From assembly GCF_001513975.1 (NCBI RefSeq), contig NZ_KQ947986.1, forward strand, positions 288,713-352,712: a stretch of 64,000 bases of DNA, read 5' to 3'. Numbering within the stretch: position 1 is the stretch's first letter; each line of letters starts with the position of its first letter. Shown one piece after another: positions 1-64,000 of this stretch. Under the pieces are notes generated by a model. That model ran no database searches and had not been told where the DNA came from. It was given only the letters and a program-made list of their open reading frames with translations. A program made the position numbers and the translations under genes. Source of the DNA: Streptomyces curacoi (GTDB lineage Bacteria; Actinomycetota; Actinomycetes; Streptomycetales; Streptomycetaceae).

Positions 1-184
1 CGGACATGCCGAAGGAGCCCGTGGCCAGGGAGAGGGGTGGAATCGCGTAGCAATCTGCCGTACGGCGGCGCCCCGGTCCATCGAGGATTTCTTAAGCGGC
101 GCCACAGCTTTCCTTCACGCCCTTCCCCCGCGCCCCTCCCATGCCACGCGCCCGCGCCCCCTCACGCGACGCGCCCGTGCTCCC
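1..184. other. Left-edge intergenic stretch, no gene supported
   Basis: This is the 3' flank of the oxidoreductase gene that ends at 185. No frame on either strand looks coding. On the minus strand an AT-richer patch around 80-100 followed by a GATTGCT-like sequence around 47-53 could be a promoter firing leftwards out of the window, but this is weak. An 11-nt direct repeat CCCTCACGCGA occurs around 158 and again around 182, the second copy covering the stop codon of the next gene. Confidence 0.4.
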
Positions 185-1377
185 TCACGCGATCTGCCCG
201 TCCTCGAAGTACGCGATCAACTCCGGCTCCAGCGGCGGCACTTCACGTACGCCACCTCCCGTGCGAAGCCACTCGGTCGCCCCGAACCCGGCCGCCACCG
301 CCATCCGCGCGGCCACCGGTGAGGTGTCGGTGCGCCCTCCCTGTCGTACGAACCGCACGAACTCGTCGATGATCAGCGGGTCGGCGCCGCCGTGCCCGGC
401 GTCCTCCGCCGCATCCGGCACCGGATACTCCGTGTCGGCCCGCGCGCGGTGGAGTGAGCGCCGGGAGTTCCACACCCGCACCACCGCGCCGGGCCCGTCC
501 CCGAAGTTCTCCAGACGGCCCGCGTCGCCGATGACGGTGTAGTTGCGCCAGTAGTCAGGGGTGAAATGGCACTGCTGGTAGGCGGCCAGCACCCCGTTGT
601 CCAGGCACATGTTGACCAGGGACACATCCTCGACGTCGATCACCGGGTTGAGTGCCCGCTGGCTGTGCGGCGGCCAGTGGCCGTCCTCCGTGTACCAGTC
701 GGCGGTCTTGGGCTCGCCGGGGGCCCGGCGGTGCGGGTTGCCCCGAACGCCTGTACCTGGCGCGTGTACCCGCCCGTGAGCCAGTGCACCACGTCGATGT
801 CGTGGGCGCCCTTCTGCAGCAACAGGCCGGTGGTGTACCGGCGTTCGGAGTGCCAGTCCTTGAAGTACCAGTCGCCGCCGTAGCCGACGAAGTGGCGCAC
901 CCAGACGGTCCTGACCTCGCCGATCTCGCCGCGCGCGACGATGTCGCGCATCAGCCGGACCACCGGCATGTGCCGCATGTTGTGCCCGACGTAGAGCCGG
1001 GTGCCGGTCTCGCGGGCGGTGCGCAGGATGCGGTCGCAGCGCTCGACGGTGATGTCCAGGGGCTTCTCGACGAAGACGGGCTTGCCGGCGCGCAGGGCCG
1101 CGCAGGCGAGGTCGGCGTGGGTGTGGTCGGGGGTGAGGACGAGCACGGCGTCGACGTCCGGGGCGTCGATCACCTTGCGTGGGTCGTCGACCGTGCGCAC
1201 TCCGGGGATACGGGCCGTGGCGTCGTCCCGTCGTGCCGGGTCGGGGTCGGCGACGACGGTCACACGTGCGCCGTGGCCGGGGCGGTGCGCGGTGCGGGCA
1301 AGGGCGCCGCGCAGGCCGAACCCCAGGACGCCGAGACGCAGGTCCGTGGTGTCCCCGTTCCTGGGAGGGCCGCTCAC
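185..1377 (-). pseudogene. Gfo/Idh/MocA family oxidoreductase, frameshifted
   Basis: NAD(P)-dependent dehydrogenase of the Gfo/Idh/MocA family, typically acting on sugars or inositols; the substrate cannot be told. The N-terminal Rossmann part (LRLGVLGFGLRG, then VFVEKPLDI, the family's EKP motif with the catalytic lysine) is in one frame and the C-terminal part (from about VIDVEDVSLVNMCLDNG) is in another. The frames join if one G is added to the GGGG run that reads CCCC at 741-744 on the plus strand, giving about 397 residues, a normal family length. The start is GTG at 1377, whose GTGA overlaps the stop of the GAF gene by 4 nt, so translation is probably coupled. It may be a true pseudogene or an intact gene with a homopolymer sequencing error. 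Confidence 0.8.
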
Positions 1378-1949
1378 AGCGGCAGCCCGTCGGCCGCCCG
1401 CCGCTCCAGCCGCGCGACGAGTTCCGCCGCCGACGCCTTGATCGTCTCCAGCCCGGCCCTTCCCCACGGTCGCGGCTCCACGTCGACGACGCTCACCGTG
1501 CCCAGCGCCATCCCCGTGGAGTCGATGAGCGGGGCGCCCAGATAGGAGCGGACACCGAACTCGTCGACGATCGGGTTCCCCGCGAACCGCGGATAGTCGC
1601 GGACGTCCTCCAGGACCAGCGCCTTGCGTCGGACGACCACATGGGGGCAGAACCCATGGTCGCGCGCCAGATGGCGGCCCAGCTGCGGCTTGGCGTCGTC
1701 GGCCCGCACAAGGGTCATGGCCTGCCGCACATGCAGGCCGGCGAAGAACTGCCGGTTCTCGCCGATGAAGTTGACCATGGCGTAGGGCGCCCCGGTGAGC
1801 TCGGCGAGCTGGTCCGCGAAGACGTCCAGAGCCGGGTCCGGGTGCTCTCCCAGGCCCAGTCCGAGCAGCCGCCGGGCGCGGGCGGGGGCCTCCTTGTCCT
1901 CGGGGGTGAGCAGCAGGCGAGCGACCGGGCGGGGTGGGCCGTAGCTCAT
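1374..1949 (-). CDS. GAF domain-containing protein
   Basis: Protein of 191 residues made almost entirely of one GAF sensory domain, with typical blocks such as YAMVNFIGENRQFFAGL and the ending LGTVSVVDVEPRPW. GAF domains bind small ligands or cofactors and signal through partner proteins. No output domain is present, so it probably works in trans. It lies 60 nt after cvnD on the same strand and overlaps the start of the oxidoreductase by 4 nt, so it reads as the fifth gene of the conservon operon. No strong ribosome binding site precedes the ATG. The conserved dual cysteines of redox GAF domains are not evident, so the ligand is unknown. Confidence 0.82.
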   Translation of the reverse strand: MSYGPPRPVARLLLTPEDKEAPARARRLLGLGLGEHPDPALDVFADQLAELTGAPYAMVNFIGENRQFFAGLHVRQAMTLVRADDAKPQLGRHLARDHGFCPHVVVRRKALVLEDVRDYPRFAGNPIVDEFGVRSYLGAPLIDSTGMALGTVSVVDVEPRPWGRAGLETIKASAAELVARLERRAADGLPL

Positions 1950-2009
1950 GAGCGGATTCCGTCGCTGTGGGCGTACGTCATATGCGGCTCCGTGCCTTGT
2001 GTGCGGATG

Positions 2010-2609
2010 TCACATGTGGGCGCCGTGGCTCGGCGCGTGCGCCGGCGTGTGGGCGATGAGGTGTCGTACCAGGGTCAGCAGGGTCTGGACACCGGAGCTG
2101 GAGATCCGGGCGTCGCAGCGGACGATGGGGATCTGCGGGTCGAGGTCGATGGCGGCGCGCACCTCCTCGGGGTCGTACCGGTAGGAGCCGTCGAACTCGT
2201 TGATCGCCACGATGAACCCGAGGCCCCGCTCCTCGAAGAAGTCGACGGCGGCGAAGCAGTCCTCCAGGCGCCGGGTGTCGGCGAGGATGACCGCGCCGAG
2301 CGCGCCCTCCGAGAGCTCGTCCCACATGAACCAGAACCGCTCCTGTCCGGGCGTGCCGAACAGGTACAGGACGTGTTCCGGGTCGAGTGTGATACGGCCG
2401 AAGTCCATCGCCACTGTCGTCTCGACCTTGTTCTCGATGCCCTCGAGGTTGTCGGTCGCGGCGCTGACGGTGGTGAGCAGTTCCTCGGTGCTGAGCGGCG
2501 CGATCTCGCTCACCGCGCCCACGAAGGTCGTCTTGCCTACCCCGAACCCTCCCGCTACCAAGATCTTCAGCGCGGTGGGGAAGGGGTCAGAGCTGTCGTC
2601 GTAGTCCAT
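2010..2609 (-). CDS. cvnD: Conservon GTP/ATP-binding protein CvnD
   Basis: Small Ras-like GTPase of the conservon type, 199 residues. The P-loop GGFGVGKTT is at residues 20-28, and the switch region has the family form FGTPGQER at 84-91. An INEFD block near residue 135 occupies the G4 position. In the studied S. coelicolor conservon Cvn9 the four proteins form a membrane-associated complex resembling eukaryotic G-protein coupled systems; here the role is inferred. The ATG start has GGAGG 9 nt upstream and lies 23 nt inside the end of cvnC. The protein ends in an HTPAHAPSHGAHM tail that is unusual in being His-rich, like CvnA. Confidence 0.93.
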   Translation of the reverse strand: MDYDDSSDPFPTALKILVAGGFGVGKTTFVGAVSEIAPLSTEELLTTVSAATDNLEGIENKVETTVAMDFGRITLDPEHVLYLFGTPGQERFWFMWDELSEGALGAVILADTRRLEDCFAAVDFFEERGLGFIVAINEFDGSYRYDPEEVRAAIDLDPQIPIVRCDARISSSGVQTLLTLVRHLIAHTPAHAPSHGAHM

Positions 2610-2964
2610 CGAGCACTGCCTCCAGAAGGGCCCGGTCAGTCGGGTTGTGGTGGAACTCGGGGGGCTTGGTGGTGAGCGCCCCGCAGTCGAGGAGGTCCGA
2701 CAGCAGCACCTTGGTGACCACCGCCGGCAGCTTCAGGTGGGCGGCGACCTCGGCGACCGAGACGGGGGCGCGGCACAGGTCGATCGCCTGCTCGTGCTCG
2801 GGGCCGAGGTAGCCGAGGGGGGTCGCCCCGGTGGCTCTCACCTGCGACATGAGGTCGAGCGCGATGGTGGGCCGGGTACGGCCGTTGCTGACCGTGAAAG
2901 GGCGCACCAGCCGTCCGGCCGCGTCGTCGAGCCAGGGCCCGTCGCCGGCCGCCGTCACGTTCAA
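2587..2964 (-). CDS. cvnC: Conservon DUF742 protein CvnC
   Basis: DUF742 family protein of about 125 residues. It contains the typical RLVRPFTVSNGRTRP start of the domain and a winged-helix-like middle (VSVAEVAAHLKLPAVVTKVLLSDLLDCG) and ends in ALLEAVLDGLRRQL. DUF742 proteins always travel with CvnA, B and D and are thought to be part of the same signalling complex. The first possible start is TTG at 2964, giving a TTGA 4-nt overlap with the cvnB stop. A GTG two codons further in, at 2958, is an equally reasonable start. Either way translation is coupled to cvnB. Confidence 0.92.
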   Translation of the reverse strand: MNVTAAGDGPWLDDAAGRLVRPFTVSNGRTRPTIALDLMSQVRATGATPLGYLGPEHEQAIDLCRAPVSVAEVAAHLKLPAVVTKVLLSDLLDCGALTTKPPEFHHNPTDRALLEAVLDGLRRQL

Positions 2965-3395
2965 GGCCTCATCGCCGACGGTTCGACGGAGTGCTGCCGG
3001 GGGGCGGTGACCAGGTAGGGGCGGACACTCTTGACCAGCATCGCCATCTCGTAGCCCAGCACCGCCGCGTCGGCCTCGCGGCCGGCCAGCACGGCGAGAC
3101 AGGTCCCGGAGCCGGCTGTGGTCACGAACAGCAGGGTCGAGTCGAGCTCGACGACGACCTGGCGCACGTCGCCGCCGTCGCCGAAGCGGACCCCGGCGCT
3201 GCGGCCGAGGGAATAGAGGCCGGAGGCCAGGGCTGCCATGTGGTCGGCGCTGTCCGGATCGAGGCCGTGAACCGACTTCACGAGCCCGTCACAGGAGAGG
3301 AGTACCGCGCTGGTGGTGTGCGGTACGCGCTGCACGAGGCCGCTCATCAGCCAGTCGAGATCGGAGACATGGGCCGTCGGCGCGTCGCTCGCCAT
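2961..3395 (-). CDS. cvnB: Conservon roadblock/LC7 protein CvnB
   Basis: Roadblock/LC7-domain protein of 144 residues (DLDWLMSGLVQRVPHTTSAV, then VVVELDSTLLFVTTAGSGT), the expected regulator of the CvnD GTPase, comparable to MglB acting on MglA. I chose the ATG at 3395 because AAGGAG stands 10 nt before it and the domain begins within ten residues. The frame stays open upstream to an ATG at 3491 that overlaps the cvnA stop by 4 nt (ATGA); that start would add a Ser/Thr/Pro-rich 32-residue extension and cannot be excluded. The gene ends in a 4-nt overlap with cvnC. Confidence 0.93.
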   Translation of the reverse strand: MASDAPTAHVSDLDWLMSGLVQRVPHTTSAVLLSCDGLVKSVHGLDPDSADHMAALASGLYSLGRSAGVRFGDGGDVRQVVVELDSTLLFVTTAGSGTCLAVLAGREADAAVLGYEMAMLVKSVRPYLVTAPRQHSVEPSAMRP

Positions 3396-3487
3396 GATGG
3401 ATCGACTCCTTGAGGTACGAAGGTCTGCGGGAGCGCTGGGGGTGGGAGTGCTCGTCCAGGTGGACTCGGAGCTGGTCATGGGCGTGG

Positions 3488-6139
3488 TCATCCGGCTGGT
3501 GCGCTCCCGTCGTGCCGGGTGGTGTGGTCCATGGGCGATACGTCCATGGGTGGCCGGGTGGTCATGGAGGTCACGTCTGTGTGGAGTGCGTCCAGGGAGG
3601 TTGGGCGCAGGCCTGTGGGCTGCGGGCTCCCCGTGTCGAGGCTCGTCGGCTCCAGGCGGATCGACGCCGGGCGCACGGACTCCAGGCGGGTGGGCTCGGA
3701 GGACGTGGGGTCCAGGCGGGTCGGCTCGGACTCGGGCGACATCGGGTCAGGGGTGATGGGCGTCGAGGGGGTGTAGGCGGATGTGCTCGGGCGTGGGGTG
3801 AGGGTGTGTGCCGAGCCCATGTGGCCGAAGTCCATGTGCCCCGAGTCCATGTGGCGTCCGTCCACGGGACCTGAGTCCATGTGGCGTGCGTCCAGGGGAC
3901 CCGACTCCATGTGGCGGGCGTCCGCGTGGCCCGAGTCCATGTAGCACGTGTCCATGTAGCGCGTGTCCATGTGGCCCGACTCCACGTGGCCGGACGTTGT
4001 GTGGCCGGACGTTGTGTAGCCGAAGGTCGTGGGGCTCACCGTCGTGTGGCCTGACGCCGTGTGCGGGGCATCCATGTGGTCTGCTGCCCCAGGCCGCGTG
4101 TTCATGGACCCGCCGCCGCTGTGACCCGGTTCCCCGCGGTCCGATTCCCGCCGCCCCGACTCCGCGGATCCGCCGACCGTGTGCGCGCCGCCCATGGGCT
4201 CGGCACCCATGTGCCCGCCACCCATGTCTTCTGCGCCCGTGTCCTCGGCGCCCATACGCCCGGGCTCCACATGCCAGGCCTCTACATGCCCGGCATCCAG
4301 GTGTCCGGCCTCCAGATGCCCGGAATCCCCATGCGCCGACTCCATGTGAGCCGACTCCATGTGCTGCTGCGTCTCGGCGAGTCCGATGCCCCGCTGGAAG
4401 GCCGCCATCAACCCGGGGTCATGCCCGGCGAGGTGGTCGGATTCCTGGCGCGGTGCGGGGCCGCCACGGAGCTGGGGCGCGATGTGTTCCTGGGCGCGGC
4501 GCCGGGGCAGCTGGGGCTTGCCCATGGTGCCGCGGACGGTACTGGTGCGCGGGGTCGGCGGTGCGACGGTGTTCTCGGCGAGGAGCCGGCGTTCGTCGGG
4601 CCTGATGCCGGGCACGGCCTCCGACGGGTTGGGCCGCTCCTCCTTGGCGCCGCGCACGGGCAGCGGTGCCGGCCCGCTGCCGTCCGTCCTCGCGTCCGCG
4701 CCCCGTCCGCCGGTCCGCGGCTGCTGCCGACGCGGCGTCCCCGGCGACGCCTCGGCCGCGCCCCGCTGTCCGCCCTCCGATGCGGCCGGGGCGGCCGACG
4801 CGGGCTGCCGATGCTGCTGGGGCGGCACCGGGGTCTGCTGCGCAGGTGCCTGCGAGGTGGTGTGCGGAGGCACGGCCGTGCCCGCCGCTCCCTGCGGTTC
4901 CTGCGTGCGCGCCGCGCCTCCGCGGGCCCCCGGCTCCCTGCCCAACACCCCTTGCGGCACGACGAGTACGGCCTGGACACCGCCGTAGATGTTGGTCTGC
5001 AGGCGCACCTGGATGCCGTGCCGCTTGGCGAGCTGGGACACGACGAACAGCCCGATCCGCCCGTCCGCCAGCAGGCTGGCGACATTGACCTGGTCGGGGT
5101 CGGCGAGCAGGGCGTTCATACGGTTCTGCTCGCCGACGGGCATGCCGAGCCCGCGGTCCTCGACCTCGACGGCGAGCCCGGAGGTCACGAGGTTGGCCCG
5201 GAGCAGAACCTGGGTGTGCGGGGCGGAGAAGACCGTGGCGTTCTCGACGAGTTCGGCCAGCAGGTGGATGACGTCGGCGACGGCGTGCCCGCGCAGGGTG
5301 CCGTCGATGGGCGGCACGAGTTTGACCCGCGAGTACTGTTCGACCTCGGCGATGGCCGAGCGCAGCACCTCGGTCATGGAGACCGGGTTGCTCCACTGCC
5401 GGCGGGAGACGGCGCCGCCGAGCACGGCGAGGTTCTCGGCGTGGCGGCGGATGCGGGTGGCGAGGTGGTCGACGTGGAAGAGGCCCTTGAGCAGGTCGGG
5501 GTCCTCGATCTCGTTCTCCAGCTCGTCGAGGATCGAGATTTCGCGGTGCACGAGCGACTGAAGGCGCCGGGCGAGGTTGACGAAGACCTCGAGCTTCTGT
5601 TCGCTGCCCGCCTGGCTGGAGAGCTGGGAGGCCTGGACGACGGCGGTGACGGCTCCGTCGTGGGCGCGGGCCAGGTCGGCGGCGAGCAGTTCGAAGTCGT
5701 CGGCGCCCTCTGGCGGACCGCTGCGCGACTTGCGCTTCGGCGGACCGTCACCGCGCCGAAGCGCCTCGACGAGGGCCCGTAGATCGGCCTCGCCGCGTGC
5801 GCTGCTGCGGCGCAGGGCGCCGATGCGGTCGCTCACGGACTTGGCGGTGCGGCGCGCGGCGACCGCGGCGATCAGGATGGCCGCGAACGTCACCGAGACC
5901 GCCCCGGCGAGCACGCTCCACAGGGTGAGGCTGGGCCGTGGTCCCGTGGTGCGCACGACGAACAGCACGGCCGCGCAGGCGCTGAGGGCCACCGCGATGG
6001 GCGGCAGCACGGCCAGCCGCAGCAGTTGGGGCCGTATGTGGGTCTCGGGCAGCGCGGGCGCGGTGCGGGCGGCCGGGCGCCCGTGCCGCCCGCCCTCACG
6101 GCGGTCTGCGCGTGCGGCCGGGGCGCGGAGTTGAGACAT
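3488..6139 (-). CDS. cvnA: Conservon sensor histidine kinase-like protein CvnA
   Basis: Membrane histidine-kinase-like protein, about 883 residues from ATG 6139. Two membrane segments lie near residues 39-63 and 72-96, then a coiled linker, then an HATPase_c domain with the N box LLAELVENATVF, G1 VEDRGLGM and G2 GRIGLFVV. No classical phospho-accepting H box is evident, as in other CvnA proteins. After a Pro/Gln-rich linker the last 290 residues are a period-5 His/Met-rich repeat (separate entry), which I do not know from other CvnA proteins. The frame stays open to 6379, but a possible -10 (TACTGT, 6273-6278) lies inside that extension and an ACGAGGA sequence precedes 6139, so the shorter form is preferred. 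Confidence 0.9.
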   Translation of the reverse strand: MSQLRAPAARADRREGGRHGRPAARTAPALPETHIRPQLLRLAVLPPIAVALSACAAVLFVVRTTGPRPSLTLWSVLAGAVSVTFAAILIAAVAARRTAKSVSDRIGALRRSSARGEADLRALVEALRRGDGPPKRKSRSGPPEGADDFELLAADLARAHDGAVTAVVQASQLSSQAGSEQKLEVFVNLARRLQSLVHREISILDELENEIEDPDLLKGLFHVDHLATRIRRHAENLAVLGGAVSRRQWSNPVSMTEVLRSAIAEVEQYSRVKLVPPIDGTLRGHAVADVIHLLAELVENATVFSAPHTQVLLRANLVTSGLAVEVEDRGLGMPVGEQNRMNALLADPDQVNVASLLADGRIGLFVVSQLAKRHGIQVRLQTNIYGGVQAVLVVPQGVLGREPGARGGAARTQEPQGAAGTAVPPHTTSQAPAQQTPVPPQQHRQPASAAPAASEGGQRGAAEASPGTPRRQQPRTGGRGADARTDGSGPAPLPVRGAKEERPNPSEAVPGIRPDERRLLAENTVAPPTPRTSTVRGTMGKPQLPRRRAQEHIAPQLRGGPAPRQESDHLAGHDPGLMAAFQRGIGLAETQQHMESAHMESAHGDSGHLEAGHLDAGHVEAWHVEPGRMGAEDTGAEDMGGGHMGAEPMGGAHTVGGSAESGRRESDRGEPGHSGGGSMNTRPGAADHMDAPHTASGHTTVSPTTFGYTTSGHTTSGHVESGHMDTRYMDTCYMDSGHADARHMESGPLDARHMDSGPVDGRHMDSGHMDFGHMGSAHTLTPRPSTSAYTPSTPITPDPMSPESEPTRLDPTSSEPTRLESVRPASIRLEPTSLDTGSPQPTGLRPTSLDALHTDVTSMTTRPPMDVSPMDHTTRHDGSAPAG
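3530..4365 (-). repeat. Coding 15-bp tandem repeat in cvnA (period-5 peptide)
   Basis: A 15-nt unit is repeated without a register break for more than 50 units, encoding pentapeptides of the type HMESA, HMDSG, HLDAG, HVESG and HTTSG. The N-terminal 35-40 units have His or an aromatic at position 1 and Met, Val, Leu or Thr at position 2. The C-terminal units drift to RLEPT and SLDTG forms. The unit lacks the A(D/N)LXX signature of quadrilateral beta-helix pentapeptide proteins. It is probably unstructured or metal-binding; this is inference. Confidence 0.85.
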
Positions 6140-6804
6140 CGGGGTCCTCGTACTGGTCCGTCGGTCGGGGCCTTGGGGAGTGCGCGCGGTCTGCGCGGCC
6201 CGGGGCATGCGCCATCGTGATGTCGGTCGACGGAGCCGATGAGTTCGGCTGCGTGTCGCCCGACGGACACTCACAGTAGTCGGCTCCGCATCATGTGCGG
6301 GGGGCAGTTGACAAAGTCCCGCAGGCAGCGTCCCGCTCTGGTATGAGGGCTCGTACGACAGACCGATAACCCGCTCCACCGTTCGCCCACAGGGAGCAGT
6401 CGAACGATCAGACCTGGTCAGAAGTGGTCACGCGGAGAAGTCGAGGCGTCCGGCACTCCCTTCGCCCCGGCCCTCGCCGACCCTCTGTTTCCGCCCCCGT
6501 GCCCACCCCGGCCGAGACGATTCAGCACCCAGCACGCCCCACACCCCGACCGTCCGCACTTCACCGGCCGTAGCGGCGCACATCGCACGGCGGGCGCCCC
6601 GGACGCGCTCCCACACGCCCCGCACGAACCGTCCCGCAGGGGCGCGCGAACTGTGGTGACCGCCCGCACCGTGCGCACCGCGCAGTCGCCGAGGCGGCGC
6701 CAGGCCGCCAGGGCGGGAACCCGGCGCGGCGCCCGAGGGGAGCAGGACCGCAACCGAGGGCACACCACACCGGCCTCGCCCGCTCACCACACCGAGCTCG
6801 CCGC
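6140..6804. other. Upstream region of cvnA, no further gene seen
   Basis: This 665-nt stretch separates cvnA from the hydrolase gene downstream of 6805, both on the minus strand. Read on the minus strand, TTGTCA (6309-6314) and TACTGT (6273-6278) are -35- and -10-like but are too far apart (30 nt) to be one promoter. TACTGT alone would place a transcription start near 6266, before the chosen cvnA start. From 6400 to 6804 I see only GC-rich sequence with no convincing reading frame. Confidence 0.4.
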
Positions 6805-7464
6805 TCACCCCTCCCGAGCCGAGCGCAGCCGCTCGTCGCACCACTCGCGGGTCGCCTCCGCGACCTGCTCCAGCGCACCGGGTTCCTCGAAGAGATGCGT
6901 GGCGCCCGGCACCACCCGCAGCGCGTGCGGCGCGTTGAGACGCCGGCCGGCCTCCTCGTTGAGGCGGAGCACCTCCGGGTCGTCACCGCCGACGATGAGC
7001 AGGACGGGCGCCCGTACGGCGTCCAGGGCATCGTCGGCGAGATCCGGGCGTCCGCCGCGGGACACCACGGTCAGCACCCGATCCGGCCGCTCGGCGGCTG
7101 CCACCAGGGCCGCGCCCGCGCCGGTGCTGGCGCCGAAGAGGACGACGGGCAGGTCGCGGGTGTCGGGCTGACCGCCGAGCCAGTCGATCGCCGCCACGAG
7201 GCGACGGCCCAGGAGGGGGATGTCGAAGCGATACTCGGCGGTCCAGTCGTCGCGGCGTTCCTCGTCCTCGGTGAGCAGGTCGATCAGCAGGGTGCCCAGC
7301 CCCGCCTTGCGCAGCTCGGCGGCCACCCATCGATTGCGCCGGCTGTGCCGGGAGCTCCCGCTGCCGTGCGCGAACAGCACCACGGCCCGCGCCCGGTCGG
7401 GCACCACCAGATCGCCCGGGAGTGCCGCGCTGTCGGCGGGGACCCGGACCAGTTCGGAAATCAT
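6805..7464 (-). CDS. Dienelactone hydrolase family alpha/beta hydrolase
   Basis: Alpha/beta hydrolase of 219 residues. The oxyanion-side HGSGSSRHSRRN block follows strand 3. The nucleophile elbow is GASTGAG with Ser113, the likely acid is the Asp in VGGDDPEV, and the His is in PGATHLFEEP near the end. The family is annotated as dienelactone hydrolase-like; in actinomycetes such genes often sit beside phosphoribosyltransferases, which is not the case here, so the substrate is unknown. The ATG at 7464 is the first start close to the domain; the open frame continues upstream but reads as non-coding. DUF2267 follows upstream 59 nt away on the same strand and is probably co-transcribed. Confidence 0.87.
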   Translation of the reverse strand: MISELVRVPADSAALPGDLVVPDRARAVVLFAHGSGSSRHSRRNRWVAAELRKAGLGTLLIDLLTEDEERRDDWTAEYRFDIPLLGRRLVAAIDWLGGQPDTRDLPVVLFGASTGAGAALVAAAERPDRVLTVVSRGGRPDLADDALDAVRAPVLLIVGGDDPEVLRLNEEAGRRLNAPHALRVVPGATHLFEEPGALEQVAEATREWCDERLRSAREG

Positions 7465-7523
7465 CGAGATCAGCTTCTTCCGTGCGCCATGGCTGGGGGC
7501 ACGGCCCGGTGAGCGCCGTGCGG

Positions 7524-7910
7524 TCAGGTCAGTTCCGCATGGCCGAAGAGTTCGGCGTACCGAGCCGGAAGCCGGCTGATGATCTTGTTCAGCTCGCCTC
7601 CCGACACCGTCTCCCCCAGCACGGTGAGCACGGCCTCCGCGTGGGCGCGGGCGGCCTCCTGGTCGTCGCCGGACGCGACGGCCACCTGGCGCACGAACTC
7701 CCCCACGCCCCAGGTCCGTCCACGATCGCCCACGTCCGTGAGCGCGGCGCCGATCCCCGTCGGCAGCTGGTCCGCCAGGTGCTCCGCCACGGCCGGTTGC
7801 AGCCGTGCGCCGAGGGTGCTCAGCACGGCCTCGGTGACGCGTGCCGCCTCGTCCAGATCGTCGTAGGCGCCCCGCGCGCGTACCGCGGCCAGGAATTCCT
7901 TGTACGGCAT
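7524..7910 (-). CDS. DUF2267 domain-containing protein
   Basis: Protein of 128 residues matching the DUF2267 family: an MPYKEFLAAV start, two similar helical halves (one around LDEAARVTEAVLSTLGARL, the other around QEAARAHAEAVLTVLGETV) and an LPARYAELF ending. The family is of unknown function, often seen near stress or universal-stress genes. The ATG at 7910 has GGAG 6 nt upstream, which fixes the start. The two-copy internal similarity suggests an ancient duplication of a helical hairpin. It precedes the hydrolase gene in the same direction. Confidence 0.88.
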   Translation of the reverse strand: MPYKEFLAAVRARGAYDDLDEAARVTEAVLSTLGARLQPAVAEHLADQLPTGIGAALTDVGDRGRTWGVGEFVRQVAVASGDDQEAARAHAEAVLTVLGETVSGGELNKIISRLPARYAELFGHAELT

Positions 7911-8041
7911 GGGCCGCTCCTCGACGTCGGCCGGATGGGAGTCGTGGCCGGGCAGAAACGCCCGGGCGCTCCTTCCCGGACGCGCCCGGGTACCCGCCCC
8001 CGAGTCGGCTGAACCGCGCCCGGCCGTCGTCTGGGTACCGG

Positions 8042-9247
8042 TCAGTGTCCGCCCGCGAGGTCGAGGTCGCTCTGGGCGACCGCCGCGCCGTCCGGCACCG
8101 ACGCGACCGGCGGCCATGCGGGCCACCCCTCGGCGGGCGCCTCGGCCACATCGCGCCACCACGGCGTCACCGGCGGCACCGCGCCCGGCTCGAAGGGCTC
8201 ACCGCAGCGCGGAGCCGCCATCGTGACCCCGGCCTTGTGGGTGGCCCGCATCGTCCACTCCCCCGGCTCCGCCCAGGGATGCGTCGCCAGATTGAAGGTG
8301 CCCCAGTGGATCGGCAGCATGACACCCGCACCCGGGTCGCCGCCCTGCAGGTCGAGGTGGGCCCGGACGCCCTCGTCGGGCGTCATGTGGATGTCGGGCC
8401 AGAAGTCCGAGTAGGCGCCGATCTGGATCATCGTGGCGTCGAACGGGCCGTGCTCGGCGCCGATGTCCTTGAAGCCCTCGAAGTAGCCGGTGTCACCGCT
8501 GTGGTAGATCCGGTGCTCCGCCGAGGCGACGGCCCAGGACGCCCAGAGGGTGTGCTGGGTGTTGCGCAGTCCGCGGCCGCAGAAGTGGCGGGCCGGGGTG
8601 GCGGTCAGGGTGAGTCCGCCGACCTTCGTCGTCTCGTGCCAGTCCAGCTCGCGCAGCCGGTCGGCGGACACGCCCCAGTGTTCGAGGTGGGCGCCGACGC
8701 CGAGCGGTACGGCGAAGAGCGTGTCGGTGCCGGCCAGTGCCTTGATCGTGGGCAGGTCGAGGTGGTCGTAGTGGTCGTGCGAGATGACGACGACGTCGAC
8801 CTGGCCGAGCGCGGCGAGCGGCAGCGGGACGGGGTGCAGCCGCTTGGGCCCGGCGAAGGGGAACGGGGAGCAGCGCTCGCCCCATACGGGGTCGAAGAGC
8901 ACCCGGTGACCGTCTATGTCGGCGAGGACGCTGGAGTGCCCCAGCCAGGTCAGGCGCAGCCCGGTGGCGGGCGGCTTCGCCAGGTCGGCGTAGGTGGTGG
9001 GGTGCACCGGCACGGTCCCCTTCGGGGCGCGGCGGGGCCGGGTGTCCTTGTCGAAGAAGACCTTGGCGAACTCCAGCATCGAGCCGGAGGGGCGGGTCCG
9101 GGCGGCGCCCCCGGGGTTCTGGAAGACCCCGTCCCGGAAGTGCGGCGATCTGCGGATGCGCGCCATGCGCTCCCCGCTCGGGTCCACACCGAAGGCCGCG
9201 GGCCGCAGGGCGCGAAGCCCGGGGCTCGGGGAACGGAAATCGGCCAC
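8042..9247 (-). CDS. MBL-fold metal-dependent hydrolase (NAPE-PLD/UlaG-like)
   Basis: Metallo-beta-lactamase-fold hydrolase, 401 residues. The zinc motif SHDHYDHLD fits HxHxDH, and further metal ligands lie in ATPARHFCGRG, YHSGDTGYFEGF and LPIHWGTFNLATHPW. This layout, with LTWLGHSSVL before the first motif, matches the family that includes N-acyl-phosphatidylethanolamine phospholipase D and UlaG, so a phosphodiester lipid substrate is possible but unproven. The start is GTG at 9247 with GGAGG 4 nt upstream, a rather short spacing. No secretion signal is seen, so it is probably cytoplasmic or loosely membrane-attached. Confidence 0.9.
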   Translation of the reverse strand: MADFRSPSPGLRALRPAAFGVDPSGERMARIRRSPHFRDGVFQNPGGAARTRPSGSMLEFAKVFFDKDTRPRRAPKGTVPVHPTTYADLAKPPATGLRLTWLGHSSVLADIDGHRVLFDPVWGERCSPFPFAGPKRLHPVPLPLAALGQVDVVVISHDHYDHLDLPTIKALAGTDTLFAVPLGVGAHLEHWGVSADRLRELDWHETTKVGGLTLTATPARHFCGRGLRNTQHTLWASWAVASAEHRIYHSGDTGYFEGFKDIGAEHGPFDATMIQIGAYSDFWPDIHMTPDEGVRAHLDLQGGDPGAGVMLPIHWGTFNLATHPWAEPGEWTMRATHKAGVTMAAPRCGEPFEPGAVPPVTPWWRDVAEAPAEGWPAWPPVASVPDGAAVAQSDLDLAGGH

Positions 9248-9435
9248 GGTACCTCCAGGTGGAGTCGGTGAGGGGTTCCATTATGGTCGGCCCCTCCGAC
9301 AACGCCGGTTGCCCCGGGAAAGCTTCCTCCCCACCGAACACCTGTGCCGCATTGACATGTCCTCGTCTCGTTTTGATACTGACTCATCGTTCAGTAACCG
9401 CGCACCCGCGCGGGCCCGTGGCCCCCGGAGACCCC

Positions 9436-10614
9436 ATGACCACCCCCCTGCTCTCGCTCACCTGGACCGACGACGTCACAGGGCGCCAGGGCTTCCTGGT
9501 CGTCGACCGGCTGGTGCGCGGCGTCTCCAGCGGCGGGCTGCGGATGCGGCCGGGCTGCACGCTGGACGAGGTCGCCGGGCTCGCCCGGGGCATGAGCATG
9601 AAGGAAGCCCTGCACTACGACCCCGAGGCCCGGTACGTCCCGCTGGGCGGCGCCAAGGGCGGCATCGACTGCGATCCCCGGGACCCGGAGGCGTACGGGC
9701 TCCTGGTGCGCTACCTGCGGACCATGCGGCCGTACGTCGAGAGTTTCTGGGCCACGGGCGAGGACCTGGGCCTCACCCAGGCCGTGCTCGACCGGGCGGC
9801 GGCCGAGGCGGGGCTCGTCTCGTCCGTCCAGGCCGTGTATCCGCTGCTCGACGACGAGGCCGGCGACCGGCAGCGGCTCGCGGACGCGTTCGCGGTCGAG
9901 GTGGACGGATTCGGGCTCGACGAGCTGGTCGGCGGCTGCGGAGTGGCCGAGTCGGTGCTCACGGCCCTGGACCGGGCGGGTGTGCCGTACTGGAGAACGC
10001 GGGTCGCCGTGCAGGGACTTGGGACCATGGGCGGGGCCACGGCACGCTTCCTCACGCGCGCGGGGCTCGCGGTCGTGGCCGTCGCCGACATCAAGGGCAC
10101 GATGGCCAACCCGGCCGGCCTCGACATCGAGCGCCTGCTGGCGGCGCGGGACGCGTACGGCACCGTCGACCGCGCCGCGCTGCGCCCGGGCGATCGCGAA
10201 CTGCCGGGCGAAGCCTGGCTGTCGGCGGAGGCGGAGGTGCTGGTGCCGGCGGCCGTGTCGTACGCGATCGACGTGGCGAACCAGGGCCGGATCACCGCCC
10301 GCTGGATCGCCGAGGCGGCCAACATGCCCGTACGGCCGGAGGCGGAGGTGCTGTTGGCCGCGCGGGGTGTCACGGTGCTGCCGGACGTCGTGGTCAACTC
10401 GGCGACGAACGCCTGGTGGTGGTGGACGCTGTTCGGCGACATCGCGGCGGACGCGGACGAGGCGTTCGCCCACACGCGACGTTCGATGCGCGCCCTGACC
10501 GACCGCACCCTGGCCCGCGCCGAGACCGACGGGACGACGCCCCGGGCCGCGGCGCACGCCATCGCGGCGGAACGGCTGCCGGTGATCGCCGAGCGTTTCG
10601 GCCGGCACAGGTGA
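9436..10614 (+). CDS. Glu/Leu/Phe/Val dehydrogenase family protein
   Basis: Amino-acid dehydrogenase of 392 residues. The N-terminal dimerisation/substrate domain has the signature LGGAKGGIDCDP with Lys74 as the substrate-binding lysine and a second conserved lysine in SMKEAL. The C-terminal Rossmann domain has VAVQGLGTMGGA and then VVAVADIKG. The enzymes catalyse NAD(P)-linked oxidative deamination of glutamate or branched/aromatic amino acids. Which amino acid is used cannot be read from the sequence. The ATG at 9436 has GGAG 5 nt upstream. The gene is divergent from the MBL hydrolase, with about 190 nt between them, and monocistronic; the next gene starts 142 nt later. Confidence 0.9.
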   Translation: MTTPLLSLTWTDDVTGRQGFLVVDRLVRGVSSGGLRMRPGCTLDEVAGLARGMSMKEALHYDPEARYVPLGGAKGGIDCDPRDPEAYGLLVRYLRTMRPYVESFWATGEDLGLTQAVLDRAAAEAGLVSSVQAVYPLLDDEAGDRQRLADAFAVEVDGFGLDELVGGCGVAESVLTALDRAGVPYWRTRVAVQGLGTMGGATARFLTRAGLAVVAVADIKGTMANPAGLDIERLLAARDAYGTVDRAALRPGDRELPGEAWLSAEAEVLVPAAVSYAIDVANQGRITARWIAEAANMPVRPEAEVLLAARGVTVLPDVVVNSATNAWWWWTLFGDIAADADEAFAHTRRSMRALTDRTLARAETDGTTPRAAAHAIAAERLPVIAERFGRHR

Positions 10615-10744
10615 CTGCCGTGGCGGCAAAGGTCACCAGCAGGTTCACAGCCGGCCGCCGTGAGGCACCCGGCGCGTTCCCCACGGCTGCGAGGCCGCTC
10701 GGCCAACCCTTCGCGACGCCCTCGGGAGCACATGCGGATCGGAC

Positions 10745-10750
10745 TAGGGT
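10745..10750 (+). promoter_or_regulatory. -10 box of leaderless TetR gene
   Basis: TAGGGT ends 6 nt before the GTG start at 10757, placing the transcription start at or next to the start codon. No Shine-Dalgarno sequence lies between. Confidence 0.5.
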
Positions 10751-10756
10751 GACCGC

Positions 10757-11377
10757 GTGGCGAGAATGCGGTTGAGCGTGGCGGAGCGGCGTGAGGAACT
10801 GCTGCGGGCCGCCGTCGAGCAGATAGAGGCGCGGGGTGTGGCGGCGGTCCGGATCGCCGACGTGGCCTCGGCGCTCGGCGTGAGCAACGCGCTTGTGCTG
10901 TATCACTTCGCCACCAAGGAGAAGCTCGTCGCCGCCGCGTTCACCCACGCGGCCAAGGGCGATCTGGCCCATCTGCGCAAGCTCCTCGCCCGCCGCACCA
11001 CGGCGCTGCGACGGCTGCGGGCGGCCGTGCGCTGGTACGCGCCGACCGGTCAGGCCAAGGGCTGGCGGCTGTGGATCGAGGGGTGGGCGGCGGCGCTGCG
11101 CGAGCCCACGCTGCAGGATGTCACGCGGGACCTCGACCGGCAGTGGAAGGCGGCCATCGCCGGGGTCATCGAGGAGGGCGTGGCCGCGGAGGAGTTCCAC
11201 TGCCCGGACCCGACCGGTACGGCCCTGCGCCTCACGGCCCTTCTCGACGGGCTCGCGGTACAGCTGACGTCGTACCCCGGCGCGGTCTCACGCGCGCGTG
11301 CCCAGCAGTGGGTGGACGAGGCGCTCGCCAGGGAACTGGGGCTGGAGCGGGAGGCGTTGACGGCACCGCGACGGTGA
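10757..11377 (+). CDS. TetR/AcrR family transcriptional regulator
   Basis: One-component repressor of 206 residues. The N-terminal helix-turn-helix spans about residues 12-58 (ELLRAAVEQIEARGVAAVRI, then SNALVLYHFATKEKL), the classic TetR layout with the YxF/KE block. The C-terminal domain is of the TetR_C_6/BetI-like kind with a conserved W-rich helix (WRLWIEGWAAALREP). The ligand is unknown. The GTG start at 10757 is preceded by a -10 box 6 nt away and no ribosome binding site, so the mRNA is probably leaderless. The neighbouring dehydrogenase upstream is a possible target but no obvious operator palindrome is seen between them. Confidence 0.92.
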   Translation: MARMRLSVAERREELLRAAVEQIEARGVAAVRIADVASALGVSNALVLYHFATKEKLVAAAFTHAAKGDLAHLRKLLARRTTALRRLRAAVRWYAPTGQAKGWRLWIEGWAAALREPTLQDVTRDLDRQWKAAIAGVIEEGVAAEEFHCPDPTGTALRLTALLDGLAVQLTSYPGAVSRARAQQWVDEALARELGLEREALTAPRR

Positions 11378-11389
11378 CCGCCAACAGCC

Positions 11390-11428
11390 GTGCGGGCCGC
11401 ACCGGTCACACACCGGCACGGCCCGCAC
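11390..11428. terminator. Bidirectional hairpin between convergent genes
   Basis: GTGCGGGCC at 11390-11398 pairs with GGCCCGCAC at 11420-11428, with further CACCGG/CCGGTG pairing possible inside. It lies between the TetR gene and the SGNH hydrolase gene, which converge, and has no U-tract, as usual in Streptomyces. Confidence 0.75.
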
Positions 11429-11463
11429 GCACGCGGACGCCGACAAGCATCCTCAGGCAGCTC

Positions 11464-12297
11464 TCAGGCCACCGCCGCGATCCGCATCTTGATGTCGTCC
11501 GGCGACAGCTCGCCCTTGGCCGTCACATGGTCCCCCGACGACTCGCCGCGCAGGCGCCGCCCGATCCACGGCACCAGGTACTCACGCGCCCAGTGGACGT
11601 CGTCCCGGCGGACCTCAAGGGTGCCGCGGGGCGGGAGCGGCGGCCAGGGCTGCTCCGGGTCGGCCGGGACCTCCAGGCCGAGGACCTGCCCCGCACGGAG
11701 CGCCACGCGCGTGTGCCCTTCGGGAGACAGGTGGAGCCGGTCGTCGTCCCAGGCCCGGCGGTCCTGAACGGCCTTCAGGGACCACAGGTCGAGCACCGGA
11801 CAGCCGTACCGGTCGGCGATCGCCCGGACATGGCCGTTGTACGTGGCGATCTTGCCGCGCAGATGCTTCAGCAGGGGCACGCCACGGGTGTCGAAGCCGG
11901 TCGTCACCATGACGGTGCCGGCCGCGTCCGCAAGCCGGGCGATCGCCCGCTCGAAGCGCTCGGCCACCTCGTCGGGGTCGGTGCCGGGCCGGATGATGTC
12001 ATTGCCGCCCGCACAGAACGAGACCAGGTCCGGGGCCAGTTCGACGGCCTTCGGGAGCTGGTCCTCGACAATCTGGTCGAGGAGTTTGCCGCGCACGGCG
12101 AGGTTGATGTAACTGAAGTCGCCCTCGGGCCGCCGGTCTGCGAGCAATACCGCGAACCGGTCGGCCCAACCGACGAACGCCCCGTCGGGGCCGGGATCGC
12201 CGACGCCCTCGGTGAAGCTGTCCCCCACCGCGACGTACGACCCGATCACTGATCTGCTGTCACTCTTCGAATCGTCTGCCACACGGGCATGATTCAC
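11464..12297 (-). CDS. SGNH/GDSL hydrolase family protein
   Basis: Esterase/lipase-like hydrolase of up to 277 residues. Block I is VAVGDSFTEG with the nucleophile Ser in GDS near residue 27, block III is CAGGNDIIRPG and block V is DRLHLSPEGH holding the catalytic Asp and His. No signal peptide or membrane segment is present, so it is probably intracellular, unlike many GDSL lipases of streptomycetes. The longest start is GTG at 12297; GTG at 12282 or 12249 are plausible shorter starts because residues 1-17 are polar and poorly motif-like. It stands alone, convergent with the TetR gene. Confidence 0.9.
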   Translation of the reverse strand: MNHARVADDSKSDSRSVIGSYVAVGDSFTEGVGDPGPDGAFVGWADRFAVLLADRRPEGDFSYINLAVRGKLLDQIVEDQLPKAVELAPDLVSFCAGGNDIIRPGTDPDEVAERFERAIARLADAAGTVMVTTGFDTRGVPLLKHLRGKIATYNGHVRAIADRYGCPVLDLWSLKAVQDRRAWDDDRLHLSPEGHTRVALRAGQVLGLEVPADPEQPWPPLPPRGTLEVRRDDVHWAREYLVPWIGRRLRGESSGDHVTAKGELSPDDIKMRIAAVA

Positions 12298-12385
12298 CTT
12301 CGAATGTGACCTACGCGACCGTAAGGAAGGGTTGACGGACGGTGAGATAAGCCACTCCTAAAGTGTTGGCCAAACCTGGAATAAG

Positions 12386-12399
12386 CCCCTGATCAGGGG
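12386..12399. terminator. Palindrome overlapping a stop codon
   Basis: CCCCTGATCAGGGG is a perfect 14-nt palindrome whose centre contains the TGA stop of the DUF6250-like gene. It may act as a compact terminator or as a protein-binding site; the stem is too short to be sure. Confidence 0.35.
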
Positions 12400-13109
12400 T
12401 GTTGTGGACTCAACCGCCACACCCGGAAGCCGCTGAACCGGAAGTGGCTCCAGGTGGTCCGGAAGGCGAAGTGCCCACCGGTGTACGGCTGCGGGTCGGT
12501 GTAGTCGAAGACGAGCCGCCCGTTGTTCCACCACCGCACCGTCGGACCGTCGGAGACGATCCGCACCCGGTTGGGCTCGTTCGCCACGAGCAGCGGCTCC
12601 GGATAGTCGTAGATCAGCGGACGGACCCCGGCCTCACCGACGTACCGGCGCAGCCGCGTTGTGGTGTTCGTGTTGGCGCCGTAGCCGACGTAGTACGTCC
12701 GGAGATGGTCGTACTCGGCCAGCACCCCGCCCCGTGGGGTGGCGAAGAGGTCGTCCGGGGAGCGGACGTCGGTGGCGTTCCAGAAGTTGTTCAGGTCGGA
12801 GACGCGGTCGTTGACACCGCCTTCCGACACGGGCGTGGCCGTGTACTCGATGACGTACGGCCCTTCCAGCCGCTTCCTGAACCAGACCGTCGCACCGGCG
12901 GGTACGTCGACCTCCAAGCTGCCTCGGGAAGCGCTGACGGTGCCGCCCTTCTCCAGTTCGACGGCCCACTGCCCGAGGCCGTGCCGGAAGTCGTCGTGGG
13001 CGATGAGCCGACGGTGGCGCGGCGTGGCGGCCGCCGCTCCCGCCGGGGCGAGCGCCGCGAGGGCGGCGCCTGCTGTCAGGGCTCCGAATGCTCTACGCGT
13101 GGTCGTCAC
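12393..13109 (-). CDS. Secreted DUF6250-like protein with Tat signal
   Basis: Protein of 238 residues with a twin-arginine-type signal (TTTRRAFGALTAG, then a hydrophobic Ala-rich stretch ending APAGAAAA). The mature part looks like a concanavalin/lectin-type beta-sandwich: HDDFRHGLGQWAVELE near the start, NNFWNATD, YYVGYGANTNTT and FAFRTTWSHFRF at the end. It resembles DUF6250, a family found with polysaccharide-degrading enzymes, but I recognise it only from memory. GTG at 13109 is chosen because AAGGAG lies 9 nt upstream and the Tat motif follows at once. Two palindromes upstream, one LacI-like, suggest sugar control. Confidence 0.75.
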   Translation of the reverse strand: MTTTRRAFGALTAGAALAALAPAGAAAATPRHRRLIAHDDFRHGLGQWAVELEKGGTVSASRGSLEVDVPAGATVWFRKRLEGPYVIEYTATPVSEGGVNDRVSDLNNFWNATDVRSPDDLFATPRGGVLAEYDHLRTYYVGYGANTNTTTRLRRYVGEAGVRPLIYDYPEPLLVANEPNRVRIVSDGPTVRWWNNGRLVFDYTDPQPYTGGHFAFRTTWSHFRFSGFRVWRLSPQHP

Positions 13110-13176
13110 GGGAGACGACTCCTTCCGGGAGACCGATCGGCGGCACGGAGACCTCCGTGGGCCGGGGCGGGAGCAT

Positions 13177-13200
13177 GGAAAGCGCTTGCTCCGTACGGAG
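13177..13200. promoter_or_regulatory. LacI-like operator and adjacent palindrome
   Basis: GGAAAGCGCTTGC at 13177-13189 has the AAGCGCTT core of LacI/CcpA-type operators. It is followed at once by the perfect palindrome CTCCGTACGGAG (13189-13200). Both lie 68-91 nt upstream of the DUF6250-like gene start, where they could repress it until a sugar is present. No LacI-family gene lies in the window. Confidence 0.5.
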
Positions 13201-13297
13201 GTCACTCTGCCGTCCATCCGCCCTCGCTGTCGACGCCACGGACACGCCTGCCACATGAAAGCAACACGGCGATCAGGAACGGGCGGACGCGAACACA

Positions 13298-13335
13298 CCG
13301 AAGGCCGGACCCGGGGATCGGGGTCCGGCCTTCGG
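13298..13335 (-). terminator. Strong terminator of the LysM-M23 gene
   Basis: CCGAAGGCCGGACCC (13298-13312) pairs perfectly over 15 bp with GGGTCCGGCCTTCGG (13321-13335), with an 8-nt loop. It starts 33 nt after the stop of the M23 peptidase gene read on the minus strand. No U-tract follows. Confidence 0.88.
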
Positions 13336-13367
13336 CGGCGTGTCAGGCGAGGGGAAGTCGGCGGGGG

Positions 13368-14318
13368 TCAGCCGATGGCGATGCCCTTCGCACGGAGGTA
13401 GGCGACCGGGTCCACGTCCGAGCCGTAGTCCGGGGAGGTGCGGATCTCGAAGTGCAGGTGCGGGCCGGTCACGTTGCCGGTCGCGCCGGAGAGACCTATC
13501 TGCTGACCCGCGCTCACACTCTGGCCGGTCGAGACGGAGAGGGAGGACAGGTGGGCGTACTGGGCGTAGTGGCCGTCGGCGAGGCGGATGACGACCTGGT
13601 TGCCGTACGCGCCGCCCCAGCCCGCGGAGACGACCGTGCCCGCGCCCACGGCCTTCAGCGAGGTACCGGTCGGCGCCGCGAAGTCGACGCCGGTGTGGTA
13701 CCCGCTCGACCACATGCTGCCCGCCACGCGGTAGGCGGTGGCGACGGCGGCGCCGTCGATGGGGCTGCTGAAGCCGGCGGTGCTGGTGGACTCGGCGCTC
13801 TTGGCGGCGGTCGACGTCCGGGCCGAGGACGACTTCGACGAGGACGACTCGGAGGAGGACGACTTCGAAGAAGACGACTTCGACGAAGATGAGGAAGAGG
13901 ACGACGGGGAGGACGACTTGGGAGTGCTCGTCGTGGCCTTCTTGCCGATGCTGAGCTTCAGGCCGGGGTGGATCAGCGACGGGTCGTCGCCGACGGCCTC
14001 GCGGTTGTCCGCGTAAAGCTTCTTCCAGCCGCCACTCACGTGCTGCTCTTCGGCGATCTTCGCGAGGTAGTCGCCGGCCTTCACCGAATAGGTCCGCACA
14101 CCGGTGTCCTTGGCGGCGGCCTTCTTCTCGGCGGCGGCCGGTGCGGACTGAACGGCCTTTTCCGAAACCGACTGGGAAGCGGACTGCGGCGTAGCGGCAT
14201 GGGCGCCGGTGGCCCCCAGCAGGGGCAGGGCGAGAGCGGCGCCACCGGTTCCGGCGACGGCGATGGAGCGGGTGAAACGGGGGGACTTCGGGCGGCGGTG
14301 CTTACCCTTCGCGGGCAT
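13368..14318 (-). CDS. LysM and M23 domain cell-wall endopeptidase
   Basis: Secreted peptidoglycan hydrolase of 316 residues. It has a long signal peptide (basic MPAKGKHRRPKSPRF, then a hydrophobic Ala/Leu stretch to GAHAA), one LysM domain near residues 74-125 (RTYSVKAGDYLAKIAEE, ending LIHPGLKLSIGK), a Ser/Lys linker of about 50 residues and a C-terminal M23 domain. The M23 metal motifs are HTGVDFAAP and HLHFEI. It should cut peptide cross-links in the wall. ATG 14318 has GAGAGG 8 nt upstream. The 5' leader holds a ydaO-type c-di-AMP riboswitch, as in other streptomycete wall hydrolases, linking lysis to c-di-AMP level. Confidence 0.94.
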   Translation of the reverse strand: MPAKGKHRRPKSPRFTRSIAVAGTGGAALALPLLGATGAHAATPQSASQSVSEKAVQSAPAAAEKKAAAKDTGVRTYSVKAGDYLAKIAEEQHVSGGWKKLYADNREAVGDDPSLIHPGLKLSIGKKATTSTPKSSSPSSSSSSSSKSSSSKSSSSESSSSKSSSARTSTAAKSAESTSTAGFSSPIDGAAVATAYRVAGSMWSSGYHTGVDFAAPTGTSLKAVGAGTVVSAGWGGAYGNQVVIRLADGHYAQYAHLSSLSVSTGQSVSAGQQIGLSGATGNVTGPHLHFEIRTSPDYGSDVDPVAYLRAKGIAIG

Positions 14319-14330
14319 GACGAATTCCTC

Positions 14331-14510
14331 TCCGGCGCCTGCGAGGTGAGCTGTCGGGTGCGGGCTGGAGATGCCCGGTCGCGCCGAGACGCGACTTGAC
14401 CCCTAGCCGTTCCGGAGACCGGAACAGGCGGTTGTACCTGTGGGTCCCCCGCTCCTGCCGGGCACGGGTGGGTTTGCGCGGGCTCCGGGCGGCGGCAGGA
14501 TTCGGCGTTC
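14331..14510 (-). promoter_or_regulatory. ydaO/yuaA (c-di-AMP) riboswitch
   Basis: Read on the minus strand the leader holds the conserved blocks of this class in order: GCCGAATCCTGCC, GGCAGGAGCGGGGGACCC, GGGGTCAAGTCGCG, CCCGACAGCTCACCTCGC and then AGGCG just before the ribosome binding site. These match, from memory, the actinomycete ydaO consensus that controls rpf and LysM/M23 hydrolase genes. High c-di-AMP is expected to switch the downstream peptidase gene off. Exact ends need covariance-model alignment. Confidence 0.9.
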
Positions 14511-14904
14511 CGTCCGGATTGGTGGCGAACGTAAGCGACGAAGACGCACAGGAACAAGTAAGGGGTTCCCTGTGCCCGCATTTCTGTTGATCCGCTGAGG
14601 GAATTCCCTGTCACCCTCCGTGCATTAGGAGGACACCGCCCGAGCCAAAACCCCTAAAAAGCATGTGGATTACGTGAACATGACGGGCAACCCTCGGTCA
14701 CGAATATGACCCTAATCACGTGACACCGCTCCAGCTTTCCTTAATCCAGAGCGAGTTGGAATGAAAGCCAATGAAGGGCACCTAAGGCCCACTAAGACCC
14801 TCTAAGACTCTCCAAGCCCCTCCAAGGCCACTGAAGGCCCGAAGGCACTGAAGGCTAATGAAAGCATCCGAAGTCGCCTATCGGCGCCAATACGGACAGA
14901 AGCC
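14511..14904. other. Promoter region of the M23 gene and phased AAG-rich tract
   Basis: No gene is seen. On the minus strand it must hold the promoter of the riboswitch-M23 transcript. Between about 14640 and 14760 there is relatively AT-rich sequence with several GTGA/TCAC elements, including CACGTGA. From 14760 to 14880 lies a repetitive AAG-rich tract, listed separately. Confidence 0.5.
14760..14880. repeat. Degenerate phased AAG/AAGG repeat
   Basis: About eleven short units of the types CTAAG, CCAAG, TGAAGG and CGAAG recur every 8-12 nt, close to one helical turn. The base composition is visibly lower in GC than the surroundings. It sits just past the stop of the alpha-galactosidase gene. 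No reading frame uses it. Confidence 0.6.
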
Positions 14905-16992
14905 CTAGATGCGGCGCAGCCGGATGACTGCCGCGTCGAGGTCGCCCCGCAACCCCGTCCGCAGCCCGTGATGCAGCAGCACGGCACCTCGGTAGACTTC
15001 GCCCGTTTCGCGGCATTCGTACGACGCCGTCGGGTCGAGCCCCCGCAACCGCAGCGCCGGTACGGCCTCGCCGTAGCTCTGCGCCTGGAGCCAGGCGAGG
15101 ACGACGGTCTCGTCGCCGAGCAGGTACTGCACGGCGCTCAGCCCGCCCCGCGGCGGCCGCAGCCGGTAGAGGTCCCCGCGCTGCACCAGGGGCCGGATCT
15201 CCTTGTAGAGCTCCACCCACTCCCGCGCCTCGGCAAGCTCCTCCTCGCTCCACCGCGCCAGGTCGCCACCGACGCCGAGCACCCCGGCCATGGCGCTCAC
15301 GAACCGGAAGCGCAGCGAGCTGACCCGGCCGTTGAGCTGGCTGTTGGGACTGTCGGTGACCCAGGCGGCCATGACCCGGGCCGGATGGATCTGACTGAAG
15401 CCGTGCTGGATGGCGAGCCGGTCGAGCGGGTCGGTGTTGTCGGACGTCCACACCTGGTCCGTACGGCTCAGCACCCCCAGGTCGATCCGGCCGCCGCCGC
15501 CCGAGCAGGACTCGAAGGCGACGCCCGGGTGGGCGGCGCGCAGCCGGTCCAACAGGGCGTAGAAGGCACGCACATGGTCGACCCAGAGCCGCTGCGGATA
15601 CGGCTCGCCCGGCCAGCCCGCGTCACTGAAGCAACGGTTGAAGTCCCACTTCACATAGTCGATCGGGGCGCTGGAGAGGAGACCGTCGAGCTGCCGCCAG
15701 AGGTAGTCCCGGACGTCTTCGCGTGCGAGGTTCAGTACGAGCTGATTGCGGAATTCCGTCCGCTTTCGCCCGTTCTGATGCTGGACCCAGTCCGGGTGGG
15801 CGCGGTAGAGCTCGCTGTCCGGATTGACCATTTCCGGCTCGACCCAGATGCCGAACTGCATGCCGAGCGCGTGCACGTAGTCGGCGAGCGGCTTGAGGCC
15901 GCTGGGGAAGCGGTCGGGGTTGGGCGTCCAGTCGCCGAGCCCGGCGCGGTCGCTGGTGCGCGCCCCGAACCAGCCGTCGTCGACGACGAACAGCTCCACG
16001 CCGATCGCGGCGGCCCGTCGCGCGAGGGTGGCCTGCTGCTCCTCGGAGATGTCGAACTCCGTCGCCTCCCAGGAGTTGAACAGCACGGGCCGGTCCTGAT
16101 CGGCGTCAGGGATCACATGGGCGCGCTGATAGGCGTGCCAGGCGCGGCTCGCGCCCCCGAAGCCGCCGTCGCTCCACAACCCGGCGAAGACGGGGGTCAC
16201 GAACGACTCCCCCGCCGCCAGCCGCAGCAGCCCCGAGTCGTCGTACCCGACCCCGCCGGTGATCTGCACACGCGCGTCCGGCAGTTGGGCCACCGCGATC
16301 CGCCAGGAGCCCGACCAGGCAAGGGCACAGCCGTACACCTCGCCGTGCTCCTCGGTGGCGTCGGTGTCGAGCGCGACCCAGGGCAGGAGGGGGTGTCCGG
16401 TGTGGCCGCGACGGCTGCCGATGACCTTCTCCCCGTAGGTGAGGGAGGACCGCGTCAGCCGGGACTCCGCGGCCCAGCGCCCGTGCAGCTGCGACAGCCG
16501 CCAGTCCTCGCGGTCGGGCAGGGTCCAGGTGGCGGAGTCGGCGCGCAACAGCTCCAGGACGGGCCCCTGGTTGTGCAGGGTCACCCAGCGCTCCACGACG
16601 TCGTCGCGCATCCGGTAGTGCAGCGTGATGCCCAGTCCGCCGTCCCGGAACCGCAGCCGCAGCTCCTCGCCCTCCTCACCCTTGGCGCCCTCGGTCTCGT
16701 ACGTCTCGAAGGTCCACTCGGTGCCGCGCCGCTCGTCGGTGCGTACGGACAGGGCCGGCCGTACGAAGCGGGGGCCGCCCTCGACCGGGTACTCCTCGTG
16801 CCCGTCGAGCTGGGACTCGAAGCCGCGGTAGTCCGGGAGCGGGCGGGCGGCCAGCTCCTCGGCATCGGCGAGCGCGATACGCGCGCCCCAGTGGAGGTGC
16901 AGCAGTTCGTCGCCGTCCGTGAGATGGAGGGCGTAACTGCTGGTCGGCCCGGAAAGAACCCAGATACGTCCGCCGTCGGAGATCTCCAGCAT
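14905..16992 (-). CDS. Alpha-galactosidase (GH36)
   Basis: Glycoside hydrolase family 36 enzyme of about 695 residues that removes terminal alpha-galactose from melibiose-type sugars. The beta-supersandwich N domain is followed by a TIM barrel carrying DDGWFGAR, the nucleophile in YVKWDFNR (Asp450) and the acid/base in WTSDNTDP (Asp518); ESCSGGGGRIDLG between them is typical. No signal peptide, so it is cytoplasmic. I chose ATG 16992, where the domain begins and GAGGG precedes; TTG at 17025 would add 11 residues. No sugar transporter or regulator gene is adjacent. Confidence 0.94.
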   Translation of the reverse strand: MLEISDGGRIWVLSGPTSSYALHLTDGDELLHLHWGARIALADAEELAARPLPDYRGFESQLDGHEEYPVEGGPRFVRPALSVRTDERRGTEWTFETYETEGAKGEEGEELRLRFRDGGLGITLHYRMRDDVVERWVTLHNQGPVLELLRADSATWTLPDREDWRLSQLHGRWAAESRLTRSSLTYGEKVIGSRRGHTGHPLLPWVALDTDATEEHGEVYGCALAWSGSWRIAVAQLPDARVQITGGVGYDDSGLLRLAAGESFVTPVFAGLWSDGGFGGASRAWHAYQRAHVIPDADQDRPVLFNSWEATEFDISEEQQATLARRAAAIGVELFVVDDGWFGARTSDRAGLGDWTPNPDRFPSGLKPLADYVHALGMQFGIWVEPEMVNPDSELYRAHPDWVQHQNGRKRTEFRNQLVLNLAREDVRDYLWRQLDGLLSSAPIDYVKWDFNRCFSDAGWPGEPYPQRLWVDHVRAFYALLDRLRAAHPGVAFESCSGGGGRIDLGVLSRTDQVWTSDNTDPLDRLAIQHGFSQIHPARVMAAWVTDSPNSQLNGRVSSLRFRFVSAMAGVLGVGGDLARWSEEELAEAREWVELYKEIRPLVQRGDLYRLRPPRGGLSAVQYLLGDETVVLAWLQAQSYGEAVPALRLRGLDPTASYECRETGEVYRGAVLLHHGLRTGLRGDLDAAVIRLRRI

Positions 16993-17170
16993 CAAGCCCT
17001 CACACATTCGAACAGGTCCGATCAAGCCCCAACATCATCAAGGCCGACGGCCTCGGATGCAACGCCTGTGGACAACTCATTGCCCCAGACATCCATGTCG
17101 TATGGTCGAGAGCGCACCCCGTCGGCCACACCGCCGAGCCTGCCGACGGGGCCGACTGGGAGGAGCCCCC

Positions 17171-17968
17171 GTGACGCAGCAGATCCCGTCGACCGAGCCC
17201 GAGCTGGCCGGAGTCCGCAACTTCCGCGATGTGGGCGGCCTGCCGACGGTGGACGGACGGCGGGTGCGGTACGGGGTGCTGTTCCGCAGCGGCCACCTCG
17301 CGCACGCGACCGAGCAGGACGCCGCCTTCCTCGCCTCCCTGGGCCTGCACACGATCTTCGACTTCCGCAACGCGGCCGACCAGAAGCTAGAGGGGCCGGA
17401 CGTCGAGCTGCCGGGGGTGCGCAATGTGAATCTGCCGCTGAGCGACCCGGCGGACGGCGCCGAGTTCTGGAAGATGGTCCGCGACGGCGACATCGACCAG
17501 CTGCGGGAGATCCTCGCGGACGGCAAGGCCGCGAACCGGATGATCGCCTCGTACCGGATGATCGTCCAGGAGCGCACCACCGAGCACTCCCAGGTGCTGC
17601 ACTCCCTCGCCGAGGACAGCGTCCCGGCCCTGATGCACTGCGCGGCGGGCAAGGACCGCGCCGGTCTGTCCATCGCCGTGACGCTGCTCGCCCTCGGCGT
17701 CGAGCGCGAGGCGATCCTCGCCGACTACCTGGAGTCCAACGCCAAGCACCGCCGCTACAAGGTGCACCGCAGCAGCAGCGACGCCTCGGCCTACTCCCCC
17801 GAGGTCATGGAGCTGCTCAGCCCCCTGTTCGACGCGCGCGCCGAGTATCTGACGGCCGCCTTCGAGACCATCGAGGAGAAGTGGGGCGACGTCGACACCT
17901 ACCTGGAGCAGGGGCTGGGTCTCACGCCGGAGGCCCGGGAGCGACTGCGGGAGCGGCTGCTCGACTGA
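17171..17968 (+). CDS. Tyrosine protein phosphatase (Y_phosphatase3 type)
   Basis: Tyrosine/lipid phosphatase of 265 residues. The signature HCAAGKDRAGL contains the P-loop CX5R with Cys157 and Arg163, and the N terminus has the family block GVRNFRDVGGLPT. Relatives include MptpB of mycobacteria, which acts on phosphotyrosine, phosphoserine and phosphoinositides, so substrates may be mixed. No secretion signal. The start is GTG at 17171 with AGGAG 5 nt upstream. It is divergent from the alpha-galactosidase gene and stands alone. Confidence 0.92.
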   Translation: MTQQIPSTEPELAGVRNFRDVGGLPTVDGRRVRYGVLFRSGHLAHATEQDAAFLASLGLHTIFDFRNAADQKLEGPDVELPGVRNVNLPLSDPADGAEFWKMVRDGDIDQLREILADGKAANRMIASYRMIVQERTTEHSQVLHSLAEDSVPALMHCAAGKDRAGLSIAVTLLALGVEREAILADYLESNAKHRRYKVHRSSSDASAYSPEVMELLSPLFDARAEYLTAAFETIEEKWGDVDTYLEQGLGLTPEARERLRERLLD

Positions 17969-17975
17969 CCGGGGC

Positions 17976-18051
17976 TGCGGCCGGGCTCCACCACCGCGGC
18001 TCCTGCCCGGGGTTGCTGCCGGGCTCCACCACCGCGGTTCCTGCCCGGCCC
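17976..18051. repeat. Two-copy 38-bp tandem repeat
   Basis: The unit, containing CCGGGCTCCACCACCGCGG followed by (C/T)TCCTGCCCGG, occurs twice with a period of 38 nt. Each copy can fold into a hairpin by pairing CCGGGC with GCCCGG. It lies between the convergent phosphatase and DUF6126 genes, so it may serve as a double terminator. Confidence 0.75.
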
Positions 18052-18084
18052 CGCCCCGCACCCGCGCCTGTTTCGCCCTCGCGC

Positions 18085-18204
18085 CTACTTCGCCCCCGCC
18101 TCGAACAGCAGGTAGACGAAGGCGGCGAAGACATGCCCCACCGCGATGTAGATGATGAGCCGCACCCACAGGGCGCGCGGGAACTTCTCCTCCATGTCGG
18201 TCAT
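18085..18204 (-). CDS. DUF6126 small membrane protein
   Basis: Small protein of 39 residues: a short polar start (MTDMEEKFPRALW), one membrane helix (about residues 13-34) and a FEAGAK end. Its ATG lies in a 4-nt ATGA overlap with the stop of the XRE-cupin regulator, so translation is coupled. From memory this matches DUF6126, a family of about 40-residue proteins found next to such regulators. The function is unknown; a membrane partner or anchor for the regulator is a guess. It is too short for routine gene finders. Confidence 0.85.
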   Translation of the reverse strand: MTDMEEKFPRALWVRLIIYIAVGHVFAAFVYLLFEAGAK

Positions 18205-18872
18205 GGCGTCTCTCCATGGGTGGGGCCCAGGCACAGCGTGGCCGTGGGGCTCTGCAGCAGGGTGTGGACGAAGAGGAGCTCGACCCCGCCCTGGTCCTGG
18301 GCGGCGATGCGGTGCGGGGTGAGCGAGTCGAAGTGCGCGCTGTCGCCGGGCGCGAGCCGGTGCGTGGTGTCCCCGAGGCGCAGCCGCAGCCGCCCCTTGA
18401 GCACGTACAGCCACTCCTCGCCGGGGTGGACGCGCACGATGTCGCCCTGCGCGCCGTACGGCACATGGACGCGCAGGGCCTGCATGCCGCGCCCGGGCGC
18501 GCCTGCCTGCCAGTACGTCCAGCCGCCCGCCGCGGTGGGCTCCATGTCGGCGGCGTGCACGACGGCGTCCCGGTCGGCGACCCTCTCGCCGAGCAGCTCG
18601 GAGACGGTCGTACCGTAGATGCGCGCGAGCGCGAGCAGCATCGGCAGCGAGGGCTGGCGCTGCCCGGTCTCCAGGCGGGAGAGATGCGCGGGCGACAGGC
18701 CGGCGGCGCGGGCCGCGGCCTCCAGGGTGAGGGAGGCGCGGCGGCGCAGGGCGCGAAGCTGGGGCGCGACGACGGGCAGGGCTTCGTCCGGCCCGGTCGT
18801 CGGCCCGGCCCCGGCCTCCGGTCCGCGCCCGGTCCCGTCCTCGGGTCGGGGCTCGATCTCGGGAGAGCTCAT
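18201..18872 (-). CDS. XRE-family regulator with C-terminal cupin
   Basis: Transcription regulator of 223 residues. After a Gly/Pro-rich 30-residue start comes an XRE helix-turn-helix at about residues 38-92 (LRALRRRASLTLEAAARAAG, then SPAHLSRLETGQRQPS), and then a small cupin barrel (HPGEEWLYVLKGRLRLRLGD, GDSAHFDSLTPHRI) that likely binds a metal or small ligand. Two near-identical palindromes 20 nt apart stand immediately upstream, so it is probably self-regulated. The gene forms a two-gene unit with DUF6126, on the same strand as the hopanoid operon and 77 nt beyond its last gene, so it could also control that operon. Confidence 0.92.
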   Translation of the reverse strand: MSSPEIEPRPEDGTGRGPEAGAGPTTGPDEALPVVAPQLRALRRRASLTLEAAARAAGLSPAHLSRLETGQRQPSLPMLLALARIYGTTVSELLGERVADRDAVVHAADMEPTAAGGWTYWQAGAPGRGMQALRVHVPYGAQGDIVRVHPGEEWLYVLKGRLRLRLGDTTHRLAPGDSAHFDSLTPHRIAAQDQGGVELLFVHTLLQSPTATLCLGPTHGETP

Positions 18873-18892
18873 GCTCCCATTCAGTCGCGGTC

Positions 18893-18927
18893 TTGCCTGT
18901 GCGGCAAATTCCTTGCCTCAGAGGCAA
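18893..18927. promoter_or_regulatory. Double palindromic operator
   Basis: TTGCCTGTGCGGCAA (18893-18907) and TTGCCTCAGAGGCAA (18913-18927) share TTGCC...GGCAA arms and have centres 20 nt apart, two helical turns, so a regulator dimer pair could bind one face. They lie 21-55 nt before the start of the XRE-cupin gene. The best candidate binder is that protein. Confidence 0.72.
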
Positions 18928-18949
18928 AAGCGCGAGGGCCGCCCGGCCG

Positions 18950-20335
18950 TCACCGGTTGGCGACCGCCTGCTTGATCAACGTCTTTCCGAAGTCCCACAT
19001 CAGCCCGCCACCACTGTGCGCGTCGTCCATCACATCCGTGAAGGCGTCGACGAACCGGTCCACCTCCCGCTCACCGATGATCAACGGCGGAATCAGCTTG
19101 ATCACCTCCAGGTGGTCGCCGGAGACCTGGGTGAGGATCCGGTGCCGCCGCAGCAGCGGTACGACGACCATCTGCGCGAACAGACCCTTGCGCGCGGCCT
19201 GGAGCATGGTCCAACGGCTGCGCAGCTTCAGCGAGTCGGGACGGCCGAACTCGATGCCGACCATCAGGCCCCGGCCGCGGACGTCGGCGAGCAGTTCGTA
19301 CTTGTCGGTAAGCGCCGCGAGCCGGGACTTCAGCTGCTCCCCGGTCGCCCGCGCGTTCGCGACGATCTGCTCGTTCTCCATGACGGACAGCACGGCGAGG
19401 CCGGCCGCCATGGCCTGCGCGTTGGACCCGAAGCTCGCCGAGTGGACCAGGACGCGGTCCATGGACGAGTAGACCTTCTTGAAGATCCAGTCCTTGCCGA
19501 CGGTGGCACCCACCGGCACATAGCCGCCGGACAGCGCCTTGGCCACGCACACCAGGTCCGGCTCGACCCCGTCCTCGTGCTGGTAGGCGTAGAAGCAGCC
19601 GGTGCGGCCCAGCCCCGTCTGCACCTCGTCGGCGATGAGCAGCGCCTTGTGCCTGTGCAGCAGCTCCTGTGCGGCCCGCAGATAGCCGGGCGGTGCCTCG
19701 TGCACGCCCTTGCCCTGGATCGGTTCGACGATGAGGGCGGCGACATCGCCCTTCTTCAACTCCCGGGTGAGGGCGGCGAGATCACCGAGCGGTACGGCCG
19801 TGTCCGGCAGCAGCGGGGCGAAGCCGTCCCGGAAGCCGGATTCGCCGTTGACGGACAGGGAGCCGGTGGTCAGGCCGTGGAAGGCGTGGTCGCAGTACAG
19901 GATCCGCGGCCTGCCGGTGACGAACCGCGCGAACTTCAGCGCGGTCTCCACCGCCTCGGTCCCGCTGTTGCCGAAGAACACCCGGTCCAGGTGCGGACTG
20001 TGCGCGAGCAGCTTCTCGGCCAGCAGGCCGGGCAGCGGCTGGCAGTCGAAGCGGGTGAGATCGGCGAGGGAGGCGTCGAGGACGTCGTGCAGCGCCTTGC
20101 GGACGACGGGGTGGTGGCGCCCCAGGCCCATCACCCCGAACCCGGCGAGCATGTCCAGGTAGTCGTCGCCGTCCGCGTCCCAGAAGTAGGCGCCCTCGGC
20201 CCGCTCGTAGACCTTGTCGAAGCCGATGGTGTGCAGCATGCGCGGGAGCTGGTGGTTCAGGTACCTGCTGTGCAGCTCGTAGCGCTCGGCTCCGCGCTCG
20301 GCGAGGAGTCTGCCGAGGTCGAACTCGGTGGTCAT
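18950..20335 (-). CDS. hpnO: Hopanoid aminotransferase HpnO
   Basis: PLP-dependent class-III aminotransferase of 461 residues. The cofactor lysine is Lys266 in [10 protein letters not shown], the Asp of [11 protein letters not shown] is residue 236, and [11 protein letters not shown] binds the phosphate side. In hopanoid clusters this type converts the side-chain aldehyde/ribosyl intermediate to aminobacteriohopanetriol. It is the last gene of the hopanoid operon. Its ATG overlaps the dxs stop by 4 nt (ATGA), so it is translated with it. The assignment rests on context; alone it would read as an acetylornithine/4-aminobutyrate aminotransferase homologue. Confidence 0.9.
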
Positions 20336-22290
20336 TCGGCTTTCTCCTTGACTGGCACGACGGCATGACCGTCAGGGCTGCCGTCCGCCTGCTCGGCGCC
20401 CGCCAGGCTGTCCTCGGCCTCCTTGACGGCCAGGCTGGCGCTGATCCGGCCGGCGACCTCGACGGGCGTGAGCCCGATGTCGGCGAGCACCTCGCTCCGC
20501 TTGGCGTGCGCGAGGAACTGCTCCGGGATGCCGAACCGCCGTACGGGCACGTCCACGTCGGCGTCGCCCAGCGCGAGCGCCACGGCGGCGCCGACCCCGG
20601 CGGAACGGCTGTTGTCCTCGACGACGGCCACCAGCCGGTGCTCGGCGGCGAGGCCCGGGATCGCCGGGTCGACGGGCTTGACCCATCGGGGGTCGACGAC
20701 CGTGCAGTTGATACCGCGGCCCTGAAGCAGCTCGGCGGCCTGGAGGCACACCGGGGCCATCACGCCGACGGCCACGAGGAGGACCTCCGGCTCGCCCGCG
20801 TCCCGGTGCAGCACGTCCAGTCCGCCGACCCGGTCGACCGCCGGGATGGACGGCCCGACCGACTCCTTCGGGAACCGCACCAGCGTCGGCGCGTCGTCGA
20901 CCGCCACCGCCTCCCGCAGCTGTGCCCGCAGCTGGTCGGCGTCGCGTGGGGCGGCGATCCTGAGGCCGGGCACCACCTGGAGGATCGACATGTCCCACAT
21001 GCCGTTGTGGGAGGGCCCGTCGGCACCCGTGACACCGGCCCGGTCCAGCACGAAGGTCACCCCGCACCGGTGCAGGGCGACGTCCATCAGCAGCTGATCG
21101 AAGGCGCGGTTGAGGAAGGTGGCGTAGACGGCGACGACGGGATGCAGCCCCCCGGTCGCCAGCCCGGCCGCCGACACGGCCGCGTGCTGCTCGGCGATCC
21201 CGACGTCCCACACCCGGTCCGGGAACCGCTCCGCGAACTTGCCGAGCCCGACGGGGTGCAGCATGGCCGCCGTGATCGCCACGACGTCCTCCCGTTCCTC
21301 CCCGATCCGCACGATCTCCTCGCCGAACACCGAGGTCCAGGACGGCCCGCCCGTCGGCACGAGCGGCGCGCAGGTCAGCGGGTCCATCACGCCGACGGTG
21401 TGGAAGTGGTCCTCCTCGTGGGCGAGGGCGGGTTCGTAGCCGCGCCCCTTCTCCGTGAGGCAGTGGACCAGCACGGGTCCGTGGAAGCGCTTGGCCCTGC
21501 GCAGTGCGGACTCGACGGCGCCGATGTCGTGCCCGTCGATCGGCCCGACGTACTTCAGCCCCAGGTCCTCGAAGAGCCCCTGCGGCGCGAAGGCGTCCTT
21601 GAAGCCCTTCTTGGCGCCGTGCAGGGCCTCGTAGACGGTGGTGCCGATGACGGGCGTGCGCTGCAGTACGTCCTTGCCCCAGGCGAGGACCTTCTCGTAG
21701 CTGTCGGTCGTGCGCAGGGTCGCGAGGTGGTTCGCGAGGCCCCCGATGGTCGGCGCGTACGACCGCTCGTTGTCGTTGACGACGATGATCAGCGGGCGGT
21801 CCTTGGCGGCCGCGATGTTGTTCAGCGCCTCCCAGGCCATGCCGCCGGTCAGCGCCCCGTCGCCGATCACCGCGACGACGTGCCCCTTGTCCCCCTGCAC
21901 CTGACGGGCCTTGGCGAGCCCGTCGGCCCAGCCGAGGGCGGTGGAGGCGTGGCTGTTCTCGACGATGTCGTGCTCGGACTCCTCGCGCGAGGGATAGCCG
22001 GACAGGCCGCCCTTGCCGCGCAGCTTGGAAAAGTCCTGACGTCCCGTCAAAAGCTTGTGTACGTAACTCTGGTGACCGGTGTCCCAGACGATGCGGTCGA
22101 CCGGTGACTCGAAGACTCGGTGGAGCGCGATGGAGAGTTCCACCACCCCCAGATTGGGCCCCAGATGCCCGCCGGTCCTGGCGACCGCGTGCACCAGGAA
22201 CTCTCTGATCTCGTCGGACAGTTCACCGAGTTCCGTCTCGGACAGCGCCTTCAGGTCGCGTGGTCCCCGGATGTTCTCCAGAATCGTCAC
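20332..22290 (-). CDS. dxs: 1-deoxy-D-xylulose-5-phosphate synthase
   Basis: Thiamine-diphosphate enzyme of 652 residues making DXP from pyruvate and glyceraldehyde 3-phosphate, the first MEP-pathway step. The TPP motif [16 protein letters not shown] is at 143-158, GHQSY carries a catalytic His near 73, and [15 protein letters not shown] marks the pyrimidine domain. Streptomycetes carry another dxs elsewhere for general isoprenoids, so this copy probably feeds hopanoids. The C-terminal 25 residues past the transketolase domain are polar and dispensable-looking. Starts at GTG 22290 with AGGGGG upstream; 31 nt after ispG. Confidence 0.96.
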
Positions 22291-22321
22291 GCTCGGGCCC
22301 CCTCTCGGTCCATGCCTTGCT

Positions 22322-23497
22322 TCAACTCACGGTCACTGCCGGTTTCCCCGTGACGGTGGGGGCGCCCGATGCGGCCCCGTCCTGCTCCAGTTGCTCGGCG
22401 ATCTTCATCGCCTCCTCGATCAGGGTCTCCACGATCTTCGACTCGGGGACGGTCTTGATGACCTCGCCCTTCACGAAGATCTGGCCCTTGCCGTTGCCGG
22501 AGGCCACCCCCAGATCCGCCTCCCGCGCCTCGCCGGGGCCGTTGACCACACAGCCCATGACGGCTACCCGCAACGGCACTTCCATGCCTTCCAGGCCGGC
22601 CGTGACCTCGTCGGCCAGCTTGTACACGTCGACCTGGGCACGCCCGCACGACGGGCAGGAGACGATCTCCAGACGCCGCTGCCTGAGGCCGAGCGACTCC
22701 AGGATCTGGATGCCGACCTTGACCTCCTCGGCGGGCGGCGCGCTCAGGGACACCCTGATCGTGTCGCCGATCCCCCGCGACAGCAGGGCGCCGAAGGCGA
22801 CCGCCGACTTGATCGTGCCCTGGAAGGCGGGACCGGCCTCGGTCACCCCGAGGTGCAGCGGGTAGTCGCACTGCTCGGCGAGCAGCCGGTAGGCGTTGAC
22901 CATCACCACGGGGTCGTTGTGCTTGACCGAGATCTTGATGTCCCGGAAGTCGTGCTCCTCGAAGAGCGACGCCTCCCACAGGGCGCTCTCCACCAGCGCC
23001 TCGGGGGTGGCCTTGCCGTACTTCTGGAGCAGCCGCCTGTCGAGCGAGCCCGCGTTGACGCCGATGCGGATCGGGGTGCCGTGGTCCTTGGCGGCCCGCG
23101 CGATCTCCTTGACCTTGTCGTCGAACTGCTTGATGTTGCCGGGATTGACGCGTACGGCCGCACAGCCCGCCTCGATCGCCGCGAAGACGTACTTCGGCTG
23201 GAAGTGGATGTCCGCGATCACCGGGATCTGCGACTTGCGGGCGATCGTCGCGAGGGCGTCGGCGTCGTCCTGCGTCGGGCAGGCCACGCGCACGATCTGG
23301 CAGCCCGACGCCGTGAGCTCGGCGATCTGCTGGAGGGTGGCGCCGATGTCGGACGTACGGGTCGTCGTCATCGACTGCACCGACACCGGGGCGCCGCCCC
23401 CGACCGCCACCGGTCCGACCTGGATCTGCCGCGACACTCGGCGCTCGGCGATCGGCCGGATGGGTACCTCGGGGACGCCCAAGGGGATGGCGGTCAT
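22322..23497 (-). CDS. ispG: (E)-4-hydroxy-3-methylbut-2-enyl-diphosphate synthase
   Basis: MEP-pathway enzyme IspG/GcpE, 391 residues. It reduces methylerythritol cyclodiphosphate to HMBPP using a 4Fe-4S cluster. The cluster ligands are Cys281 and Cys284 (CPSCGR) and Cys316 ([10 protein letters not shown]), with Glu323 as the fourth ligand seen in the family. [11 protein letters not shown] near the start is typical. The C terminus continues about 25 residues past the fold. ATG 23497 lies 4 nt after the hpnH stop. Together with dxs it brackets the MEP pathway within the hopanoid operon; the middle steps must come from the other chromosomal genes. Confidence 0.96.
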
Positions 23498-23501
23498 GGT
23501 G

Positions 23502-24524
23502 TCACTCCCGGTTTCCGGAGACCGTCTCGCGCATCGCGCGCAGCGACTCCTTCAGCGATCCCATGGTGGCGAGGACGGCGGTGGGCTCGTAGCCGCAGTG
23601 CGCCATGCAGTTGGCGCAGCGCGGGTCCTTGCCGCGGCCGTACTTGTCCCAGTCGGTCTCCTCGATCAGCTCCCGGTAGGTGGGGACGTACCCGTCGCTC
23701 ATCAGGTAGCAGGGGCGCTGCCAGCCGAACAGCGAGTAGTTCGGGATGGCCCACGCGGTGCACGGGAAGTCGACCTTGCCCTCCAGGAAGTCCAGGAAGA
23801 GCGGCGAGTGGTTGAGCCGCCAGCGGCGCCGGTTGCCGCCCGCGAAGGCCTTCCTGAACAGCTCGCGGGTCTGCTCGACGCCCAGGAAGTGCTCCTGGTC
23901 GGGCGCCTTCTCGTAGGCGTAGGCGGGCGAGATCATCATCTCGTCGACCTTGAGGTCGTCGTTGAGGTAGTTGAGCACCTCGATGACGGTCTGCGGGGTG
24001 TCGGTGTTGAAGAAGGTCGAATTGGTGGTGACCCGGAAGCCGCGCCTCTTGGCCTCCTTGATCGCCTCCACGGCCTCGTCGAACACGCCTTCCTTCGCCA
24101 CCGACTCGTCGTGGCGCTCGCGCAGGCCGTCGATGTGCACGGCGAAGGCGAAGTAGGGAGAGGGCTTGAACTTGTCCATCTTCTTGCGCATCAACAGGGC
24201 GTTGGTGCACAGGAAGACGTATTTCCGCTTGGCCACCAACTGCCGCACGATTTCATCGATCTGCGGGTGCATCAGGGGCTCACCGCCGGCGATGGACACC
24301 ATCGGTGCGCCGGATTCGAGCACCGCTCCCACGGCCTGCGCGACGGGCATGCGCTGCTTGAGCACTCCGGCCGGGTGCTGGATCTTGCCGCAGCCCTCGC
24401 ACTTCAGATTGCAGGCGAAGAGCGGTTCCAATTCGACGATGAGCGGAAACTTGTCCCGCCTGCGGAGTTTCTGTTCGGCCAAGTAAGTAGCGACCTTGAT
24501 GGACTGACGCAGCGGCATGGCCAT
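23502..24524 (-). CDS. hpnH: Adenosyl-hopene transferase HpnH (radical SAM)
   Basis: Radical-SAM enzyme of 340 residues that joins a 5'-deoxyadenosyl group to hopene to give adenosylhopane, the first step of side-chain building. The cluster motif CNLKCEGC (Cys38, Cys42, Cys45) is near the N terminus, followed by [14 protein letters not shown], and a further cysteine group ([12 protein letters not shown]) near the end resembles an auxiliary motif of HpnH-type proteins. ATG 24524 is fixed by GGAGGTGA 8 nt upstream, an excellent ribosome binding site. It is 5 nt after hpnG. Confidence 0.96.
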
Positions 24525-24529
24525 CTGGC

Positions 24530-25171
24530 TCACCTCCTGGGGAGCAGCAAAGAACGGTGCCATTCATAGAAAGCGGGCAGAACGGAACGAAGAACGCGGA
24601 AAGCCGATATTCCACCGCGCAACGTGCCGATCCGGACGAGTTCATGTTCTGGAGCGTCCACGACCACTCGGACGGCCGCAACCGGGCGCTCGCCCGCGCG
24701 TACGGCGCTCAGGAGCGTGGCGGCCGACTCCATGTCGACCGCGATTGCGCCGGTCGAGAGCAGGTCGGACCGTTCCTGACCACGAATGACGTGGTCGGAG
24801 CCGGTGAGCGGTCCGGTGTGGACGGTGCGGCCGGGAACGGCCCGCGCCAGCTCCTTGACGAGCAGGTCGGTCCCGACACACGCAACGGTCCCGCCCGGAT
24901 CCCGGGTCTCCTCGGCGACGACCAGATCGCCGGGGTGCATACCGGGAGCGAGCCCCGCGCAGAAGCCCGTGGCGAGCACCGCGGCCCCGCTGAGGGCCGG
25001 GTCGGCCAGCACCCGGGTGACGGAGCGCTCGGCAGCCTTGGGCCCCATGCCCGTGCGGAGCACGGTGACCGGCCCGCCGGCGCCGCCGCTGTCGCTGGTG
25101 CGCAGGGCGAACTGCTCGATGCCGAGCGCGCAGGCGATCAGCAGCGGCACCGGGGCGGGCGGGGTGCTCAT
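24530..25171 (-). CDS. hpnG: Hopanoid nucleosidase HpnG
   Basis: Nucleoside-phosphorylase-fold protein of 213 residues. Blocks such as TGMGPKAAERS, ATGFCAGLAPGMHPGDLVVAEE and VDMESAA are those of the MTAN/PNP family. In the hopanoid pathway it removes adenine from adenosylhopane to leave ribosylhopane. The start ATG shares one base with the shc stop (TGATG), and hpnH follows at once. On its own it would be called a phosphorylase family protein; the position between shc and hpnH makes HpnG clear. Confidence 0.92.
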   Translation of the reverse strand: MSTPPAPVPLLIACALGIEQFALRTSDSGGAGGPVTVLRTGMGPKAAERSVTRVLADPALSGAAVLATGFCAGLAPGMHPGDLVVAEETRDPGGTVACVGTDLLVKELARAVPGRTVHTGPLTGSDHVIRGQERSDLLSTGAIAVDMESAATLLSAVRAGERPVAAVRVVVDAPEHELVRIGTLRGGISAFRVLRSVLPAFYEWHRSLLLPRR

Positions 25172-27159
25172 CAGCTGCCCTTGTGCCGGTCGGAGAAAGG
25201 CTCTCCGTGGACGTACCGGCCCAGTGCGGTGAGCGGGAACACCTGCCGGTAGAGGTGGTAGTTGATCGAGAAGTCCCACGGGAAGCCCGTGCCCGTGAAG
25301 TACGGCTCGTCCCAGGAGCCGTCCTCCCGCTGGGTGGCCGCGAGCCACTCGATGCCGCGCTCGACGGCCTTGGAGTCCTTCTCCCCCGCGGCCAGCAGGG
25401 CCATCAGCGCCCACGCCGTCTGCGAGGCGGTCGAGGCGCCCTTGCCGCTCCACTCCTTGACGTACTTGTAGGAGCGCAGGTCCTCGCCCCAGCCGCCGTC
25501 GTCGTTCTGGACGGACTCCAGCCAGGCCACCGCGCGGCGGATCGCGGGGTGGGAGGCGGGGATTCCGGCGGCTGTGAGGGCGGGGACGACCGACCCGGTG
25601 CCGTAGACGTAGTTGACGCCCCAGCGCCCGAACCACGAGCCGTCCGGCTCCTGTTCGGCGAGCAGCCACTGGATGCCGCGCCGGGTGCGCGGGTCGTGGG
25701 CGAGGCCCTCGACCGCCAGCATCTCGACGACGTGCGCGGTGACGTCCGCCGACGGCGGGTCGATCACCTCGCCGAAGTCGCAGAACGGCAGCCGGTTGGG
25801 GAACGGGCTGGTGTTGTCGACGTCGAAGGCGCCCCATGCCCCGTTCTTCGACTGCATCCCGAGGTTCCAGCGCACCCCGCGCCCGATCGCCTTCTCCACC
25901 CGCTGCGGGTCGTGGTGCTTGACCCGGCGCAGCGCGAGGACCACCTCGGCGGTGTCGTCGATGTCGGGGTAGTTGTCGTTGTGGAACTCGAACGCCCAGC
26001 CACCCGGCGGCAGTTGGGGCCGTTTGACCGCCCAGTCGCCGGGCCGGACGATCTCCTCGCCCAACATCCAGTCCGCGGCCTTCACGAGCTGCGGATGGTC
26101 GGCGGGCAGGCCCGCGTCCACGAGCGCGATGGTCGCCAGGCAGGTGTCCCAGACCGGTGACTGGCAGGCCTCGATCATCCGGGCGCCGTCCTCGCGCCAG
26201 ACGGCGAAGCGGTCCAGCGACGCCAATCCCTCGCGCATCACCGGGTGTTGGAGGTCGTAGCCGAGCAGGTGCAGGGCGATGATCGAGTACACCGCCGGTG
26301 GCTGGATGCCGCCCCAGCAGCCGTCGTTCTCCTGCCGCTCGATGATCCAGCGGGCCGCGCTGTTCATGGCCGCCTTGCGCAGCCGGCGCGGCGCGACCTT
26401 GCGGAGCTGGTGCAGCGCCTTGTCGAGCCGCTGGAAGGCGCCGTCCCAACTCGCCGCGGGGGCGAGGGGCCTGGGCGGACCGGGGTTGGCCGGGTCGGTG
26501 TGCAGCTCGTCGAGCGGGAACGGCGCGGGCCGTACCGGCCGCTTCGCGGAGACGATCGTCAGCGGGACGATGGTCTGCCGGGCCCAGCAGCCGAAGTCGT
26601 AGATGTTGAGCGGCAGCCACTTGGGGAAGAAGATGAGCTCCGGCGGGAGTTCGGGCAGGTCCTCCCACTTCCACCAGCCGAACAGGGCCAGCCAGATCCG
26701 GGTGAAGACCCGGGCGGCGGCGATGCCGCCCTGCTCGCGGATCCAGGCGGAGGCCTTCGCCATGTGCGGGGCGTCCGGGGCGTCGCCGGCCAGGCGGAGG
26801 GCGACGTACGCCTCGACGGTGGTGGAGAGTTCGCCGGGGCCGCCGTAGAAAGTGGCCCAGGTGCCGTCCTCGCGCTGCTCTCCCCGGATGAAGAGCGCGG
26901 CGGCCTGTGTGGTCTTGTCGTCGCGGATGCCCAGGAACTGACGGAGCAGCAGGTCCTCGGCGTCCATCGTGACGTTGGTCTCGAGGTCGCCCTTCCACCA
27001 GCCCTGGGCGTCCTGCTTCGCCAGCAGGAAGTCGGTGGCGCGCCGGACCGCGCGTACGGCGGCTTCGTGCACCCCGGCCGCCACGGGGGTCTCGGTGTCG
27101 GTGGCCGCGGCTGCCCGGGGCGGCAGGGCCCCGGTGCTTCCGTCGGTCGTCGCTGTCAT
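25171..27159 (-). CDS. shc: Squalene-hopene cyclase
   Basis: Class-II terpene cyclase of 662 residues that folds squalene into hopene/hopanol at the membrane. The protonation motif DIDDTA is at residues 399-404. At least six QW repeats are visible (for example QREDGTWATFY near 95, QENDGCWGGI, QSKNGAWGAF, QEPDGSWFG, QNDDGGWGED, QREDGSWDEP), giving the double alpha-barrel. The length is typical. ATG 27159 has AAGGGG upstream. A 140-nt gap with a hairpin and a short direct repeat separates it from the polyprenyl synthase gene, the only sizable gap in the operon. Confidence 0.97.
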   Translation of the reverse strand: MTATTDGSTGALPPRAAAATDTETPVAAGVHEAAVRAVRRATDFLLAKQDAQGWWKGDLETNVTMDAEDLLLRQFLGIRDDKTTQAAALFIRGEQREDGTWATFYGGPGELSTTVEAYVALRLAGDAPDAPHMAKASAWIREQGGIAAARVFTRIWLALFGWWKWEDLPELPPELIFFPKWLPLNIYDFGCWARQTIVPLTIVSAKRPVRPAPFPLDELHTDPANPGPPRPLAPAASWDGAFQRLDKALHQLRKVAPRRLRKAAMNSAARWIIERQENDGCWGGIQPPAVYSIIALHLLGYDLQHPVMREGLASLDRFAVWREDGARMIEACQSPVWDTCLATIALVDAGLPADHPQLVKAADWMLGEEIVRPGDWAVKRPQLPPGGWAFEFHNDNYPDIDDTAEVVLALRRVKHHDPQRVEKAIGRGVRWNLGMQSKNGAWGAFDVDNTSPFPNRLPFCDFGEVIDPPSADVTAHVVEMLAVEGLAHDPRTRRGIQWLLAEQEPDGSWFGRWGVNYVYGTGSVVPALTAAGIPASHPAIRRAVAWLESVQNDDGGWGEDLRSYKYVKEWSGKGASTASQTAWALMALLAAGEKDSKAVERGIEWLAATQREDGSWDEPYFTGTGFPWDFSINYHLYRQVFPLTALGRYVHGEPFSDRHKGS

Positions 27160-27213
27160 GGCTTCCCCTTCGTGCAGTGCTCCAGGTAGTGCGTCTGCTG
27201 TGGGTCCGCCGTC

Positions 27214-27244
27214 GGCCGGTGCGCTTCTTCCAGCGGCACCGGCC
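27214..27244 (-). promoter_or_regulatory. Intra-operon hairpin before shc
   Basis: GGCCGGTGC (27214-27222) and GCACCGGCC (27236-27244) form a perfect 9-bp stem with a 13-nt loop in the leader of shc. It could reduce read-through or stabilise the 5' end of a processed shc mRNA. No U-tract follows. Confidence 0.6.
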
Positions 27245-27277
27245 GGCGACTACGCGAGGGCTATTCGACCGATACTG

Positions 27278-27311
27278 ATCATCTCTTTTCGCCCGGGAAT
27301 CATCTCTTTCG
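27278..27311. repeat. Short direct repeat at the end of the polyprenyl synthase gene
   Basis: ATCATCTCTTTTCG at 27278-27291 and ATCATCTCTTTCG at 27299-27311 are near-identical, 21 nt apart. The second copy encodes the last codons and stop of the polyprenyl synthase (RKR-stop on the minus strand), the first repeats them just past the stop, as if the gene end had been partly duplicated. Confidence 0.65.
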
Positions 27312-28436
27312 TACGACGACGAAGTCGGCGAGCGCCGTGAACTGCGCCCGGACCTGCTCGGGCATGTCGACGGCGTCGAGGGCCTCGACGGCGATGGTGT
27401 GCTGACGGCGTGCCTCTTCGGCGGTCCACTCGCGGCCGCCCGCCTCCTCGATGAGGGCGGCGCGGGCGGCGAACTCCTCCTCGGAGAAGTTCTCGAAGTC
27501 GCTGCTCTTGGCGTCCGCGGCGAGGATCTCGCCGAGCCGCTCGGAGGCGGACCCGCCCGCGGCGAGCGCGGCCACCACCGGCAGGGACTTCTTGCGCTGG
27601 CGCAGGTCGCTCCAGGTCTGCTTGCCGGTGGAGACCGGGTCGCCCCAGATGCCGAGCAGGTCGTCGACGGCCTGGAAGGCCAGGCCCAGGTGGTAGCCGT
27701 ACTTCTCCAGGGTGTCGGCGGTGCCGTCGTCCGCGCCGCCGAGCACGGCGCCGATGGAGCTGGCGCAGGCGAGCAGGGCGCCGGTCTTGTTGCCCTCCAT
27801 CTCCAGGCACTCCTCGACGCTGACGCGGTCGCGGTGCTCGTAGGAGATGTCCTGCGCCTGGCCGTCGATGAGGGCGCGGGTCGCAGTGGTCAGGCGGCGG
27901 GTGGCGCGGCCGGCCTCGACGGTGCCGAGTTCCAGCAGGACCTCGTTGGCGAGGGCGAACAGGGCGTCGCCGACGAGGATGGCCTGGGCGGGGCCGTGCA
28001 CCTTCCAGACCGTGTCGCGGTGGCGGCGCTGTTCGTCGCCGTCCATCAGGTCGTCGTGCAACAGCGAGAAGTTGTGGACGAGTTCGACGGCGACGGCGCC
28101 CGGAATGCCGACCTCGGGCGCGGCACCGGTGACCTCCGCGGAGAGCACCGCGAGGGCGGGGCGTACGGCCTTGCCGCCGTCACCGGCCGTGGGGTTGCCC
28201 TCGGCGTCGATCCAGCCGAAGTGGTAGGCGGAAACGGTGTCCATGGGAGGGGCCAGGCGGTCGATCGCCGCCCGCAGTACCGGTGTGGCCAGGGTCCTCC
28301 CGCGCTCCAGGAGCGCGGTCACGTCCACCGCGGTCTCTCGAGCGGCCTTCGAGGCCGGGGGCACAGTGGGCACAGTCTCTCCTCTTGTTGCGGTACCGGG
28401 GGTGCGGGGGCCTGCCGCCGTGCGCTCATTCAGCAT
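27300..28436 (-). CDS. Polyprenyl (farnesyl/geranylgeranyl) diphosphate synthase
   Basis: All-trans prenyl diphosphate synthase of 378 residues. The first Asp-rich motif is DDLMD at 128-132 and the second DDLLGIWGD at 258-266; GNKTGALL lies between. In this operon it should supply farnesyl diphosphate for squalene, although the residues before the first motif (HNFSLLHDD, no bulky aromatic pair) do not exclude a longer product. About 45 residues before the fold are disordered. ATG 28436 is preferred (GAGG 7 nt upstream, TGATG overlap with the hpnE stop); GTG 28439 is an alternative. Confidence 0.93.
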   Translation of the reverse strand: MLNERTAAGPRTPGTATRGETVPTVPPASKAARETAVDVTALLERGRTLATPVLRAAIDRLAPPMDTVSAYHFGWIDAEGNPTAGDGGKAVRPALAVLSAEVTGAAPEVGIPGAVAVELVHNFSLLHDDLMDGDEQRRHRDTVWKVHGPAQAILVGDALFALANEVLLELGTVEAGRATRRLTTATRALIDGQAQDISYEHRDRVSVEECLEMEGNKTGALLACASSIGAVLGGADDGTADTLEKYGYHLGLAFQAVDDLLGIWGDPVSTGKQTWSDLRQRKKSLPVVAALAAGGSASERLGEILAADAKSSDFENFSEEEFAARAALIEEAGGREWTAEEARRQHTIAVEALDAVDMPEQVRAQFTALADFVVVRKR

Positions 28437-29863
28437 CACGCCGCCTCCTCGACGTCGAAGAGGTGGCTGGGGCGGGGCCGGCCCAGGGCGCTCAGCGCGG
28501 CGCCCGCCGCACTCACGCCACTGCGGACCGCACTCTCCATGGTCGCGGGCCACCCTGTGGCGGTCCACGCTCCGGCCAGACAGAGGCCGGGGGCCTTGGT
28601 ACGGGCGCCGGGCCGCAGCCGCCCGACGCCGGGGGTGGGAGCGAACGTCGCAGTGCGCTCCCTGGTCACGAAGAAGTCCTTCACTTCCGCGCCGCGCGCC
28701 CGGGGCAGCAGCCGCTCCAGCTCGGGCAGATACCGCTCGCGCAGTACGGCGACGGGCTCGTCGATCTCGTCCTGCGCGGCCGACTGGGACAGGGCGAGGT
28801 ACTGCCCGTCCCGCAGCCCGGACGCCTCGGTCCGGTCGAACACCCACTGCACGGGGGTGCCGAGCGCGGCGAAGAACGGCCGGCTCAGCACCTTGCGGTC
28901 GTACACGACATGGACGTTGAGGATGGGCGCCGTGCCGATCTCCAGCAGCTGCCCGGGCGCGTCGAGGGCACCCACGGGCAGCAGCTCGTACGCCTCGCGC
29001 TGCGCAACGGCGAGCACGACGGCGTCCGCATGGAGCGTCTCGCCGGGAACCTGGACGCTCCAACGTCCGTTCTCATCAGGGGAGATGGAGGTGACGCGTG
29101 TACGGACCTCGATACGGACACCCGCCGAGTCGAGCGCCTTGCGGGCCAGCCGGTCATGCAGTTCGCCCAGCGGGACATGGGCCCAGCCGATGTCGGCCGC
29201 GCCCGGGTCGGACAGCAGACCGGTCTTGAACACCATCGCGGCGAGCCCCAGCGAGGCGTCGGAAGCGACCGCGTTGAGGGTGGCGACCCCGACCAGGTCC
29301 CACAGGGCCTCGACGGCACGCGCCGACTGGCCGTGCGCGGCCAGCCAGCTGCCGAAGTCCTGCGTGTCCAGGGTCGGATCGGCGAGGTCGAGCGCCTTCA
29401 GCGCGAGCGCGGCACGCCCGACCTTGGCGCGATCGGCGAGCGAGAGATGCGGATAGGTCGCGAGGCTCCGGCCCAGGTGCAGGGGTACGGGCAGCGCGTC
29501 GCGCCGCAGCCTGCCGAGCCGCCGCCCCTCGGGCCGCGTGACGTCGAGCACGGGCACGTCGAGACGATCCTGCAGCGGAGCCAGCGCCGTCCCCTCGATC
29601 CGGTCGAGGAACCAGCGGTAGGCGGTGCAGCAGCGCAGGTACACGTGCTGTCCGTTGTCGACGGTGAGTTCGCCGCGCTGGAAGGAGAAGGCCAGGCCAC
29701 CGAGTCTCGGCCTGCCCTCCAGCAGGGTGACGCGCACTCCGGCGTCGGCGAGCGCGAGCGCGGCGGTGATGCCGGCGAGCCCGCCGCCGACCACGACGGC
29801 GTCCCGCCCGGAGCACCCGGGGATGTCCGCGAGCGGCCCCTCGGACCGCGTGCCGTCGGTCAT
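28436..29863 (-). CDS. hpnE: Hydroxysqualene dehydroxylase HpnE
   Basis: FAD-dependent amine-oxidase-fold protein of 475 residues that reduces hydroxysqualene to squalene, the last of the three HpnCDE steps. The dinucleotide motif VVVGGGLAGITAALALAD is near residues 23-40, followed by LLEGRPRLGGLAFSF and DNGQHVYL typical of the family; the C terminus has LAGAWTATGWPATMESAV. ATG 29863 has GGAGGG upstream and lies in a 4-nt overlap with the stop of the 47-codon ORF before it, so translation is coupled to that ORF. Confidence 0.95.
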   Translation of the reverse strand: MTDGTRSEGPLADIPGCSGRDAVVVGGGLAGITAALALADAGVRVTLLEGRPRLGGLAFSFQRGELTVDNGQHVYLRCCTAYRWFLDRIEGTALAPLQDRLDVPVLDVTRPEGRRLGRLRRDALPVPLHLGRSLATYPHLSLADRAKVGRAALALKALDLADPTLDTQDFGSWLAAHGQSARAVEALWDLVGVATLNAVASDASLGLAAMVFKTGLLSDPGAADIGWAHVPLGELHDRLARKALDSAGVRIEVRTRVTSISPDENGRWSVQVPGETLHADAVVLAVAQREAYELLPVGALDAPGQLLEIGTAPILNVHVVYDRKVLSRPFFAALGTPVQWVFDRTEASGLRDGQYLALSQSAAQDEIDEPVAVLRERYLPELERLLPRARGAEVKDFFVTRERTATFAPTPGVGRLRPGARTKAPGLCLAGAWTATGWPATMESAVRSGVSAAGAALSALGRPRPSHLFDVEEAA

Positions 29864-30003
29864 CGTGCACCCTCCCCTGTTCGACCGCCGTGCCGGTGCT
29901 CGAACAGTGCGCGGCCGGTCGTCTCAGTCAGGGACGCCGCCCGGCGGCGGAGGGTTGCCCGCCGCTTTTCTCCGGCGGCATCACCTTGGACCGGAATGTC
30001 CAT
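29860..30003 (-). CDS. DUF6380-like 47-residue protein between hpnD and hpnE
   Basis: Short basic protein of 47 residues (start MDIPVQGDAAGEKRRATLR, end HGGRTGEGAR), without membrane segment or signal. Its ATG shares one base with the hpnD stop (TGATG), and its stop overlaps the hpnE ATG by 4 nt (ATGA), so it is exactly threaded between the two genes and surely translated if they are. From memory it resembles the small streptomycete family DUF6380. The function is unknown. It may mainly couple hpnE translation to hpnD, or be a subunit of the HpnCDE complex. Normal gene callers can miss it. Confidence 0.78.
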   Translation of the reverse strand: MDIPVQGDAAGEKRRATLRRRAASLTETTGRALFEHRHGGRTGEGAR

Positions 30004-30953
30004 CAGGCACGCCTCCTGACGGCACGACGGGTGATGTGCCGGGTGTCCAGACCGCTCAGACCGCGCACGGCGACATACGCCTTCTCGCGCCCGGGCAGCG
30101 AGACCCGGCCGCGCAGCACGGCCTCGGGGTCGCGCTCGATGCGGTCGAGGAGGCGGCGGTAGATGCCGGCCATGGCGGCGACGCAGGCGCCGCTGCGCCG
30201 GTCCAGCATGGGGAGCAGCCGGTAGCCCTCGGCGAAAAGGGCGCGGGCCCGACGCACTTCGAAGTGCACGAGGCCCGCGAAGTCGGAGCCCTCCGGTGGT
30301 GTCGGCCCGCTGAAGCCGACCGAGCAGCCGAATTTGGCGAGGTCGTCGGAGGGCAGATAGACGCGCCCGCCCACGGCGTCCTCGCGGACGTCCCGCAGGA
30401 TGTTGGTGAGTTGCAGCGCGAGCCCCAGCGTGTCGGCGTACTCGGGTGCGCGCTCGGCGCCGCGCGCCCCCGGTTCCGTGCCGAAGACGCCGAGCGAGAG
30501 GCGCCCGATGGCGCCCGCCACGCACCGGCAGTACACCTTCAGGTCGTCCCAGGTCTCATAGGTCTCGCCGCGCACGTCCATCAGGACGCCGTCGATGAGC
30601 TCGTCCAGACCGCCCAGCGGGATCGGGAAGGTTTCCGCGGCGTGGGCGAGAGCGACGGCGACGGGGTCGATGTCGTCCTCGTCGACCGCCCCGTCGCGGA
30701 TCCGGGTCAGCAGCTCCCGGGTGTCCTCGAGTCGGGCGACCTTGACCTCGTCGGTCAGCGCGCCGTCGCCGATGTCGTCGACGCGGCGCGAGAACGCGTA
30801 CAGCGCCGACATCGCCCGGCGCTTGGGCGTGGGCAGCAGTCGGATGCCGTAGGCAAAGTTACGGGCCTGCTGCCCGGTGACGGCCTCGCAGTAGCTGTAG
30901 GCGGCGAGTACCGGTGCGGACACGTGTGGTGCAGACTCCACGGTCCGGATCAC
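30003..30953 (-). CDS. hpnD: Presqualene diphosphate synthase HpnD
   Basis: Squalene/phytoene-synthase-family enzyme of 316 residues that couples two farnesyl diphosphates to presqualene diphosphate. The two Asp-rich motifs are VDDIGD at residues 58-63 and RDVREDAVGGRVYLP at 188-202, the second with the typical YLP ending. The start is GTG at 30953 in a 4-nt overlap (GTGA) with the hpnC stop. The small ORF then hpnE follow, so the HpnC-D-E squalene route is complete and in order. Confidence 0.96.
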   Translation of the reverse strand: MIRTVESAPHVSAPVLAAYSYCEAVTGQQARNFAYGIRLLPTPKRRAMSALYAFSRRVDDIGDGALTDEVKVARLEDTRELLTRIRDGAVDEDDIDPVAVALAHAAETFPIPLGGLDELIDGVLMDVRGETYETWDDLKVYCRCVAGAIGRLSLGVFGTEPGARGAERAPEYADTLGLALQLTNILRDVREDAVGGRVYLPSDDLAKFGCSVGFSGPTPPEGSDFAGLVHFEVRRARALFAEGYRLLPMLDRRSGACVAAMAGIYRRLLDRIERDPEAVLRGRVSLPGREKAYVAVRGLSGLDTRHITRRAVRRRA

Positions 30954-31849
30954 CCCTCTCCTCGCAGAGTCACGCCCACCTCGCGCAGCAACCGGAGCTT
31001 GCTGGCCTTGGGCGGGCCGGGAAGTACGTCGTATTCGGCGGCGGCGATCGCCCGGATCGCCGCCCTTCCCCCCGCCACGAAACCCGCGAGCAGCAGCTTG
31101 AGCCTGCCGTGGACGCTACCCACCAGGGGGGTGCCTTCATTCAGGAGGTGCTGGGCACGTTCGGCTTCGTATGCAACCAGGGCGCGCACCGATGCGCCCG
31201 CTGTTTTCGCCGCGAGATCGGTTTCGTCGACGTGAAAGCGCTTCATGTCCGCGGCGGGCAGATAGATCCGGTCACGGCCGAGGTCCTCGGCGACGTCCTG
31301 GAGGTGCTCGACGATCTGCAGCGCCGTGCACACCGCGTCGGAGCGGCGGATCCGCTCGGGCGTCTCGGTGCCGGTGACGGCGAGGACGAGACGGCCGACG
31401 GGATTGGCGGACAGTTCGCAGTAGGCAAGGAGATCGTCGTAGGTCTCGTAGCGCCCCACGAGCTGGTCCTGGCGGTTGGCGGCGATCAGCCCGAGGAACG
31501 GCTCGGGGGTCAGCGAGCGGCGGCGGACGGTCGGCTGGAGGCGGCGCAGCAGGGGGTGGCGCGGGGTGCCGTCGAAGACCCGGCGCAGGTCGGCCTCGAA
31601 GGCGTCGAGGAGGACCAGGCGGTCCTCGGCCTGCTCTGGCGGCACGCCGAGCAGGCGGGCGTCGGCGCCGCCGGGAGCGAGATCGCCGTCGCCGATGTCG
31701 TCGACGAGGCGGGCGAAGCCGTAGACGGCCATGAGGTCGGTGCGCCAGGCCCTGGGCAGGAAGAACGGCGCCACGGGGAAGTTCTCCGCAGCGGCCTTGT
31801 CGAGCGTGCCGCGCTCTGGATCAGCTGTGCGCGCGCCGGTTCCCGTCAC
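30950..31849 (-). CDS. hpnC: Hydroxysqualene synthase HpnC
   Basis: Squalene/phytoene-synthase-family enzyme of 299 residues that turns presqualene diphosphate into hydroxysqualene. The Asp-rich motifs are VDDIGD at 49-54 and QDVAEDLGRDRIYLP from 184; the Asn/Arg to Gln change at the start of the second motif separates HpnC from HpnD. I place the start at GTG 31849 because it overlaps the stop of a 21-residue leader ORF by 4 nt (GTGA) and because the in-frame ATG at 31879 has no ribosome binding site. This is the first enzyme gene of the hopanoid operon. Confidence 0.93.
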   Translation of the reverse strand: MTGTGARTADPERGTLDKAAAENFPVAPFFLPRAWRTDLMAVYGFARLVDDIGDGDLAPGGADARLLGVPPEQAEDRLVLLDAFEADLRRVFDGTPRHPLLRRLQPTVRRRSLTPEPFLGLIAANRQDQLVGRYETYDDLLAYCELSANPVGRLVLAVTGTETPERIRRSDAVCTALQIVEHLQDVAEDLGRDRIYLPAADMKRFHVDETDLAAKTAGASVRALVAYEAERAQHLLNEGTPLVGSVHGRLKLLLAGFVAGGRAAIRAIAAAEYDVLPGPPKASKLRLLREVGVTLRGEG

Positions 31850-31911
31850 CGCTGACTGCCCGGCGCGGGGACGGCACATGCTGCGTGGAGCTGGGGAGTT
31901 TCCGTAGCCAT
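31846..31911 (-). CDS. Putative 21-residue leader peptide before hpnC
   Basis: An ATG at 31911 with GGGAG 11 nt upstream opens a 21-codon frame (starts MATETPQLHAAC) whose TGA overlaps the hpnC GTG start. The arrangement, a short ORF ending exactly on the next start, is typical of translational coupling. No run of rare or regulatory codons is seen, so classical attenuation is not suggested. It may simply be a device to open the hpnC start, or an artefact of a gene start lying elsewhere. Confidence 0.5.
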   Translation of the reverse strand: MATETPQLHAACAVPAPGSQR

Positions 31912-32053
31912 TGCCGTCACATCTCCCGTTCTACACCGCCGACCCAATGCACACTATTTCGGACACGCCGCCCAGCCGTCCGCGCCGCAGCCCCGAGAGA
32001 GGGTGTCGCGCCTTATCGCCCCACTTGCCGCGTTTCGGTACCGGTACAGCTTA

Positions 32054-32065
32054 CGTTGTACAACG
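32054..32065. promoter_or_regulatory. Palindrome CGTTGTACAACG upstream of hpnC
   Basis: Perfect 12-nt palindrome, about 205 nt before the hpnC start, with a GTACCGGTAC palindrome (32037-32046) beside it. It resembles operators of TetR-type regulators of streptomycetes (GTTGTACAAC cores). A regulator for it is not adjacent. It is a candidate control site for the hopanoid operon. Confidence 0.5.
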
Positions 32066-32162
32066 GGGCGGGGCCTGTGCGGGTGTCCTGCACATCACAA
32101 CAACGCACCGATTGACGCCAAGATTCCTATGGCCGACCGGAGTTGACGTTTCCTTTGCAGAC

Positions 32163-32195
32163 GCGGGCCCCGCCGAGGCAGTTCCGGCGGGGCCC
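32163..32195 (-). terminator. Hairpin after the ABC exporter operon
   Basis: Around 32165-32174 GGGCCCCGCC can pair with GGCGGGGCCC at about 32186-32195. It lies some 40 nt past the stop of the ABC ATP-binding gene on the minus strand and would end the exporter operon before hpnC. Confidence 0.65.
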
Positions 32196-32235
32196 TGGGA
32201 AGCGTCCTGGGCCGCACGGCCCATGTCCGGGGGGA

Positions 32236-33018
32236 CTACTTGCCCGTGAACTTCTCGTACTCCTTGAGGACCTCGTCCGTCGGTCCGTCCATGCGCAGCT
32301 CACCGCGTTCCAGCCACAGGACGCGGTTGCAGGTGTCGCGGATCGACTTGTTGTTGTGGCTGACGAGGAACACGGTGCCGGCTTCCTTGCGCAGCTCGCG
32401 GATGCGTTCCTCGGAGCGCTTCTGGAACTTGCGGTCACCCGTGGCCAGCGCCTCGTCGATCATGAGGACGTCGTGGTCCTTGGCGGCGGCGATGGAGAAG
32501 CGCAGCCGGGCCGCCATGCCGGACGAGTACGTGCGCATCGGCAGGGTGATGAAGTCGCCCTTCTCGTTGATGCCGGAGAAGTCGACGATCTCCTGGTAGC
32601 GCGCCTTGATCTCCTCGCGGGACATGCCCATGGCGAGCCCGCCCAATATGACGTTGCGCTCGCCGGTCAGGTCGTTCATCAGCGCCGCGTTCACGCCGAG
32701 CAGTGAGGGCTGTCCGTCGGTGTAGACCTTGCCCTGCTCGGCCGGGAGCAGGCCGGCGATGGCGCGCAGCAGGGTGGACTTGCCGGAGCCGTTGGAGCCG
32801 ATCAGGCCGATGGCCTCGCCGCGGTAGGCGACGAAGGAGACGCCGCGCACGGCGTGCACCTTGCGCACGCCCCGCTCCTCGCCGCGCTTGAGGATCCGGC
32901 TGAGGGCAGCGGTGGCACTGCCCTTGCCGCTCTTGGCGCCGTTGACGCGGTAGACGATGTGCAGGTCGTCGGCGATGACGGTGGGGACGCGCGGGCCGTC
33001 CTTCTTGAGCTCAGCCAC
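32236..33018 (-). CDS. ABC exporter ATP-binding protein (TagH/Wzt type)
   Basis: ATPase subunit, 260 residues, of the polysaccharide/polyol-phosphate exporter family. The Walker A motif GSNGSGKST is at 74-82, the signature is YSSGMAARLRFS and Walker B is VLMIDEALATGD, with the His switch in VSHNN. VHAVRGVSF and GLLPAEQGKV are typical of TagH/RfbB/Wzt. It lacks the C-terminal carbohydrate-binding extension of some Wzt proteins. The start is GTG 33018 with AGAGAGG upstream, 8 nt inside the permease gene. It is the last gene of the operon. Confidence 0.93.
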   Translation of the reverse strand: MAELKKDGPRVPTVIADDLHIVYRVNGAKSGKGSATAALSRILKRGEERGVRKVHAVRGVSFVAYRGEAIGLIGSNGSGKSTLLRAIAGLLPAEQGKVYTDGQPSLLGVNAALMNDLTGERNVILGGLAMGMSREEIKARYQEIVDFSGINEKGDFITLPMRTYSSGMAARLRFSIAAAKDHDVLMIDEALATGDRKFQKRSEERIRELRKEAGTVFLVSHNNKSIRDTCNRVLWLERGELRMDGPTDEVLKEYEKFTGK

Positions 33019-33946
33019 GGCCGTACCTCTCTTCCGCCTTCCAGAAGTAGACGAAGCCGACACCGCCCGCCAGCAGCGCCCAGCCCACCGCGAAGGCCCA
33101 CACGTGCGCCGGCAGGAAATCGGAACCGTATCCGTCGATCATGGCGAAGCGGACCAGGTCCATGTAGATCGCGGCGGGGTTCCACTGCAGGACGTCGGTG
33201 ATCCAGCCCGGCCAGTTCTTGTCCGCGAGCATCGCCGGGATGCTGAACATCACGCCGGACGCGTACATCCACGTGCGCAGGATGAACGGCATCAGCTGGG
33301 CCAGGTCGGGCGTCTTGCTCCCCATGCGGGCGAAGATCAGCGCGAGGCCCGCGTTGAAGACGAACTGCAGGGTCAGCGCGGGCACGACCAGCAGCCAGGA
33401 CAGGTCGGGGAAGCTGCCGAAGGCCATCATGATCACGACGAGCACGGCCATGGAGTACAGCAGCTGCTGGAGCTGCTGGAGCGCGAACGACAGCGGCAGC
33501 GAGGCCCGGGGGAAGTGCAGGGCGCGCACCAGGCCGAGGTTGCCGGAGATGGCGCGCACGCCCGCGAGCACCGAGCTCTGGGTGAAGGTGAAGACGAACA
33601 CGCCGGTCACCAGGAACGGCACGTAGATGCCCTTCGGGATGCCCTCCCGGGCGCCCAGCAGCATGCCGAAGATGAAGAAGTACACGGCCGCGTTGAGCAG
33701 CGGCGTGGCCACCTGCCACAGCTGGCCGAGCTTCGCCTGGCTGTACTGGGCGGTCAGCTTCGCCCGCGAGAACGCGAGGATGAAGTGCCGCCGGTCCCAG
33801 AGCTGGCGGACGTACTCGGACAGCGAGGGGCGGGCGCCGCTCACGGACAGCCCGTACTTGGCGGCGAGCTCTGCCGCCGTGAGGCCCTCGTCGGGCGACG
33901 GAGGCGCGCTCACCGCGACTCCGCCGTCGTGCGTTGTCTCACTCAC
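33011..33946 (-). CDS. ABC-2 type exporter permease (TagG/Wzm type)
   Basis: Membrane subunit of 311 residues. A 60-residue cytoplasmic start is followed by about six hydrophobic segments (for example VATPLLNAAVYFFIFGMLLG, LVTGVFVFTFTQ, SMAVLVVIMMAFGSF, WLLVVPALTLQFVFNAGLAL and AFAVGWALLAGGVGFVYFW near the end). LGQLWQVATPLLNAAVY is the typical ABC-2/TagG entry. It should flip a lipid-linked glycan or teichoic-acid-like polymer across the membrane together with the ATPase encoded next. The start is GTG 33946, without a clear ribosome binding site; 96 nt separate it from the GT2 gene. Confidence 0.92.
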   Translation of the reverse strand: MSETTHDGGVAVSAPPSPDEGLTAAELAAKYGLSVSGARPSLSEYVRQLWDRRHFILAFSRAKLTAQYSQAKLGQLWQVATPLLNAAVYFFIFGMLLGAREGIPKGIYVPFLVTGVFVFTFTQSSVLAGVRAISGNLGLVRALHFPRASLPLSFALQQLQQLLYSMAVLVVIMMAFGSFPDLSWLLVVPALTLQFVFNAGLALIFARMGSKTPDLAQLMPFILRTWMYASGVMFSIPAMLADKNWPGWITDVLQWNPAAIYMDLVRFAMIDGYGSDFLPAHVWAFAVGWALLAGGVGFVYFWKAEERYGRG

Positions 33947-34042
33947 CAGTTGAAACTTTCGTCTTCGAGATGCGCAGCCTGTGCGGGCATGGCATGAACC
34001 TGGGGCCCGGTGGGGGCCCGGGGGCTCTCAGGACCGAGCTTG

Positions 34043-34939
34043 TCAGATGACGGGAGGTCGGCCCAGTCGAGTCAGCCGCCACACCGTACGCCACTTCATG
34101 GGCCGGCGGGGACCGCACGGGGTGGTCCAGCCTTCCCGGAATCCGCCGAACCATGCCCTCAGGGCGGGGCGGGAGGGGCGCCGGACGAGGGTGAGCAGCA
34201 TCCAGACGCCCAGATAGACCGGGACGAGCGGGAGAGGGAGGTTGCGGCGGGCGAGCCAGACACGGTTGCGGGCGACCATGCGGTGGTAGACCGCGTGCCG
34301 CGAGGGCGCGGTCGTCGGGTGGTACAGCACCATGTCGGACCGGTAGTCGATCATCCAGCCCGCGTCGAGGGCCCGCCATGCCAGGTCGGTTTCCTCGTGG
34401 GCGTAGAAGAATTCGTCCGGGAGCCCGCCGACTTCGGCGAAGACCTGGGTGCGCACGGCGTTGGCGCCGCCCAGGAAGGTGGTGACCCGGGAGGAGCGCA
34501 TCGGGTCGGAGGCCCGCAGCCGGGGGACGTGCCGGCGCTGGGTGACGCCGGTGTCGGGGTCGGCGATGCGGAAGCTGATGATGCCGAGCTCGGGGTCGGC
34601 CTCGAAGGCCTTGCGGCACAGCTCGGCGGTGTCGTGGTGGGCGAGGAGGCCGTCGTCGTCGAGGAAGAGCAATATGTCGACATTCCGGCCGCTGGGGCCG
34701 AAGGCCTCGATGCCGACGTTGCGGCCGCCGGGGATGCCCAGGTTCTCGGGCAGCTCGATGGTGCGGACGCCCTCGGGGACGTCCGGGACCGGGGAGCCGT
34801 TGCCGACCACGACGACCTCGACCGGGTCGCCGTCCTGCTTGGCGACCGAGTCGAGGAGGGCACGGAGCTCGTCGGGGCGGTTGCCCATGGTGATGATGAC
34901 CGCGCCGACCTTCAGCGCGGATTCCGGTGAAGTGCCCAT
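34043..34939 (-). CDS. Family 2 glycosyltransferase
   Basis: GT-A fold glycosyltransferase of 298 residues: VGAVIITMGNRPDELRALLD at the start, ENLGIPGGRNVGIE, the metal-binding LLFLDDDGLL (DXD-like DDD), and a second conserved region FYAHEETDLAWRALDAGW with the ED acid block. A hydrophobic stretch near the end (PLVPVYLGVWMLLTLV) may hold it at the membrane. It probably adds a sugar to the conjugate exported by the adjacent ABC transporter. ATG 34939 is listed; GTG 34948 in a 4-nt overlap with the previous stop is equally plausible. Confidence 0.9.
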   Translation of the reverse strand: MGTSPESALKVGAVIITMGNRPDELRALLDSVAKQDGDPVEVVVVGNGSPVPDVPEGVRTIELPENLGIPGGRNVGIEAFGPSGRNVDILLFLDDDGLLAHHDTAELCRKAFEADPELGIISFRIADPDTGVTQRRHVPRLRASDPMRSSRVTTFLGGANAVRTQVFAEVGGLPDEFFYAHEETDLAWRALDAGWMIDYRSDMVLYHPTTAPSRHAVYHRMVARNRVWLARRNLPLPLVPVYLGVWMLLTLVRRPSRPALRAWFGGFREGWTTPCGPRRPMKWRTVWRLTRLGRPPVI

Positions 34940-34944
34940 GCCGC

Positions 34945-35724
34945 TCACTTCAGCCTGCTGGAGGCGAGGATGGACACCAGGTGCAGCACGGTCTGCAGCA
35001 GCGCGATGCCGGCCAGCACCGCGACGCCGAGCCGCGAGAAGAACAGGTCGCCGCGGACCTGGTCGGCGATCGCCAGGGCCAGGATCAGCAGGGACGCCTC
35101 GATGCCGAGGATCAGCCGGTGGAACTTCAGCGCGGCGGCGGCCTTGCGGGCCAGCGCCATGCCGGAGGAGCGCATCTCGGCGGCGGCCTCCTTGACCGGC
35201 GGCTTCCCGGCCTGGTGGCGGGCGACGCCGACCAGGTCGGTCTCGGCCTTGATCAGGATGGCGCCGAGGGCAGCCAGCGTGCCGAGGAACGCCCACAGCC
35301 AGTCGATACGGCCGCTGCCCCACAGGTCGGCGGCGCGCAGGCCGAAGCCGACCAGGACCGCGGCGTCGGTGAGGTAGGCGCCGACGCGGTCCAGATAGAC
35401 CCCGTTGAGGGAGTACTGCTTCTTCCAGCGGGCGATCTCGCCGTCGACGCAGTCCAGCAGCAGGTAGAGCTGGACCATGACCACGCCGAGCACCGCCCCC
35501 CAGATCCCCGGCACCAGGAGTGCCGGGGCCGCGAGGACACCGCAGACGGTCATCAGGTAAGTGAGCTGGTTGGGCGTGACCCTGGTGTTCACCAGGTAGC
35601 GGTCGACCCGCAGGGACACCTCGCGCATGTAGAGGCGTCCCATCCAGTGCTCACCGCTTCGCCGGTCCTTCACCCCCGCGGGGTGAACGACGGGGCGGAG
35701 TTCAGCTACCGATGGCCTTGACAT
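34945..35724 (-). CDS. CDP-alcohol phosphatidyltransferase family protein
   Basis: Membrane enzyme of 259 residues with about five hydrophobic segments. The family signature DxxDGxxAR...GxxxDxxxD starts as DCVDGEIARW (Asp91, Asp94) and continues as GVYLDRVGA, with Asp112 present but Ala116 in place of the last Asp, the presumed catalytic base. It should move a phospho-alcohol from a CDP-activated donor to an acceptor, if active. ATG 35724 lies 23 nt inside the end of the dehydrogenase gene. It is the second CDP-alcohol phosphatidyltransferase of this operon, the other being in the DUF5941 fusion. Confidence 0.9.
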   Translation of the reverse strand: MSRPSVAELRPVVHPAGVKDRRSGEHWMGRLYMREVSLRVDRYLVNTRVTPNQLTYLMTVCGVLAAPALLVPGIWGAVLGVVMVQLYLLLDCVDGEIARWKKQYSLNGVYLDRVGAYLTDAAVLVGFGLRAADLWGSGRIDWLWAFLGTLAALGAILIKAETDLVGVARHQAGKPPVKEAAAEMRSSGMALARKAAAALKFHRLILGIEASLLILALAIADQVRGDLFFSRLGVAVLAGIALLQTVLHLVSILASSRLK

Positions 35725-36763
35725 AGTCGGCGTAGATGTCCTTGATCTGGTCGGTTGTCAGGTCGAGGTGTTCGAGGATCGTGTAGCGGCCGGGCCGGGT
35801 CTGGGGAGCGAACTCCACGACGCGGACGAACTCGTCGTGTGTGAAGCCGATCTCCTGGGGCAGTACCGGCAGCCCGTGCCGACGCAGCACCTCGGCCATG
35901 TAGGCCGACTCCTCGTGGGCTCCGCGCAGGTACATGGCGAAGGCCGCGCCCAGTCCGCACTGCTCGCCGTGGGCGGCCGCGCGCTTGGGGAACAGCAGGT
36001 CGAAGGCGTGGTTGATCTCGTGGCACGCGCCGGAGGACGGGCGGGAGTCGCCCGACACCGACATGGCGATACCGCTGAGCACCAGCGCCTCGGCCAGCAC
36101 CTGCAGGAAGTCGGTGTCCCCTATACCGCCGGGGTGCCTGAGCACCGCCTCGCCCGCCTGGCGGGCGATCGCGGCGGCGAGGCCGTCGATCTTCTCGCCG
36201 TTGACGCGGTTGGCGAGCTCCCAGTCGGCGATCGCGGAGATGTTGGAGATCGCGTCACCGATGCCGGCGCGCACGAAGCGTGCCGGAGCGTCATGGATGA
36301 CGTCCAGGTCGATGACGACCGCGATCGGGTTCGGCACGCCGTACGAGCCGCGGCCCGCGTCGTTGTCGAGGGTCGCGACCGGCGAGCACAGACCGTCGTG
36401 CGCGAGGTTCGTGGGTACGGCGACCAGGGGCAGGCCGACGCGCGCCGCGGCGAACTTGGCGCAGTCGATGATCTTGCCGCCGCCGAGCCCGACGACCGCG
36501 TCGTAGTGGCCGGCCTTTATGGCACCGGCCAGCCGGACCGCGTCGTCTAGGGTGCCGCCGCCGACCTCGTACCAGCTGGCGCCGGGCAGGGCCGGAGCGA
36601 GCCGCTCCTTGAGCCGGGCGCCGGAGCCGTTGCTGACCGCGACGGCCAGCTTGCCGGAGTGCGAGATGCGTTCGTCGGCGAGCACACAGGCCAGGTCGTC
36701 GAGGGCACCCGGGCGGATGTCCACGACGACCGGCGAGGGAATCAGCCGGGTCAGTACTGGCAC
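35702..36763 (-). CDS. Glycerol-1-phosphate dehydrogenase-like (iron-ADH family)
   Basis: Dehydrogenase of 353 residues of the glycerol-1-phosphate/glycerol dehydrogenase family (AraM/EgsA side). NAD-binding GGGTLDD and VVGLGGGKIIDCAKFAA, then PTNLAHDGLCSP, and candidate metal ligands Asp in HDGL and the histidines in ACHEINHAFD and AAHGEQCGLG. Relatives reduce dihydroxyacetone phosphate to sn-glycerol 1-phosphate; others reduce other keto-polyol phosphates, so the substrate is open. GTG 36763 has GGGAG upstream and lies 13 nt inside the nucleotidyltransferase gene, so the genes are coupled. Confidence 0.9.
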   Translation of the reverse strand: MPVLTRLIPSPVVVDIRPGALDDLACVLADERISHSGKLAVAVSNGSGARLKERLAPALPGASWYEVGGGTLDDAVRLAGAIKAGHYDAVVGLGGGKIIDCAKFAAARVGLPLVAVPTNLAHDGLCSPVATLDNDAGRGSYGVPNPIAVVIDLDVIHDAPARFVRAGIGDAISNISAIADWELANRVNGEKIDGLAAAIARQAGEAVLRHPGGIGDTDFLQVLAEALVLSGIAMSVSGDSRPSSGACHEINHAFDLLFPKRAAAHGEQCGLGAAFAMYLRGAHEESAYMAEVLRRHGLPVLPQEIGFTHDEFVRVVEFAPQTRPGRYTILEHLDLTTDQIKDIYADYVKAIGS

Positions 36764-37503
36764 GCGATCTCCCGTCCGCGGGCGAGATCGTCGTGGTTGT
36801 CGATCTCCACCCACTTGACATCGCCGATCGGCGCCACGTCGATACGGAAGCCGCGGTTGACGAGCTCCTGGTAGCCGTGCTCGTAGAACTGCTGCGGGTC
36901 CGTCTCCCACACGGTCTTCAGGGCGTCGGCCAGCTCGGGGGCGGCGTCGCCCTCGATGAGGGTCACGCCGATGTACTCGCCGGTGGCCTCGGCGGGGTCC
37001 ATCAGCTTGGTGATCTTCGTCATGCCCTTCTCGGGGTCGACGACGACCTTCATCTCCTCGTCGGCCAGGTTCTTGACCGTGTCCAGGGCGAGGATGATCT
37101 TCTTGCCCTCGCCGCGGGCGGCGAGCAGCGTCTTCTCGACGGAGACCGGGTGCACGGTGTCGCCGTTGGCGAGGATCACGCCGTCCTTGAGGGCGTCACG
37201 GCCGCACCACAGGGAGTAGGCGTTGTTCCACTCCTCGGCCTTGTCGTTGTCGATGAGGGTGAGCCTCAGGCCGTACTTCTGCTCCAGGGCGGCCTTGCGC
37301 TCGTACACGGCCTCCTTGCGGTAGCCGACGATGATCGCGACCTCGGTGAGACCGATCTCGGCGAAGTTGCCGAGGGTGAGGTCGAGAACCGTGGGCTCGC
37401 CGTCTATGCCCGCGGGCCCCACCGGCACCAGCGCCTTGGGAAGGCTGTCGGTGTAGGGGCGAAGACGCCGTCCGGCGCCGGCCGCCAGCACGAGGCCGAT
37501 CAT
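36751..37503 (-). CDS. Sugar/polyol-phosphate nucleotidyltransferase
   Basis: Nucleotidyltransferase of 250 residues with the signature IGLVLAAGAGRRLRPYTDSL followed by PKALVPVG, the metal-binding LANGDTVHP, and a compact GT-A-like fold without acyltransferase repeats. It is closest in look to LicC/IPCT-type CTP transferases that activate phosphocholine, inositol phosphate or polyol phosphates to CDP derivatives, which fits the two CDP-alcohol phosphatidyltransferases beside it. ATG 37503 overlaps the DUF5941 gene stop by 4 nt. Nucleotide and substrate specificity are inferred from context. Confidence 0.9.
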   Translation of the reverse strand: MIGLVLAAGAGRRLRPYTDSLPKALVPVGPAGIDGEPTVLDLTLGNFAEIGLTEVAIIVGYRKEAVYERKAALEQKYGLRLTLIDNDKAEEWNNAYSLWCGRDALKDGVILANGDTVHPVSVEKTLLAARGEGKKIILALDTVKNLADEEMKVVVDPEKGMTKITKLMDPAEATGEYIGVTLIEGDAAPELADALKTVWETDPQQFYEHGYQELVNRGFRIDVAPIGDVKWVEIDNHDDLARGREIACQY

Positions 37504-39305
37504 GCGGGTTCTCCTTCATCGTGTACGGCGGGCGCCCCTGAGGACACCCAGAAGCGGGTGCTCTCGACGAGCACCACCAGGGCCACGACCACGGCGAGGG
37601 CCGTGAGCGCGACCGTGAACTGCGAGGCGGAGAGCACCGCGGCGAGGACGGTGACGAGCAGCGTCCGTCCTTCGTGCCCCCCGATGGCGCGCACCAGCCA
37701 GGCCGGGGGCGCTCCGGCGTTGCCGCGGATGCGGTACACCGTGTCGTAGTGATGGTAGGCGACCGCGGCCACCAGGCCGAAAGCCGCAGGAAGGGCTCCG
37801 TTCACGTCCGCTTGGGCCGCCAGCACCAGGACGGTGCCGTACTCGGCGGCCCGGAGGAACGGCGGGACGAGCCAGTCGAGGGCGCCCTTGAGGGGGCGGG
37901 CGACGGCCAGGCCGCAGGCGAGGGCGTGGAGGAGGGCCGCGACGACGACCCACGGTGTGCCGAAGCCGGTGAAGGCGGCCGTCGCGACCAGTACGGCGCC
38001 GCCGAGGAGGGCGACGGCCGGGACGGCGAACCCGGGCAGCCGCCGGGCGGGGTTCTTCAGCGCCTCCGCGAAGCCCTGTGCGAGCGGCCCGGAGTCGGCC
38101 AGGTCCGCCAGGGCCTGCGCCGCCCGGTCCGTCCGCCGCGCCCTGCGCGTCAGGGACCGCAGCACCCGCCCGGCCGTCGTGTACGTCGCCGCGAAGGCGC
38201 AGCCGATGAGCAGCGCGTAGAAGGTGATGCGCGGAGTGGTGGCCGCCGTCAGCAGCGCGATCATCGCCCAGCGCTCACCGATCGGCAGGACGATCATCCG
38301 GCGCACCCACACCGTCCAGCCGACGCTGTCGAGCTTGTCGGAGAGGGCGGCCGTGGGACTGGTGTTGGCGGTGGCGTCGTGGTTGGCCTCGTTGAAGGAG
38401 AAGTCGACGACGTGCCGGCAGGTCTGCAGGACCATGGCGCCCAGCGCCAGCGCCCATACGTCGTCGCCGCCGCGGGCCGCGCCGAGGGCGAGGCCGGCGT
38501 AGTAGGCGTACTCCTTGGCCCGGTCGAAGGTGGCGTCCAGCCAGGCGCCGAGCGTGGAGTACTGCAGGTCGTAGCGGGCGAGCTGGCCGTCGGTGCAGTC
38601 GAGCACGAAGGACGCGAGCAGCAGGACCCCGGCCGCTATGAAGCCGCCACGGGTGCCGGTCGCCGCACAGCCGGCCGCGATCAGCGCGGTCAGCAGCGAC
38701 GCGGTGGTGACCTGGTTCGGGGTCAGGCCCCGGCGGGCGCACCAGCGGGCGATGTAGCGGGAGTACGGGCTGATGAAGAAAGTGGTGAAGAAGCCGTCGC
38801 GGGACTTCACGGCCGACTTCAGGCGTACGGCCTCGTCGTCGACGGCGGCGACGGCCTGCCGTGCCTCGTTGCGGGCCTGGGGGTCGGTCGGTACGGCGGC
38901 GACCAGGCTGCCGAGCTCGGGGCGGTGCACGTCGGTGCCGTCGGCGTCGAGGGCGGTGGCGATGCGGTCGGCGAGGCTGTCCACCAGGGTCGTACCGGCG
39001 CCTGCCGAGTGCTCCCTGGCCATCGCGCGGGTCAGGGCCTGCCGGCCGGCGGGCTGGGCGGTCACGGCGCCCGGGATCGCGGCGAGCGGGAAGCGGGGGT
39101 CGGTCAGGCCCAGACGCAGTGCGTGCAGGTGGCCGACGAAGCGGGCGTCGACGACGGCGACCCGCTGGTCGCCCGGCACCTGGGCGAGGAGGGTCTCGGC
39201 CTCGGCCGGATCGGCGGCGACCCGGACGTCGTAGCCGAGGGACCGCAGATCGCCCTCGATCGACGATCCGGGGACCGGCTGACCGGTGAGGATGGCGGTC
39301 GACAA
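37500..39305 (-). CDS. DUF5941 / CDP-alcohol phosphatidyltransferase fusion
   Basis: Membrane protein of 601 residues. Residues 1-165 form a soluble domain that looks like a reduced nucleotidyltransferase-type fold without the catalytic GxGxR. Residues 180-300 are a CDP-alcohol phosphatidyltransferase with a complete signature, DCTDGQLARY (Asp236, Asp239) and GAWLDATFD (Asp257, Asp261). Residues 410-600 contain several hydrophobic segments corresponding to DUF5941. The layout recalls archaeal bifunctional IPCT/DIPPS proteins. The start is TTG 39305 with GGGAG 9 nt upstream. It is the first gene of the polyol-phosphate/export operon. Confidence 0.87.
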   Translation of the reverse strand: MSTAILTGQPVPGSSIEGDLRSLGYDVRVAADPAEAETLLAQVPGDQRVAVVDARFVGHLHALRLGLTDPRFPLAAIPGAVTAQPAGRQALTRAMAREHSAGAGTTLVDSLADRIATALDADGTDVHRPELGSLVAAVPTDPQARNEARQAVAAVDDEAVRLKSAVKSRDGFFTTFFISPYSRYIARWCARRGLTPNQVTTASLLTALIAAGCAATGTRGGFIAAGVLLLASFVLDCTDGQLARYDLQYSTLGAWLDATFDRAKEYAYYAGLALGAARGGDDVWALALGAMVLQTCRHVVDFSFNEANHDATANTSPTAALSDKLDSVGWTVWVRRMIVLPIGERWAMIALLTAATTPRITFYALLIGCAFAATYTTAGRVLRSLTRRARRTDRAAQALADLADSGPLAQGFAEALKNPARRLPGFAVPAVALLGGAVLVATAAFTGFGTPWVVVAALLHALACGLAVARPLKGALDWLVPPFLRAAEYGTVLVLAAQADVNGALPAAFGLVAAVAYHHYDTVYRIRGNAGAPPAWLVRAIGGHEGRTLLVTVLAAVLSASQFTVALTALAVVVALVVLVESTRFWVSSGAPAVHDEGEPA

Positions 39306-39586
39306 CCGAACTCACTCCCTGGGTGCCGGCGTGTCCGCGCCGGTCATGTGCGCGTGTGGGGGCGCCCGTTGCCTTCAGCGCCCGGGCGGCATGTCGGCAG
39401 AGGCTATCGGATGGTCGGAAGCCAGCGTTCACCACCCGTTTGGCGGAGCGATCAACGTGGTTTGCCCAGAGCTTTGCCGCGATCATCATCGGGGATTGCG
39501 GGTCCCGCCCACAAACCCGCGCCCCCAGACCGGGGCATCGGGGACATTGCATACGCCGCCGAGGTCTCGGCATAGGGTGGGCGACC
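39306..39586. other. Divergent promoter region, DUF5941 operon and galE
   Basis: No gene is seen. It carries the promoters of the exporter operon (leftwards) and galE (rightwards). The AT-richer part around 39415-39500 is the more likely site for the leftward promoter. Confidence 0.5.
39573..39578 (+). promoter_or_regulatory. -10 box of galE
   Basis: TAGGGT ends 8 nt before the ATG at 39587, and TTGCAT at 39547-39552 is a possible -35, though 20 nt away. The mRNA would have little or no leader, and no ribosome binding site is seen. Confidence 0.5.
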
Positions 39587-40558
39587 ATGACATGGCTGAT
39601 CACAGGCGGAGCCGGCTACATCGGGGCACATGTGGCGCGGGCCATGACCGACGCCGGGGAGCGCGTTCTCGTGCTGGACGATCTCTCGGCCGGGTTTCCC
39701 GCGCGGCTTCCGGCGGACGTACCGCTGGTCGAGGGTTCGTCGCTGGACGGTGAGCTGCTCAAGCGGGTGTTCGCCGAGCACGCGGTGAACGGTGTGGTGC
39801 ATCTCGCCGCGCGCAAGCAGGTCGGCGAGTCCGTGGCGCAGCCGGCCCGCTACTACCGGGAGAACGTGGGCGGTCTCGCCACACTCCTGGAAGCGGTCGC
39901 CGAGGCCGGGATCAGGCGGTTCCTGTTCTCGTCGTCCGCCGCCGTCTACGGCAACCCGGACGTGGACCTCATCACGGAGGACACTCCGTGCGCGCCGGTG
40001 AACCCGTACGGCGAGACCAAGCTCGCCGGCGAGTGGCTGGTGCGGGCGGCGGGGCAGGCGCACGGGATCTCCACCGTCTGCCTGCGCTATTTCAACGTCG
40101 CCGGGGCCGCCGCGCCCGAGCTGGCCGACACGGGCGTCTTCAACATCGTCCCCATGGTCTTCGACCGGCTCACCCGCGACGAGGCGCCGCGGATCTTCGG
40201 CGACGACTACCCGACGCCGGACGGCACCTGCGTCCGCGACTACATCCATGTCGCCGACCTCGCCGAGGCGCACCTGGCGGCCGCCCGCAGGCTCACCGAT
40301 GCGGACGCGAGCGGCGATCTGACCGTCAACATCGGCAGGGGCGAGGGCGTCTCCGTGCGCGAGCTGATCACCGTCATCGGCGAGGTGACCGGCGACCGGC
40401 GCCCCGCCGTCGTCGAGGCCCGGCGGCCCGGGGACGCCCCGCGCGCGGTCGCCTCGGCCGCACTGGCCGCCGAGGAGCTGGGCTGGACGGCGCGGCGCGG
40501 GGTGCGCGAGATGGTCGAGTCGGCCTGGCAGGGGTGGCTGCTGCATCACGGCGCCTGA
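39587..40558 (+). CDS. galE: UDP-glucose 4-epimerase
   Basis: Extended short-chain dehydrogenase/reductase of 323 residues interconverting UDP-glucose and UDP-galactose. TGGAGYIG at residues 6-13 binds NAD; the catalytic SSSAAVYG and PYGETK blocks give Ser116/117, Tyr141 and Lys145; CLRYFNVAGA and the RDYIHVADLAEAH block are typical GalE. The ATG at 39587 follows a -10 box by 8 nt. A strong hairpin ends the transcript. It is divergent from the polyol-phosphate operon and may supply UDP-galactose for its glycosyltransferase. Confidence 0.95.
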   Translation: MTWLITGGAGYIGAHVARAMTDAGERVLVLDDLSAGFPARLPADVPLVEGSSLDGELLKRVFAEHAVNGVVHLAARKQVGESVAQPARYYRENVGGLATLLEAVAEAGIRRFLFSSSAAVYGNPDVDLITEDTPCAPVNPYGETKLAGEWLVRAAGQAHGISTVCLRYFNVAGAAAPELADTGVFNIVPMVFDRLTRDEAPRIFGDDYPTPDGTCVRDYIHVADLAEAHLAAARRLTDADASGDLTVNIGRGEGVSVRELITVIGEVTGDRRPAVVEARRPGDAPRAVASAALAAEELGWTARRGVREMVESAWQGWLLHHGA

Positions 40559-40568
40559 TCGGCTCAAG

Positions 40569-40603
40569 GCCCTGACCTGCGGATCGTTTCCGCAGGTCAG
40601 GGC
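40569..40603 (+). terminator. Terminator of galE
   Basis: GCCCTGACCTGCGGA (40569-40583) and TCCGCAGGTCAGGGC (40589-40603) form a perfect 15-bp stem with a 5-nt loop, 11 nt after the galE stop. No U-tract. Confidence 0.92.
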
Positions 40604-40714
40604 ACATGACAACGGTGTTCAGTGCCGCGTTGCCCGATACCCCCCACCCGTAGTTCACTGTGATCGCGGACCGAAGTTCCGATCGTCTGACGACCACAGA
40701 AGGGCGGCTTTTCC

Positions 40715-41656
40715 ATGGGGGCTGGGCACGATCACGGGCACGCGCACACGCACGCGCCCACGACCGGCACGGCGGCGGCCGCCTACCGCGGGAGGCTGCG
40801 GGTCGCGCTGTCGATCACGCTCGGCGTCATGGTGGTCGAGATCGTCGGCGGCGTGGTCGCGGACTCGCTCGCCCTGATCGCGGACGCGGCGCACATGGCG
40901 ACGGACGCGCTGGGCCTGGGCATGGCCCTGCTCGCCATCCACTTCGCCAACCGCCCGCCGAGCACGAAGCGCACCTTCGGCTACGCCCGCGCGGAGATCC
41001 TCGCCGCCCTCGCCAACTGTCTGCTGCTGCTCGGTGTCGGCGGTTATGTGCTGTACGAGGCGATCCAGCGGTTCTTCACGCCCGCGGACACCGAGGGCGG
41101 CCTGATGGTCGTGTTCGGCGCCATCGGTCTGGTCGCGAACATGATCTCGCTGATGCTGCTGATGCGGGGCCAGAAGGAGAGCCTGAACGTGCGCGGCGCG
41201 TTCCTGGAGGTGGCCGCGGACGCGCTGGGCTCTCTCGCGGTGCTGATCTCGGCGGCGGTGATCCTCGCGACGGGCTGGCAGGCCGCCGACCCGATCGCCT
41301 CCCTGGTCATCGGCCTGATGATCGTGCCGCGCACCTTCAAGCTGCTGCGCGAGACCCTGGACGTGCTGCTGGAGTCGGCCCCCAAGGACGTCGACATGGC
41401 GGAGGTGCGGGCGCACATACTCGCCCTGGACGGTGTCGAGGACGTGCACGACCTGCACGCATGGACGATCACATCCGGTATGCCGGTGCTGTCGGCGCAC
41501 GTGGTGGTGAGTTCCGAGGTCCTGAACGCGATCGGCCACGAGAAGATGCTGCACGAGCTCCAGGGCTGCCTGGGCGACCACTTCGACGTGGAGCACTGCA
41601 CCTTCCAGCTGGAGCCGGGCGGGCACGCCGAGCACGAGGCCCGGCTCTGCCACTGA
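40715..41656 (+). CDS. Cation diffusion facilitator (zinc) transporter
   Basis: CDF-family efflux protein of 313 residues with six membrane segments. The His-rich N terminus (GHDHGHAHTHAP) and the metal sites in ALIADAAHMATDAL (HxxxD) and EVAADALGSL mark a Zn/Co/Cd exporter of the CzcD/ZitB type. The C-terminal cytoplasmic domain is present and ends in a His-containing stretch (HAEHEARLCH). ATG 40715 has a weak AGGGCGG before it. No metal regulator gene is adjacent. Confidence 0.95.
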   Translation: MGAGHDHGHAHTHAPTTGTAAAAYRGRLRVALSITLGVMVVEIVGGVVADSLALIADAAHMATDALGLGMALLAIHFANRPPSTKRTFGYARAEILAALANCLLLLGVGGYVLYEAIQRFFTPADTEGGLMVVFGAIGLVANMISLMLLMRGQKESLNVRGAFLEVAADALGSLAVLISAAVILATGWQAADPIASLVIGLMIVPRTFKLLRETLDVLLESAPKDVDMAEVRAHILALDGVEDVHDLHAWTITSGMPVLSAHVVVSSEVLNAIGHEKMLHELQGCLGDHFDVEHCTFQLEPGGHAEHEARLCH

Positions 41657-41844
41657 AACAACCGTACGGTCCGACAAAACGCCCGTACGGACGGAATGCA
41701 GCGATCCGGTGGTCGGTCGCGTCCTCATGCCCACAGCACACCTCCGGACGGTTCCGTGCCCGCCGCGCCGGGCACGATCAACTGCCGGGAGTGCCGGATT
41801 CGTACGGCACACTTGGGGCGCGAAGACCGACGTGAAGGATGGCT

Positions 41845-42438
41845 ATGCCGATCACACCTGCGACCGCGACACACAGTCCGTCGAACGGCGCCGCAGACGC
41901 GATTTTGCTGGAACTGGTCGACGAGAACGGTGTGACGATCGGCACCGCGGAGAAGCTCGCCGCCCACCAGCCGCCGGGGCAGCTGCACCGCGCCTTCTCC
42001 GTGTTCCTCTTCGACGAGTACGGCCGGCTGCTGCTCCAGCAGCGGGCGCTCGGGAAGTACCACTCCCCCGGCGTCTGGTCCAACACCTGCTGCGGTCACC
42101 CCTACCCCGGCGAGTCGCCCTTCGCGGCCGCGGCCCGGCGGACCCACGAGGAACTCGGGGTCTCCCCGTCGCTGCTCGCCGAGGCGGGCACCGTCCGCTA
42201 CAACCACCCGGACCCGGACTCGGGCCTGGTGGAGCAGGAGTACAACCACCTCTTCGTCGGCCTGGTGCAGTCCCCGCTGCAGCCGGACCCGGAGGAGGTG
42301 GGCGCGACGGCCTTCGTCACCGCCGACGAGCTGGCGGAGCGCCACGCGAAGGACACCTTCTCGTCCTGGTTCATGACCGTGCTGGACGCGGCCCGTCCCG
42401 CGATCAGGGAGCTGACGGGACCGTCGACCGGCTGGTGA
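41845..42438 (+). CDS. idi: Isopentenyl-diphosphate delta-isomerase, type I
   Basis: Nudix-fold isomerase of 197 residues interconverting IPP and DMAPP. The catalytic cysteine is Cys83 in SNTCCGHPYPGE and the catalytic glutamate is Glu132 in VEQEYNHLF; the reduced Nudix box lies around AAAARRTHEELGV. I chose ATG 41845 because GAAGG stands 6 nt upstream; an ATG two codons earlier overlaps that site. It lies about 10 kb from the hopanoid operon and on the other strand, but functionally balances the IPP/DMAPP pool used there. Confidence 0.95.
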   Translation: MPITPATATHSPSNGAADAILLELVDENGVTIGTAEKLAAHQPPGQLHRAFSVFLFDEYGRLLLQQRALGKYHSPGVWSNTCCGHPYPGESPFAAAARRTHEELGVSPSLLAEAGTVRYNHPDPDSGLVEQEYNHLFVGLVQSPLQPDPEEVGATAFVTADELAERHAKDTFSSWFMTVLDAARPAIRELTGPSTGW

Positions 42439-42444
42439 CGCGCC

Positions 42445-42990
42445 CTAGGGCACGTGGACGGGTTTGAGCGGCACGGCGGCCCAGATCACCTTGCCGCCGC
42501 TCGCCGTGTGCTCGACGTCGCATACGCCGCCCGCCTCCCGGGTGATCTCGCGCACCAGGAGCAGCCCGCGACCGCCGGTCTGGCCGTGGTCGGCCTCCAG
42601 GGCGGTCGGGCGGTAGGGGTGGTTGTCCTCGACGGACACCCGCAGCCAGTCGGCGCCGACGGCGACCTCCACGGCGAGCATCGGCGACAGCAGCGCCGCG
42701 TGCCGGACGGCGTTCGTGACCAGCTCCGAGACGATCAGCAACAGCCCCTGGACCAGGTCGTCGGAGACCGGCACGCCCTGCCGGTACAGCAGGTCCCGTA
42801 CGGCGTGCCGCGCCTGCGGGACCGAGGCCTCGACGGCGGGGGCGGTGAACCGCCAGACACCCTCGTACGGCAGTGGATTCGGCAGCTGCTGACCGAGGGT
42901 CTCGTCCGCGCCGCCCGCTGGGCGTGGGCCGGACCCGCGCCCGTGGTTCTCCATCGTCCGGTCGCCACCCTCGCGCTCGATTGTCACCAC
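42445..42990 (-). CDS. ATP-binding (anti-sigma/SpoIIAB-like) regulator
   Basis: HATPase_c_2 protein of 181 residues: N box LIVSELVTNAVRHA, G1-like VSVEDNHPYRP and G2 GGRGLLLVREI. Streptomycetes have dozens of such single-domain kinases, which regulate sigma factors through anti-sigma antagonists. No sigma factor or STAS gene is adjacent, so the partner is unknown. Residues 1-45 are probably disordered. The longest start is GTG 42990; ATG 42954 (residue 13) is a credible alternative. It converges on idi with only 6 nt between, where a GCCCTAGGGC palindrome spans the stop codons. Confidence 0.9.
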   Translation of the reverse strand: MVTIEREGGDRTMENHGRGSGPRPAGGADETLGQQLPNPLPYEGVWRFTAPAVEASVPQARHAVRDLLYRQGVPVSDDLVQGLLLIVSELVTNAVRHAALLSPMLAVEVAVGADWLRVSVEDNHPYRPTALEADHGQTGGRGLLLVREITREAGGVCDVEHTASGGKVIWAAVPLKPVHVP

Positions 42991-43200
42991 ACGTCGAGTG
43001 TTGGTAACGGGCAGGTCCGGACCGTAGAACTGAACACAAGTCGGCTGATATCGAGCGTTTCTGATCGTTGGCGTATGACACGGTCAGTTGTGGGACCGCT
43101 CCTGTCCCGCTGGTGCCGACTTGGCGAACTATTCGGGTTGTACGGGTTTGGCGTACGGCTTCCATCGGAGCTGCTGGATCGGCCGTTCGGCGCAGCCGGA

Positions 43201-43206
43201 TAGCAT
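43201..43206 (+). promoter_or_regulatory. -10 box of leaderless enoyl-CoA hydratase gene
   Basis: TAGCAT ends 7 nt before the ATG at 43214; no ribosome binding site is present, so the mRNA is probably leaderless. Confidence 0.48.
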
Positions 43207-43213
43207 CCGGCGC

Positions 43214-43963
43214 ATGGAGCCCCGCCTGCTGCACAGTGTCGTCGACTCGGTCGCCACCGTCGTCATCCACCATCCGGCCAAGCGCAACGCGATGACGGCC
43301 GCGATGTGGCGGGCGCTGCCGCCGCTGCTCGGCACGCTGGCCGCCGATCCGGACGTACGGGCGCTGGTGCTGACCGGTGAGGGCGCGACGTTCTGCGCGG
43401 GTGCCGACATCTCCACCCTCCAGGGGTCGCCTCAGGAGGCGCAGGGCCTGGCCGTGGCAGCGGAGGAGGCGCTGGCCGCCTTCCCGAAGCCGACGCTGGC
43501 GGCGGTCCGGGGGCACTGCGTGGGCGGCGGGTCGCAGCTCGCCGCGGCATGCGATCTGCGGTTCGCCGAGGAGGGCTCGCTGTTCGGGGTGACGCCGGCC
43601 AAGCTCGGGATCGTCTATCCGGCCTCGTCCACGCGGCGGTTGGTGTCGCTGGTGGGACCGGCCACCACCAAGTACCTGTTGTTCTCGGGCGAGTTGATCG
43701 GCACGGAGCGGGCGCTGCGTACGGGCCTCCTGGACGAGGTGCTGCCCGAGGGCGAACTCGGCAAGCGGGTCGCGGAGTTCACCCGGATCCTGGTGTCGCG
43801 CTCCCAGCTGACGCAGGCCGCGGCGAAGGAGTTCGCGGACGGGCGCACCGACCGGGACGACCACTGGGCGGCGCAGGCGCGCGGCAGCGGCGACACCGCG
43901 GAGGGGGTCGCCGCCTTCCTGGAGCGCAGGCAGCCGCGCTTCACCTGGACTACGTCAGAGTGA
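43214..43963 (+). CDS. Enoyl-CoA hydratase/isomerase family protein
   Basis: Crotonase-fold enzyme of 249 residues. The oxyanion-hole blocks are FCAGADIS and VRGHCVGGGSQLAAACDLR, followed by FGVTPAKLGIVYP. The usual catalytic glutamates at the hydratase positions are not obvious (KLGIVYP instead of a Glu-containing block), so isomerase or other crotonase activity is possible. ATG 43214 follows a -10 box by 7 nt. The 3' end overlaps the DJ-1 gene on the other strand by 14 nt. Confidence 0.9.
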   Translation: MEPRLLHSVVDSVATVVIHHPAKRNAMTAAMWRALPPLLGTLAADPDVRALVLTGEGATFCAGADISTLQGSPQEAQGLAVAAEEALAAFPKPTLAAVRGHCVGGGSQLAAACDLRFAEEGSLFGVTPAKLGIVYPASSTRRLVSLVGPATTKYLLFSGELIGTERALRTGLLDEVLPEGELGKRVAEFTRILVSRSQLTQAAAKEFADGRTDRDDHWAAQARGSGDTAEGVAAFLERRQPRFTWTTSE

Positions 43964-44584
43964 AACGGCTCTTCGTACGGAACTCCTCGACGAGGTGCGC
44001 GGGCGCCTTCTGCGGAGAGCCCGCGTCGTAGGGCGGCTGGGGGTCGTACTCGATCATCAGCTGGACGGCCTGGGCGTGTTCGTCGCCGGCGATCCTGCCG
44101 ACGAGGGCGAGCCCCATGTCGATGCCGGAGGAGACGCCGGCCGCGGTGACGTACTTGCCGTCGGTCACCACCCGCTCGCCGGTGGGCTCGGCGCCGTACT
44201 GCCGCAGGAAGTCCGCGGCGAGCCAGTGGCAGGTGGCGCGGCGGCCCCGCAGCAGGCCCGCGGCGGCCAGCAGCAGCGAGCCGGAGCAGACGGACGTCGT
44301 CCAGGTGGTGCTCGCGTCGACCGCCCGCAGCCAGTCCAGCAGGGCCTTGTTCTCGGCCTGGGCGAAGGTGCCGGGTCCGCCGGCCACCACGACGGCGTCG
44401 GGGTGCGGAACCTCCTCCAGGGACTTGTCCGCGGTGAGGGCGAGGAACCCGTCTCGGTGCGTACGGGACCGGCCTTCTCGGCCACGAAGTCGATGCGCAC
44501 GTCGGGGAGACGGCTCAGGACCTCGTAGGGCCCTACGACGTCCAGGGCGGTGAAACGGTCGTAGACGACCATCGCGATCTGCAT
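43950..44584 (-). pseudogene. DJ-1/PfpI family protein, frameshifted
   Basis: DJ-1/PfpI-type protein of about 210 residues in two frames. The N-terminal part (MQIAMVVYDRFTALDVVGP, then FVAEKAGPVRTETG) is read from ATG 44584, preceded by AAGGGGG. The C-terminal part (VVVAGGPGTF, then TTSVCSGSLLLAAAGLL with the nucleophile Cys) follows after a frame change at about 44448-44450. Adding one G to the GGG run restores one frame. It sits 11 nt after the GlxA-type regulator gene in the same direction, whose N domain has the same fold. Possible activities are amidase or isonitrile hydratase-like. Real mutation or sequencing error cannot be told apart here. Confidence 0.82.
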
Positions 44585-44595
44585 GGGTTCCCCCT

Positions 44596-45564
44596 TCAGC
44601 GGGCTTCGGTGGCCAGGACGGGACGGAACCGGCGGCGGTACTCGACCGGGGCCGTCCCGAGGGTTCTGACGAAGGCGCGCCGCATGGCTTCGGGGGTGCC
44701 GTAGCCGCTGGCGCGGGAGATCTCCTCGACGCCGTCGCTGGTGTCCTCCAGGAGGCGGCGGGCGTGTTCGAGGCGGACCCGGTCGACGTACCGGCCGGGC
44801 GTCATACCGGTCTCGGTCTGAAAGGCGCGGGCGAAGTGGCGCGGCGAGAGACTCGCGCGGGCGGCGAGCGCCTCCACGGTCAGGTCGGCGTCGGGATGCT
44901 CGGTGATCCAGCGCTGGACTTCCCTCAGGGGTTCGCGCTGGGCGGTCTGGGCGGCGAGCTGGGCGCTGAACTGGGCCTGGTTCCCGGGCCGGCGCAGGAA
45001 GACGACCAGGTGGCGGGCTATGGCGAGGGCCGCATCCCGGCCCAGGTCGTCCTCGACCAGGGCGAGGGCGAGGTCGATGCCCGAGGTCACGCCGGCGGAT
45101 GTGGCGACATGTCCGTCGCGTACGTAGATGGGGTCCGGGTCGACCTCGACGGCCGGGTGGTCGCGGGCGAGCTTGTCGCAGTACGCCCAGTGGGTCGTGG
45201 CGCGGTGGCCGTCCAGCAGGCCCGCCGCGGCGAGCAGAATCGCGCCGGTGCAGACGGAGACCAGACGCTTCGCACCGGGGCCGTGCTCGCGCAGCCAGTC
45301 GGTCAGACCCGGCTGAGGACTGCGCGTGCCCTGGCCGCCCGGGACGACGAGGGTGTGCGCGTCGAGCCGGTCGCCGAGGGCCTGGTCCGGTACGACGGTC
45401 AGGCCGCTGGAGGTGCGTACGGGAGCGCCGTCCAGGGAGGCCGTGCGGATGCGATACGTGCCCGGAGTGTGCTTCTCGGCCCCCGTGAAGACCTCCAACG
45501 GCCCTGTGACATCGAGGCTCTGCACGTCGTCGAAGAGCACGAAGAGAACGGTTCGCTGCGCCAT
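44596..45564 (-). CDS. GlxA family AraC-type transcriptional regulator
   Basis: Regulator of 322 residues: an N-terminal DJ-1/class-I amidotransferase-like domain (TVLFVLFDDVQSLDVTGPLE, VPGGQGTRSP, SVCTGAILLAAAGLLDG) and a C-terminal AraC helix-turn-helix pair (from about LTVEALAARASLSPRHFARA through ISRASGYGTPEAMRRAFV). ATG 45564 is the natural domain start. The gene is followed after 11 nt by the frameshifted DJ-1 gene, a likely target and co-transcribed partner. It diverges from the SCO6745-family gene. Confidence 0.94.
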   Translation of the reverse strand: MAQRTVLFVLFDDVQSLDVTGPLEVFTGAEKHTPGTYRIRTASLDGAPVRTSSGLTVVPDQALGDRLDAHTLVVPGGQGTRSPQPGLTDWLREHGPGAKRLVSVCTGAILLAAAGLLDGHRATTHWAYCDKLARDHPAVEVDPDPIYVRDGHVATSAGVTSGIDLALALVEDDLGRDAALAIARHLVVFLRRPGNQAQFSAQLAAQTAQREPLREVQRWITEHPDADLTVEALAARASLSPRHFARAFQTETGMTPGRYVDRVRLEHARRLLEDTSDGVEEISRASGYGTPEAMRRAFVRTLGTAPVEYRRRFRPVLATEAR

Positions 45565-45664
45565 GCCAACGATTCTTCGGACCCCGCCGTACAGCCGCAA
45601 TGACGAGCTCCCCACCTTTTCTGCCATGCCGCGCGCACCCCTGATGGCCGTACCAAGCGGTTGG

Positions 45665-45670
45665 TAACCT
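45665..45670 (+). promoter_or_regulatory. -10 box of leaderless SCO6745-family gene
   Basis: TAACCT ends 6 nt before ATG 45677. No ribosome binding site lies between. Confidence 0.45.
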
Positions 45671-45676
45671 CCGACC

Positions 45677-46546
45677 ATGACGACTGCCACCCTTGAGCCG
45701 CGTGCCGGCCGCCGCTGCCACAACGTGCTCAACACCCTGCACGCGACGTCCTACTTCGCCCCCGAACTCGGCAAGGAACTGGCCGCCCTGGGGATCACGC
45801 ACCCCCGGGCCGTGAACTTCGCGGTACGCGCGGCCGCGCTGGGGCCGGTTGGTGCGGGCGCGGTGACGGCGATGTTCTACAACTACAACCACACTCTGGT
45901 GGCCCGGCACGTCCCCGCGGTCTGGGCGATCGCCTCGCCCGAGGACGTCCTGGCGGCACGCGCGCGTGCGGTCGACGCGTCGCTGCGGCGGCTGCTCGGC
46001 GAGGAGACGGTGACGTCCCCGGAGATGTCGGAGGCCGCACGGCTCGCGCTCCGGGCCACCGAGGCCTGTTCCCGCAGCGCCCGGCCGCTCTACTCGGCCC
46101 ACGCCGACCTGCCGGTCCCCGAGGAGCCGCACCTGGCCTACGTCCACGCCGCCACGCTGCTGCGCGAACACCGGGGCGACGGGCATCTCGCCGTGCTGAT
46201 GTCCAACGGGCTCGACGGTCTCGAAGCGGTGGTCACCCACACCGCGACCGGCAAGGGAATGGCACCGAAGTGGGTGTTCACCACGCGTGGCTGGACCCAG
46301 GAGGACTGGGACGCGGCGTCCGAACGACTGCGTGGGCGCGGGCTGCTGGACGGTACGGGCGAGCTGACGTCGGAGGGCATCGCCCTGCGCGCCGAGATCG
46401 AGTCCGAGACGGACCGCCTGGACCGGGCACCGTACGAGCACCTCGGAGCGCAGGGGGTGGCACGGCTGACGGAACTCGGAACCACCTTCGCCCAGACGGC
46501 GGCACTGGCGGGCGCCTTCCCGGCGGACCTGATCGGCAAGGGCTGA
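45677..46546 (+). CDS. SCO6745 family protein
   Basis: Protein of 289 residues matching the actinomycete family NCBI names after SCO6745, seen from memory. The N-terminal two thirds are helical (RRCHNVLNTLHATSYFAPE at the start, MFYNYNHTLVARHVPAVW). The last third contains a winged-helix-like region (WTQEDWDAASERLRGRGLLD, then LTSEGIALRAEIE), which resembles a MarR-type wing. The family is uncharacterised; a regulator or DNA-binding role is only suggested by the wing. It probably has a leaderless mRNA. Confidence 0.82.
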   Translation: MTTATLEPRAGRRCHNVLNTLHATSYFAPELGKELAALGITHPRAVNFAVRAAALGPVGAGAVTAMFYNYNHTLVARHVPAVWAIASPEDVLAARARAVDASLRRLLGEETVTSPEMSEAARLALRATEACSRSARPLYSAHADLPVPEEPHLAYVHAATLLREHRGDGHLAVLMSNGLDGLEAVVTHTATGKGMAPKWVFTTRGWTQEDWDAASERLRGRGLLDGTGELTSEGIALRAEIESETDRLDRAPYEHLGAQGVARLTELGTTFAQTAALAGAFPADLIGKG

Positions 46547-46935
46547 CTGCGGCTGGGGGGGGTGAGTCGCCCCAGGCGGCACAACTGCGTGCGGCTGGGC
46601 GGACATGGCTGGCTGCCGGAGCCACGCGCGGCTGCACGGACCCGCAGTCGCCCACGGCGGCAAGGGGACGTGTCGGGGGGTGTCCGCCCGCAGTGGCCGG
46701 CGTCGACACGCGGCACCTCCTGGCCCAAGGGGGCCGCCGGTCCGAGGACGGACACCCCCCCGGCGCGGCCCCGACCCACAACCGCACCCCAGGCGCTACG
46801 CGCACCCCCACCCAGCCCCCACAGGCCGCCGCAGGCATCGCACGCGAACCCCCACCCGCATGCACCCACCCTGCATGGCCCGCCCGAGCCGCGGTACCCG
46901 GTCCTCGACCGGACGTAGTGAACCGGAGAGGAAAG
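46547..46935. other. Intergenic region with a long inverted repeat
   Basis: No gene is seen in this 389-nt stretch. It holds the inverted repeat listed separately and the promoter of the LPFR small-protein gene. GC-rich frames crossing it look non-coding. Confidence 0.5.
46675..46760. repeat. 12-bp inverted repeat with 62-nt spacer
   Basis: GGGGGGTGTCCG (46675-46686) and CGGACACCCCCC (46749-46760) are exact reverse complements. The 62-nt spacer contains further GC-rich pairing. It may form a structured RNA end after the SCO6745-family gene or a terminator. Confidence 0.7.
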
Positions 46936-47076
46936 GTGAACCTAGTGTTCCGTGCAATCGCAGACGTGTTGCGACAGATCGGCGGCGCCATCGCCACCGT
47001 GGTGACGCTGCCGTTCCGGGCCCTGGCCCGGCTCTTCGGAGGTGCCTCGGGCAGTACGCGCAGCCGCAGGGCCTGA
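46936..47076 (+). CDS. LPFR motif small protein
   Basis: Small protein of 46 residues (starts MNLVFRAIADVLRQIGG, contains TLPFRALARLFGG, ends basic STRSRRA). One amphipathic or membrane-associating helix spans most of it. It matches, from memory, the small actinomycete family named for its LPFR motif; no function is known. GTG 46936 has GGAG 7 nt upstream; another GTG at 46945 is possible. The gene stands alone before tex. Confidence 0.82.
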   Translation: MNLVFRAIADVLRQIGGAIATVVTLPFRALARLFGGASGSTRSRRA

Positions 47077-47179
47077 TTCCGTCCCGCCGCGACCGGCCGG
47101 GGAGCCGCCCTGATCCCCGGTTGTCGGTGTCACCTGCCACAATTGCCGCGCAACCTCAGTGAGAAGGCGGGACGGGATC

Positions 47180-49558
47180 GTGACGACACCCCTCGTAGGG
47201 TCCATCGAAGGCAGGATCGCCGCGGAGCTCGGCGTACGAGAGCGGCAGGTGAAGGCTGCCGTAGAGCTGCTCGACGGCGGTTCGACGGTGCCCTTCATCG
47301 CCCGCTACCGCAAAGAAGCGACCGAGATGCTCGACGACGCGCAGCTGCGCACGATCGAGGAGCGGCTGCGCTATCTGCGGGAGCTGGAGGAGCGGCGGAC
47401 CGCGATCCTCGACTCGGTGCGCGAGCAGGGCAAGCTGACCGAGGAGCTGGAGGCCCGGATCCGGGGCGCCGAGACCAAGGCGCGTCTGGAGGACATCTAT
47501 CTGCCGTACAAGCCGAAGCGGCGGACCAAGGCGCAGATCGCCCGCGAGGCGGGACTCGAGCCGCTCGCGGAGGGGCTGCTCAGTGACCCGACGGTCGAGC
47601 CGCTCGCCGCTGCCGCCGCGTTCGTCGACGCCGACAAGGGTGTCGCCGACCCGCAGGCCGCCCTCGACGGCGCCCGGGCGATCCTCACCGAGCGTTTCTC
47701 GGAGGACGCCGACCTGATCGGTGAGCTGCGCGAGCGCATGTGGGTGCGCGGCCGGCTGGCGGCGAAGGTGCGGGAGGGCAAGGAGGAGGCGGGCGCCAAG
47801 TTCGCCGACTACTTCGACTTCGCCGAGCCGTTCACCGAGCTGCCCTCGCACCGCATCCTGGCGATGCTGCGCGGCGAGAAGGAGGAGATCCTCGACCTCG
47901 TCCTGGAGCCCGAGGAGCCCACGGACGGTCCGTCGTCGTACGAGGGGATCGTCGCGTCGAAGTTCGGGATCGCCAACCGGGGCCGCCCCGCCGACAAGTG
48001 GCTGACGGACACGGTCCGCTGGGCCTGGCGGACCCGGATCCTCGTCCACCTCGGCATCGACCTGCGGCTGCGCCTGCGCACGGCCGCCGAGGACGAGGCG
48101 GTCAACGTGTTCGCGGCCAACCTCCGCGACCTCCTGCTCGCCGCCCCCGCCGGCACGCGCGCGACGCTGGGCCTGGACCCGGGCTTCCGTACGGGCGTGA
48201 AGGTCGCGGTGGTCGACGCGACCGGCAAGGTCGTCGCCACGGACGTCATCTACCCGCACGTCCCGGCCAACAAGTGGGACGAGGCCATCGCCAAGCTGGC
48301 CCGGCTGGCGAAGGAGCACGCGGTCGAGCTGGTGGCGATCGGCAACGGCACGGCGTCCCGCGAGACGGACAAGCTCGCCGGTGAACTGATCAACAGGCAC
48401 CCGGAGTTGAAGCTCACCAAGGTGATGGTGTCCGAGGCGGGCGCCTCGGTGTACTCGGCGTCGGCGTTCGCCTCACAGGAGCTGCCCGACATGGACGTGT
48501 CGCTGCGCGGCGCGGTCTCGATCGCCCGCCGTCTGCAGGACCCGCTGGCCGAGCTGGTGAAGATCGACCCGAAGTCGATCGGCGTCGGCCAGTACCAGCA
48601 CGACCTGTCCGAGGTGAAGCTGTCGCGCTCGCTGGACGCGGTCGTGGAGGACTGTGTGAACGGCGTCGGCGTCGACGTCAACACCGCCTCCGCGCCCCTG
48701 CTCGCGCGCGTCTCCGGCATCACCTCGGGGCTGGCCGAGAACATCGTGGCGCACCGGGACGCCAACGGCCCGTTCACCTCCCGCGCGCAGCTGAAGAACG
48801 TGGCGCGGCTCGGCCCGAAGGCCTACGAGCAGTGCGCCGGCTTCCTGCGCATCCGCGGCGGCGTCGACCCGCTGGACGCCTCCAGCGTGCACCCCGAGGC
48901 GTACCCGGTCGTCCGGCGGATGGTGAAGACCACGGGCCAGGAGGTGGCCGCGCTCATCGGCAACACGGGCGTGCTGCGCTCGCTGAAGCCGCAGGACTTC
49001 GTGGACGAGACGTTCGGTCTGCCGACCGTGACCGACATCCTCAAGGAGCTGGAGAAGCCGGGCCGCGACCCGCGACCCGCCTTCAAGACGGCCACCTTCA
49101 AGGAGGGCGTGGAGAAGATCTCCGACCTGGCGTCCGGGATGGTCCTGGAGGGCGTCGTGACGAACGTGGCGGCGTTCGGGGCGTTCGTGGACGTCGGTGT
49201 CCACCAGGACGGGCTGGTGCACGTCTCCGCCATGTCGAAGACATTCGTCAAGGACCCGCGGGACGTGGTCAAGCCCGGCGACATCGTCAAGGTGAAGGTC
49301 CTCGACGTGGACATTCCACGCAAGCGGATCTCCCTGACGCTGCGGCTCGACGACGAGGCGGCTCCGCAAGGCCCGCAGCAGGGCGGGGGCGGCGGCGAGC
49401 GCCGGCAGCGGGGCGGACGGCCGCCGCAGCAGCGGCAGGGACGCGGCGGTGGTGGCGGTGGCGGCGGTTCGCGCCAGGCGCCGCCCCCGGCCAACAGCGC
49501 GATGGCTGACGCACTGCGCCGCGCGGGTCTGCTCGACCCGAAGCAGGGCAGGCGCTGA
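47180..49558 (+). CDS. tex: Tex family RNA-binding transcriptional accessory protein
   Basis: Large nucleic-acid-binding protein of 792 residues. N-terminal Tex helical region ([20 protein letters not shown]), a YqgF/RNase H-like domain ([20 protein letters not shown]), helix-hairpin-helix motifs ([19 protein letters not shown]) and a C-terminal S1 domain ([20 protein letters not shown], then HVSAMS). A Gly/Arg/Gln-rich tail of about 70 residues follows, longer than in many Tex proteins and likely to bind RNA. The start is GTG 47180. Tex affects transcription and RNA handling; targets are unknown here. Confidence 0.96.
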
Positions 49559-49569
49559 GACGACACGCG

Positions 49570-49607
49570 GGCCCGGACGCTCCGGTACGACTCGGAGGGT
49601 CCGGGCC
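49570..49607 (+). terminator. Terminator of tex
   Basis: GGCCCGGAC (49570-49578) pairs with GTCCGGGCC (49599-49607), with additional GCTCCG/CGGAG pairing inside, 12 nt after the tex stop. Confidence 0.85.
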
Positions 49608-49617
49608 TGTTCGCCCG

Positions 49618-49623
49618 TAGGGT
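49618..49623 (+). promoter_or_regulatory. -10 box of leaderless glycolipid-binding gene
   Basis: TAGGGT ends 6 nt before ATG 49630 and lies right after the tex terminator; no ribosome binding site is seen. Confidence 0.5.
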
Positions 49624-49629
49624 GACGCC

Positions 49630-50202
49630 ATGCCGACGTCGCGCGTCATCACCTGGGAAGTGTCGGAGAGCCACGGCATCGAGACCGCCTGGATCGACCT
49701 CGGCGGCGGCTCGCTGCGGGCCCGCGGCCGGGCGGTCGGGACGAAGCCGGAGCCGTACTGGATCGCGTACGAACTCGACACGGCCGACGCCTTCGTGACG
49801 CGTCGGCTGCACGTCGGCGTCGAGTCCGCGGCCGGAGCTCGCACGCTCGACCTGCGCCATGACGGAGCGGGTCGCTGGACGGCGAACGGTGAGCGTCTGC
49901 CCGACATGGAGGGCGCCGTCGACTGCGACCTGGGCCTGTGCCCCCTCACCAACACGATGCCGGTGCTGCGTCACCGGCTCCATCTCGTGCCCGGCACACA
50001 GGAGTTGCTGATGGCCTGGGTGTCGGTCCCGGACCTGACCGTGCTGCCGTCGCGGCAGACCTACACACACCTGGGGCACGGGAGGATCCGCTTCGTCTCC
50101 GGCGACTTCCGCAGCGACCTCGGCTTCGACGAGGACGGCTTCGTCGTGGACTACCCGGGGCTGGCGACGCGACTCGGCCAGTCCGCAGGGCGCGGCTGTT
50201 GA
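49630..50202 (+). CDS. Putative glycolipid-binding domain protein
   Basis: Protein of 190 residues corresponding to the putative glycolipid-binding family (PF06475-like). It is mostly beta-strand: YWIAYELDTADAFVTRRLHV, DGAGRWTANGERLPDMEGAV with DLGLCPLTNTMPVLRHRL, and a C-terminal YTHLGHGRIRFVSGDFRSDL. It is related to Pseudomonas proteins of the same family and its ligand is unproven. No signal peptide is visible. The transcript is probably leaderless. Confidence 0.88.
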   Translation: MPTSRVITWEVSESHGIETAWIDLGGGSLRARGRAVGTKPEPYWIAYELDTADAFVTRRLHVGVESAAGARTLDLRHDGAGRWTANGERLPDMEGAVDCDLGLCPLTNTMPVLRHRLHLVPGTQELLMAWVSVPDLTVLPSRQTYTHLGHGRIRFVSGDFRSDLGFDEDGFVVDYPGLATRLGQSAGRGC

Positions 50203-50294
50203 GCCAGGTGCAGTAGCACGGGCGGCTGCGCCCTGGGGGGGCGGGCGAAGCTGGACGCCCAGTCCCCGTTCCCGCCGCCGCTCCGGGAGAGCCC

Positions 50295-51494
50295 ATGCCG
50301 AAGCCCGCCCCGTCCAGCCCCTGCCGTCCCCCGCTCGGGCCCCGTCTGGGCGCTGCCCTGGCCGTCGCCGCCTGTCTGACGCTGCTGTCCCCGACCGCCG
50401 CCGACGCCGCCGCACCGCCCGGACCGCACCCCCACGCCGCGCTCCAGCAGCAGTTGGAGGAGCTGGTGCGCACGCCGGGCGGCCCGCCCGGTGTCATCGC
50501 CGTCCTCCGCGACGGCAGGGGCAGCCGGGTCGTCCGGGCCGGCGTGGCGGACCTGGCCACCGGCCGCAGGCCCGCCCCCGGCGACCACATGCGCATCGCC
50601 AGTGCGGCCAAGGCGTTCAGCGGCGCGGTGGCGCTGTCCCTCGTCGACCGCCGCTACCTGAGCCTCGACGACACCCTGGGCGAGCGGCTGCCGCGGCTGC
50701 CGCGGGCCTGGGGCGCCGTGACGCTGCGCCAGCTGCTCCACCACACCAGCGGCCTGCCCGACTTCTCGCGGTCTCCGCGGTTCATGCAGACCGTCATCGC
50801 CGACCCGCGCCATCGCTTCGACTCCCGCCGGCTGCTCGACTACGTCGCCGACCAGCCGCTGCGCTTCCGGCCCGGCACCCGGTACCAGTACTCCAACTCC
50901 GACAACATCGCGGTCGCCCTGATGGCGGAAGCGGCGACCGGCACGCGGTATGAGCGGCTGCTGGAGCAGCTGGTGTACCGGCCGCTGGGCCTGCGCGACA
51001 CCAGCCTGCCCCAGGGCCACCGGATGCCGCGCCCCTACCTGCACGGCTACGACGTCAGCCCGCCCGCGCCGCCGGAGGACGTCAGCGAGGTGCTGAGCAT
51101 GTCCGGAGTCTGGGCGTCGGGCGGCATCGTCTCCACCCCCCGCGACATGACCCGGTTCGTCCGTGGCTATGCCGGGGGCCGGCTGTACGGCCGCCACCTC
51201 GTGCGCGAGCAGAGGCGCTGGATCCCCGGGGCGGCGTCCGAGCCCGCCGGGCCGGGGCGCAACGCCGCGGGGCTCGCCCTCTTCCGGTACACGACCCGGT
51301 GCGGCGTGGTGCTGGGGCACACCGGCAACACCCTCGGCTACACGCAGCTCATCGCGGCCACGCCGGACGGGCGCCGGTCGCTGACCTTCTCCGCCACCAC
51401 CCAGATCAACCAGGCCATGAAGCCGGCTCTACTGCAAAAACTCCGTGCCGTACAGGAGAACTTCGTCTGTGCGCTGTTGCGCCACAGGCGCTGA
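50295..51494 (+). CDS. Secreted serine hydrolase (beta-lactamase/DD-peptidase family)
   Basis: Class-C beta-lactamase/D-Ala-D-Ala carboxypeptidase-type protein of 399 residues. Signal peptide (LGAALAVAACLTLLSPTAADA), then the SxxK motif SAAK with Ser103 and Lys106, YSN at 199-201 and the HTG block GHTGNT near 346 in place of KTG. It should act outside the cell on D-amino-acid peptides or esters. ATG 50295; a GGAGAG stretch lies just before it. It converges on the ABC-F gene. Confidence 0.93.
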   Translation: MPKPAPSSPCRPPLGPRLGAALAVAACLTLLSPTAADAAAPPGPHPHAALQQQLEELVRTPGGPPGVIAVLRDGRGSRVVRAGVADLATGRRPAPGDHMRIASAAKAFSGAVALSLVDRRYLSLDDTLGERLPRLPRAWGAVTLRQLLHHTSGLPDFSRSPRFMQTVIADPRHRFDSRRLLDYVADQPLRFRPGTRYQYSNSDNIAVALMAEAATGTRYERLLEQLVYRPLGLRDTSLPQGHRMPRPYLHGYDVSPPAPPEDVSEVLSMSGVWASGGIVSTPRDMTRFVRGYAGGRLYGRHLVREQRRWIPGAASEPAGPGRNAAGLALFRYTTRCGVVLGHTGNTLGYTQLIAATPDGRRSLTFSATTQINQAMKPALLQKLRAVQENFVCALLRHRR

Positions 51495-51504
51495 CCCCGA
51501 CGCC

Positions 51505-53145
51505 CTAGCGTTCCGTCACCTTGCCGTCGGCGACCTCCAGACGGCGGGTGACGTGCACCGCGTCGAGCATGCGCCGGTCGTGGGTGACCAGGAGCAGCGT
51601 GCCCTGGTACGAGTCCAGGGCCGACTCCAGTTGCTCGATGGCCGGCAGGTCGAGGTGGTTGGTGGGCTCGTCCAGGACCAGGAGGTTGACGCCTCTGCCC
51701 TGGAGGAGGGCGAGGGCCGCCCGGGTCCGTTCGCCCGGGGAGAGGCTCGCCGCCGAGCGCAGGACGTGGTCCGTCTTGAGGCCGAACTTGGCCAGGAGCG
51801 TGCGCACTTCGACCGGTTCGGTGTCCGGGACCGCGGCGCGGAAGGCGTCCAGCAGGGACTCCTCGCCGTGGAACAGCTTGCGGGCCTGGTCGACCTCGCC
51901 GATCAGGACGCCCGAGCCGAGCGTCGACTGTCCCGCGGTCAGCGGGACGCGGCCCAGCAGGGCGCCCAGCAGGGTGGACTTGCCCGCGCCGTTGGCGCCC
52001 GTGACCGCCACCCGGTCCGCCCAGTCGATCTGGAGGGAGACCGGGCCGAGGCTGAAGCCGTCGCGTCGTACCTCGGCGTCCCGCAGGGTGGCGACCACCG
52101 CGCCCGAGCGCGGGGCCGAAGCGATCTCCATGCGCAGTTCCCACTCCTTGCGCGGCTCCTCGACGACCTCCAGGCGCTCGATCATGCGCTGGGTCTGGCG
52201 GGCCTTCGCGGCCTGCTTCTCGCTGGCCTCGCTGCGGAACTTGCGGCCGATCTTGTCGTTGTCGTTGCCCGCCTTGCGCCGGGCGTTCTTGACGCCCTTG
52301 TCCATCCAGGAGCGCTGCATCTGCGCCCGGTCCTGGAGGGCGGTCTTCTTGTCGGCGTACTCCTCGAAGTCGTCCCGGGCATGCCGGCGGGCGACCTCGC
52401 GCTCCTCCAGGTAGGCCTCGTAGCCGCCGCCGTAGAGGTTGATCTGCCCCTGGGCCAGATCGAGTTCGAGGACCTTGGTGACCGTGCGGGCGAGGAACTC
52501 GCGGTCGTGGCTGACGACCACCGTGCCGGCGCGCAGGCCGGTGACGAAGCGTTCGAGGCGTTCCAGGCCGTCGAGGTCCAGGTCGTTCGTCGGCTCGTCG
52601 AGCAGGAAGACGTCGTAGCGCGACAGCAGCAGCGAGGCGAGTCCGGCTCGCGCCGCCTGGCCGCCCGACAGGGAGGTCATCGGCTGGTCCAGGTCCACCG
52701 CCAGGCCCAGTGCGTCGGCGACCTCCTCCGCCCGCTCGTCGAGGTCGGCGCCGCCCAGCCCCAGCCAGCGCTCCAGGCTCGTGGCGTACGCGTCGTCCGC
52801 GCCGGGTGCCCCGTCGACGAGGGCCTGCGTCGCCTCGTCCATCGCCCGCTGGGCCTCGGTGACTCCGGTACGGCGGGCCAGGAACTGCCGTACGGTCTCG
52901 CCGGGGCGCCGCTCCGGCTCCTGCGGGAGGTGTCCGACGGTCGCGGTCGGCGGGGAGAGCCGCAACTCGCCCTCGTCCGGTGCGGTCAGCCCGGCGAGCA
53001 GGCGGAGCAGCGTGGACTTGCCCGCGCCGTTGGCCCCGACCAGGCCGATCACATCTCCGGGCGCGACGACGAGGTCGAGCCCGCTGAACAGGGAACGGTC
53101 GCCGTGACCGGCGGCGAGGTTCTTGGCGACGAGGGTGGCAGTCAC
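51505..53145 (-). CDS. ABC-F family ATPase
   Basis: Soluble ABC-F protein of 546 residues with two ATP-binding domains, each with Walker A GANGAGKST and signatures SLSGGQAAR and SLSPGERTR, joined by a charged linker (near YLEEREVARRHARDD through KARQTQRMIER). No membrane domain. Members act on the ribosome, as translation factors or in resistance to ribosome-targeting drugs; which applies here cannot be told. The start is GTG 53145. It stands alone between two convergent/tandem neighbours. Confidence 0.94.
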   Translation of the reverse strand: MTATLVAKNLAAGHGDRSLFSGLDLVVAPGDVIGLVGANGAGKSTLLRLLAGLTAPDEGELRLSPPTATVGHLPQEPERRPGETVRQFLARRTGVTEAQRAMDEATQALVDGAPGADDAYATSLERWLGLGGADLDERAEEVADALGLAVDLDQPMTSLSGGQAARAGLASLLLSRYDVFLLDEPTNDLDLDGLERLERFVTGLRAGTVVVSHDREFLARTVTKVLELDLAQGQINLYGGGYEAYLEEREVARRHARDDFEEYADKKTALQDRAQMQRSWMDKGVKNARRKAGNDNDKIGRKFRSEASEKQAAKARQTQRMIERLEVVEEPRKEWELRMEIASAPRSGAVVATLRDAEVRRDGFSLGPVSLQIDWADRVAVTGANGAGKSTLLGALLGRVPLTAGQSTLGSGVLIGEVDQARKLFHGEESLLDAFRAAVPDTEPVEVRTLLAKFGLKTDHVLRSAASLSPGERTRAALALLQGRGVNLLVLDEPTNHLDLPAIEQLESALDSYQGTLLLVTHDRRMLDAVHVTRRLEVADGKVTER

Positions 53146-53190
53146 AGACCGCGATCCTAGTGGCCGCGCCGGGCCGCGGGCACCTCGGTT

Positions 53191-54213
53191 TCAGCGTGCC
53201 ATCGCCTCCACCAGCACGCTCCCCGAGGTCCGCGCCACCAAGAACGCCTCCCCCTTCACCGCCTTCGCGTCCAGCGCGATGCGGTGCCGGCCCGGCTCCA
53301 GGACGCCGTCGAAGACCTCGTGGGTGTGGGTGCGGTAGAGGCGGTCGATGCGGTACGCGGTGAGGCGGACCCGGCAGGGCGAGGTGACCTCGACGCCCGC
53401 CTCGCCGTCGGCGGCCACCAGGCGGGTCAGCCGGCGCCGCTCCACCGGGCTGCGGTCCAGGGCGTGCTCGATCTGCGCGACCAGCAGCGGCACGATCGGG
53501 GCGAGGCCGTCGACGTACGCCACGTCGACTCCGGCGTCCGCGAAGGCACGGCGTACGGCGGCGCGCCGCTCCTCGCGGATCGCGCGGCCGAAGGCGACGG
53601 CGCCGTAGGCGCGCAGTTCGTCGGCGGGGACACCGCCCACGTCGTCGGTGATGTCGGCACCGATGCCGATGGTGCGCAGCGCGGCGGCGAGCTTGGCGAG
53701 GAGGGCGACGCGGGCCCCGATGAGGAGCACCCGGCGGCGTGGCGCCTCGGAGTCGCGGTCGAGCAGGGAGCCGAGCGCCGCGCGGTAGTCGGCGCCGCGG
53801 AAGCGGAAGGGCCCGATGCCGTGGTAGCCGTTGAGCTCCAGGTCGGCGTGCTCGTCGGTCTGCCAGGCGAAGTCCCGCCAGATGTAGTCGTCGCCCTCCT
53901 TGTCGATGACCGCGGTGACGGCGCCGCAGGCGAGATCCTCGCACTCGGGGCAGCCGTAGATGACGTACCGGCTGCCCGGCAGCGGGGCCTCCGCCTCCAG
54001 GAGCAGGCTGCGGACCTGGGCGGTGAAGATGGCGGGCGGGACGTCGGAGGCGAGCGGGGAAACGGCGTCGAGGTCGGAGAGCTGGAACAGCAGCGGGCGT
54101 CCGTCGACGATGAAGTCGACGAAGTCCCGGTGCACCTGGTAGTCACCGTTGGCGAGGACGCCACCGGCACGCATCGCCGGTGCCAGGCCGAAGGTCGCGT
54201 ACGCGGCAGACAT
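53191..54213 (-). CDS. Uncharacterised protein with CPECEDLAC motif
   Basis: Protein of 340 residues that I cannot assign. The N-terminal half has a LFQLSDLDAVSPLASDVPP stretch and a cysteine cluster YGCPECEDLACG (CX2CX4C) that could bind a metal. The C-terminal half contains a Rossmann-like strand-loop-helix (RRVLLIGARVALLAKLAAAL, which lacks a Gly-rich loop), then acidic and Arg-rich regions and a final beta-rich stretch. In other streptomycetes the homologue is loosely called an oxidoreductase, from memory. It is divergent from the DAAO-like gene with 66 nt between. Confidence 0.78.
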   Translation of the reverse strand: MSAAYATFGLAPAMRAGGVLANGDYQVHRDFVDFIVDGRPLLFQLSDLDAVSPLASDVPPAIFTAQVRSLLLEAEAPLPGSRYVIYGCPECEDLACGAVTAVIDKEGDDYIWRDFAWQTDEHADLELNGYHGIGPFRFRGADYRAALGSLLDRDSEAPRRRVLLIGARVALLAKLAAALRTIGIGADITDDVGGVPADELRAYGAVAFGRAIREERRAAVRRAFADAGVDVAYVDGLAPIVPLLVAQIEHALDRSPVERRRLTRLVAADGEAGVEVTSPCRVRLTAYRIDRLYRTHTHEVFDGVLEPGRHRIALDAKAVKGEAFLVARTSGSVLVEAMAR

Positions 54214-54267
54214 GCTGTGAGTATTCCCGGCATGGGACCGATATGAGCGCGGCATGACATATTCCGC

Positions 54268-54273
54268 TAACGT
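54268..54273 (+). promoter_or_regulatory. -10 box of leaderless DAAO-like gene
   Basis: TAACGT ends 6 nt before ATG 54280, without a ribosome binding site. Confidence 0.45.
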
Positions 54274-54279
54274 CCCGAC

Positions 54280-55239
54280 ATGGGAAACGAACAGTCGGGC
54301 GACGTCATCGTGGTCGGCGGCGGGGTCATCGGACTCACGACGGCCCTGGTTCTCGCCGAGCGCGGGGCACGCGTGCGGGTATGGACCAGGGACCCCGTGG
54401 AGCGGACCACCTCGGCGGTTGCCGGTGCGTTGTGGTGGCCGTACCGGATCGAGCCGGTCGCGCTCGCGCGGACCTGGGCGCTGCGCTCCCTGGACGTGTA
54501 CGAGGAACTGGCCGCGCAGAGCGAGCTGACGGGCGTACGCCTGGTCGAAGGGGTACTGGGCGAGGCGACCCTGGACGAGGCCGACGGGTGGGCCACCGCC
54601 CGGCTGCCCGGCTTGCGTCCCACGACGGCCGAGGAGTACGGCGGTTCGGGGCTGTGGGCCCGGTTGCCGGTGATCGACATGACGGCGTTTCTGCCGTGGC
54701 TGAGGGAGCGGCTCCTGAAGGCGGGCGGCGTGATCGAGACACGGACGGTGTCGTCCTTCACGGAGGTCGGGGCGCCGGTCGTGGTCAACTGCACGGGCCT
54801 GGGCGCCCGCGAGCTGGTGCCGGACCCGTCCGTGCGTCCGGTGCGCGGGCAGCTGGTCGTCGTCGAGAACCCCGGCATCCGCACCTGGCTGACCTCGACG
54901 GACGACGACGGGGAGATGGCGTACTTCTTCCCTCAGCCGGGGCGGCTGCTGCTGGGCGGCACCGCGGTGGTGGACGAGTGGTCGCTGGAGCCGGATCCGG
55001 CGGTGGCGGAGGCGATCGTACGGCGGTGTGCGGCGCTGCGGCCGGAAATCGCGGGGGCGCGGGTGCTGGGGCACCGGGTGGGGCTGCGGCCGGTGCGCGA
55101 CGCGGTCCGGCTGGAACGTGAACTCCTGCCCGGTGGCCGGACGTTGGTGCACAACTACGGCCACGGCGGCGCGGGCATCACCGTGGCCTGGGGCTGCGCG
55201 GAGGAGGCGGCCGGGCTGGCCGCCTCCTCCACAGCCTGA
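54280..55239 (+). CDS. D-amino-acid oxidase-like FAD-dependent oxidase
   Basis: FAD-dependent oxidase of 319 residues of the DAAO/DASPO family. The FAD motif VIVVGGGVIGLTTALVLAE is near the start, ARELVPDPSVRPVRGQLVVV and FPQPGRLLLGGT lie in the middle, and HRVGLRPVRDAVRLE with HNYGHGGAGITVAWG ends the FAD domain. It should oxidise D-amino acids to keto acids with release of hydrogen peroxide and ammonia. Cytoplasmic. A hairpin overlaps its last codons. Confidence 0.93.
   Translation: MGNEQSGDVIVVGGGVIGLTTALVLAERGARVRVWTRDPVERTTSAVAGALWWPYRIEPVALARTWALRSLDVYEELAAQSELTGVRLVEGVLGEATLDEADGWATARLPGLRPTTAEEYGGSGLWARLPVIDMTAFLPWLRERLLKAGGVIETRTVSSFTEVGAPVVVNCTGLGARELVPDPSVRPVRGQLVVVENPGIRTWLTSTDDDGEMAYFFPQPGRLLLGGTAVVDEWSLEPDPAVAEAIVRRCAALRPEIAGARVLGHRVGLRPVRDAVRLERELLPGGRTLVHNYGHGGAGITVAWGCAEEAAGLAASSTA
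55201..55229. terminator. Hairpin within the end of the DAAO gene
   Basis: GAGGAGGCGGCC (55201-55212) pairs perfectly with GGCCGCCTCCTC (55218-55229), with a 5-nt loop, inside the last codons of the oxidase gene and 15 nt before the stop of the convergent M14 gene. It can serve as terminator for both. Confidence 0.72.
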
Positions 55240-55243
55240 ACTC

Positions 55244-56515
55244 TCAGCAGGCGGTGTCGGGTTCGCCCGCCGTGATGTGGTACGGCGCGCGCTCGTCGAG
55301 GAGCAACGGGACGAGGGCGCGCAGGGACTGACGCAGTGGCACGTAAGCGCCCGATGCGGTGGCCTTCGACTTCACTCCGTGGAGGGCGAGTTCGTCCTTC
55401 ACCCCCGTGTACTGGTCGGCGGTGAGCCGGTAGCCGCAGGGCGGGTCCTGGATCACCTCGGCGGGTTCGGGCGGGTCGTTGTCGGCGCCGCCGAGGTAGA
55501 CGGGCCCGGTGTCGGCATAGCCGGCGAGGCGGGCGGCGCCGGTCGCCGCCTCGACCTGTCCGCGGCGGGCGTCGGTGAAGCCGAACAGGCCCTTCAGCGC
55601 GGCGAGTTGGGAGCTCACCCGGCGCCGGTTGTTCAGGGCCTCGTCCGCCTTCTCCGCATCGGTGAGCGGGTCGACGCGGCTCTCGATGAGCAGGCCCACC
55701 GAGTGCTTGATGCCGGACATGTTCCGCAGGATGCGCTCCTGGCCGTCGCCGGCGACCTGCCGGATCGGCTCACCGGTCTCGGGGTCGGTCCAGATGCCGT
55801 ACGTGCCGGTCGAGTAGCCGGCGCCGGTCGCGGCGGGACGTACGTACGACTCGGACAGGGCCTGCGCCTCGTCGTGGACGTGCGCGTCGGTGTTGAGGTT
55901 GCGCGGCCACAGGTCGAACAGGTCCTTGTCGTAGTACGGGGGTGTGGCGCCGTACTCGTGCAGGTCGTAGACGACATCGGGGCGTTGGTCGCGGATGACC
56001 GCGGCCAGCGCCCGGCCCTCGGCGGTCCGGAGCGCGATGTGGTCGCGGTTGATGTCCACGCCGTCGCTGTTGCCGCGGGTGTCGGCGGCCCGGCCGTCCG
56101 GGTTGGCGGTGGGCACGACCAGCAGGGTGGTGCGCTCCAGGAAGCGCCGGGTCTGCCGGTCGTTCGCGTAGGCCAGGTCACGGATGGTGGACAGGCAGGC
56201 CTCACGGCCGGAGGGTTCGTCGCCGTGCTGGGTGCAGACGAGCAGCACCTTGTTCGGGGCGGGGAGGGTGCCGATCCGTACGAGCTGGAGCGGGCGGCCC
56301 TGCTTCGTCGTCCCGATGCGCGAGACGGAGACCCGCTCGCTCGCCCTGTCGACGGCCGACAGAAGTGCCTGCTCCTCGGGCTGGCTGGTCCAGCGCGCGC
56401 CGTCGGACTCCTCGAAGCCGGTGCGGGGCGGGGAGTCGGCGGCGTGGGCGGGGACGGCCACCAGGGACGCGGCGAGGGCCGCCGCGGTCAGGGTGAGGGC
56501 TCGGATACGGGTCAC
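55244..56515 (-). CDS. Secreted M14 zinc carboxypeptidase
   Basis: Zinc carboxypeptidase of 423 residues. Signal peptide ([19 protein letters not shown]), then the zinc motif with His97 and Glu100 in [13 protein letters not shown], the arginine/asparagine substrate block [21 protein letters not shown], and the third zinc ligand His in VVYDLHEYG. The start GTG 56515 overlaps the stop of the preceding peptidase gene by 4 nt (GTGA), so the two secreted peptidases are made together. Confidence 0.94.
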
Positions 56516-58482
56516 TGGCCTCCCTCCGGGATGCGGTGGACGGTGCGCGGCGCCCGCACGCCGTCGAGGGGCGTGGCCTCGGGGGTGGCGGCCGGCGAGC
56601 CGGCGGTGGCGCGTGCGAAGGCGTGGGCGCCGCCGACCAGCGGGACGCGGGCCTTGGTGCGGGACAGGTCGAGCGTCAGCGTGGGGGTGGTGGACGGGGG
56701 GTCGATGAGGTCCTTGTCGGTGCCCGCGACGATCAGGGCGAGGCGGTGGCCGGCCGGGACCACGTGGTCGGTGGCCGCCAGGTCGAGGGTGATCGTGTGC
56801 GGCCTACCCGGGGTGAGGGGTACGCCCTTCAGGTCGGAGGCGTGATTACCCAGGTCGGCCCAGCCGCGGCTGACGATCGTGTAGTCGACGTCGGCGGTCT
56901 TGGCCTTCGTCTCCTTGAAGCAGGCGCTGTCGCCGGTGGTGCTCACGCCCCAGCAGGTGCGGTCGGTGAGCGTGGTGATGCCCTCGCCGCTCGTGGCGTA
57001 GTCGCGGATGGTGTCGGGGCCGAGGTCCACGAGGACGGCGGAGAGGTGGGCCGTCGAGGTGGTCGGGGTCGCGGTGACGGTGACCTTCGAGGAGCCGGAC
57101 AGGCGCAGGTCGCGGGTGAGCGGCCCGGTCACGAAGCCCGCCTTGTCCGGGGTGGGCGTGTCGGTGTGGGCGGCCCAGTCGGTCTCGCTGCGCTGCGGGT
57201 CGTCGGTGAAGGTCTCGGTGCCCTTGCCCTTGCCCAGGCCGAGGGTGCCGACACCCGCCTGGGTGCCCTTGGCGGGGCGCAGGGTGGTGGTGTCGGTGCC
57301 GCGCGGCGGCCAGACCTTGGAGGTGACCCACTGGTCGGGGTGGCGCTCGATATCGGCCATCGGCTCACGGTCGATGCCGTTGTCGTAGCCGAGGAGTTCG
57401 TGGTCGAACCAGCGGTGCAGGGTGTCGACCCACTGCGCGCGGCGGAAGTCGAACGGGTCGACGTGGCCGGTCTGGGAGAGCCAGATCTTGCGCTCGACGC
57501 CGTTCTTCGCCAGCGCGTCCCACCACTGACCGACGTGCTTCATACGGACGTTGAGGTCCTGCATGCCGTGGATCAGGAAGACGCTGGCCCGGACCTTGCT
57601 CGCGTCCTTCACGTAGTCGCGCTCGGTCCACAGGGGCGTCCAGTCGCCGCTGCGCGGGGCCCCGTCGACGAGCATCTGCTGGACGGCGCCGCACTTGGCG
57701 CGGGCGTCGGGGCTGTCGACGTAGTCGGACAGCCAGTCGGGGCCGGAGTCGTACAGGGGGGCGCCCTGCTGGAAGTAGTAGTCGTACCAGGAGGAGATGG
57801 CGCTGATCGGCACGATGGTCTTCAGGCCCTCGACGCCGGTGGCGGCGACGCCGTTGGCTATGGTGCCGTCCCAGCTCTTGCCGATCATGCCGGTGCGCCC
57901 GTTGGTCCACGTGGCCTTGGCCTTGGTGGTGCCGGTGCGGGTCGTGTACGCCTTCGCGCGGCCGTTCAGCCAGTCGACGACGGCCTTCGCGGAGAGGATG
58001 TCGGAGCGTCCGCCGACGTCCACGCAGCCGTCGGAGCGGTTGGTGCCGGCGAGGTCGACGCCGACGAAGGCGTAGCCGCGGGGCACGAAGTAGTTGTCGT
58101 AGAACAGTGGCATCTGGACGACGTCGCCGTCCGCGTCGTACGTCTTCTTCTGGCTCTCGTTGCCGCGCCCGCAGCAGGAGTAATACGGGCTGGCGTCCAT
58201 GATGACGGGTATCTTGCGGCCCTGCTGGGCCGTTTCGCGGGGCCGGACGATGTCGACGGCGACTCGGTCGGTCTTTCCGTCGCGGTCGTGGTCGAGTCCG
58301 GTGTCCACCCATACGGCCTCGCGGATGGCGTTCTCGTACGAGTGGACGGGGCTGCTCTCCCGCGGGGCGGCGGTGGCCGTCGCGGGTGCCAGGGACGTGG
58401 CCATCAGGGCGGCCGTGGCCGCCGTCGCGAGCGGTCTCCAGATCGTGAAACGCGTGCGTATCGGCATGCGCGGACGGTACAT
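56512..58482 (-). CDS. Xaa-Pro dipeptidyl-peptidase (S15), secreted
   Basis: S15/CocE-type peptidase of 656 residues. Signal peptide (residues 1-39, [14 protein letters not shown]). The catalytic serine is Ser203 in [13 protein letters not shown], the Asp in [12 protein letters not shown] and the His in [12 protein letters not shown]. The C-terminal jelly-roll domain ([20 protein letters not shown] through [15 protein letters not shown]) is typical. It removes X-Pro dipeptides from peptides outside the cell. ATG 58482 has GGGAG 7 nt upstream. It is followed by the M14 peptidase gene in a 4-nt overlap. Confidence 0.94.
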
Positions 58483-58675
58483 CGGGCAACTCCCGCGCAG
58501 AAGAGGGCGGCTGATGGCGTATGAGGTCCCGTGTGGCCGATAAACGCCCCTGGGGCGGGTCCGCTCATGTCGGCCGAATGGCGTTCGTGTGACCGGGGTG
58601 GTCATGGACACAACGGGGCCACAGATGGTGAATAGGCTCCGGACAGACTTCGGTCCCCTACGACTTGGAGCTTTC

Positions 58676-60217
58676 GTGCACCGCAGAATCATGGCGCCGG
58701 GCGCACTCGCGGCTGCCTCTTTGATGCTGGTGATCCCGGCCTCGGCCGCGAGCCACTCCCCCGGCGCTCCGGGCATCGGCGACCCCTATTACCCGGCCTA
58801 CGGCAACGGCGGATACGACGTCTCCCACTACGACCTCCGGCTGAAGTACCAGCCGGCCACGGACGAGCTGGAGGGTACGGCGACCCTGCTGGCCAGGACC
58901 ACACAGGACCTGTCCCGCTTCAATCTGGACTTCCTGCTGGACGTCAGCGAGGTCCGGGTCAACGGCGCGAAGGCGTCGTTCGCGACCTCGGGCGAGCACG
59001 AGCTGGAGATCACGCCGAAGAACCCGCTGGCCAAGGGCACGGCCGTCACGGTGGTCGTGCGCTACCGGGGTGTGCCGTCGTCGAAGGAGGCGTACGGGTT
59101 CAACGCGTGGCTGCGCACGGCGGACGGCGGGGTCGCCGCGGGTGAGCCCGAGGGAGCCTGGTGGTGGTTCCCGAGCAATGACCACCCGCTCGACAAGGCG
59201 ACCTTCGACGTGTCGGTGCAGGTGCCGAACGGCACCCAGTTCATCTCCAACGGAACGCTGCAGTCGACGAGTTCGCGGGCCGGCTGGACCCGCTACAACT
59301 GGCGCTCCAACAAGCCGCAGACCACCTACCTCGCCACGTTCGCGGCGGGCAGGTTCGACGTCACCACGGGGACGTCCGAGGGTGGTATTCCGGTCATCAA
59401 CGCCTACAGCAAGGACCTCGGCGACAACTACGGTGCCGCGCGGGCGAGCATCGAGCGGAGCGGGGAGATCGCCGACTGGCTGAGCGAGTACTTCGGCCCC
59501 TATCCGTACAACTCGGTCGGCGGGTACGTGCCGAACACCCCGTCCGTCGGGTACGCCCTGGAGACGCAGACCCGGCCGTTCTACAGCCCGCGAGGGTTCT
59601 CGAACGGGACGAACACGTCTGTCGTCGTGCATGAGCTGGCCCACCAGTGGTACGGCGACGACGTGTCGGTCGAGCACTGGAAGGACATCTGGATCAACGA
59701 GGGCTTCGCCCGCTACGCGCAGTGGCTGTGGTCGGAGCACGAGGGCGAGGGCACGGCGCAGGAGATCGCCGACTACGTGTACGCCTCGCGTGCGGCCGAC
59801 GATCCGTTCTGGACGGTCCGGCCCGGTAACCCGGGGCCGGAGAACCAGTTCCACATCGCGGTCTACGACCGGGGCGCGCTGGCCCTGCAGGCGTTGCGCA
59901 ACGAGATCGGGGACAAGGCGTTCTTCGAGATCCTCAAGGGCTGGCCGCAGAAGCACGCGTACGGCAACGCGTCGGTGGCCGACTTCCGGCGGTACGCCGA
60001 GGAGGTGTCCGGGCAGCCGCTGGCGGCGCTGTTCGACACCTGGCTGTTCCAGCCGTCGAAGCCGGCCGCTGCCGTGGCGCGCGGCGCGTCCATCGCCAGG
60101 TCGGCCACGGCCCCGGCGCAGCCCAGGTCCTGGAAGAAGATCGCGGCGACGAACGGCGTGCACGACCACGGGCGCGAGCACGCGGACGGACACGCCGAGC
60201 ACGAGCACGAGCGGTGA
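58676..60217 (+). CDS. Secreted M1 family metallopeptidase
   Basis: M1 aminopeptidase of 513 residues. Signal peptide (APGALAAASLMLVIPASAAS), the N-terminal beta domain, then the zinc motif HELAHQW with His319, Glu320, His323 and the third ligand Glu342 in NEGFARY. The usual GxMEN is replaced by VGYALETQ, with a Glu. The C terminus ends in a His/Glu-rich tail (GVHDHGREHADGHAEHEHE), not part of the fold. The start is GTG 58676 with GGAG 5 nt upstream. It is divergent from the S15-M14 pair, forming a secreted-peptidase cluster. Confidence 0.93.
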   Translation: MHRRIMAPGALAAASLMLVIPASAASHSPGAPGIGDPYYPAYGNGGYDVSHYDLRLKYQPATDELEGTATLLARTTQDLSRFNLDFLLDVSEVRVNGAKASFATSGEHELEITPKNPLAKGTAVTVVVRYRGVPSSKEAYGFNAWLRTADGGVAAGEPEGAWWWFPSNDHPLDKATFDVSVQVPNGTQFISNGTLQSTSSRAGWTRYNWRSNKPQTTYLATFAAGRFDVTTGTSEGGIPVINAYSKDLGDNYGAARASIERSGEIADWLSEYFGPYPYNSVGGYVPNTPSVGYALETQTRPFYSPRGFSNGTNTSVVVHELAHQWYGDDVSVEHWKDIWINEGFARYAQWLWSEHEGEGTAQEIADYVYASRAADDPFWTVRPGNPGPENQFHIAVYDRGALALQALRNEIGDKAFFEILKGWPQKHAYGNASVADFRRYAEEVSGQPLAALFDTWLFQPSKPAAAVARGASIARSATAPAQPRSWKKIAATNGVHDHGREHADGHAEHEHER

Positions 60218-60221
60218 CGTC

Positions 60222-61132
60222 CTAGGCGGCCTCGAACCAGGCGACGCGATCGAGAAGTTCGTCCCGGCCCATCGCGTCCGTCTGCGTCGACGGCACCACG
60301 CAGGCGTGGGCGCCGGCCACCGCGCCGTACAGGGCACATCGGTGCGGTGGCTCGCCGGACAGCATGCCGTGGAGGAAGGCGGCCGCGAAGGCGTCGCCGG
60401 CGCCGTTGGAGTCGACCACCGGCGCCGGTGGGGGCACCGCGGGAACGTGCGTGATCTCTCCGGCGGTCAGGAGGTGGGGCCCTCGGCTCCGGCGGTGGCG
60501 ACGACCACCTCGGCCCTGCCCCGCTCGGCGATACGGCGCATGGTGCGCGCCGGGTCGGTCAGGGCGGCCGCGGAGAGGAACACCACGTCGGCCGCGTACG
60601 CGAACGGCTCGTGGTACGGGTTCTCCCCGTCCCAGTTGTGCAGGTCGGTCGAGAGCGTGACGCCGGCCTCGCGGAGGACGGGCAGGGCGTGGGCGCAAGG
60701 GTGGGTGATCGACACATGCGCGTGACGGCTCGCCCCGGCGAGGGTGCGCAGAGTGTCCTCGGGGAAGCGGTCGTCCGCGTGTGCCCTGCTGGTGTCGTAC
60801 AGGGACAGCCGCCGTCCGTCCGGCCCCACCAGGTTGACCGCGCGCTTGGTGCCGGCAGGCTGCGGGATCGCGGTCAGGGCGATGCCGCGCTCGCGGTGCA
60901 GGGCGCGGACCAGGTCGCCCTCGGGGTCGTCACCGAGGAAGTCGACATGGTGGACGCGCAGGCCGAGGCTGCACAGACCGACGGCCACGAAGTCCCCTGT
61001 CTGACCGGCGCGGGTGCGGACCCCACTGTCGATCATGTAGCTGTCGGCGTACGGGAGCGGCAGCTCGGGGACGTACACGATGGTGTCGACCCCGGCGCCG
61101 CCCAGCACGAGCACGTCGATGTCGTAGCTCAA
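60222..61132 (-). pseudogene. PfkB family carbohydrate kinase, frameshifted
   Basis: PfkB/ribokinase-type sugar kinase of about 303 residues in two frames. The N-terminal part (VLVLGGAGVDTIVYV, VHHVDFLGDDPEGDLV) reads from TTG 61132 (GGAGGG 6 nt upstream) to a premature stop at 60467. The second signature VVDSNGAGDAFAAAFLHGML with the catalytic Asp is in another frame, ending at 60222. Adding one C to the CCCC run (GGGG at 60476-60479 on the plus strand) joins AEVVVATAGAEGP to HLLTAGEI and restores a normal kinase. Its start overlaps the end of the macro-domain remnant by 4 nt. It may be intact with a sequencing error. Confidence 0.83.
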
Positions 61133-61341
61133 TTCCGGCCCTCCCCGCGGTCGTGGACGGTGACGGCGATCTCACCCGGCGGAGCGGCACGCGGGGGAAC
61201 GGTGGGGCGTGTGCGGGTCGCAGGTGGCCGGTCGCGCAGTTCCCCGCGCCCCTTCGGGGCGCGGCAGACATGGGCGATCATCTTGACGCCCGTCACCGAC
61301 GGAACGGTGGCGTCACCCCGGATGCAAGTGATCTCCGACAT
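61129..61341 (-). pseudogene. Macro-domain gene remnant cut by a dispersed repeat
   Basis: The 70-residue frame begins as a macro-domain protein: MSEITCIRGDATVPS then VKMIAHVC, matching the start of ADP-ribose-binding macro proteins up to the point where an N-D-x-G-x-W-G-x-G block should follow. After residue 26 the match stops at once and the sequence changes to the translation of a common GC-rich intergenic repeat (RAPKGRGELRDRP) and unrelated DNA. Normal family length is about 150, so most of the domain is gone. The frame's stop overlaps the PfkB TTG start. Confidence 0.72.
61200..61264. repeat. Dispersed Streptomyces GC-rich repeat with hairpin
   Basis: CGCGCCCC-TTC-GGGGCGCG (61245-61263) is a perfect 8-bp stem with a 3-nt loop, followed on the minus strand by GGGGAACTGCGCGACC and GGCCACCTGCGACCC. 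The combination recalls, from memory, a short element scattered between genes in many Streptomyces genomes. Its hairpin end coincides exactly with the break in the macro-domain gene. Confidence 0.7.
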
Positions 61342-61380
61342 GACGCCACCGTAGAGGCCGCCACTGACAGCGGCCGCTGA

Positions 61381-62847
61381 CTACTTCGTGAGCTCGCTCA
61401 GCTCCCGGTCCTCCTGGCGCGCCACCCGGCGCCGGATCGCGAACCAGCCGCCGACCAGCATCGCCGCGATCACCGGGATGAGGAGGAGGGTCTTGCGGCC
61501 CACCTCGGGGTCGTTCCACATCAGGCCGAGCACGGCGAGGAGGAAGGCGATCGTCACGATCTCCGTGACCGGGCTGCCGGGGAGGCGGAAGCTCGGCCGG
61601 GTGACCAGGCCCGCCTTGGCGCGGCGGACGAAGATGAAGTGGCAGATCATGATGATCACCCAGGTGCTGATGATGCCGAGGGAGGCGACGTTCAGCACGA
61701 TCTCGAAGGCCTGGCTGGGCATGAGGTAGTTCAGGCCGACACCGAGGACGCAGACCGCGCAGGTGAGCAGGATGCCGCCGTAGGGCACCTGGCTGCGGTT
61801 CATGCGGGCGGTGAACTTCGGGGCCGAGCCCGCCATGGCCATGGAGCGCAGGATGCGGCCGGTGGAGTACAGGCCCGAGTTCAGGGACGACATCGCGGCG
61901 GTGAGGACCACCAGGTTCATCACATCGCCCGCGCCCTCGACGCCGATCTTCGACAGGACCGTCACGAACGGGCTCTCGTCGGCCGAGTAGACCGAGCCGG
62001 GCAGCAGGAGGGCGAGGAGCACGACGGAGCCGACGTAGAAGAGGCCGACGCGCCACATGATCGAGTTCACCGCGCGCGGGACGACCTTCTCCGGCTCGGC
62101 GGTCTCGCCCGCGGCCACACCGACCAGCTCCAGGGCGGCGTACGCGAAGATCACGCCCTGCATGACCAGGACGACGGGCATCAGGCCGTGCGGGAAGACG
62201 CCGCCGTTGTCGGTGATCACGTCCAGGCCGGGGGTCTGGCCGCCGACCTTGTGCTGGGTGGCGAGCAGGAAGATGCCGACGAACATGAAGGCGACCAGCG
62301 TGGCGACCTTGATGATCGCGAACCAGAACTCCATCTCGCCGAAGATCTTCACCGAGATCAGGTTCACCGCCAGGACCACCGCGAGGGCGGCCAGGGCGAG
62401 CACCCACTGCGGGATGTCGGTGAACATGCTCCAGTAGTGCGTGTAGAGCGCGATCGCGGTGATGTCGGCGATGCCGGTCGTCGACCAGTTCAGGAAGTAC
62501 ATCCAGCCGGCGACGTAGGCGCCCTTCTCGCCGAGGAACTCGCGCGCGTACGACACGAAGGAGCCGGACGAGGGGCGGTAGAGCACGAGCTCACCGAGGG
62601 CCCTCACCACGAAGAAGGCGAAGATGCCGCAGACCAGGTAGGCGATGGCCAGGGCCGGGCCCGCGTTGTGGAGGCGACCGCCGGCGCCGAGGAAGAGGCC
62701 GGTGCCGATGGCCCCGCCGATGGCGATCATGTTGACGTGGCGGGCCTTGAGGTCCTTGCTGTAACCGGCGTCGCCCGCGTCCGCGGGCATCTGGGCCGCG
62801 TCGGTACGGGGTGCGGCCACTGCCGTGTTCACGGCGTCCTTGCTCAC
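61381..62847 (-). CDS. APC-family amino acid permease
   Basis: Amino-acid transporter of 488 residues with twelve membrane segments. The first helix block [20 protein letters not shown] and [19 protein letters not shown] are typical of the AnsP/CycA/GabP group; [20 protein letters not shown] is the family signature. Substrate unknown, perhaps asparagine, GABA or an aromatic amino acid. The start is GTG 62847. The leader contains a near-perfect hairpin and the gene is divergent from a MerR regulator that may control it. Confidence 0.93.
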
Positions 62848-62908
62848 GGGGGTACCACTCTCTGGTGCGCCCGAGCGGGTCTCGCTCGGGTGGGCCGGAC
62901 GTACGTAT

Positions 62909-62936
62909 GGTCTGCGCCTCTGTAAAGGCACAGACC
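62909..62936 (-). promoter_or_regulatory. Hairpin/palindrome in the permease leader
   Basis: GGTCTGCGCCT (62909-62919) and AGGCACAGACC (62926-62936) form an 11-bp inverted repeat with one mismatch and a 6-nt loop, 62-89 nt before the permease start. It may be an operator for the MerR regulator or an RNA structure. Confidence 0.55.
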
Positions 62937-63030
62937 AGGGGGCCACCTTCCCCCAAGCCGGCCGGATCACGCGGTGGCGGATGTCACAGAGCGTTGCTTC
63001 TCACACGGCCTTCGGGTGGGTCGCCGGAGG

Positions 63031-63059
63031 TGTCACAGCACTGGTGAGACAGCGATACT
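63031..63059 (+). promoter_or_regulatory. MerR gene promoter and candidate operator
   Basis: TGTCAC (63031-63036) faces GTGAGACA (63044-63051) as an imperfect inverted repeat, just before a -10-like GATACT (63054-63059) that ends 7 nt before the ATG at 63067. A second TGTCACAG occurs at about 62986. The mRNA is probably leaderless, and the site may be self-bound. Confidence 0.5.
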
Positions 63060-63066
63060 GCTGCAC

Positions 63067-63783
63067 ATGACGACCGACGCCGGGGCACCTGTCCTCACGA
63101 TCGACGAGCTGGCCGCGCGGGCGGGGGTGACGGTCCGGACGGTGCGGTTCTACGGCACCAAGGGGCTGCTGCCGCCGCCGGTGATCGGTCCGCGCAGGGT
63201 GGGGCACTACGGGCGCGAGCACCTGGCGCGGCTGGCGCTGATCGAGGAGCTCCAGCAGCAGGGCATGACGCTGGCGGCCATCGAGCGGTACCTCCAGCAG
63301 CTGCCGCCGGACCTGGACGCCCATGACCTCGCCATCCACCGGGCCGTGGTGGCCTCCTGGGCGCCGGACGCGGTGGAGACGGTGCCGAGGACGGAGCTGG
63401 AGCGGCGGGCCGGGCGGGCGCTCGGCGACGACGACGTGGAGCGGCTGGCCGCGATGGGTGTCGTCGAGGCCGCCGAGGGCGGCTACCGGGTCGATCTCGG
63501 ACTGCTGCGGCTGGGGGCCGGGCTGCTGGACGTACCGCTGTCGCAGGAGGCGATCCTCGCGGCGCGCAACGTCCTCATCGAGCACTCGCGGGCCGCCGCG
63601 CACGAGCTGTCGCAGCTGTTCCGCGGTGAGGTGTCGGAGCGGGCGGAGCGCGACGTGAAGTCGGTGAAGTCGCTCTCCGCCCATATGCAGCCCTTGGTGG
63701 TCCAGGCCCTGTTGACGACCTTCCAGCGATCGCTCAGGGAGGAGCTGCGGGGGTGGCTGGGCGGGGTGCAGAAGGACGGGTAG
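63067..63783 (+). CDS. MerR family transcriptional regulator
   Basis: Regulator of 238 residues. The N-terminal winged helix has LTIDELAARAGVTVRTVRFY, then GTKGLLPPPVI and RRVGHYGREHLARLALIEEL, a standard MerR DNA-binding domain. The C-terminal part is helical and lacks the cysteines of metal sensors, so the ligand is organic or unknown. It is divergent from the amino-acid permease gene with 219 nt between that holds two inverted repeats. ATG 63067 follows a -10 box by 7 nt. Confidence 0.93.
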   Translation: MTTDAGAPVLTIDELAARAGVTVRTVRFYGTKGLLPPPVIGPRRVGHYGREHLARLALIEELQQQGMTLAAIERYLQQLPPDLDAHDLAIHRAVVASWAPDAVETVPRTELERRAGRALGDDDVERLAAMGVVEAAEGGYRVDLGLLRLGAGLLDVPLSQEAILAARNVLIEHSRAAAHELSQLFRGEVSERAERDVKSVKSLSAHMQPLVVQALLTTFQRSLREELRGWLGGVQKDG

Positions 63784-63785
63784 GG

Positions 63786-63838
63786 GCGGCGGGGGCGCCG
63801 CGTCCGTCAGCGGCTTCGCCGCCGGCCTCCCCCGCCGC
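63786..63838. terminator. Bidirectional terminator hairpin
   Basis: GCGGCGGGGG (63786-63795) pairs with CCCCCGCCGC (63829-63838), with a second stem GCGGC-TTC-GCCGC (63810-63822) inside. It lies between the convergent MerR gene and the fatty-acid-oxidation gene at the right edge. Confidence 0.78.
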
Positions 63839-63844
63839 TCGCCG

Positions 63845-64000
63845 TCACGCGTCCTGGAACCGCTCCCCCTTCTCCGCCTTCTCCACGAGCAGCGCCGGCG
63901 GCGTGAACCGGTCCCCGTACCGCTCCGCCAGCTCACGCGCGCGTGCCACGAAGCCGGGGAGGCCACCCTCGTATCCGTTGATGTACTGCAGGACGCCGCC
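63845..64000 (-). CDS. 3-hydroxyacyl-CoA dehydrogenase C terminus (partial, off edge)
   Basis: The last 51 codons of a gene that starts beyond the right edge, on the minus strand, ending in TGA at 63845. The peptide (starts GGVLQYINGYEG, then LPGFVARARELAERYGDRF, PPALLVEKAEKGERF) matches the C-terminal end of multifunctional fatty-acid beta-oxidation proteins of the FadJ/FadB kind, where GYxG...F...A..L...YG.RF.PP..L is conserved. The product would be an enoyl-CoA hydratase/3-hydroxyacyl-CoA dehydrogenase. With so little visible the exact type is uncertain. Confidence 0.78.
   Translation of the reverse strand, partial: GGVLQYINGYEGGLPGFVARARELAERYGDRFTPPALLVEKAEKGERFQDA

Follow-up and report, generated by a model that had tools for sequence, protein, structure and literature searches.

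A macrodomain gene relic carrying a dispersed repeat ahead of a PfkB-family kinase gene in Streptomyces

Introduction

The closest described relative of the locus treated here is SCO6735 of Streptomyces coelicolor, a UV-inducible macrodomain hydrolase gene with a permease gene upstream and a DNA-damage promoter of the RecA-NDp type (PMC5087735 and PMC9411070). The locus of Streptomyces curacoi, found in a 64-kb stretch of DNA which we call the window, resembles SCO6735 in its gene family, judged by sequence, in its upstream permease and in its RecA-NDp promoter; it differs in that only 26 + 13 of 162 codons are kept.

A second component of the locus is a short dispersed repeat, for which the nearest described elements are REP sequences, BIMEs and REPINs. 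The repeat shares with these a short and partly palindromic sequence, a location in spacers and up to hundreds of copies; neither Streptomyces nor Actinobacteria is named in the main text of PMC3733652 or PMC2817692. The inverted pairs and tandem runs seen where copies are most numerous may be a further likeness. The Streptomyces repeat differs in its longer conserved tail and in a consensus which, by eye, contains neither GTAG nor CGTC.

Lastly, translational coupling, in which the stop codon of one gene overlaps the start codon of the next, is a known arrangement, as are leader peptides. From the layout and the frame statistics reported below, the gene pair resembles them in its TTGA or ATGA stop-start overlap and its short upstream frame; the difference is that the upstream frame is here the relic of a full enzyme gene, a state apparently reached several times independently. 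Repeated breakage of one small gene within a single genus, where sisters with whole and with broken copies can be compared, amounts to a natural experiment with many replicates, and the locus lets one ask whether overlapping gene pairs constrain how the upstream gene may die.

The relic and its surroundings

The minus strand of the window carries a 70-codon ORF at 61129-61341, at the place where a sequence-only reading of this DNA had described a macro gene cut at codon 26, at a GC-rich hairpin element. Codons 1-26 can indeed be aligned with macro proteins from relatives; the similarity ends exactly in front of the hairpin element, as had been described. At this site relatives possess a macrodomain gene of about 162 codons before a PfkB-family kinase gene, commonly behind an amino-acid permease gene; the whole macro gene adjoins PfkB in S. 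diastatochromogenes, S. regalis, S. viridochromogenes and others, with the permease upstream where found. Translation of the whole gene gives a match at E 1e-88 to PDB 5e3b ("Macrodomain protein"), which we take to be SCO6735 itself. Since the 70-amino acid product alone gave no Pfam match at E up to 1, the identity of the ORF rests on its relatives. With 26 + 13 codons left it falls short of a full-length macrodomain (about 160 residues), and it is a relic of an SCO6735-type macrodomain gene and not a member of the family.

The junctions, placed by blastn and MAFFT against whole genes, reveal 93 bp in the position of codons 27-149, which in S. viridochromogenes are 123 codons or 369 bp long (Table 1). 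The reading frame is kept through the break (26 + 31 + 13 = 70 codons), and since the last 13 macro codons are still present in frame at the 3' end of the relic, we are dealing with an internal replacement and not with a simple cut. The sequence-only reading was correct in calling the gene truncated, as comparison with the nearest relatives shows, and had missed the retained 3' end. It had also stated that relatives with the same short frame and no macro gene would speak against any truncation; these were looked for, and relatives such as S. regalis, S. cyaneus and S. viridochromogenes carry the whole gene at the same site instead, so that truncation did occur. Its proposal that the element supplies the overlap with the PfkB start is ruled out, because the whole genes of near relatives end in the same TTGAGC overlap, which is the native macro stop, PfkB having TTG as its start codon.

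Table 1. Features of the relic and its neighbours (window coordinates)
Feature	Position	Strand	Basis
RecA-NDp type DNA-damage promoter, TGTCAGTG-N8-TACGGT	61348..61369	-	sequence; promoter type reported for SCO6735
Retained macro 5' end, codons 1-26 (MSEITCIRGDATVPSVTGVKMIAHVC)	61264..61341	-	alignment with whole genes of S. regalis, S. viridochromogenes and others
93-bp insert (31 codons) for codons 27-149	61171..61263	-	blastn and MAFFT against whole genes
Part of insert matching the dispersed repeat family, ~57 bp	61206..61262	-	best other genome copies 88% identical here; conserved columns
18-bp repeat core GCGCGGGGAACTGCGCGA	61232-61249	-	core counts
Remaining insert, like half of a second palindromic module, GGCGGAGCGCTNCGCC	61171..61205	-	by eye
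Retained macro 3' end, last 13 codons (IAVTVHDRGEGRN) and stop	61129..61170	-	alignment with whole genes
TTGA, native macro stop / PfkB start codon overlap	61129..61132	-	same in near relatives' whole genes
PfkB-family kinase, 5' part of frameshifted frame	60467..61132	-	Pfam PF00294; rest continues in 60222-60698

Within the retained 3' end, GGGGAGGG looks like the Shine-Dalgarno sequence of PfkB. The second palindromic module is also found, by eye, at the 3' side of several other copies of the repeat.

Upstream, the TACGGT of the promoter, for which we assume the RecA-NDp motif given in Table 1, is separated by six bases from the macro ATG. The spacing is identical in all 77 pattern matches among 392 genus genomes, the pattern having allowed 6 to 10 bases. 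The window locus has both features of the SCO6735 type, the RecA-NDp promoter and the permease upstream, and by sequence and promoter the lost gene belonged to the DNA-damage response, inducibility being known for S. coelicolor only.

The PfkB gene behind the relic is itself broken in the window by a one-base frameshift at 60470-60485 (near 60.48 kb), which had been missed in the sequence-only reading. Both pieces match PF00294, with 25.7 bits (cut-off 25.8) and 45.1 bits. The frame is open in every one of the 80 named relatives, the window alone being frameshifted, which represents either real decay or a sequence error.

Recurrent loss of the macro gene

A trace of the macro gene is present at 72 of the 83 loci with this PfkB (80 named, the window, G007 and G013), and by our reading of the alignments the gene is whole at 42 and broken at 30 of these. 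The 11 other loci (L216, L220, L221, L223, L224, L226, L227, L228, L230, L231, L232) were treated as traceless, one of them, L228, having a weak C-terminal macro match. G017 (L017), with a broken macro gene and a damaged PfkB, stands outside the tree and the counts. On the PfkB tree, which is based on one gene and 649 columns, the whole and broken states need 22 changes, at least 11 of which are forced by well-supported branches. The window falls in a clade of four (support 99/95) in which the gene is whole in S. regalis, S. cyaneus and S. viridochromogenes and broken in the window. On this tree loss of the macro gene is recurrent in the genus Streptomyces, a pattern that recombination between species could mimic.

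The repeat was found in 8 of the 30 broken and in none of the 42 whole macro genes (Fisher 0.0005, uncorrected for kinship; a kinship-corrected test had too few informative pairs to decide). The repeat therefore goes with loss, yet is not needed for it, 22 of the 30 broken genes being without it. The whole-gene figure comes from a core scan with up to 3 mismatches in 41 genes and, for the other one, G013, from the positions of its 8 exact cores, all of which are away from the macro locus. Locus L170 was counted as repeat-bearing though its core is a variant, and L195, L196 and the L198 group, with sequence that may be a decayed copy, were not. The repeat-bearing alleles occupy six places on the tree by parsimony, at least four of them forced by support. 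A second sample was chosen independently of PfkB and comprises 77 loci with promoter and start from 392 genomes (55 whole, 22 broken), the two samples sharing species; here 5 of the 22 broken genes have the core no more than 600 bases from the start, one of them (L291) just past the gene's end, and none of the 55 whole genes contains it.

All eight repeat-bearing alleles have lost most of the gene, and their near relatives on the tree are whole. At the loci examined there was no clean insertion of the repeat into an otherwise whole macro gene, and no target-site duplication could be read. Because the repeat was never seen inside an otherwise whole gene, its arrival and the deletion may be close in time. 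The break junctions differ between lineages; some right-hand ones are situated near the codons for PRIGCG (L192 and, by eye, L157, L159 and L170).

Reading frame of the relics

The start codon is kept in 17 of the 30 broken alleles; of these, 14 either read through in frame to the native overlap with PfkB or form an in-frame fusion with it. The former are the window (70 codons), L161 (39), L163 (39), L165 (54), L171 (40), L192 (114), L198 (29), L203 (29), L205 (95), L214 (31), L222 (112) and L229 (109); the fused ones are L182 and G007 (as L005), while L164, L172 and L233 keep the start and are out of frame. In S. sp. RB17 (L205) the middle part is in another frame and both ends are in one, so that two changes cancel. 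Fusion of the relic in frame to PfkB was seen in G007 and NRRL WC-3605. Grouped into events by our reading of the tree, merging those that are likely shared, 11/14 are in frame (binomial against 1/3, 0.0007), or 11/16 (0.004) once two more alleles that lose the frame, taken from the other sample, are included.

The PfkB-independent sample permits a comparison between broken genes with and without PfkB behind them, "without" being defined as no match in the 1200 bases after the start (1293 to 1536 bases per locus). In frame are 8/12 of the former versus 2/10 of the latter (Fisher 0.038); the value becomes 0.10 if the doubtful L244 is counted as in frame. When only large deletions are considered, 11/14 are in frame with PfkB versus 2/6 without (0.078). 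One of the eight, L241, has a PfkB without its own start region, and L236 and L251 are in frame though there is no PfkB behind them. A leader is not required, since 13 of the 30 broken alleles have no start codon and PfkB is open there. Overall, the pattern of frame retention is suggestive and does not amount to proof.

The explanation which we regard as rather probable combines the relic of a DNA-damage macro gene, a replacement bearing the repeat, recurrent loss, and a leader cistron for PfkB. Judged by tree and alignment, the 93-bp piece with its repeat copy replaced codons 27-149 once the lineage had separated from S. regalis, S. cyaneus and S. viridochromogenes. The repeat may in some lineages have arrived in the same event as the deletion, or have filled, soon after, the gap of an earlier deletion that killed the gene. 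As PfkB begins inside the macro stop codon, the relic retains the promoter, the start codon with the codons next to it, the putative ribosome-binding site of PfkB and the frame. Ribosomes which load at the macro start and end at the native stop would restart at PfkB, so that deletions preserving this path would survive best, and the relic could work as a short leader cistron for PfkB. In the window strain, where PfkB is frameshifted, the arrangement may already be decaying, unless the frameshift is a sequence error. The 8/12 versus 2/10 comparison weakly supports the persistence of relics as putative short leader cistrons. A further-reaching reading, which we hold to be possible but less likely than not, is that this gene of a DNA-damage-response enzyme has repeatedly, in many Streptomyces lineages, become a leader cistron of 29 to 114 codons, or an N-terminal extension, of the PfkB kinase, selection keeping promoter, start, frame and stop overlap and discarding the enzyme, with the dispersed repeat as interchangeable filler. 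If true, gene death would be a route to new bacterial leader frames.

Plain pseudogene decay, which we consider possible though on the unlikely side, would have a dispensable macro gene breaking often, the repeat settling later in neutral spacer, and the frame surviving by chance and shortness of time. The 22 broken genes that are free of the repeat agree with this, as do in-frame relics with no PfkB to serve (L236, L251). Decay is less easily reconciled with 14/17 start-keeping alleles in frame, in excess of the expected 1/3, or with the 8/8 repeat-bearing alleles that are without most of the gene next to whole near relatives, which may place repeat and deletion close in time.

The dispersed repeat

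The 18-bp core has 42 exact copies in the 8.4-Mb genome of the window strain and its backward-read control has none; at up to 2 mismatches there are 81 copies versus 5 controls. Only one copy is located within the window, in which the other matches have 4 mismatches. Of 199 genus genomes 109 contain the core, the number of exact copies per genome ranging from 0 to 652; outside the genus it was found in one of 116 genomes, as a single copy (from a spread of 119 phylum genomes); as found, the repeat is almost confined to Streptomyces. The sequence-only reading had described a GC-rich dispersed element common between genes of this genus, with which these counts agree. At the macro site the family goes with gene loss.

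From the 81 matches in the window's genome 66 contexts were examined and three without the family's flanking sequence were dropped. In the remaining 63 copies conservation begins some 4 to 8 bases ahead of the core and fades about 25 bases after the core's start. By a crude codon score trained on 26 window ORFs, the 3' end of the flanking gene faces the element on 26/33 called left and 36/51 called right flanks; among the 28 copies for which both flanks were called, not one is placed between divergent genes. This preference for gene 3' ends is a further point in favour of the repeat settling in spacer after plain decay.

Being short, palindromic, many-copy and mostly intergenic, the repeat has the general characters of a REP or REPIN, the left half of the hairpin being weakly conserved. 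Inverted pairs are evident in the sequence of G083 and by position in G032, G105 and G097; in the window's genome the copies are mostly single or tandem. The Y1 transposase (RAYT, PF01797) has no match in the window's genome (G000); a match exists in 66 of 199 genus genomes, a set to which G083, the genome with 652 cores, does not belong. A REPIN driven by a resident RAYT is therefore rejected, and in this respect the repeat departs from REP, BIME and REPIN families with a RAYT. A known RNA family was likewise rejected, the single Rfam 15 match to the window repeat scoring 15.7 bits (E 1.4) against a gathering cut-off of 40. The window copy has a hairpin with no T-run behind it, unlike an intrinsic terminator. 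Its 111-nt RNA folds no better than shuffles (z 0.60), so that the short hairpin is the only structure that we claim for it. A printed sequence of the repeat was not found in the open literature; subscription papers were mostly outside this search, and a description may exist there.

At C1:40998-41468 of G083 and similar places (L094-L123), inverted copies on the left are followed by a centre of other hairpin modules and by tandem copies on the right, the tandem copies being about 57 bp apart. Inverted and tandem arrays occur at several of the eight places examined in this genome.

The repeat might itself be mobile, its insertion removing target DNA or its copies recombining to delete the DNA between them, and might in this way have caused the truncation here; we entertain this as a possibility of rather low likelihood. 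It would account for a repeat that occurs in broken genes, in at least four supported separate lineages, and was absent from every whole gene examined, and for copy numbers that differ, in a single genus, between 0 and 652. At a second filled/empty site, where the window's genome is compared with G128 (94% identical to it at the macro locus), the two versions likewise differ by a replacement and not by a clean insertion; this one case fits insertion with target loss. It is however the only extra filled/empty pair in about 216 kb of aligned DNA. As for transposases, of which the Y1 family was searched, none can be tied to the repeat, the window's genome and G083 being without a match. The ends of the repeat are ragged, and neither terminal inverted repeats nor target-site duplications of the kind found in MITEs were seen, two filled/empty comparisons having been made. 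Most broken genes, moreover, are without the repeat.

Streptomyces perform non-homologous end joining repair, and the repeat could have come in as filler DNA at a double-strand break, the middle of the gene being deleted and the gap mended with a fragment of a high-copy repeat. We think this improbable. Deletion and insertion at one place, with junctions differing between lineages, are as it would predict. The best spanning matches elsewhere in the window's genome are only 88% identical to the repeat part of the insert (40 of 162 candidates scored), so that no recent donor was found, and the recurrence of the repeat here in several lineages is unlike the outcome of random filling. A single ancestral insertion inherited by every repeat-bearing allele is rejected by the at least four supported places (six by parsimony) with whole genes between them; lineages may also have exchanged the locus by gene transfer or recombination.

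Further observations

A perfect 12-bp inverted repeat, ACGGTGGCGTCA / TGACGCCACCGT, is present on the minus strand at 61304-61315 and 61341-61352 of the window. One arm overlaps the -10 box and reaches to the A of the macro start codon, and the other lies in codons 9-13. Among 53 loci scored (28 further loci, some of them whole, are outside this count) all 12 pairs, with wobble counted, form in 24/34 whole and 8/19 broken genes, and 11 pairs in 6 more whole and 9 more broken genes; the inverted repeat persists in the relics L202 and L204, which have no start codon. It may be a putative block to translation of read-through transcripts started upstream. Synonymous-site entropy in 37 whole macro genes did not single out codons 9-13, the first 28 codons being quiet overall and other runs quieter, and for this reason the inverted repeat is reported as noticed only.

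In four loci with a broken macro gene (L157, L159, L183, L196) no permease match was present in the 1400 bases upstream, and the upstream neighbour therefore seems to have been lost or moved. In G007 (L005/L242) the relic is joined through the repeat to PfkB in a 369-amino acid frame, the N-terminal part of which is partly repeat-encoded.

The repeat is also encountered at the other end of the PfkB gene, near 3900, where its hairpin loop contains the PfkB stop codon in L162, L168, L192, L215 and L217. At the same site L160, L161, L209 and L218 possess a longer subtype with an extra hairpin, as if an inner module had been exchanged.
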